Source: a virus
DNA length: 22,505 bases
Direction: 5' to 3' (one strand)
Virus record (IMG/VR): IMGVR_UViG_3300011432_000190
Span: 1 to 22,505 of that record
The notes beneath the pieces are model-generated. The model searched no databases, was not told where the DNA came from, and saw nothing but the letters and a program-made list of their open reading frames with translations. Positions within the stretch are counted from its first letter, which is position 1, and every line of letters starts with the position of its first letter. Of this stretch, positions 1 to 22,505 are shown in pieces. Both the position numbers and the translations under genes were made by a program.

Positions 1-225
1 CAATGGGACGATATGATCCCGAATCGTTGCGACGGTCGTTCGTCCCTCTGCACGACACGCAACGCACAGCGGTTGCTCGGCGAAGAGCGCCGAACGCATG
101 CGCTGTAGTCGACGCCCTCGAACTCGAGCCGTCGGCGCCGCATGGTGCCAGGCCGGCCGAGCGTGCAGCTCGCAGCGTCCCGCCGGAACGATCGCGCCAC
201 ATCCTGGTTCGTTACAGAACTGCAA
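1..225 (-). CDS. HNH endonuclease, C-terminus cut by window edge
   Basis: This frame is open from a TTG at 225 to the window edge (75 codons). It follows the previous stop by 5 bases and has an AAGGGA ribosome site at 240-235. The visible part reads like a phage HNH nuclease: an N-terminal CNEPGC pair, a later CxxH, then CVAC and the start of the HNH core DHIVPL at the edge. The remaining HN motif would lie outside the window. HNH proteins of this type usually sit beside terminase genes and assist DNA packaging by nicking or cutting cos sites. It is the last visible gene of the leftward early block, so the terminase operon may follow directly. The start codon is the least certain part. Confidence 0.75.
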   Translation of the reverse strand, partial: MQFCNEPGCGAIVPAGRCELHARPAWHHAAPTARVRGRRLQRMRSALFAEQPLCVACRAEGRTTVATIRDHIVPL

Positions 226-230
226 CCCGT

Positions 231-779
231 TTATTCCCTTGGAATCTTTCGACCAGTTCGTCCGGTACCGCCACAATGCGGACACTTCTCATACATCATC
301 CGCGCGACTTTTCCGTCTTCTCTGGTCGTCATCAAGTCGAGGTCCTGCGTCTTGAGCCAATGTCGAACTTCCCGCAATGAAGTGAGCCCAAAATTCTTGA
401 TACTCAATAGATCTTCGTCGCTCCATAGGAGCAGATCTGACACGGTATCAATACCAACCGTTGGCGGTGACTGGCCTCGCCGCATCGTCAACTGACTCTC
501 GAATTTGGCGTTACTGAAGCAACTTCGGACGCGCACACTCAGAGGTAAGAGTTGTACGCACCGACTAAGAACAGGCAGCTTCGTTTCCGCCGCCGCTGTC
601 ACAGCGCGATGTTGTCGCCACCGCTCGCGAATGGCAATCTCACGGACGCGACAATGACTTATTCCAAAGAGTTGACCGATTTCGCGATAGGTCTCGGTTG
701 ACGTCTCAACCATTTCGAAAATGCGCCGGTCTCGGTCCACTTTCGTACTCGCGTCGATGCGCGTTGCTTTGGCGTTCAA
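231..779 (-). CDS. Chimeric regulator: sigma-region-4-like HTH plus RNAP alpha-CTD-like domain
   Basis: 182 residues from a TTG at 779 preceded by AGGGAGG. Residues about 15-55 hold an HTH resembling sigma-70 region 4.2 (YREIGQLFGISHCRVREI). Residues about 76-148 resemble the RNA polymerase alpha subunit C-terminal domain: LPLSVRVRSCFSNA matches the first helix, and VGIDTVSDLL, then DEDLLSIKNFGLTSLREV, match the helix-hairpin-helix end, with an insertion of roughly 12 residues between. The alpha lysine of NLGKKS is replaced (NFGLTS). The C-terminus has CPHCGGTGRTG, like one DnaJ-type zinc repeat. The gene is AT-richer than its neighbours (26 and 27 G+C in bases 361-420 and 661-720). It ends the early block just before the HNH gene. 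I infer a transcription regulator, possibly for late genes; no experimental family is known to me. Confidence 0.8.
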   Translation of the reverse strand: MNAKATRIDASTKVDRDRRIFEMVETSTETYREIGQLFGISHCRVREIAIRERWRQHRAVTAAAETKLPVLSRCVQLLPLSVRVRSCFSNAKFESQLTMRRGQSPPTVGIDTVSDLLLWSDEDLLSIKNFGLTSLREVRHWLKTQDLDLMTTREDGKVARMMYEKCPHCGGTGRTGRKIPRE

Positions 780-788
780 CGGTCCTCC

Positions 789-1007
789 CTAGTTCATGCG
801 AGCCGGCCGGTGAATGTAGCCGCCATTGAGACGGACGAGCGCGTCCGCGACGGTTGGCGCCTCGAGCCCGTCGATAACGGACGCCAAGATCGAAACCAGA
901 TAGAAACGCCGCATGTCATCGGTCAGGATCGGCGACTGTTCGCCGGCATGCCGACGGATGACGTCGTCGAGCGCGTCCGGGAGTCGCAGCGTCACTAATC
1001 GATCCAT
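789..1007 (-). CDS. Small ribbon-helix-helix-like protein
   Basis: 72 residues. The ATG at 1007 has an AGGGAG ribosome site 6 bases upstream. The N-terminus MDRLVTLRLPDALDDVI looks like the beta strand and first helix of a ribbon-helix-helix DNA-binding protein, followed by a predominantly helical segment. The match is by shape only, with no diagnostic residue. The stop lies 9 bases before the start of the chimeric regulator, inside whose ribosome site region it ends. A small transcriptional regulator is possible; otherwise it is a hypothetical phage protein. Confidence 0.65.
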   Translation of the reverse strand: MDRLVTLRLPDALDDVIRRHAGEQSPILTDDMRRFYLVSILASVIDGLEAPTVADALVRLNGGYIHRPARMN

Positions 1008-1197
1008 TGTTGTGCTCCCTATCGTGACGCCAGGCGATCGCGCGCGCCGCGGCCATCGTCGGCGCCGTCTCGAGAAACGTAGTACACGCTAAACACTGGA
1101 CGTCGCACGGTTGATCAAATCTCCCGGACGGATACAGGCCGGCATAGATCCGCCATGAGAACCGGCGCTTACTCGAGTTCCCGGATCGTGATGCCAT
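916..1197 (-). CDS. Possible small zinc-finger protein
   Basis: 93 residues from an ATG at 1197 with GGAGG 6 bases upstream. It fills an otherwise empty 160-base gap but overlaps the upstream gene's end by 29 bases and the downstream gene's start by 92. The middle holds CDVQCLAC followed about 20 residues later by HDREH, a CxxC...HxxxH arrangement seen in many small phage zinc fingers, with an alanine-rich helix between. The final 25 residues are arginine-rich and lie over the next gene, so they look less like selected protein. No function can be assigned. The overlap is the main reason for doubt. Confidence 0.45.
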   Translation of the reverse strand: MASRSGNSSKRRFSWRIYAGLYPSGRFDQPCDVQCLACTTFLETAPTMAAARAIAWRHDREHNNGSISDAATPGRARRRHPSACRRTVADPDR

Positions 1198-1618
1198 GCA
1201 CGGCCTCCGCGATTCGTTTCCGGAGGCGATAGGCCTCCGTTTTTGTCACCGTGCTCTTGACGTCCTCGACGACGATCTCGCCCGTCGACAAATCCCGGTA
1301 TCGAAAATCGGCGGTAAATTTTCCGACGGTCGCAATGCGGATCGGCACTTGCGAGCGCCAGATTTCCATGACATGCAACGGGAACACCGGCTGCAGCTCG
1401 AGCTCGTCAATCTCGCCGGCCTTGCTCATGAGCTTGAGCTCGAGATAACGCGCGGCCTCCCGTTTCGAAGCGAATCGGACGCCGTCGACATGTATCGGCT
1501 CGGCGTGGTACTTGTTCGCCGGCGCCGCCGGACGCTCGAGCTCGGCCGGCGCCAGGTCTGGCGCGATGAGGCCCGCGCGCGCGGCGTACGACGTCCAGGC
1601 GTCGCGATCGGCGTTCAC
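1169..1618 (-). CDS. DUF1064 family, PDDEXK-like nuclease-related phage protein
   Basis: 149 residues from a GTG at 1618 that overlaps the previous TGA (GTGA). The pattern NKYHAEPIHVDGVRFASK, then REAARYLELKL, then LELQPVFPL, ADFRY and VVEDVKS fits DUF1064, a phage family related to PDDEXK nucleases. The acidic residues in ADFRY and the ED-x-K of VEDVK would form the metal site, and the E of the SKREAARY helix a further ligand. In related phages the protein sits among replication and recombination genes and is thought to act on branched or phage DNA. Length is normal for the family. The first 35 residues are a variable extension. Confidence 0.85.
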   Translation of the reverse strand: MNADRDAWTSYAARAGLIAPDLAPAELERPAAPANKYHAEPIHVDGVRFASKREAARYLELKLMSKAGEIDELELQPVFPLHVMEIWRSQVPIRIATVGKFTADFRYRDLSTGEIVVEDVKSTVTKTEAYRLRKRIAEAVHGITIRELE

Positions 1619-1833
1619 GATGGCGCCTCGTCTGCCTTGCGTTCCGGCGGTTCAGCCAGCCGCGTGAGCGCGCGCGCGAGCTTGGGTAGGTCCGCGGTCT
1701 CGACGAACACTTCGTACGTGAGCATCACCGCCCCATCGGCGGGTACGTGTAATTCAACGAGGCGGCAATTCGGCGGGCAGAGCCCCTCGTCGATCAGGAA
1801 TTGCCCGAGCTTTCGTCCGAGGTACTTCGTCAT
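1615..1833 (-). CDS. Small hypothetical phage protein
   Basis: 72 residues. I chose the ATG at 1833 rather than an upstream one because it overlaps the previous stop by four bases (ATGA), like its neighbours. It starts MTKYLGRKLGQFLIDEG and contains CPPNC, a Cys pair of uncertain meaning, followed by a beta-rich stretch (VELHVPADGAVMLTYEVFV) and a helix. No family is recognised. It is translationally coupled on both sides within the early block. Confidence 0.7.
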   Translation of the reverse strand: MTKYLGRKLGQFLIDEGLCPPNCRLVELHVPADGAVMLTYEVFVETADLPKLARALTRLAEPPERKADEAPS

Positions 1834-2114
1834 CCCGTCGCCTCGTCGGCCTCGAGCGCGCGATCGCCGCAAAACCCGCAGACGTGCTCAAACGTGAGAA
1901 TGTCGAGCGTCCGCGACAAGAGCGGATGCTCGCGCGCGTGACGCCGGCGCGCCGCCGGATCGTGTCGCTGGAAATAGCGCGACGTCCCATGCACGATCGG
2001 TGCGCCGCAATCGACGCACGGCTCCGGACACTGCTCGAGCGCCGAGCGGATCTCGTCGGACGACATGAACGGCGTCACCAGCACATACCGCCGGCCGCGG
2101 GCGTCGATGCTCAT
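1830..2114 (-). CDS. Small zinc-ribbon-type protein
   Basis: 94 residues. The chosen ATG at 2114 has GAGGAAG upstream and overlaps the previous stop by one base (TGATG); the reading frame extends further but that part is a shadow of the lipoprotein gene. Two Cys knuckles are visible, CPEPCVDCG near residue 30 and CGFCG near residue 84, enough for one zinc-binding site. Between them is HGTSRYFQRHDP and a basic RRRHAREH stretch. The spacing suggests a structural zinc site and possible nucleic-acid binding, but no named family is recognised. Confidence 0.7.
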   Translation of the reverse strand: MSIDARGRRYVLVTPFMSSDEIRSALEQCPEPCVDCGAPIVHGTSRYFQRHDPAARRRHAREHPLLSRTLDILTFEHVCGFCGDRALEADEATG

Positions 2115-2704
2115 CACTTCCTCGAGGCCGCCCATCGGCGCGCCGTTTCGAACGGGAGTACACCCCATCGAACCATCGCGGTTTCGTTCGCGAGCGGGCA
2201 ATGGTTCCCGATGACGTCGACGATCCAGATCCCCGTGTCGGCGGCCGTCGCTTTGTAGGTGATGACGTCCCGGCCGAACGTCAGACAATTCGCGTCCTTG
2301 CAGAGATAGCCCCATCGGTGATCGCGATCGCGCGCGCGTAACGTGTTGATCAGCTGATCGAGAAATTGCCAGGCCGTCTCACCGGTTTTGTCCTGACAGG
2401 AATTCGCGAGCAGCGCGGGATTTTTGTCCGCGAAATCGCGCGTCACGGCCTCGCCGTAGCTCGGCAATGGGAGCGCGGCGTCCCCGTTCGGCGAGCTCGG
2501 CGTCGACGTCGTCGGCGCCGTATCCGATCGATCGTTGTTATTCGTCGACGTGTTTGTATTGGTATTCGTAATCGTCGGCCCTGTCGGCGACGCCGTCGGC
2601 GTCCCATCGGCCATATCGAGGCGAATATCGCAGGCCGCCAAATAGAGGCCGGCCAGGACGACGACGAGCGCGCGTCTATGCATGCGGTACCGCCTTTTAT
2701 TCAT
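2114..2704 (-). CDS. Predicted lipoprotein, inner-membrane retention signal
   Basis: 196 residues from the ATG at 2704. A second ATG at 2683 has a better ribosome site (AAAAGGCGG) and also precedes an intact signal peptide, so the start is uncertain. The hydrophobic segment ALVVVLAGLYLAAC ends in a lipobox, with Cys25 as the lipidated residue. The next residue is Asp, which in enterobacterial sorting retains lipoproteins in the inner membrane. A Ser/Thr/Asn/Pro-rich flexible linker of about 50 residues follows (TNTNTNTSTNNN), then a globular domain with several Cys (CQDK, CKDANC, HCPL). The domain is not recognised. Envelope function such as exclusion of superinfecting phage is possible but unproven. 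Confidence 0.8.
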   Translation of the reverse strand: MNKRRYRMHRRALVVVLAGLYLAACDIRLDMADGTPTASPTGPTITNTNTNTSTNNNDRSDTAPTTSTPSSPNGDAALPLPSYGEAVTRDFADKNPALLANSCQDKTGETAWQFLDQLINTLRARDRDHRWGYLCKDANCLTFGRDVITYKATAADTGIWIVDVIGNHCPLANETAMVRWGVLPFETARRWAASRK

Positions 2705-2937
2705 GGTTGAGGCCTTTCATCCCGGATCACGCGGCCGATATGCTCGAGCGTCTCTTTCACGTTCGCGACAAATTCGCCGACGGACGCGGCGAGTTCCCGG
2801 ACGTGGCCGTCGAGCGCGACGAGCGGACACGTCGGTCCATGGATCCCGTCGGCCTCCCGGCAGACGATACAGATCACGCGCGCGCCGTCGCGCTCCGTGA
2901 AGCGCAACGTCGGCCCGGCGTCCGATTTCGCCGTCAT
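2701..2937 (-). CDS. Small hypothetical protein with Cys motif and helical tail
   Basis: 78 residues from the ATG at 2937, with GGAGG about 8 bases upstream and overlapping the previous stop (ATGA). Residues about 20-40 carry CIVCREADG followed by GPTCPL, three Cys plus a nearby His, a possible zinc site. The rest is an amphipathic helix (VRELAASVGEFVANVKETL) ending basic. It is coupled to both the membrane protein upstream and the lipoprotein downstream. No family is recognised. Confidence 0.7.
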   Translation of the reverse strand: MTAKSDAGPTLRFTERDGARVICIVCREADGIHGPTCPLVALDGHVRELAASVGEFVANVKETLEHIGRVIRDERPQP

Positions 2938-3146
2938 GAGTCGCGCCTCCGGCGGCCGGCCTCGAGCATGAGGCGATCGTCTCGCCGCTCCATGCCCGGC
3001 CGCGGTCGCGCGCGATTCGCGGCGATGAGCTCCTCGAGGATGGCGCGCGCGCGCTCGGCGCGCCGCCAGAGGACATACAACCGGACGCCGAGCCCGGCCG
3101 CGCCGGCGACGAGCGCGATCGCGAGGGCATAGCGGAACGCCGTCAT
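2934..3146 (-). CDS. Small single-pass membrane protein
   Basis: 70 residues. The ATG at 3146 follows a GGGGGAT ribosome site and overlaps the initiator's stop by four bases (ATGA). Residues about 5-25 form one transmembrane segment (ALAIALVAGAAGLGVRL), followed by a long, very basic helix (WRRAERARAILEELIAA) and a basic tail. The architecture of one N-terminal membrane anchor plus a charged helix is shared by several unrelated phage proteins. It lies two genes before a lipoprotein, but spacing and sequence do not make a convincing spanin pair. Function unknown. Confidence 0.7.
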   Translation of the reverse strand: MTAFRYALAIALVAGAAGLGVRLYVLWRRAERARAILEELIAANRARPRPGMERRDDRLMLEAGRRRRDS

Positions 3147-3655
3147 CGATCCCCCGTGCCGGTTTTTGGGTATTCGCCTTTTCGCGCGCGCGCGCGTGTA
3201 CGAGGAGTACATGACGGATCCCTGACGGATCGGGTGTCGTGGAGTTCACCCCATGGGTGTCGTGGAGTTCCTGTTGACGCCTGTGGAAACTGTGGAAATC
3301 GCGGATTAATTGAAGCTTTAGCCATCTTTCGCTGTGCACGGACCGGAATGTCGAAGGAAAGCGGCAGTTGATCGCCATCGCCCGCGTAGGCGAGCGCCTC
3401 CGTGTTGAAGTGGTACCGCGTCGCCAGATACCGGCCGGAGCGCGCCTCGCGCTCGAGGACGCGCCGGCGCCGGAGCTCTGTCACGGCCTTCTGTGTTTGC
3501 CGGACGGAGCGGCCGACCATGCGCGCGATCCGGCCGATCGTTGGATAGACGCGCGACCCATCGTCGGCCGCAAACGACGCGAACGCCGCGGCGTACGGTT
3601 TCAGCCAGGCCGGCAAGGCCGAGTCAAAGACGGCCGAGACAAGGCGCCCACTCAC
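3143..3655 (-). CDS. HTH_36-type replication initiator-like protein
   Basis: 170 residues from a GTG at 3655 with no clear ribosome site, 9 bases after the previous stop. Residues 10-85 fit the HTH_36 winged-helix pattern found in phage and plasmid replication proteins: LPAWLKPYAAAFASFAADDG, VYPTIGRIARMVGRS, then RQTQKAVTELRRRRVLE and a wing ending in YHF. The C-terminal 70 residues are low-complexity and basic, and their DNA carries three pairs of direct repeats (3212-3298) next to an AT-rich patch, as expected for an origin inside an O-like gene. It is the second gene of the early block. A transcription factor role is an alternative. Confidence 0.75.
   Translation of the reverse strand: MSGRLVSAVFDSALPAWLKPYAAAFASFAADDGSRVYPTIGRIARMVGRSVRQTQKAVTELRRRRVLEREARSGRYLATRYHFNTEALAYAGDGDQLPLSFDIPVRAQRKMAKASINPRFPQFPQASTGTPRHPWGELHDTRSVRDPSCTPRTRARARKGEYPKTGTGDR
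3212..3330. repeat. Ori-like cluster of direct repeats plus AT-rich patch
   Basis: Three adjacent direct-repeat pairs lie in the C-terminal part of the initiator-like gene: TGACGGATC at 3212-3220 and 3223-3231; GGGTGTCGTGGAGTTC at 3232-3247 and 3255-3270; CTGTGGAAA at 3281-3289 and 3290-3298. An AT-rich stretch follows at 3301-3330. The 16-base copies are 23 bases apart, so they encode different peptides in the two copies; this argues for DNA-level selection. The 9-base pair encodes FPQFPQ and could be a protein repeat. Origin function is an inference by analogy with lambda O. Confidence 0.5.
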
Positions 3656-3686
3656 GACAGTTTGTTACTCGGTCCCGACAGTTTGT
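3655..3686. repeat. Direct repeat CGACAGTTTGT, 21-base period
   Basis: Copies at 3655-3665 and 3676-3686 are two DNA helix turns apart. They straddle the end of the excisionase-like gene and the start of the initiator-like gene, in place of a visible ribosome site. They could be a regulator or initiator binding site. Confidence 0.4.
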
Positions 3687-3955
3687 AAGTCGGCGGCCTG
3701 GCGTTTCGCCTTCGTCGCCGCGAAGCCATGCCGCCGCGTCCGGAGTTTCGGCCGGCGCGTCTGCAGATCTTTCGCAACGTCGGCGCGCAGCCAGCGATAC
3801 GGATACTTCTCGAAGGGTAGCGGCCGGAATTGGTCCAGCGAGAGCGCCCGCCGAATGGTGAGCGGGCTCACGCGGTAAATGGCCGACATTTCCTTGAGGG
3901 TGAGAATCACCGGGAGCGTCGAGAGATCGGTCACAGGCGCCGGCGCGTGAGCCAT
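3665..3955 (-). CDS. Excisionase / AlpA-like winged-HTH protein
   Basis: 96 residues. I chose the ATG at 3955, which sits 9 bases after GGGAGG; another ATG at 3964 directly abuts that site and is too close. Residues about 15-65 match the MerR-like winged helix of excisionases and AlpA regulators: LPVILTLKEMSAIYRVSPLT as the HTH, then a wing with PYRWLRADVAKDL. The C-terminus is very basic. It is transcribed divergently from the integrase module, with an operator-like palindrome between. Likely roles are directing excision with the integrase or acting as a repressor of the early block; the sequence cannot separate these. Confidence 0.75.
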   Translation of the reverse strand: MAHAPAPVTDLSTLPVILTLKEMSAIYRVSPLTIRRALSLDQFRPLPFEKYPYRWLRADVAKDLQTRRPKLRTRRHGFAATKAKRQAADLQTVGTE

Positions 3956-4045
3956 GAGTTGCATCCTCCCGAGGTTCGTTGTGGAGCCGGCGGATCCGAT
4001 TACTGGGGGAACCGGAACGTACTGCAAAACTAACACCGTTGATGT

Positions 4046-4065
4046 ATATTCCTACCTAGGAATAT
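4046..4065. promoter_or_regulatory. Operator-like palindrome in divergent control region
   Basis: ATATTCCT and AGGAATAT form perfect 8-base inverted arms around ACCT. The site lies in the AT-rich gap between the leftward excisionase-like gene and the rightward zinc-ribbon gene. On the minus strand a TATACA lies beside it, 18 bases after CTGAAC, a weak promoter match; on the plus strand TTGATG precedes it. Binding by the excisionase-like protein or by an unseen repressor is likely. Confidence 0.5.
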
Positions 4066-4072
4066 TGTTCAG

Positions 4073-4318
4073 TTGATAATCTCCGTGAAACAATCCCGGC
4101 CAGTGGAAGTCGACGTCACCAAAAAGGGCTGGCTGTGCGAACGGTGCGGGCACGAATGGATCCCCAAGGTCAAAGGTTTCGCGCCGGCCGTCTGCCCGAA
4201 GTGTAAGAGCCCGTATTGGAACCGTCCGCGGCAAAGCACCAAACCCGCCCCGCCGGCCAAACCTGGACCGAGCAAAAAACCCAATCCCGCGCGCACATCA
4301 CGACGAGTCAAAACGTAA
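4073..4318 (+). CDS. Small zinc-ribbon protein
   Basis: 81 residues if the TTG at 4073 is used; a GTG at 4085 is an alternative and neither has a good ribosome site. Residues 20-50 form a classic zinc ribbon: WLCERCGHEWIPK, a short loop, then CPKCKSPYWNRPR, two CxxC knuckles. The tail is Lys/Pro-rich (PAPPAKPGPSKKPNP) and probably disordered. Short zinc ribbons of this type are common in bacterial and phage genomes and mostly uncharacterised. It is the first gene of the rightward integration module. Confidence 0.75.
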   Translation: MIISVKQSRPVEVDVTKKGWLCERCGHEWIPKVKGFAPAVCPKCKSPYWNRPRQSTKPAPPAKPGPSKKPNPARTSRRVKT

Positions 4319-4343
4319 CGCGATGCACGAATAAATCCGTTTT

Positions 4344-4355
4344 ATCGACGTCGAT
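4344..4355. promoter_or_regulatory. 12-base palindrome upstream of integrase
   Basis: ATCGACGTCGAT is a perfect inverted repeat in the short AT-rich gap before the integrase start. No convincing promoter could be placed. It may be an operator for integrase expression, or chance. Confidence 0.25.
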
Positions 4356-4395
4356 TGCGCTCGGTCAATAAGAAAGCGACAACAAACAGTCAAAA

Positions 4396-5700
4396 TTGAG
4401 CGTATATATGAATCGTTCAATGTCGACTCGCAGCATTCGCACACTCGGCCAGGGCATCTACCTCTACAGCACCGGCACGGCCGCCGACGGCGCGCCGATC
4501 GGATTTGTGCTCGTGAAAGCGCGCATCGGATCCGGGAAAGATCTCCGCGAAGCGCGCGAGCGCTTTCCCCTCGTCGACGCCGACGGCATCCCGTATTCCA
4601 AAAAAAATATCGGCGAGCTCATCAAATGCCGGCTGCAGCTCCTCGAGGACCTGCGCCGCACGCGCGCGGCCGACGGGAGCGGCGCCGGCACGCTCGGCGC
4701 CGCGATCGACAGCTTTCTCGCCGCGCATCCGGTGACATCGGCGTCACGTAAGCATGAGGACTACAAATTCCTGCTCGCCCACTGGCGGCGGTCCGAGCTC
4801 GCCGCGGTGCCGGTGACCGCGCTCACGCGGAAACAGATTCGCGAGCAGCTCGAGGCCTGGACGGCCGCCGGCCTGGCGCCGACAACGGTCAATCATCGCA
4901 AGCGCGCACTCGCTGCTGTGTTGCGCCTCGAGCTCGAGGCCGACGAGGACGAGGACGTCATCGTCCCGACGGACACGATCGCGAATGTGCCGGCGAAACG
5001 CCTCGAGCCCCGCGGGATCCTGATGCCGATCGTCGCGCGGATCCTGTCGACGTTACCGGACCGCGGCCGGCCGACGAATGGCGTGCGCGCGGAATACAGC
5101 GAGACGAAAATCCGATTGACGGTCATGGCCTGGACCGGCCTCGCGCACAAATCGCTGACGCGCCTCGAGCGCCGGCATGTGAATTTCCGTGAAGGGAAAC
5201 TGTTTCTCCCGCCCCGCAAGAAAGGCAAAGGCGCCGCCGGCGTCTGGGTGGACTTGCTCCCGCCGGCGATCGACGCGCTCCGACAATACGACGCCGCGGC
5301 GTTGTGGCAAAAAGCGTTCTCGCGCTCGAGCATGTACAAAAGCTGGCAGCTCGCCGTCACAAAAACGCTCAGGTCTTTACGGGATGAGGCCGAGAAAACC
5401 GGCGACAAGACGATGCTCGAGCAATTCCTGACGAGCGTCCCGGACAAATGCCGACCGTACGATTTACGCCACTCGTTTTTGTCAGACGCCTATCGGCAGA
5501 CCGGCGATATTCGCGCCGTGCAAGCACTCGGACAGCATGCGGACTTGAAAACAACGGAACGGTACACGCTCGCCGCGGTCCCGGAGCGCGTCGCGAGCGC
5601 GATCGATAAAATGCGCGCCGTCTGGTTTCCCGAGGCGCAAAAGAAAAAGGACGCCGGCGTCGTGCGCGACTTTCAGGTCGTCCCGAAATCCGGCGCGTAA
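4396..5700 (+). CDS. int: Tyrosine recombinase (phage integrase)
   Basis: 434 residues from a TTG at 4396; the ATG at 4408 is equally plausible. Residues about 95-185 are a core-binding SAM-like domain (IDSFLAAHPV, LTRKQIREQLEAW, TTVNHRKRALAAVL). Residues 205-400 are the catalytic domain: box II is YDLRHS (Arg358, with Tyr355 in the usual His place), the next conserved motif is LGQHADLKTTERY with nucleophile Tyr390, and Lys275-278 lie in the beta hairpin. The usual box I TG-x-R reads WTGLAHKSL, so the first catalytic Arg is not in its normal position. The attachment site lies about 1.2 kb downstream. The enzyme would recombine that site with the host tRNA-Arg gene. Confidence 0.93.
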   Translation: MSVYMNRSMSTRSIRTLGQGIYLYSTGTAADGAPIGFVLVKARIGSGKDLREARERFPLVDADGIPYSKKNIGELIKCRLQLLEDLRRTRAADGSGAGTLGAAIDSFLAAHPVTSASRKHEDYKFLLAHWRRSELAAVPVTALTRKQIREQLEAWTAAGLAPTTVNHRKRALAAVLRLELEADEDEDVIVPTDTIANVPAKRLEPRGILMPIVARILSTLPDRGRPTNGVRAEYSETKIRLTVMAWTGLAHKSLTRLERRHVNFREGKLFLPPRKKGKGAAGVWVDLLPPAIDALRQYDAAALWQKAFSRSSMYKSWQLAVTKTLRSLRDEAEKTGDKTMLEQFLTSVPDKCRPYDLRHSFLSDAYRQTGDIRAVQALGQHADLKTTERYTLAAVPERVASAIDKMRAVWFPEAQKKKDAGVVRDFQVVPKSGA

Positions 5701-5717
5701 TTGGGAGAGAAACCAAA

Positions 5718-6125
5718 ATGGACCAAATGGAACGTGCCGCCAGAATCGCGATCAGCGTGGCTGAAGCGACGAACACGCCAGCCGCAAGACAGTTGGGGGA
5801 ACGCATCGCGCAGATGATTCGACACCATGCGCCGAAATCACCGGGTGAGGATCACATCGAAATTGCGAGCATCCTCAGCACCCGCACAAAACAGGGCATG
5901 GTGGAAGTGCACCTCAACGGCGAAAGCACGCAATTCGATATCGCGAAGGCCCGAGAGGTGCGCGACATGCTACAGGGCGCCATCGAGGCCGCCATCACGG
6001 ATACGATCCTGTATCAGTTCATGAAAGAAAAAGTGGGTATCACGGAAGAAAACCGGCTTGCGCAAATCCTTCTCGACTTCCGAGAATTGCGCCAGGGATC
6101 GAAGTCCGTCGTCTATCCCTCATGA
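5718..6125 (+). CDS. Hypothetical phage protein in integration module
   Basis: 135 residues from an ATG at 5718 preceded by GGGAGAG, 17 bases after the integrase stop. The first 50 residues are helical. The rest has a short beta hairpin (GMVEVHLNGESTQFDI) followed by helices (AKAREVRDMLQGAIEAAI, LAQILLDFRELRQGS). The gene is less GC-rich than its neighbours by eye. No family is recognised, although the hairpin-helix part looks well conserved and soluble. It is coupled to the next gene by ATGA. Confidence 0.75.
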   Translation: MDQMERAARIAISVAEATNTPAARQLGERIAQMIRHHAPKSPGEDHIEIASILSTRTKQGMVEVHLNGESTQFDIAKAREVRDMLQGAIEAAITDTILYQFMKEKVGITEENRLAQILLDFRELRQGSKSVVYPS

Positions 6126-6463
6126 TCGTTCCGTTGCTGCACTGGATTTTGAACGACGCCGGCGAGCCAGAGCCCGTCGAGGACGTGATCGTCTGGGGGC
6201 TTTGGTTTGAGCGCGCGTCTCGCGATCGTTCGCGCATTGTCGCTCAGGACCGCGACGAGCAGCCCGGCGCACCGGACGTGCTCGTCTCTACTGTTTTTCT
6301 CGGGTTAGATCACAATTTTCGCCGGAGCGGGCCGCCGGTCCTGTGGGAAACGATGATCCTCGGCGGACCGGAGGACGGTTATCAACGCCGCTATACGTCG
6401 CGCGCCGCCGCGCTCGCCGGACACGCGGAGGCCTGTCGCCTCGCGCGGCGCGAAAAACCATGA
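6122..6463 (+). CDS. Hypothetical phage protein (LGLDHNF-type)
   Basis: 113 residues, starting within the previous stop (ATGA). The conserved-looking centre is VSTVFLGLDHNF, then LWETMILGGP, then YTSRAAALAGH, a pattern I associate with small accessory phage proteins of unknown function. The N-terminus has several Trp (LHWILNDAGEP, WGLWFER). No catalytic motif is visible. It is coupled to the following gene by ATGA. Confidence 0.75.
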   Translation: MIVPLLHWILNDAGEPEPVEDVIVWGLWFERASRDRSRIVAQDRDEQPGAPDVLVSTVFLGLDHNFRRSGPPVLWETMILGGPEDGYQRRYTSRAAALAGHAEACRLARREKP

Positions 6464-6684
6464 ACGAGCCATTCATCGTCGCGGAGATTTCGAAGAACTG
6501 GATCGCCGGCCGCTCGCTGTCACCGTTGCTCTTGGCGCAGCAATTCGAAATCGCCATCAATCACAACGCGCGGCGCGGGTATCGCCTGCTTTCCTTCGAA
6601 CTGCATCGCCTCTTAGTTGCGCCGGACGAGATGAACGAAACGATCATTGCCGTGTTCGAACGCCTTCCCTCTGCCCCGCAATAA
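6460..6684 (+). CDS. Small DUF4177-like protein
   Basis: 74 residues from an ATG at 6460 within the previous stop (ATGA). The pattern of a short beta strand, a helix with QQFEIAINHNARRGYRLLSF, and a final strand TIIAVFER resembles DUF4177, a small ferredoxin-like fold of unknown role. The frame upstream of this ATG is a shadow. It is the last gene of the rightward module; the attachment region follows. Confidence 0.65.
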   Translation: MNEPFIVAEISKNWIAGRSLSPLLLAQQFEIAINHNARRGYRLLSFELHRLLVAPDEMNETIIAVFERLPSAPQ

Positions 6685-6783
6685 CTGCAGGCGCCGCCCT
6701 GGCGCAACGATCGGCGACGCAGTCCCCCTTCCCTATTCCCGCCGCGCCTTCGTGCGTCCTGACGCCGTTCTGACGGCCGTCGA

Positions 6784-7025
6784 GGGTACACACTCAGGGT
6801 ACACACCGATTTTTAATCTTCATATTTCCTAGCAATTTTGATACTGCCTGAAACGCGGTGTGTACCCTCGCGTGCGGTTGCGTTGGCCGTAACTTGTTGA
6901 TTCTAATGGTGCGCCCGGCAGGTCTCGAACCTGCGACCCCCGGTTTAGGAACCCGATTTCTGTCTCTATAACCTATTGATTTCAGGTTATTTACTCACTG
7001 AGGGTACACACGGAAAGTACACAGA
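6784..7025. repeat. Integrase arm-type sites (GGGTACACAC)
   Basis: Four perfect copies flank the tRNA-like core: 6784-6793 and 6797-6806 (direct, 13 bases apart), 6858-6867 (inverted), and 7002-7011 (direct). Three of them extend to GAGGGTACACAC. A weaker AGTACACAG-type copy lies at 7016-7024. This layout of repeated short sites on both sides of a core is typical of attP arm sites bound by the integrase N-terminal domain. Confidence 0.75.
6907..6951 (-). other. attP: attP core: 3' half of tRNA-Arg (anticodon CCT)
   Basis: Read on the minus strand, this is the 3' half of a tRNA: anticodon loop TTCCTAA (6951-6945), anticodon stem ACCGG (6944-6940), variable loop GGGTC, T arm CCTGC/GCAGG reversed around a TTCGAGA loop (6934-6918), acceptor strand CGGGCGC (6917-6911), discriminator A and CCA (6909-6907). 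Upstream the match stops: the bases before the anticodon loop do not pair with the 3' stem strand. So this is not a working tRNA but the segment that restores the host gene after integration. Strand exchange probably occurs near the anticodon loop. Confidence 0.85.
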
Positions 7026-7088
7026 CACACAGATTCCCGCGCAAATTAGGTCTCGATTGAGCCAATGCCGGCGCCGTCTCGAGACGCC

Positions 7089-7382
7089 TCAGAACGCGCC
7101 GACACCCCAGATCTGTTTGACGAACACGCGGAAGTCCTTCGGCCCCGCCAGCGCCTCTTGCCCGACCCAAATCCGCCCGAGCAATTCGAGATCGGCAAAC
7201 GCCGTTTTCAACACCGCGACTTCCTGATCCGTGTAGCCGAGCGCCACGAGATCGGTATTGATTGCGCCCAGGAGATACGCTTGCATCGTCGCTACGTCCT
7301 CGAAACTCTGCTGGAACCGCCTGGCGATATCCCCGGCGCGTGAATCAATCTCGCCTTTCGTGATTGCCAACCCGACAGACAT
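7089..7382 (-). CDS. Hypothetical phage protein at end of tail operon
   Basis: 97 residues from an ATG at 7382 with GAGGGTG about 8 bases upstream. It is mostly helical (IDSRAGDIARRFQQSF, QEVAVLKTAFADLELL) and ends in KDFRVFVKQIWGVGAF. No enzyme motif or membrane segment is seen. As the last gene after the tail appendage it may be a structural or assembly protein, but this is position only. Confidence 0.75.
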   Translation of the reverse strand: MSVGLAITKGEIDSRAGDIARRFQQSFEDVATMQAYLLGAINTDLVALGYTDQEVAVLKTAFADLELLGRIWVGQEALAGPKDFRVFVKQIWGVGAF

Positions 7383-7404
7383 AAGATCACCCTCGCCTTT
7401 CTAG

Positions 7405-8238
7405 CTATAACACTTCGTGGACGCCAGACGCATTGAGACTCAGCGTGCCCGCCAAAAACAACCCGGCCGCGTTCGTTTTATAGAAATCAATCGTGGCGGC
7501 CGTCGCGTGTTGGTAAAAGCCCGCGCCCGGCCCCCCGCTATCCGTAAAATTGTGCGTGCCCGGATGATAGGCGCTCCCATTGGCGCCAGCGAAGCCGCCG
7601 AAAAATTTCCGCTGCGCTAATGTCGCGGTGCAGGGTGCGCCGCTCACATACACCACCCACTGTAGCGTTTTGCCACTAAGCCGATACCGCGCTTGCGTCA
7701 CATGCCCCGCCGATAACGCACTCCACGCGCCGGGATAATCGGACGCGACAAACGGCGGGGTAATCCACGCGCCTTGTTCGTGCCCGATCATTTCCCACAC
7801 ACCACCGCCGCGCTTCACGAACGACACGACGCCATTGGACGCAATCGATGTTGGCGCAGAGGACGCCATATTGATAAAACGATTGTCAACTTGAGAATTA
7901 CTGTTGTAATGGGGAAACGTCATCACGCCCGAACCACTGCGATTCCGAATCGTCAGGATTTGCCCAGTGACGCCGCCGGCGATCCCCGTGACGGTCAGAT
8001 TCGATACGCCGTCCCACAGTAGCGTTGTGTTCTTACCGCTCAGGCTGATATTCCAATCGTTGACCGTGCCCACGGCTGTTGATTCGCGAATGTCAGACAC
8101 GCCACCCGTTGTTAGGAGCGCCGCGTCGACGGGATCAAGAATGACCGTCTTGATCTTGTCCTTATTCCAGACCGTGCCGACAAGATTGGATCCGTCATCA
8201 TCGACCAGCGCATTCCACGGGCCGCGATCAATCGCCAT
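7405..8238 (-). CDS. Tail appendage / fibre-like protein
   Basis: 277 residues from an ATG at 8238 that overlaps the hub's stop by one base (TAATG). The N-terminus includes VWNKDKIKTVILDPVDAALL, likely the virion-attachment part. Residues 60-130 are beta-rich and Gly/Asn/Thr-rich (SGKNTTLLWDGVSNLTVTGI), and the C-terminal 100 residues look like a trimeric beta-sandwich head (LSGKTLQWVVYVSG, TLSLNASGVHEVL). It is the natural candidate for host receptor binding because it follows the tail hub. No family name is certain. Confidence 0.75.
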   Translation of the reverse strand: MAIDRGPWNALVDDDGSNLVGTVWNKDKIKTVILDPVDAALLTTGGVSDIRESTAVGTVNDWNISLSGKNTTLLWDGVSNLTVTGIAGGVTGQILTIRNRSGSGVMTFPHYNSNSQVDNRFINMASSAPTSIASNGVVSFVKRGGGVWEMIGHEQGAWITPPFVASDYPGAWSALSAGHVTQARYRLSGKTLQWVVYVSGAPCTATLAQRKFFGGFAGANGSAYHPGTHNFTDSGGPGAGFYQHATAATIDFYKTNAAGLFLAGTLSLNASGVHEVL

Positions 8239-10919
8239 TAGGCGTCCGCCTTTCTAATTAGCATTTGGAGAATCGCCTCGAACGATTGCCGCGCATTGCT
8301 CGCCGTGACCGTGAATTTGGGCGCCTGTCCCGACACGCCCAGCCCGGAGATCGTGACCTCTTGGATCGTCAGCGACTCCGCGATCGCCGGCGTCACGAGC
8401 GCGATCGTGGCCGTTTTTCCACTCTTGGTTTTCTGATCGCGCGTCGCGTACGTCACCGTGACGATCGGCCGGCTGTAGAGCGCGAGCTGGGCATCGCAGA
8501 CCTGTCGCAAGCTCGCCTCCGACCGGCGCTCGTCGCTCCAAATATGCTCATACACGCCGTCGCCACCGCCATCGAGCTCCGTCATATAGGACTGCGCCGC
8601 GAGATCGTCGCGCTGGACCCATACGAAGATCGGCGCATTCCGGATCACCGCATCGAGCACCCCCGAGACGCCGAGCAGCGCAGCCGCCGCCGTGACCGTG
8701 CTGTTGTAGGCGATACTCGCGACAATCGCGCCGGATCCGCTTGCGGGGATCCCCGTCAGGCTCGTCGCCGTTTTGCCGGCATAGCGGATCACCTGATCGC
8801 CGTTCCCGATCACCGCCCAGCCGCCGCCGCTCGCAAACGGCGCCGCATTGGCGACAATCAGCGACGTGGACCCGGCCGGTACTTGCCCGTTGGGTTGTGT
8901 CAGCCCGGACGTATCGCCAGCCGGCGCATCCGCCCCGAGCAACGCATCGCTCGTGCTGTCCGTCATCGCCGTTTGCGTGTTATTCGCGATCGTGCTCAGG
9001 AGTCGCAACGCGCCGCCGCCGCCCGCGACCGTCCGATAAATTTTCCGGCCGGTCACACTCCCGCCACCCGTCGCGAACGTCACGCCCACTTGATTCGCCG
9101 TCGCCGTGTTCGACGCCGGCAACGTCCCGCCCAGGCTCGCCGTGGCCGCCGCATCCGTGTAGGTGGTTTGCGTGTTATTCGCGATCGTCGCGAGTAGCCG
9201 CCACACCGATCCATTCCAGCGATACAGCCGGCGCGCCGTCACGTACGCTGGCCCGATCGCAATCCCGGATAACGGCACCGTCTGATAGGCCGAACCCGGC
9301 ACAAATGCCGTGTTACTACTTGGCGGCGCCCCGCCGACTAATCCCGTCCCGCCTTCCGGCCCGTCCGTTTCGTAGCCATTGGGGAGATCCCAATGCCCTT
9401 GATTGACCCCGTTGCGATACCGATAGATCCGCTTCGCCGTCACGCTTAGATCCGGCGACACTTGGATGTTTTTTAGCTGAATCGCCCGCACATAGCCAGG
9501 CTGCCCCGTCTTCGCGACACCCGTCACCGCGTTCGACGCCGGCCCAAGCGTCGTAACGCCGGCCGCATTCACAAAGGCAAACCGATAGGTAATCTGATCT
9601 CCAACGTTCCACGCTTGATGGGAATACCCGAACTCATCCGGATCCGGCGACTCGTTCGCCGCCGAGAGTTTTGCTGTTGGCGCCGGCACATAGTAGCCAC
9701 CCGCGCCCGCCACCGTCACTGGCCCACTCGCCGCCGGACTATCCGTTTCCCCGCTCGCCGTGACGAACGTCACGCCGTAATAGAACGACCCCGGCTCAAT
9801 CGCGCCGCCCGCTTGCACGGCGCCGATCACCGGCGAGACTGGCGGCGCCGCCGTCACGCCGACGACGGCCACCGCGATCGGGCTGGGCGCCGTTTCCCCG
9901 CTCGCCGTCGTAAACGTGATCGCGTAGGAATGGACGCCCGACTCGATCCCCGCACCCGGGACCACCGCGAGCACCGGCGGCGCCGATGGGGACGCGCCCG
10001 GCCCGACCAACCCGCCGCCGCCGCCGAGCTGCACGCCCGTATATGTCAGCACCCGCGACGCGGCGCCATCCGGCGTCACGCCCGCGATCGCCTGTCCGCC
10101 GCTCGCCGTGAACATTTCCGCATTCGCCACCGGCACCGACGCGGCGCCAGCCGCCAGCGACGCCACGATCCGCGTGCTCGCGCCCTTGCCATATACGCGC
10201 GTGCGGACTTGCGATTTATCCATGCTCCACCGAATCGCGGGATCGTGGAGAAACCGCCCCGGCGTATCGTCGATCGGATCCGGCGGGATCCCCGGCGCCG
10301 TCACGAAGAGATACAGCGTTTTGTTCTCAAAAAACCAATACCCACCGATCAACTTCGCGAGCGCCGTCAGACACCCTTTCATGCCCGCTTCCGAGCCGTC
10401 GAATGTAATCGTCACCGCCGGCAAGCCCGCCTCGACGCCCGCACTCGAGAAGCCCGGCGCGTACGTGGCGATCAACTCTTGCGCGATCGTTGTGGCGGAG
10501 ACGTTCACGTACGGTCGCAACGGCCGCCGGCGATTCGCCCGCGCCGCATCGTCGATCGCCGTCACGGGATAGATCACCGTCCCCGGCCGGCCCTTGTAGG
10601 TCCGATCGCACGTTTGCAGCTCGCCACTAAACAGCAGCACCGGCGTATCCGAATTGATCCAGACCTCGATCGGCTGTCCCACGTTCGGCGCCGCGCCGTA
10701 GATCGTCAGCGCGCACGTGTTGGGCGCCTCGAAGAGCGCATCGCGAATCGTCAGCGACTTGTAGATCACCCGCATGGGCGAATCCGGCCGCGTGATATCG
10801 ATCCCGCCCAAAATGATCCGAATATGGTTCGGCCGTTCGGCCGCTTGCGCCGGCGTGAGATAGTCCAGCCGAAAGTTGTTCAGCCGCGCCGAGCCGAGAA
10901 CGGCAGGCTGATACGGCAT
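8238..10919 (-). CDS. Tail hub protein with inserted Ig-like repeat modules
   Basis: 893 residues from an ATG at 10919, coupled to the tape measure's stop (TGATG). Residues 1-245 look like a tail hub or baseplate protein: SPMRVIYKSLTIRDALFEAP, VWINSDTPVLLFSGEL, VIYPVTAIDDAARAN, then WSMDKSQVRTRVYGKGA. The hub appears to resume near 750 (NAPIFVWVQRDDLAAQSY, SEASLRQVCDAQLALYSRP). Between them are Ig/FN3-like modules: two copies with ITFTTASGETAPSP and VTFVTASGETDSP (about 320-400), and two with LLATIANNTQT and LLSTIANNTQT (about 565-665). A 23-base exact DNA repeat at 8971-8993 and 9166-9188 marks recent duplication. Such modules often bind cell-surface glycans. Confidence 0.82.
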   Translation of the reverse strand: MPYQPAVLGSARLNNFRLDYLTPAQAAERPNHIRIILGGIDITRPDSPMRVIYKSLTIRDALFEAPNTCALTIYGAAPNVGQPIEVWINSDTPVLLFSGELQTCDRTYKGRPGTVIYPVTAIDDAARANRRRPLRPYVNVSATTIAQELIATYAPGFSSAGVEAGLPAVTITFDGSEAGMKGCLTALAKLIGGYWFFENKTLYLFVTAPGIPPDPIDDTPGRFLHDPAIRWSMDKSQVRTRVYGKGASTRIVASLAAGAASVPVANAEMFTASGGQAIAGVTPDGAASRVLTYTGVQLGGGGGLVGPGASPSAPPVLAVVPGAGIESGVHSYAITFTTASGETAPSPIAVAVVGVTAAPPVSPVIGAVQAGGAIEPGSFYYGVTFVTASGETDSPAASGPVTVAGAGGYYVPAPTAKLSAANESPDPDEFGYSHQAWNVGDQITYRFAFVNAAGVTTLGPASNAVTGVAKTGQPGYVRAIQLKNIQVSPDLSVTAKRIYRYRNGVNQGHWDLPNGYETDGPEGGTGLVGGAPPSSNTAFVPGSAYQTVPLSGIAIGPAYVTARRLYRWNGSVWRLLATIANNTQTTYTDAAATASLGGTLPASNTATANQVGVTFATGGGSVTGRKIYRTVAGGGGALRLLSTIANNTQTAMTDSTSDALLGADAPAGDTSGLTQPNGQVPAGSTSLIVANAAPFASGGGWAVIGNGDQVIRYAGKTATSLTGIPASGSGAIVASIAYNSTVTAAAALLGVSGVLDAVIRNAPIFVWVQRDDLAAQSYMTELDGGGDGVYEHIWSDERRSEASLRQVCDAQLALYSRPIVTVTYATRDQKTKSGKTATIALVTPAIAESLTIQEVTISGLGVSGQAPKFTVTASNARQSFEAILQMLIRKADA
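8971..9188. repeat. 23-base exact direct repeat in tail hub gene
   Basis: Copies at 8971-8993 and 9166-9188 begin GTTTGCGTGTTATTCGCGAT. They encode the TIANNTQT motif of two neighbouring modules. Identity at DNA level suggests recent duplication or recombination. Confidence 0.75.
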
Positions 10920-12370
10920 CAGTTCACCAGCGATCCGCGTTGCACCTGGCTGGTGATCGTCTCCCCGACGCGCCGGGCGATCCCGCTTTCGGTATCGACG
11001 ATATTGAACGTGTTATTCACTTGCGGCGCTTGCTGCGTGTAGCCGTGCGACATTGCCCAAGAGAGGAAGTCGGGCGCCGGCCCGCCGCCGATCATCCCCA
11101 CGCCGCTCGCGCCGCCGTGGGTTTTGGAATACAAATCAAACGCATAATCAAAATTAGGGATCGAGAGCCCCTCCCCGAGATTGATCGGGATACTCGCACC
11201 CGGCGATTTCTGCGTCATGCCCGGGACCATCGCCGTCATCGAGGACATCGCCGCCGAGACGCCCTCGATCTTGCTCGTCACGTCCTCGAGCGCCGGCGCT
11301 ACCTTCTCGCCAATCACCTCAGAGGTGAACCGCCATTCGTTATTCCACGCTTTCGTATCCGCGTAGTTCGTCTTGATCCATTCGTCGAGCGAGCCGAGCG
11401 CGGGCTCCGTCGCCGCCATCGTCGCGAGGTTGAGCTGCATTTGGCGATCGAGGGCGCCGACTTGCGACGTGGTGAGCTGAAACGCTGTCGCTACGGTTTG
11501 CTGCGAGACGCCCAGGTTGAGCGCTTCCGTCGCCGCCGCCGCCGTCGCCGGGACGATCGTCAGGAGCGCTTTATGCCAGCCGCCCGTGGCCTGATTCACT
11601 TCCTCTTGCGCTTTCGCGATCGCCTCGTACCGCGGCCGCGCCTCGTCCGCCCAGGCTTTCTGTACCTTCGCGCTCTCGCTCAGCGTGCGCGTGTAGTACT
11701 CAAGGGCGCGCGTGCTGATCCCGTAGTGCTGGGAGATCTCCGCGAGCGTCGACGTGTGGTTTTTGAGCTCCGCTTGAATCGCCGGGAGATTGCCCGACGC
11801 CCGCACCGCCGCGATTTCGCGGTTCCACTGCTCCACCCGCGCCGCGCCCGTGTTGAAACTCTCTGCCGCCGCCTTGTTATGCTCCGTGATGATTTTCATC
11901 GCCTCGTCAAAGTCGAGGACGGTGCGCCCGGCGATTTGCGCCGCGCGATTCAAGACGTCCAGCTTCGCGCCGGCCCGTTCGGCCGCCACGTCGCCAAACC
12001 CGAGCAGCGAGGCCGTCGCATTCCCGATCGCCTCGTCGAGATCGAAGAAGTCCGACACCATGCGGCCCACGCTCCAACCGGCGAGCGCGGCGCCCACGGT
12101 CAAGCCGGCGGTGCCGATCAGGCCGATATCGCTAGCGGTTTTCCCCGCCGCCGCGCCGAGCTCGCGCACGGCCTGAATCTGCGGCCCAATGCGGATCCCA
12201 AAGAGGCCCAGGATCCGATCCGCCTGGCTCATCCCCTCGCCGAACGCATCGATTGACCCGGATGTATGCGCCGACGCGCCCTCGAGTTCCTTCAGCTTGA
12301 CGACCGACTTATCCACTTCAAAGAAGAAATCGGAGAAGTCCGCCGCCATGACGCCATTCAGGGCTGGCAT
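10919..12370 (-). CDS. Tail tape measure protein
   Basis: 483 residues from an ATG at 12370 overlapping the chaperone extension's stop (TAATG). It is largely helical and Ala-rich, with a Gly/Ala-rich membrane-like segment around residues 75-105 (IGLIGTAGLTVGAALAGWSV), long helices in the middle, and the C-terminal pattern VNNTFNIVDTESGIARRVGE seen in tape measure proteins. It follows the G/GT chaperone, the canonical position. At about 0.15 nm per residue it predicts a tail near 70 nm, short for a siphovirus. It would define tail length and pass into the cell envelope with DNA. Confidence 0.88.
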   Translation of the reverse strand: MPALNGVMAADFSDFFFEVDKSVVKLKELEGASAHTSGSIDAFGEGMSQADRILGLFGIRIGPQIQAVRELGAAAGKTASDIGLIGTAGLTVGAALAGWSVGRMVSDFFDLDEAIGNATASLLGFGDVAAERAGAKLDVLNRAAQIAGRTVLDFDEAMKIITEHNKAAAESFNTGAARVEQWNREIAAVRASGNLPAIQAELKNHTSTLAEISQHYGISTRALEYYTRTLSESAKVQKAWADEARPRYEAIAKAQEEVNQATGGWHKALLTIVPATAAAATEALNLGVSQQTVATAFQLTTSQVGALDRQMQLNLATMAATEPALGSLDEWIKTNYADTKAWNNEWRFTSEVIGEKVAPALEDVTSKIEGVSAAMSSMTAMVPGMTQKSPGASIPINLGEGLSIPNFDYAFDLYSKTHGGASGVGMIGGGPAPDFLSWAMSHGYTQQAPQVNNTFNIVDTESGIARRVGETITSQVQRGSLVN

Positions 12371-12860
12371 TACGCAATCGCCTCCGTGCGCGCGGCCTGC
12401 GCGCTTAGATCCTCGACGAGCACCTCATACACCGCCCGCGGCAGCGCGCGAATATCCTCGTAGCTCATCCCCATGACTTTGCAGAGCGCGAGATCCGTCC
12501 TCATGCGAGCGCGGGCTCCGGGATCGTTTTTTTTTCCTCGACGGTGCGATCCGTCGACGACGCGTGCGCGTCGATGGCCTTCACGATCTCGAGCAACGTC
12601 ACCTGATCGAGGCTCCGCAACACGTCCCGCCGTTCGTCGCGGGACTGCCCCATCGCATACGGAATCGGCTGTTCGCCCACGCCGACGAGCGACCAGCCGA
12701 CGAGGTATGCGAGCGGCGCCGCGAACACCCGATCCGCCTGGCGATCCGTCAGATAGTCCACGTACTCGCCCGCGTTGAGTTCTTTTTTGACCGTGAGAAA
12801 GTCGCCGTCGGACAACGGCAACCGTACTGATTCCGGCGAGACAATCCGACAGCGCCCCAT
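12370..12860 (-). CDS. Tail assembly chaperone GT fusion by -1 frameshift
   Basis: Predicted 163-residue product: residues 1-111 of the G protein, then a -1 shift on the A run at 12535-12527, continuing for 52 residues to a stop at 12370. The zero frame reads GAA-AAA-AAA-ACG; the shifted frame reads AAA-AAC-GAT. The extension contains LALCKVMGMSYEDIRALPRA, a helical piece like other chaperone T domains, which in lambda recruits tail tube subunits to the tape measure. The extension could instead be made from an ATG at 12504 overlapping the G stop (ATGA), giving a 44-residue protein. Confidence 0.65.
12501..12860 (-). CDS. Tail assembly chaperone G-like protein
   Basis: 119 residues from an ATG at 12860 with AAGGGGAT upstream. 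Features fit tail chaperones: an N-terminal SVRLPLSDGDFLTVKKELNA strand-helix, a hydrophobic APLAYLVGWSLVGV core, and an acidic helix VTLLEIVKAIDAHA before the shift site. It lies between the tail tube cluster and the tape measure, where this gene is normally found. In related phages it is made in excess over the frameshifted form and both bind the tape measure during tail assembly. The stop is TGA at 12503-12501. Confidence 0.82.
   Translation of the reverse strand: MGRCRIVSPESVRLPLSDGDFLTVKKELNAGEYVDYLTDRQADRVFAAPLAYLVGWSLVGVGEQPIPYAMGQSRDERRDVLRSLDQVTLLEIVKAIDAHASSTDRTVEEKKTIPEPALA
12527..12535 (-). promoter_or_regulatory. Slippery run of nine A for -1 frameshift
   Basis: On the coding (minus) strand nine A follow GAGG, so an A-AAA-AAA heptamer lies in the zero frame at codons 109-111. 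The -1 frame is then open for 52 codons to the tape measure start. Transcript slippage by the polymerase on the run is another way to obtain the same product. Confidence 0.65.
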
Positions 12861-12874
12861 CGTGATCCCCTTTG

Positions 12875-13153
12875 CTACCGCTCCGGCGGCCCCAGGTGTG
12901 CCCGCAGACTCGTCTCCCCGATTTCGATCGCCTCAATCGGCCACGCCCAGAAACCCTGCGGCCGCGGCGCCGTAAACAAGAGCGGCGCCTGACGCGCCTG
13001 AAACTTATCGATCCGCGCGATCGTCGCGCTCAGGATCCAGTGCCCGCCCTCGGCTTTCGTGCGCACAATCCGCCACGACGTGAGCTCGACGGCGACGCGG
13101 TAGCCCCAGAGCACGGAGCCCGCGCCGCCGTGAATCGTCAGCGAGTCGAACAC
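12875..13153 (-). CDS. Hypothetical tail-region protein
   Basis: 92 residues. I chose the GTG at 13153, one base after the tail tube stop; an ATG at 13210 is in frame but would add a low-complexity GRSGSGSG stretch that overlaps the tube gene. The protein has FDSLTIHGGAGSVLWGYRVA, SWRIVRTKAEGGHWILSATI and APLLFTAPRPQGFWAWPIE, alternating strands rich in Trp. I do not recognise a family. Lying between tail tube and chaperone, it is probably a minor tail or assembly protein. Confidence 0.7.
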   Translation of the reverse strand: MFDSLTIHGGAGSVLWGYRVAVELTSWRIVRTKAEGGHWILSATIARIDKFQARQAPLLFTAPRPQGFWAWPIEAIEIGETSLRAHLGPPER

Positions 13154-13154
13154 C

Positions 13155-13616
13155 TCACGCCGCGGCCGGTGCCCGCTGCCTGAGCCGCTTCGCCCGCGCG
13201 GCCGCCGCACTGGCGCTCAAGACGCCGCCCTCGAGCAGGAATGGGCCCGCCGCTTTCCAGGTGCCGGAGACTTTCGGCGCCGACAAACTCGCATCGATGG
13301 ATGCGTCCATGTAGGCCGGCCCGGTCCAGAAAAACAACGGCTCCGTACTGCTCGGCACGAGCTTGAGCAGTCCAGGCGTATCCTGTTCGGCCGCTTCGAA
13401 GAGCGCGAGCTCAGCCGAATTGAAGAAGCCGCCGAGCATCCCGCCGGCGTCTTTCATGCCGGGAATGTAGACGCGGTTGACGTCGCCAAAACAGGTGACG
13501 TCCTCGTATTCGGTTTTGAAATCGGCCGTCCAGGCATTGAGTGACAGCACCTCAACCGGCGTGGTGCCCGCGGGATCCCAGAGAACTTGCCCATTGCGCC
13601 CAGAGATGATCGACAT
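13155..13616 (-). CDS. Major tail tube protein
   Basis: 153 residues from an ATG at 13616 with AAGGAG about 9 bases upstream. The N-terminal pattern GRNGQVLWDPAG, then VLSLNAWTADFKTEYEDVTC and FGDVNRVYIPGMKDAGGMLG, is the tail tube fold with its beta strands and the characteristic glycine-rich loop; SGTWKAAGPFLLEGG near the end completes the barrel. The last 20 residues are Ala/Arg-rich. In this family the protein stacks as hexamers around the tape measure. Its good ribosome site fits the need for high expression. No C-terminal Ig domain is present. Confidence 0.82.
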   Translation of the reverse strand: MSIISGRNGQVLWDPAGTTPVEVLSLNAWTADFKTEYEDVTCFGDVNRVYIPGMKDAGGMLGGFFNSAELALFEAAEQDTPGLLKLVPSSTEPLFFWTGPAYMDASIDASLSAPKVSGTWKAAGPFLLEGGVLSASAAAARAKRLRQRAPAAA

Positions 13617-13637
13617 TGTCTCGTCTCCTTTTTGCGG

Positions 13638-14066
13638 TTACGCCGCGGTGTGACTCATTTCGATCCGATATCGTCCGCCGCGGCGGAACCAGCGGATCGA
13701 CGCATCGAGCGCGTCGACTTCAGTGATCCCGATCGGCTCCTCGCGGTGCATCGTCATCCAGGTATAACCGGCGACCGTCAACGGCTGATCCTCGAGCAGG
13801 GCATCGATCCGCGCGGCGGCCGCTTTGATATTCGCGCCTGGCACCGTCGAGAGCATGCGCGCTTCGACGAGATACACGCCCGCTTCGATCGCCCGTTTGC
13901 CGAACACTCCCAGATCCTCGCCGCCCATCAACGAGACGATGACGAACCGCGTCATCCCCGGATAGCCCTCGTCCCGATACACGCCGTTCGGACAGAGCTG
14001 CAAGAGCTCCGTGTCGCTCCCGAGCTTCGCGATCAGCGCCGCGCAAATGTCGGAGGTATCCGCCAC
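13638..14066 (-). CDS. Tail terminator / completion protein (DUF3168-like)
   Basis: 142 residues from a GTG at 14066, two bases after the upstream stop. The layout fits tail terminators: an N-terminal helix ICAALIAKLGSDTELLQL, a hairpin with GVYRDEG, then RFVIVSLMGGEDLGVFG, a helix with DALLEDQPLTVAGYT, and the strand pair SIRWFRRGGRYRIEMS. In the family it caps the tail tube and joins it to the head. Position between the gp10-like protein and tail tube supports this. Assignment is by layout; sequence conservation in this family is weak. Confidence 0.72.
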   Translation of the reverse strand: MADTSDICAALIAKLGSDTELLQLCPNGVYRDEGYPGMTRFVIVSLMGGEDLGVFGKRAIEAGVYLVEARMLSTVPGANIKAAAARIDALLEDQPLTVAGYTWMTMHREEPIGITEVDALDASIRWFRRGGRYRIEMSHTAA

Positions 14067-14068
14067 GC

Positions 14069-14509
14069 TCAGGCCACCCTCGTCACCGTGATCCCATGCC
14101 GTTCTAGCAGCGCGGCCAACTTCGCATACATCGCGCGCCGGTGCCGGATCATCGTCGGAATGAACACCGGCCGCGGCGGCCCCTTTTTTGAAAACATGGT
14201 GCCGCGGTTCCAGCCCTTTTTCGTGACCCGATGGTGAACTTCTGAACCGTGTTCATGCCACCAGGCATGAGGCGCCGTGCTCTTCACTTGCGCCGCCACG
14301 CTGAACGGCCCGATCTCTTTCACGAACACCTTGACGCCCTTTTTGAGATTGCCGGTCTCTCCCTGCGGATACTGCGACACGATGTCATCCTTCGCCGCAT
14401 AGGCCGTGTCGAGCACAATCGCCGTCGCCTCGCCCTTGAGCTCCGACGGGAGCCGCGACAATTCGGCACGCAATTCGGCGATCCCCGAGATCGTGAGACT
14501 CGCGCTCAT
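14069..14509 (-). CDS. HK97 gp10-like head-tail/tail completion protein
   Basis: 146 residues from an ATG at 14509 within the previous stop (ATGA). The N-terminal helix pair (GIAELRAELSRLPSELKGEA) and the central TGNLKKGVKV followed by HAWWHEHGSEVHHR are typical of the HK97 gp10 family, which links tail and head. The C-terminal half is basic, with PPRPVFIPTM. Length is normal. It is coupled to the head-tail joining protein. Confidence 0.8.
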   Translation of the reverse strand: MSASLTISGIAELRAELSRLPSELKGEATAIVLDTAYAAKDDIVSQYPQGETGNLKKGVKVFVKEIGPFSVAAQVKSTAPHAWWHEHGSEVHHRVTKKGWNRGTMFSKKGPPRPVFIPTMIRHRRAMYAKLAALLERHGITVTRVA

Positions 14510-14838
14510 GGCACCACCTGCACCGCGCCGCAAATCATCGTGATACTCCGCAACTCGACATTCACAACGCCGGTGATCGAAAAGAATTGCCCGTTGAAAA
14601 TCATCCGCGTCTGCGTCGTGACGCCCGAATGAAAGCGCCCCGTCACGACATGCGAGGCCGTCGAGAGCGTCGTCCCGGCCGCGATCCGCTCGAGGTCGGC
14701 CGCCGTCGCCGGCTCGATCGCGACCTTCCACGACGCCGGCGCGAGGTCCGTCCAGCTCTGCAGAAATCCTCCGACGCCGTCCGGGACGGATACTGGGTTT
14801 TGAAACACGACGCGATGCCGGTATTCGCCGACTTGCAT
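14506..14838 (-). CDS. Head-tail joining protein (SPP1 gp16-like)
   Basis: 110 residues from an ATG at 14838, two bases after the connector's stop. The start GEYRHRVVFQNPVSVPDGVG, then SWTDLAPASWKVAIEP, is characteristic of phage head-tail joining proteins (phage_H_T_join). The remainder, HVVTGRFHSGVTTQTRMIF, is the beta-barrel end of the family. It forms the stopper ring under the connector in related phages. There is no visible ribosome site, so translation is probably coupled. Confidence 0.85.
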   Translation of the reverse strand: MQVGEYRHRVVFQNPVSVPDGVGGFLQSWTDLAPASWKVAIEPATAADLERIAAGTTLSTASHVVTGRFHSGVTTQTRMIFNGQFFSITGVVNVELRSITMICGAVQVVP

Positions 14839-14840
14839 AA

Positions 14841-15158
14841 CTATGCGAGCGCCGGATCCCGGAAGCGCCGCAAGAGGTTTGCGATCGCGTCCCAGAGATC
14901 CGCGTCCGTTTCCTCGAGATCGCCGCGGTGCTCATAGAGCGCCGTGAGCATTTTCAGAATCGCCGCCACGACCGGCGGCGGTGCCGTCTCGGGACTCACC
15001 CAGGTCTCGGACGCCCGCTCTTTCAAGTAGTCGAGAATGATCGCCTCTGCTTGATCCAGCTTGAGCTGGACGTCGGCCTCGTCCGGATCGCCTGGCGCCA
15101 TTGTCGGAATCTGCAAGTGATCCTTCGCCGTCTGCAGCGTCACGAGCTGCGCCGCCAT
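14841..15158 (-). CDS. Head-tail connector (gp6/gp15-like adaptor)
   Basis: 105 residues from an ATG at 15158 overlapping the previous stop (TAATG); in-frame sequence upstream is a shadow of the fibre gene. The order VTLQTAKDHLQIP, DVQLKLDQAEAIILDYL, PPVVAAILKMLTALYEHRGD, then LWDAIANLLRRFRDP is the four-helix pattern of the HK97 gp6 / SPP1 gp15 adaptor that docks under the portal. The family ends with this loop-and-arm segment. Position directly before the joining protein agrees. Confidence 0.88.
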   Translation of the reverse strand: MAAQLVTLQTAKDHLQIPTMAPGDPDEADVQLKLDQAEAIILDYLKERASETWVSPETAPPPVVAAILKMLTALYEHRGDLEETDADLWDAIANLLRRFRDPALA

Positions 15159-15565
15159 TACGAGCGCCCTCCGCTGTCTTTCCCGTCGCGCCCGCGTTTC
15201 ACCATCAGCATCCAATCCGGCGAGGCGCCCGGCGCCGCGGTTGTGGTGCGTTGACAATGAAACGCGCTGCCGCCGGCGGTGACGAGATCGCCGGTGTCAT
15301 ACGTCTTGTTGTGGACGTGCACGCCGCAATAGCGGAGGCCTGGCGCGCCGTCTTTCCCGTCGACGCCGTCCCGGCCGGCCGGCCCAGGCGGCCCGGCCGG
15401 ACCCGGTACCGGCGCCCGCGCCTCGAGCTCCGCAATCCGCACCGCGAGGCCCTCCAGCTCACCGTGTAGATCCCGTTGCTCGAGCGCCGCGAGCCGGAGC
15501 CCGAACGGCCCCAAGAGGCCGCGAATCGTCGCCGCGAGATGTTCGGCGAGTACGTCAGGCCGCAT
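15158..15565 (-). CDS. Collagen-like protein with carbohydrate-binding-like domain
   Basis: 135 residues from an ATG at 15565 that overlaps the portal's end by 11 bases. Residues 1-52 form a coiled-coil-like helix (LHGELEGLAVRIAELEAR). Residues 55-75 are seven perfect Gly-X-Y triplets (GPAGPPGPAGRDGVDGKDG), a short collagen-like stalk. Residues 78-125 resemble a chitin/carbohydrate-binding module of the CBM5/12 type: NKTYDTGDLVTAGGSAFHC, a loop, then SPDWMLMVKRG. A second RDGKDS follows. The gene lies between portal and connector. It is probably a trimeric fibre on the virion, perhaps on the head, that binds surface glycans. Confidence 0.75.
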   Translation of the reverse strand: MRPDVLAEHLAATIRGLLGPFGLRLAALEQRDLHGELEGLAVRIAELEARAPVPGPAGPPGPAGRDGVDGKDGAPGLRYCGVHVHNKTYDTGDLVTAGGSAFHCQRTTTAAPGASPDWMLMVKRGRDGKDSGGRS

Positions 15566-16943
15566 GGGTGAGCGCCTCGAGGGCTTTCGTCAACGTCTCG
15601 CAAAATGCCTTTTCGTCGGCCTCCGGATCCGGAGTGTTGTTGCCCGGCCCGGGCACGGCCGGCGCCGCCGGAGCGGGTTTCGAGAACGGTGCATCCGCGT
15701 CGCGCTCGGCGAGCGCGCGGAGGCTGTAGTTTTGCTGTTGCATGTAGGGCGTATCGCCGCCGACGACTTTCCCGAGGCCGAAATATTTGCGACGCGCCTC
15801 GTCCGGCGACAACGCGCCGGCGCCGATCGACTCGGCCGCCGCTCGCGTTTTCGTCGCCGTCACCATCCAAATCAAATCGTCGATATCGAATTCCGTCCCA
15901 TACGGCGTGTTGAGCTCGAGCCCTTCGTCGAGCGACGCCTCGAAATTCGCGAGCAAACTTTGTATGCATTGCGAATGGTATTTCTGTAGGAGCGCCTCGA
16001 GGTCCGTCACGTTCGTGTCGGTCAGGTCGAGCAGCGCCGGCGGGACGTGATAGCAGGAGCAAATCGTTTGCGCGCTCCACTTCAATTGCTCGATCAGCTG
16101 TGCATCCGCCGCGTTGACGGTCATCGCCTCATATTTCAGGCCATCGCCCAGGACGGCGACTTTCCCCACGTTCGCGCCGGAAAAATTGGTATCCCAATAT
16201 TCCTTCAGCCGCTTGGCGGTGTCCGTCGCGATCGCGCCTGGCGCCGACAGGACGCCGCCAGGATTACTCCCGGTCCGGAAAAACCGCTCGCTCTGCTGTT
16301 GAATCGTCAGCCCCTGCAGCGCGGCGAGGCCGCACGCGAAGAGCGGCGTGACGCCGATGAGCGGGTGAAAGAGCGTCACCATTGGATCGTGAATCATTTC
16401 GCGCGCCGGGACGATGACGTCCTCGCCGCGCTCGAGCCCGGCCGGAATCCCGGCGAGGTCATCCCGTTTGAGCCCGTAATAGACGGCGCCGTCCGGCGCG
16501 ATGAGCGGCGTCACGCGCGACGGATCGAGCACGTAGAGATGCACGACGACGTTGCGATCGTCGCGTTGCTTGAGGACGTAGGTATTCCCACTCGTCAGTT
16601 TCGACGTCATCCACTGCTCGACGAATTTGACGATCGTCTGATAGCGGTTCGGTTTGCGGAGGACCGGCGAGTACGCCGGGTTCGTCGTCTCGCTCCAAAT
16701 GCCGTCGGCATCTTGCGTGACGAGCCGGAGATGAAGTTTCCCGATATCCGTCGCGATGAGCGTGACGCAGCCAAAGACCGTCGAATTCGCGAGCGCCGTC
16801 GGCGTCGTGATCTCGTCGTTATTCTGCCAGGCGCCTTGATACGGTTCCCGGATGAGCGGGAACCAGCCGCCACGCGACGCGGCCGGCGACATGTTCGCCG
16901 GCGCGCGCCGCGCCCGAGTAATCTCCAGTCCAAAAACCCGCAT
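15555..16943 (-). CDS. Portal protein, HK97 family
   Basis: 462 residues from an ATG at 16943 with AGGAG close upstream. Landmarks of the HK97 portal family are present in order: STVFGCVTLIATDIGKL near residue 55, LRKPNRYQTIVKFVEQW, LTSGNTYVLKQRDD, LDPSRVTPLIAPDG, then GVTPLFACGLAALQG, SERFFRTGSNPGGVL, WSAQTICSCYHVPPALL and LEALLQKYHSQCIQ. The last 80 residues, Pro/Ala-rich, are the clip/crown end. It forms the twelve-subunit ring through which DNA passes. Unlike the usual order, it lies after the capsid gene. Confidence 0.95.
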   Translation of the reverse strand: MRVFGLEITRARRAPANMSPAASRGGWFPLIREPYQGAWQNNDEITTPTALANSTVFGCVTLIATDIGKLHLRLVTQDADGIWSETTNPAYSPVLRKPNRYQTIVKFVEQWMTSKLTSGNTYVLKQRDDRNVVVHLYVLDPSRVTPLIAPDGAVYYGLKRDDLAGIPAGLERGEDVIVPAREMIHDPMVTLFHPLIGVTPLFACGLAALQGLTIQQQSERFFRTGSNPGGVLSAPGAIATDTAKRLKEYWDTNFSGANVGKVAVLGDGLKYEAMTVNAADAQLIEQLKWSAQTICSCYHVPPALLDLTDTNVTDLEALLQKYHSQCIQSLLANFEASLDEGLELNTPYGTEFDIDDLIWMVTATKTRAAAESIGAGALSPDEARRKYFGLGKVVGGDTPYMQQQNYSLRALAERDADAPFSKPAPAAPAVPGPGNNTPDPEADEKAFCETLTKALEALTHAA

Positions 16944-16961
16944 GGGCTCCTAAACCAGAAC

Positions 16962-18821
16962 CTAGAACGTATAGACGGCGCCGGTCAGGTAGTACACCGA
17001 GCTCGTCGTCGCCCGCTTCCAGTTAATGAAGCGCTCCGCGCGGAGGCCGACGAGGTTGTCCTGCCAGAGCGAGGACCACACGGTTGTCGCCGGATCCGCC
17101 GGGTTGACCGGCGCGTCGTTCATCTGGATCGAGGCCTCGCGCGAGACGTCGATCGACACGCCGCCATCGTCGGCCAGGAGGATGTACTCCGGCGCCAGGC
17201 CGATGACCTTGTCGCCGACGACATTCGACCCAATGATCGTGATGCCGTTCGCTTTGCCGCCCTCCGCGCCGACGCCCGGGAACATCGTCGCGCCGAGCGG
17301 ATCCTTTTTCGCGCCCATGGCGTACGCGTTGACCTGATTCATGATGACGGTCAGGCCGGCGAGCGGCACGTTATTCCCCGAGAACCAGGTGACGATCGTC
17401 CCGAGGTCCTTCGCCGGATCATCAAGCGACGCGGCCGTGCCGGCGCCGTTCGTAATCGAGGCCGGAGAGACGTCCGCGACGGCGACGACGGCCGGATCGG
17501 TGAATTGCGTGTCGAGGAATTGCGCGATCCCCTTGATCATGTCGTTCCGGACGATCGCCTCCGCGCTCGGCGACGAGCTCCGGACGAGTTCCTCCGTGAG
17601 GACGATGATCCCGGCGGCCTTCGCCATCCCGAGCGACGTCGATCCGAATTGCAGCTTACCGACCGGTTTCGCCTTCGCCTGACCGACCCACTTGTAGGTA
17701 CCGCCGCCGGTCTGAATCGGGACCGACGTATTGAACGGGACGTTCGTCAGGCCGGGAATTTTCCCGAGAATCGTCGCCGGCCGCGAGAGCTCGATGAATT
17801 CGTTCGTCAGATTCGAGACGACGACGAGCGGCGCCGCCCAGGCCGGATCCGTCGTTGTGCCAGGTGCGACGGCCGCCTTGATCATCAGCTCGACTTCCGG
17901 CGTCGAATCCTTCCATTGCTTCGCATACTCGAGCGCGCGGTAACTGTCGCCCTTCGCGTTGAGCAGCGCGAGCGCATAGCGGACGAACGCGGTTCCCGGC
18001 GGGACGTTCGGCTTGACGGACACGTACTTGAACCCGTTCCCGTTGCCGTTCCCGTTCGCCGGGACGGCCGCGGCCGTCATCGTTTTCTCGAGGCTCTTGA
18101 GGCGCCGGAGATGATCGTCGACGCTCTTCACCTCGAGCTCGAGGCCGTCGTATTCCTCCGTTTGCTCGGCGTCGAGCGTCGCGCCGGCGTCGCCAGCTTT
18201 CGTCATCAACTCGGCCATGCGCGCCGCGGTCGCCGCGCGTTTGTTTTCCCACTGGGTGATCTGTTCGGCCGTCGTTTGTTTTGCCATGTTCGGAAGTCTC
18301 ACAATCGCGCCCGAGACGCCGGGACGGATAAGGCCAGACGCGGCCAGGTGCGGCGCATCGAAACTCTTGATCGTGCGGATCGTGGTTTCGGCGTTCGCCG
18401 GAACGGTCACGAGCGAGAGCTCGCAAATTTCGGTTTTGAGGAGATGCATCCCCCCGGACTTGAGAAATTTGACGCCGTCGGCGAGCGGTCGGAACCCGAT
18501 CGAGACGCCCGTAATCAGGCCGGCCTTGATGCTCTGCCAGGCCTCGTTGACCCGATCCCGCAGCGCGCCCGGCTCGGCGATTTCCGGGAGCGTCGCCTCA
18601 AACGCGATGCCCTCCGGTCCGGCCGTCAACGTGACGCGGCCCACAGGATGTTGGCTGTTGTGATGTAAGAGCAGCGGGAGCGGATTGACGAACGTCGCGC
18701 CGAGCGGCTCGAGGATATCGCCGCGGCGATCGGGAGTCGGCGTCGAGGCGAGCCCGGAAATAATGCGGCGCTCGCCGTCGACGTTTTTGATGTTGAGCAG
18801 CGCGTACGCGCGGTCGAGCAC
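16962..18821 (-). CDS. Prohead protease-scaffold-major capsid protein fusion
   Basis: 619 residues from a GTG at 18821 without a strong ribosome site. Residues 1-155 are an HK97-type prohead protease (family S78): RIISGLASTPTPDRRGDI, LLLHHNSQHPVG (catalytic His), GLITGVSIGFRP (Ser107) and ELSLVTVPANA. Residues 179-250 are a scaffold/delta-like helix (MAKQTTAEQITQWENKRAAT). A GNGNGNG linker follows at 257-263. Residues 270-619 are the HK97-fold capsid protein (EFIELSRPATILGKIPG, KAAGIIVLTEELVRSSS, ending near VGLRAERFINWKRA). Internal Met179 could start a separate capsid precursor, but has no clear ribosome site. Self-cleavage would free the protease and mature the shell. Confidence 0.92.
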   Translation of the reverse strand: MLDRAYALLNIKNVDGERRIISGLASTPTPDRRGDILEPLGATFVNPLPLLLHHNSQHPVGRVTLTAGPEGIAFEATLPEIAEPGALRDRVNEAWQSIKAGLITGVSIGFRPLADGVKFLKSGGMHLLKTEICELSLVTVPANAETTIRTIKSFDAPHLAASGLIRPGVSGAIVRLPNMAKQTTAEQITQWENKRAATAARMAELMTKAGDAGATLDAEQTEEYDGLELEVKSVDDHLRRLKSLEKTMTAAAVPANGNGNGNGFKYVSVKPNVPPGTAFVRYALALLNAKGDSYRALEYAKQWKDSTPEVELMIKAAVAPGTTTDPAWAAPLVVVSNLTNEFIELSRPATILGKIPGLTNVPFNTSVPIQTGGGTYKWVGQAKAKPVGKLQFGSTSLGMAKAAGIIVLTEELVRSSSPSAEAIVRNDMIKGIAQFLDTQFTDPAVVAVADVSPASITNGAGTAASLDDPAKDLGTIVTWFSGNNVPLAGLTVIMNQVNAYAMGAKKDPLGATMFPGVGAEGGKANGITIIGSNVVGDKVIGLAPEYILLADDGGVSIDVSREASIQMNDAPVNPADPATTVWSSLWQDNLVGLRAERFINWKRATTSSVYYLTGAVYTF

Positions 18822-18831
18822 GTCGGCGAGA

Positions 18832-19038
18832 TTACGGCCGGCGAATCGGGAACACCGATTTCAAATATTTTTTTTGCCGCGCGTCGCGCTCGAGCGAGCG
18901 CCGGATGAGCTCCGGGATACTGACGCGCGCGGCGCCGGCGTCGCGATCAAGCGCGTCATACCGCCGCGACGGGACGGTGACGCACACGCGGACGGACGGA
19001 TCGGTCCGATCGAGCGGAGGCCGGCCGCGGCGACTCAT
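18832..19038 (-). CDS. Small ribbon-helix-helix-like basic protein
   Basis: 68 residues from an ATG at 19038 within the previous stop (ATGA); the longer open frame upstream is a shadow. The pattern SVRVCVTVPSRRYDALDRDA followed by SIPELIRRSLER is the strand-helix-helix of CopG/Arc-type repressors. N- and C-termini are basic. Located between the Cys-rich gene and the capsid fusion, it could be a local regulator or a DNA-binding packaging accessory. Confidence 0.72.
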   Translation of the reverse strand: MSRRGRPPLDRTDPSVRVCVTVPSRRYDALDRDAGAARVSIPELIRRSLERDARQKKYLKSVFPIRRP

Positions 19039-19307
19039 ATCGGGGGCCTGGCCGCATACAGCCCACACGCGAGCCACTTCGCGCGCCAGTCCGAGGCCTC
19101 GCTCGAGGTGACGCCGGCGAGCTCGCATTTCAGGAACGCGCGCGCGCCCGGCGTATAGCGGACCAGATGCATACAGCCCTTGCACGTTCGGCCGCCAACG
19201 TCCTGGCCGTATGCGGTGTGCATCTTGACGAGGCGTGCGGCGCCGTTCGCGACGCGCGTCCGTTTGACGCGATTCAATTCCGGGTGGCCGAATAGATCGA
19301 GGCTCAT
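19035..19307 (-). CDS. Small Cys-rich phage protein next to terminase
   Basis: 90 residues from an ATG at 19307 within the terminase stop (ATGA). It begins MSLDLFG, then after a basic stretch has CKGCMHLVRY, a further Cys in FLKCELAGVT, and WRAKWLACGLY, four Cys that could bind one zinc. This Cys-rich pattern with DWRAKWxACGLY occurs in small phage proteins of unknown function. No catalytic site is visible. Its position beside terminase suggests a role in packaging, but that is inference. Confidence 0.75.
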   Translation of the reverse strand: MSLDLFGHPELNRVKRTRVANGAARLVKMHTAYGQDVGGRTCKGCMHLVRYTPGARAFLKCELAGVTSSEASDWRAKWLACGLYAARPPI

Positions 19308-20860
19308 GCCGGTCCTCCGAGAATCACCATTTGAAATTCCGGCGGACGCGTTCCGGCGTCGCGATACATCGCATCGATCGCCATGACGAGCGCGACGACG
19401 CCGTCGATCCGTTCCGTCGATTTCGCTTTCGACGGTTGAATATTACCGGCGTTATCGGTATCGACGGCTGTATTCCCGACGTTCCAGCGTAGAACCGGGT
19501 GCCCGTCCTGCCGTAGCGTTTTCTCGAGGATCGCTTTCTCGAGCGCCTTCGATGGCGCCGAGAGGGACGCTTTCCCCTGGCGCATCTTGACGCACACGAA
19601 CCCGTCGACCTTCTCGAGGCGCGAGACGAGGTCGGTTGCGTTCCACGGATCGAACGCGACGAGGCGCAAATCGTAGCGCTCGCGCCAGGTGTGCAAATGC
19701 GCGCGGACGGCCTCGTAATCGACCACCGGCCCCGGTGTCGCCGTCAAGAATCCACGCCGGACCCACTCGTCGTATGGGACGCGATCCCGCGTCACGCGCA
19801 TCGGGATCCGCTCGGCCGGCATGAAAAACTGCGCCAGGACCGCAAACCCGGCGCCGTCGTCGTCGGGAAAGACGGCGACGGCCGCGGTCAAGTCGGTTGT
19901 CGTCGACAAGTCGAGGCCGACATAGCAGCGACGGCCGGCGAGCTCGGCCAGGTCGAGCGGTACCTGACAGGCGTCCCAGGATACGAGCGAAAGCCAGCGC
20001 GTATCTTGCTCCGTCCACTGATTCAGGTACAGCCGCCGAAAGCTATTTTCTTGCGCCGGGATTTCTCGCGCGCGCGCACAGGCGATCCGGAGCTCCTCGA
20101 GCGATCGGAAATCGCCGAGCGCCGGATTTGTCGCGCGCCACACGGCCTCACTCGTCCAATCGGCGTCGGCTGGCGCCTCGTAGAGGATCGGGAGAAATGT
20201 CGGATCAAGCGCTGGGTTTTCCTTGACCTTGCGCGCATGTTGATAGAGCTCCCAGAGGATCGAATGGCGATCGTAGCCGGCGGTTGAAATCGCAATAAAG
20301 AGCGGTTGCGCGCGCGCGCCCATGCTCGAGGCGAGGACGTCAAACAGATCCCGCGACGTCGCCGCATGGACTTCGTCGTAAATGACGCGCGAGGCGTTCA
20401 ATCCGTGTTTGCTATAAGCCTCCGCGGAAATCGCGCGATAGATACTCCCGGTCCGCCGATGCACGATCCGTTTTTGCGACTCAATGATTTCGCATGCGGC
20501 AAAGAGTTCGGGATCGTTCCGGACCATTTGCGCGGCGACGTTGAAACAGAGCGCCGCTTGGTCTTTATCGCTGCCAGCCGAATACACTTCCGCGCCGATT
20601 TCGTCATCGAATAACAGGCCGTCGAGCGCGAGCGCGGCGCCGAGTTCCGTTTTTCCGTTTTTCCTCGGAATCATGAGGAGGCACATCCGTTTTTCGCGGA
20701 GGCCTGTCACTTTATTGATCGCGAAGAGCGGCCGAATGATGTGCTTTTCCTGCCACGGCCGGAGGTTGAACGGTTGCCCGGCGAATGGCCCTTTCGTGTG
20801 GGTGAGCTGATTTATGAGGCGAACCTTGCGCGAGGGGACCGATTCGCGCCGGCCGGCCAT
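19304..20860 (-). CDS. terL: Terminase large subunit
   Basis: 518 residues from an ATG at 20860 overlapping the upstream stop (TAATG). The ATPase half has the HK97/P27-type Walker A IPRKNGKTE (residues 64-72), Walker B RVIYDEVHA (158-166) and the coupling motif FIAISTAGY. The nuclease half has CYVGLDLSTTTDLTA (Asp317), LVAFDPWNATD (Asp404) and RIDGVVALVMAIDA (Asp486), an RNase H-like acidic triad. The enzyme pumps DNA into the prohead and cuts concatemers, working with the small subunit at the window's right edge. Length and order are typical and nothing is missing. Confidence 0.96.
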   Translation of the reverse strand: MAGRRESVPSRKVRLINQLTHTKGPFAGQPFNLRPWQEKHIIRPLFAINKVTGLREKRMCLLMIPRKNGKTELGAALALDGLLFDDEIGAEVYSAGSDKDQAALCFNVAAQMVRNDPELFAACEIIESQKRIVHRRTGSIYRAISAEAYSKHGLNASRVIYDEVHAATSRDLFDVLASSMGARAQPLFIAISTAGYDRHSILWELYQHARKVKENPALDPTFLPILYEAPADADWTSEAVWRATNPALGDFRSLEELRIACARAREIPAQENSFRRLYLNQWTEQDTRWLSLVSWDACQVPLDLAELAGRRCYVGLDLSTTTDLTAAVAVFPDDDGAGFAVLAQFFMPAERIPMRVTRDRVPYDEWVRRGFLTATPGPVVDYEAVRAHLHTWRERYDLRLVAFDPWNATDLVSRLEKVDGFVCVKMRQGKASLSAPSKALEKAILEKTLRQDGHPVLRWNVGNTAVDTDNAGNIQPSKAKSTERIDGVVALVMAIDAMYRDAGTRPPEFQMVILGGPA

Positions 20861-21057
20861 TAGTCGGCCTCGTCGACGACGATGACGCCGGCCGTCTTGA
20901 ATACCTCGCGCGCGGCTTGCTCGAGCGTCGCGCGATTCTCGGCGGTATTCGGCCAGCCGTTTGCCGCGAGCATTTCCGGCAGATCCAAATGGAGGACGCC
21001 GGCGTCATCGTCATAGACGCCAGGCGCGAGACGATGCCACGTTTTCCGGTCCGTCAT
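20860..21057 (-). CDS. Small hypothetical protein before terminase
   Basis: 65 residues from an ATG at 21057 with GGAAGGAAG upstream; the longer open frame is not supported. Sequence features are GVYDDDAGVLHLDLPEMLAA, then a helix with ENRATLEQAAREVF, and VIVVDEAD at the end. No motif is recognised. It is coupled to the large terminase by TAATG and lies after a 155-base gap. Confidence 0.75.
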   Translation of the reverse strand: MTDRKTWHRLAPGVYDDDAGVLHLDLPEMLAANGWPNTAENRATLEQAAREVFKTAGVIVVDEAD

Positions 21058-21212
21058 GATCTTCCTTCCGAATTCCCGCCGGCGGATCGGCGTAGCGCCG
21101 ACGGGACGCACTTTCCTCACTCGCGCCGGCGTCCGTTTGAGTGACGGACCTTCGACGTTGTCCCGGAGGACCGCGCCGAGACTCAACCGACGTTGCCGAT
21201 CGAAACCGTGAC

Positions 21213-21551
21213 TTACTTCGGCGCCGGCGCCGACGGGAGCGTGTTGTCCGGGACGAGAATCAGCCCATGACAGGCGAACCACTTGACGACGAACCGGCCG
21301 CCCGGCGCGATCGGCTGTACCGGCCGGCCTGGCGACGGCGGGAGCGGCGTCCCCGGTGTGACCGGCGGCGTCGGGAGACTGTTGTCCGGGACGGTCGGAT
21401 CGAACGGGAAAACGGGAAGTGTGACCGCGCCAGGTGGCAAACCCTGACCCGGTAAACCGTGCGAGGGATAGCCGCCGGACGGGAGGCTATTGTCCGGAGC
21501 GCCGCCGGATCCGTTGTCCATGAACGTGATAACGGCCATTCGTGAATTCAT
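21213..21551 (-). CDS. Proline-rich protein with PDNSLP repeats
   Basis: 112 residues from an ATG at 21551 with AAGGACG upstream. Pro- and Gly-rich throughout, with PDNSLP at residues 19-24 and 55-60, PDNTLP at 101-106, and related GLPGQGLPPG. One ordered-looking segment, RFVVKWFACHGLILV, lies at 86-100. No signal peptide or membrane segment is seen. Similar DNSLP-repeat proteins occur as uncharacterised genes in phages. Function unknown. Confidence 0.75.
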   Translation of the reverse strand: MNSRMAVITFMDNGSGGAPDNSLPSGGYPSHGLPGQGLPPGAVTLPVFPFDPTVPDNSLPTPPVTPGTPLPPSPGRPVQPIAPGGRFVVKWFACHGLILVPDNTLPSAPAPK

Positions 21552-21601
21552 TGTTGACGTCCTTTCCTATCGTGAGTTTCCGACGTTGCCCGACGATGCT
21601 A

Positions 21602-21985
21602 TCAGACGAGGATTCTCGGCGGCGTCGGTATGTCGACGCCGATCGGCCGCCAGAGATGCAAAACGTGCGGATGCTGATTTTTGTATTCTGAGCGCCGCGG
21701 ATGTAACTGGATGACGACGTCCTCGTCGTCCCAACAAAGGCTTTTAACAAACGCCATTTCATCCCATGACGGCGTCCGCATTTGCCGGCCGTCGTACCGC
21801 GCCGTATGGACGCTGACGTGCTCCCATCCTCCGAGCTCGTCGACGTCGAGGCCGTCCGAGCAAATCAAATACAGACGCCAGCCCGGTACCGGCGACTCGA
21901 GCTCAAACGCGCCATAGTTGGCGCCGTCCGGCGAACCAAAAAGCGGATGCTCTTTCAGGCGCCCAGACTTCGGAACGTGAAACAT
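21602..21985 (-). CDS. DUF7694-like phage protein
   Basis: 127 residues. I chose the ATG at 21985 because it overlaps the stop of the small membrane gene (TAATG); an upstream ATG at 22012 lacks a ribosome site. The pattern GGWEHVSVHTARYD, then TPSWDEMAFVKSLCWDDEDV, IQLHPRRSEYKNQHPHVLHLW and RPIGVDIPTPP fits DUF7694, common in phages and of unknown function. The conserved His residues (HPRRSEY, HPHVLHLW) and acidic DEM suggest a possible ligand site. It lies between the terminase genes. Confidence 0.85.
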   Translation of the reverse strand: MFHVPKSGRLKEHPLFGSPDGANYGAFELESPVPGWRLYLICSDGLDVDELGGWEHVSVHTARYDGRQMRTPSWDEMAFVKSLCWDDEDVVIQLHPRRSEYKNQHPHVLHLWRPIGVDIPTPPRILV

Positions 21986-22122
21986 TAGGAAATCAAAAGC
22001 GACAACATCCACACGGCCAGGCCGGCGGCGACGAGGTTGATTTTTGACGGGACGCCGAGCGCCGCGGCGACGAACAACGCAAACGCGAGCAAATGCAGAA
22101 TCGCGACAATCGTCAACGTCAT
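21985..22122 (-). CDS. 45-residue membrane protein with two hydrophobic segments
   Basis: Short gene with a strong GGGGAGGG ribosome site, an ATG at 22122 and a TAA at 21985. Translation gives MTLTIVAILHLLAFALFVAA, a short polar turn GVPSKINL, then a second hydrophobic segment VAAGLAVWMLSLLIS. The start overlaps the small terminase stop (ATGA) and the stop overlaps the next gene (TAATG). A tiny hairpin membrane protein of this form can be holin-like or unrelated; position next to terminase does not decide. Confidence 0.8.
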   Translation of the reverse strand: MTLTIVAILHLLAFALFVAAALGVPSKINLVAAGLAVWMLSLLIS

Positions 22123-22505
22123 AACATCCCTCCCCATTTACTGACTGGCGTCGCCGAGCTCGGCGCCGGCGCGCGCGCCGCCGGGAGTCGCGCGACTTTT
22201 GCGCGGCCCGACGGCGTCAATCCGAGCTCGGACCAGAGTCGATGACAATGGCCGAGCGCGCGATCGGCGACGTCGATGTACGGCGACACGCGCGCGACGC
22301 CGTCCCGGACTTTGACGACGCCGTCCTTCCGGAGTTTCGCGCGCGCCGCGAGGTACGCGCTCCACTCAAAACAGAGCGAGACGAGCGCCGATCGCTCGGC
22401 CTCGCTGATCAGTCCGCACAATCGCAAGACGGGCGCGACGCGGCGCCATTCCGCGCGCGCGCGCTTGTCGCCGGCGAGCTCGGCCGGCGGTTCGTCAAAC
22501 GAGGC
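22119..22505 (-). CDS. terS: Terminase small subunit, P27 family, N-terminus cut by window edge
   Basis: At least 128 codons are visible to the right edge; the true start lies outside. Reading continues from the edge as FDEPPAELAGDKRARAEWRR, VAPVLRLCGLISEAERSALV, then FEWSAYLAARAKLRKDG, VSPYIDVADRALGHCHRLWS and ELGLTPSGRAKV. This is the P27-type small terminase: proline-start helix, WRR-containing helix, and the final LGLTPSGR motif. It binds packaging signals and directs the large subunit. Genes downstream are the tiny membrane protein and DUF7694 protein. The end is TGA at 22119. Confidence 0.88.
   Translation of the reverse strand, partial: ASFDEPPAELAGDKRARAEWRRVAPVLRLCGLISEAERSALVSLCFEWSAYLAARAKLRKDGVVKVRDGVARVSPYIDVADRALGHCHRLWSELGLTPSGRAKVARLPAARAPAPSSATPVSKWGGML

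Follow-up and report, generated by a model that had tools for sequence, protein, structure and literature searches.

Phages usually bend host RNA polymerase with small proteins, some of which contact sigma or beta and others of which modify alpha. Late regulators of the ArpU type are small phage helix-turn-helix (HTH) proteins whose genes lie toward the close of the early region, ahead of the terminase, as does the gene described here, and the Mor and C proteins of phage Mu activate transcription together with the host polymerase. To our knowledge, neither ArpU nor Mor/C carries the C-terminal domain of the polymerase alpha subunit (α-CTD). In Escherichia coli, R265 of alpha touches UP-element DNA (PMC3828302), and R584, E585, and R588 of sigma70 contact bases of the -35 element (PMC2613000). 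Among cultured phages, ORF40 of Erythrobacter phage vB_EliS-L02 has been annotated as an α-CTD gene (PMC9127768).

The gene considered here occupies positions 231..779 (minus strand) of the window, by which we mean the whole 22,505-nucleotide stretch analyzed, positions 1 to 22,505 of IMG/VR record IMGVR_UViG_3300011432_000190. It encodes a 182-residue protein and reads from a TTG start at 779 to a TAA stop at 231-233, with an in-frame stop codon 12 nt 5′ of the TTG and a Shine-Dalgarno-like AGGGAGG, read from the sequence, at 784..790 on the minus strand. Direct homologues of the protein were absent from the viral contigs, phage records, and plasmids searched. Upstream in the same operon lies a DUF1064/Holliday-junction-resolvase-like gene (1169..1618, minus strand), which is followed by small ORFs and an HNH gene in relatives too. 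Beginning 5 nt past the stop codon of our gene is an HNH endonuclease ORF (1..225, minus strand, TTG start at 225) that runs past the left edge of the window and has homologues in loci L007, L008, and others. The terminase small subunit gene (TerS; 22119..22505, minus strand; phrog_83, E = 1.9e-13) runs past the right edge and comes after HNH in L008 and L003, and the large subunit gene (TerL; phrog_9, E = 1.4e-157) lies at 19304..20860 on the minus strand. In the relative L008, early genes are followed by HNH (8953-9279), a 225-bp gap, TerS (9504-9995), and TerL, and early-gene matches lie upstream with shared orientation. This synteny bears out the position proposed in the initial annotation, as last gene of the early operon and just before HNH-TerS-TerL. 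Tests of end overlap and frame for circularity revealed no direct terminal repeat in the 22,505-base window; the record looks near-complete and circularly permuted, with about 0.4-0.5 kb lacking between its ends as estimated from L003 and L008.

Among the 31 gene models of the window, which has an overall GC content of 63%, the 231..779 gene has the lowest GC (53.0%) and GC3 (55%). The gene had been called AT-richer than its neighbors at 43-45% GC; that figure came from two short samples and does not hold for the whole gene, although the claim itself does, and the whole-gene GC and GC3 values rule out a sampling artifact. No α-CTD gene was found in 50 records with a related TerL, several of which are fragments, and the small ORFs that fill the slot preceding HNH differ from one relative to the next. 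Given this absence and a GC and GC3 below those of every other gene model in the window, we regard the gene, on sequence grounds, as accessory and probably foreign. The TerL clade has 423 relatives in viral contigs and a single distant match (37%, in a Dehalococcoidia MAG) among 84,980 bacterial and archaeal genomes. The phage carries an integrase and a Xis-like regulator and is therefore probably temperate; adjoining the integrase, and divergent from the early operon, is a small zinc-ribbon-like ORF (4073-4318, plus strand). Elsewhere in the early operon, an ORF at 2114-2704 (minus strand) appears lipoprotein-like, with a signal followed by LAACD and an Asn/Thr-rich stretch. Similar ORFs occur in the early regions of L072 and L074, and the product is possibly a membrane protein that alters the host surface.

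Residues 74-149 of the 182-residue protein (333..560, minus strand) correspond to an α-CTD split by an insert, as judged from PF03118, Foldseek, and profile scores. The Pfam family RNA_pol_A_CTD (PF03118) matches with E = 1.8e-11 and 44 bits, above its cut-off of 23.8, and α-CTD chains in the PDB are matched both by sequence and by fold in Foldseek, an agreement well past what chance would give. An AlphaFold2 model of the protein, for which 49 related phage sequences were supplied, has a mean pLDDT of 81.5. Its best shape match is the α-CTD 1z3e_B (TMt 0.89, rmsd 1.0), and it also matches 9zum, a Caulobacter α-CTD on AT-rich DNA, with a TMt of about 0.8. Helices are predicted at residues 82-101, 113-117, 121-125, and 132-144, so that the full helix set is present. 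By profile and predicted structure, the domain is a genuine, complete α-CTD fold. The initial annotation had proposed an α-CTD-like domain and had staked it on profile similarity and an (HhH)2-type fold; both checks were run and the α-CTD survived them, borne out by the above-cut-off PF03118 score, the fold match, and an equivalent of R265. Outside the C-terminal part of the protein, there was no match to the alpha N-terminal assembly domain, and the protein is not a whole RpoA.

The R265 equivalent is R83 (531..533, minus strand), placed by alignment. It is invariant in all 74 of the other phage α-CTDs that we collected, and its column, which the search patterns leave unforced whereas several other contact columns are partly forced by them, is the sole invariant one outside those patterns, the next such column standing at 85%. 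Because the phage α-CTD domains share a median pairwise identity of 40%, this conservation does not merely reflect recent copying. Five of the seven DNA-contact residues (R265, N268, C269, G296, K298, S299, and E302) are kept, as R83, C87, G131, S134, and E137, and two are altered, N268 to S86 and K298 to T133. The sigma-contact residue E261 is replaced by P79, and E273 by A91. From these residues and the predicted fold, we consider with good confidence that the α-CTD is likely to bind DNA.

The 17-residue in-frame insert that splits the domain (residues 92-108; 456..506, minus strand) was located by alignments and profile scores. These scores identify helix 1 as LPLSVRVRSCFSNA (residues 78-91), with the insert directly after it, and in the model, helix 1 of the α-CTD fold comes from residues 82 onward, N-terminal to the insert. 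The α-CTD profile scores 71.4 bits when the insert is skipped, 56.6 bits on the unaltered stretch, and 48 bits without helix 1. A gap-free reading in which segment 92-108 (LTMRRGQSPPT) itself serves as helix 1 was rejected since it brings no profile gain (48.5 versus 48.2 bits), compared with 71.4 when the upstream segment is used and the insert left out. The insert was not present in any other aligned phage α-CTD. It would fall in the loop between helices 1 and 2, on the 273 side and distant from the residues that contact DNA in E. coli alpha, and in the confidently predicted AlphaFold2 fold it is placed as a helix extension plus loop.

The N-terminal domain (residues 10-67; 579..752, minus strand) had been described as a sigma-4-like HTH, a claim of which the HTH stands and the sigma likeness weakens. 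Helices are predicted at residues 10-26, 31-38, and 42-67, and the domain modeled alone with AlphaFold2 is a three-helix HTH. Its match to Sigma70_r4 (PF04545; E = 4.7e-4) reaches 20.1 bits, below the cut-off of 24.1. Sigma region 4 or sigma subunits make up approximately 31 of its top 50 Foldseek neighbors, in a PDB that is rich in sigma structures, with a best E of 0.36 and none significant; Mu C (9l0x) is among the weak fold matches, and a TerS family, phrog_1206, gives a weak match (E = 0.11). When aligned by eye, the positions of R584 and E585, the two principal -35 base contacts, are occupied by H42 and C43, and R588 alone is kept, as R46. Together, the profile and model are suggestive of a weak resemblance to sigma region 4, in a loose sense.

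At the C terminus is one copy of CxxCxGxG (CPHCGGTG, residues 166-173; 261..284, minus strand), in a region modeled by AlphaFold2 with low confidence (pLDDT about 50). A DnaJ-type zinc domain has four such repeats. The motif reported earlier is indeed there, as a single pair in a low-confidence tail, and is weaker as a zinc motif than claimed. An N-terminal CPHCG motif ahead of the α-CTD was observed in five other phage proteins (L150, L151, L169, L174, and L176).

To place the protein among other phage α-CTDs, we ran two pattern scans of viral contigs, which yielded 74 distinct phage α-CTD proteins, or 75 with the window protein. All 75 match PF03118. Sigma70_r4 is detected at E ≤ 0.01 in nine of them, the window protein included, and some others carry other HTH types; in at least four (L084, L108, L147, and L179), both domains score above their Pfam cut-offs. 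Domain order varies across the set, with the α-CTD first in L086 and L158, and free-standing α-CTD proteins of 66-130 residues are common. A further search driven by a four-row alignment returned the known α-CTD loci plus two more only, and no PHROGs family matched the α-CTD of the window protein. In tblastn against 50,697 phage records, the window protein had no match, and two relatives matched only human-faecal phage contigs and records bearing host-type rpoA sequence. Among 121 genomes from the phylum of the Dehalococcoidia MAG, nearly all have rpoA and several hold extra short α-CTD frames of about 120-250 residues, any prophage copies included, from which free α-CTDs appear not to be confined to phages.

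The genes of these proteins adjoin various functions. In L084 (22-2433), a 118-residue Sigma70_r4 plus α-CTD protein is encoded between TerS and TerL, its gene overlapping the start of TerL, and this is a cleaner case than the window gene. In L157, whose protein gives a weak Mor match, and L096, an HTH-α-CTD gene lies directly ahead of TerL. α-CTD genes are found directly 5′ of terminase or portal genes in unrelated phages (L084, L096, L157, L170, L181, and L094), L163 providing one upstream case, and other α-CTD genes adjoin DNA polymerase, SSB, RecT/Erf, ParB, or methyltransferase genes. The link to the terminase is suggestive, not general. The combination of HTH and α-CTD had been put forward as one without a described precedent in phages. 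That the pairing recurs in uncultivated phages counts against its being unique, but in the open-licence literature we found no functional study of a phage protein with both domains. The pairing is a recurrent but undescribed phage architecture, of which the window gene is a variant.

We lean toward the view, on sequence evidence, that the 182-residue protein regulates transcription. For the fuller reading, in which it is a two-domain DNA-binding regulator that uses host RNA polymerase on phage promoters, the domain assignments and model leave us at about even chances. On this regulator reading, the HTH would read a specific phage site, and the α-CTD would grip the A/T-rich minor groove beside it, much as the host α-CTD does when it neighbors sigma region 4 on DNA with an UP element and a -35 element. 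In 3n97, a solved complex in which an α-CTD and sigma region 4 share a DNA molecule and which is among the fold matches of both the α-CTD and the HTH, the two kinds of domain do sit side by side. The bound protein would then help host RNA polymerase onto the phage promoter and, because the alpha N-terminal domain is absent, would act in trans instead of forming part of the polymerase. The likeliest promoter would be in the HNH-TerS gap, about 0.2 kb in L008, which lies between the ends of the window, outside the sequenced stretch. In support of the regulator reading are the PF03118 match, the α-CTD fold, R83, the terminase- or portal-adjacent genes elsewhere, and the position before HNH-TerS-TerL, and the recurrence of HTH plus α-CTD in unrelated phages suggests that selection keeps joining the two. 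Against it are the sub-cut-off HTH, the substitutions H42/C43, S86, T133, and P79, and the many other phage α-CTD genes that adjoin replication genes instead of the terminase. That the protein activates late genes specifically is possible but doubtful. Because the gene is missing from the 50 related-terminase records, late expression in this phage group would not depend on it; this absence argues against a conserved late-activator role. More broadly, uncultivated phages may repeatedly have fused sigma region 4 with α-CTD into chimeras that unite both of the polymerase's upstream promoter readers in a single free protein and define a class of phage promoters, UP-like plus -35-like, read by host RNA polymerase only with the chimera, a speculation that we think rather unlikely to hold.

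Parts of the same evidence would suit other functions. The common free-standing α-CTD proteins, the invariant R265 equivalent, and the α-CTD genes in early regions near DNA polymerase, SSB, and recombination genes could all fit host take-over, in which a free α-CTD would lower host transcription by titrating host activators or by competing with the host α-CTD at UP elements. The added HTH, however, suggests that particular sites are selected, which is at odds with general competition, the early operon ends with this gene, and the activator-contact residues are partly kept (P79 for E261, A91 for E273) with the insert at the 273-side loop, and we consider take-over unlikely. A local repressor or autoregulator of the early operon or lysogeny switch, as opposed to an activator, is a less probable alternative still: an HTH plus a second DNA-binding domain would suffice for repression, and the integrase and Xis-like regulator make the phage a probable temperate one, but a plain repressor would hardly be expected to carry an α-CTD, and the gene lies away from the integrase, immediately ahead of HNH-TerS.

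We judge it very unlikely that the protein is a packaging accessory, a DNA-recognition helper for terminase. Although the L084 gene between TerS and TerL, the L157 and L096 genes directly before TerL, and the weak match of the HTH to phrog_1206 would agree with such a role, a normal TerS (phrog_83) is present in the window phage as well as in L084, many phage α-CTD genes lie far from the terminase, and we know of no α-CTD in packaging. The low GC and GC3, the lack of a close homologue in any searched collection, the absence of the gene from related records, and an insert missing from relatives might also be read as signs of a functionless gene, acquired recently and now in decay, its α-CTD broken by those 17 residues. 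The 182-codon open frame with its good ribosome site, the conserved fold residues flanking the insert, and the confident predicted fold, insert included, make this reading highly improbable.

The window protein has no match to the ArpU family in Pfam, PHROGs, or NCBIfam and none to the Mor/C profile. If the regulator reading is true, a family that copies the α-CTD with its R265 arginine and adds an HTH would represent another route to the host polymerase, and such proteins would supply small parts for promoter switching. The family has probably been overlooked since cultured phages show almost no trace of it, as the tblastn search of the 50,697 phage records indicates, and from sequence the pairing is a plausible kind of phage gene switch. 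With the C-terminal domain of RpoA (PF03118), the protein shares the fold and the equivalents of R265 (R83), C269, G296, S299, and E302; unlike RpoA, it lacks the alpha N-terminal domain, has the 17-residue insert, and has changed equivalents of N268, K298, E261, and E273. Free-standing phage α-CTDs, including entries from uncultured Caudovirales in UniProt/BFVD and ORF40 of vB_EliS-L02 (PMC9127768), likewise occur without the alpha N-terminal domain, whereas the window protein adds the HTH, the insert, and the Cys-pair tail; the BFVD entries appeared as structural matches, identified by name only. Proteins of the L084 type show no clear alignment with it beyond the two domains, often have better Sigma70_r4 scores, and none has its insert or CxxCxGxG tail. 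L084, L108, L147, L179, L096, L129, and others share both domains and their order with the window protein, and the L084 gene likewise adjoins the terminase.
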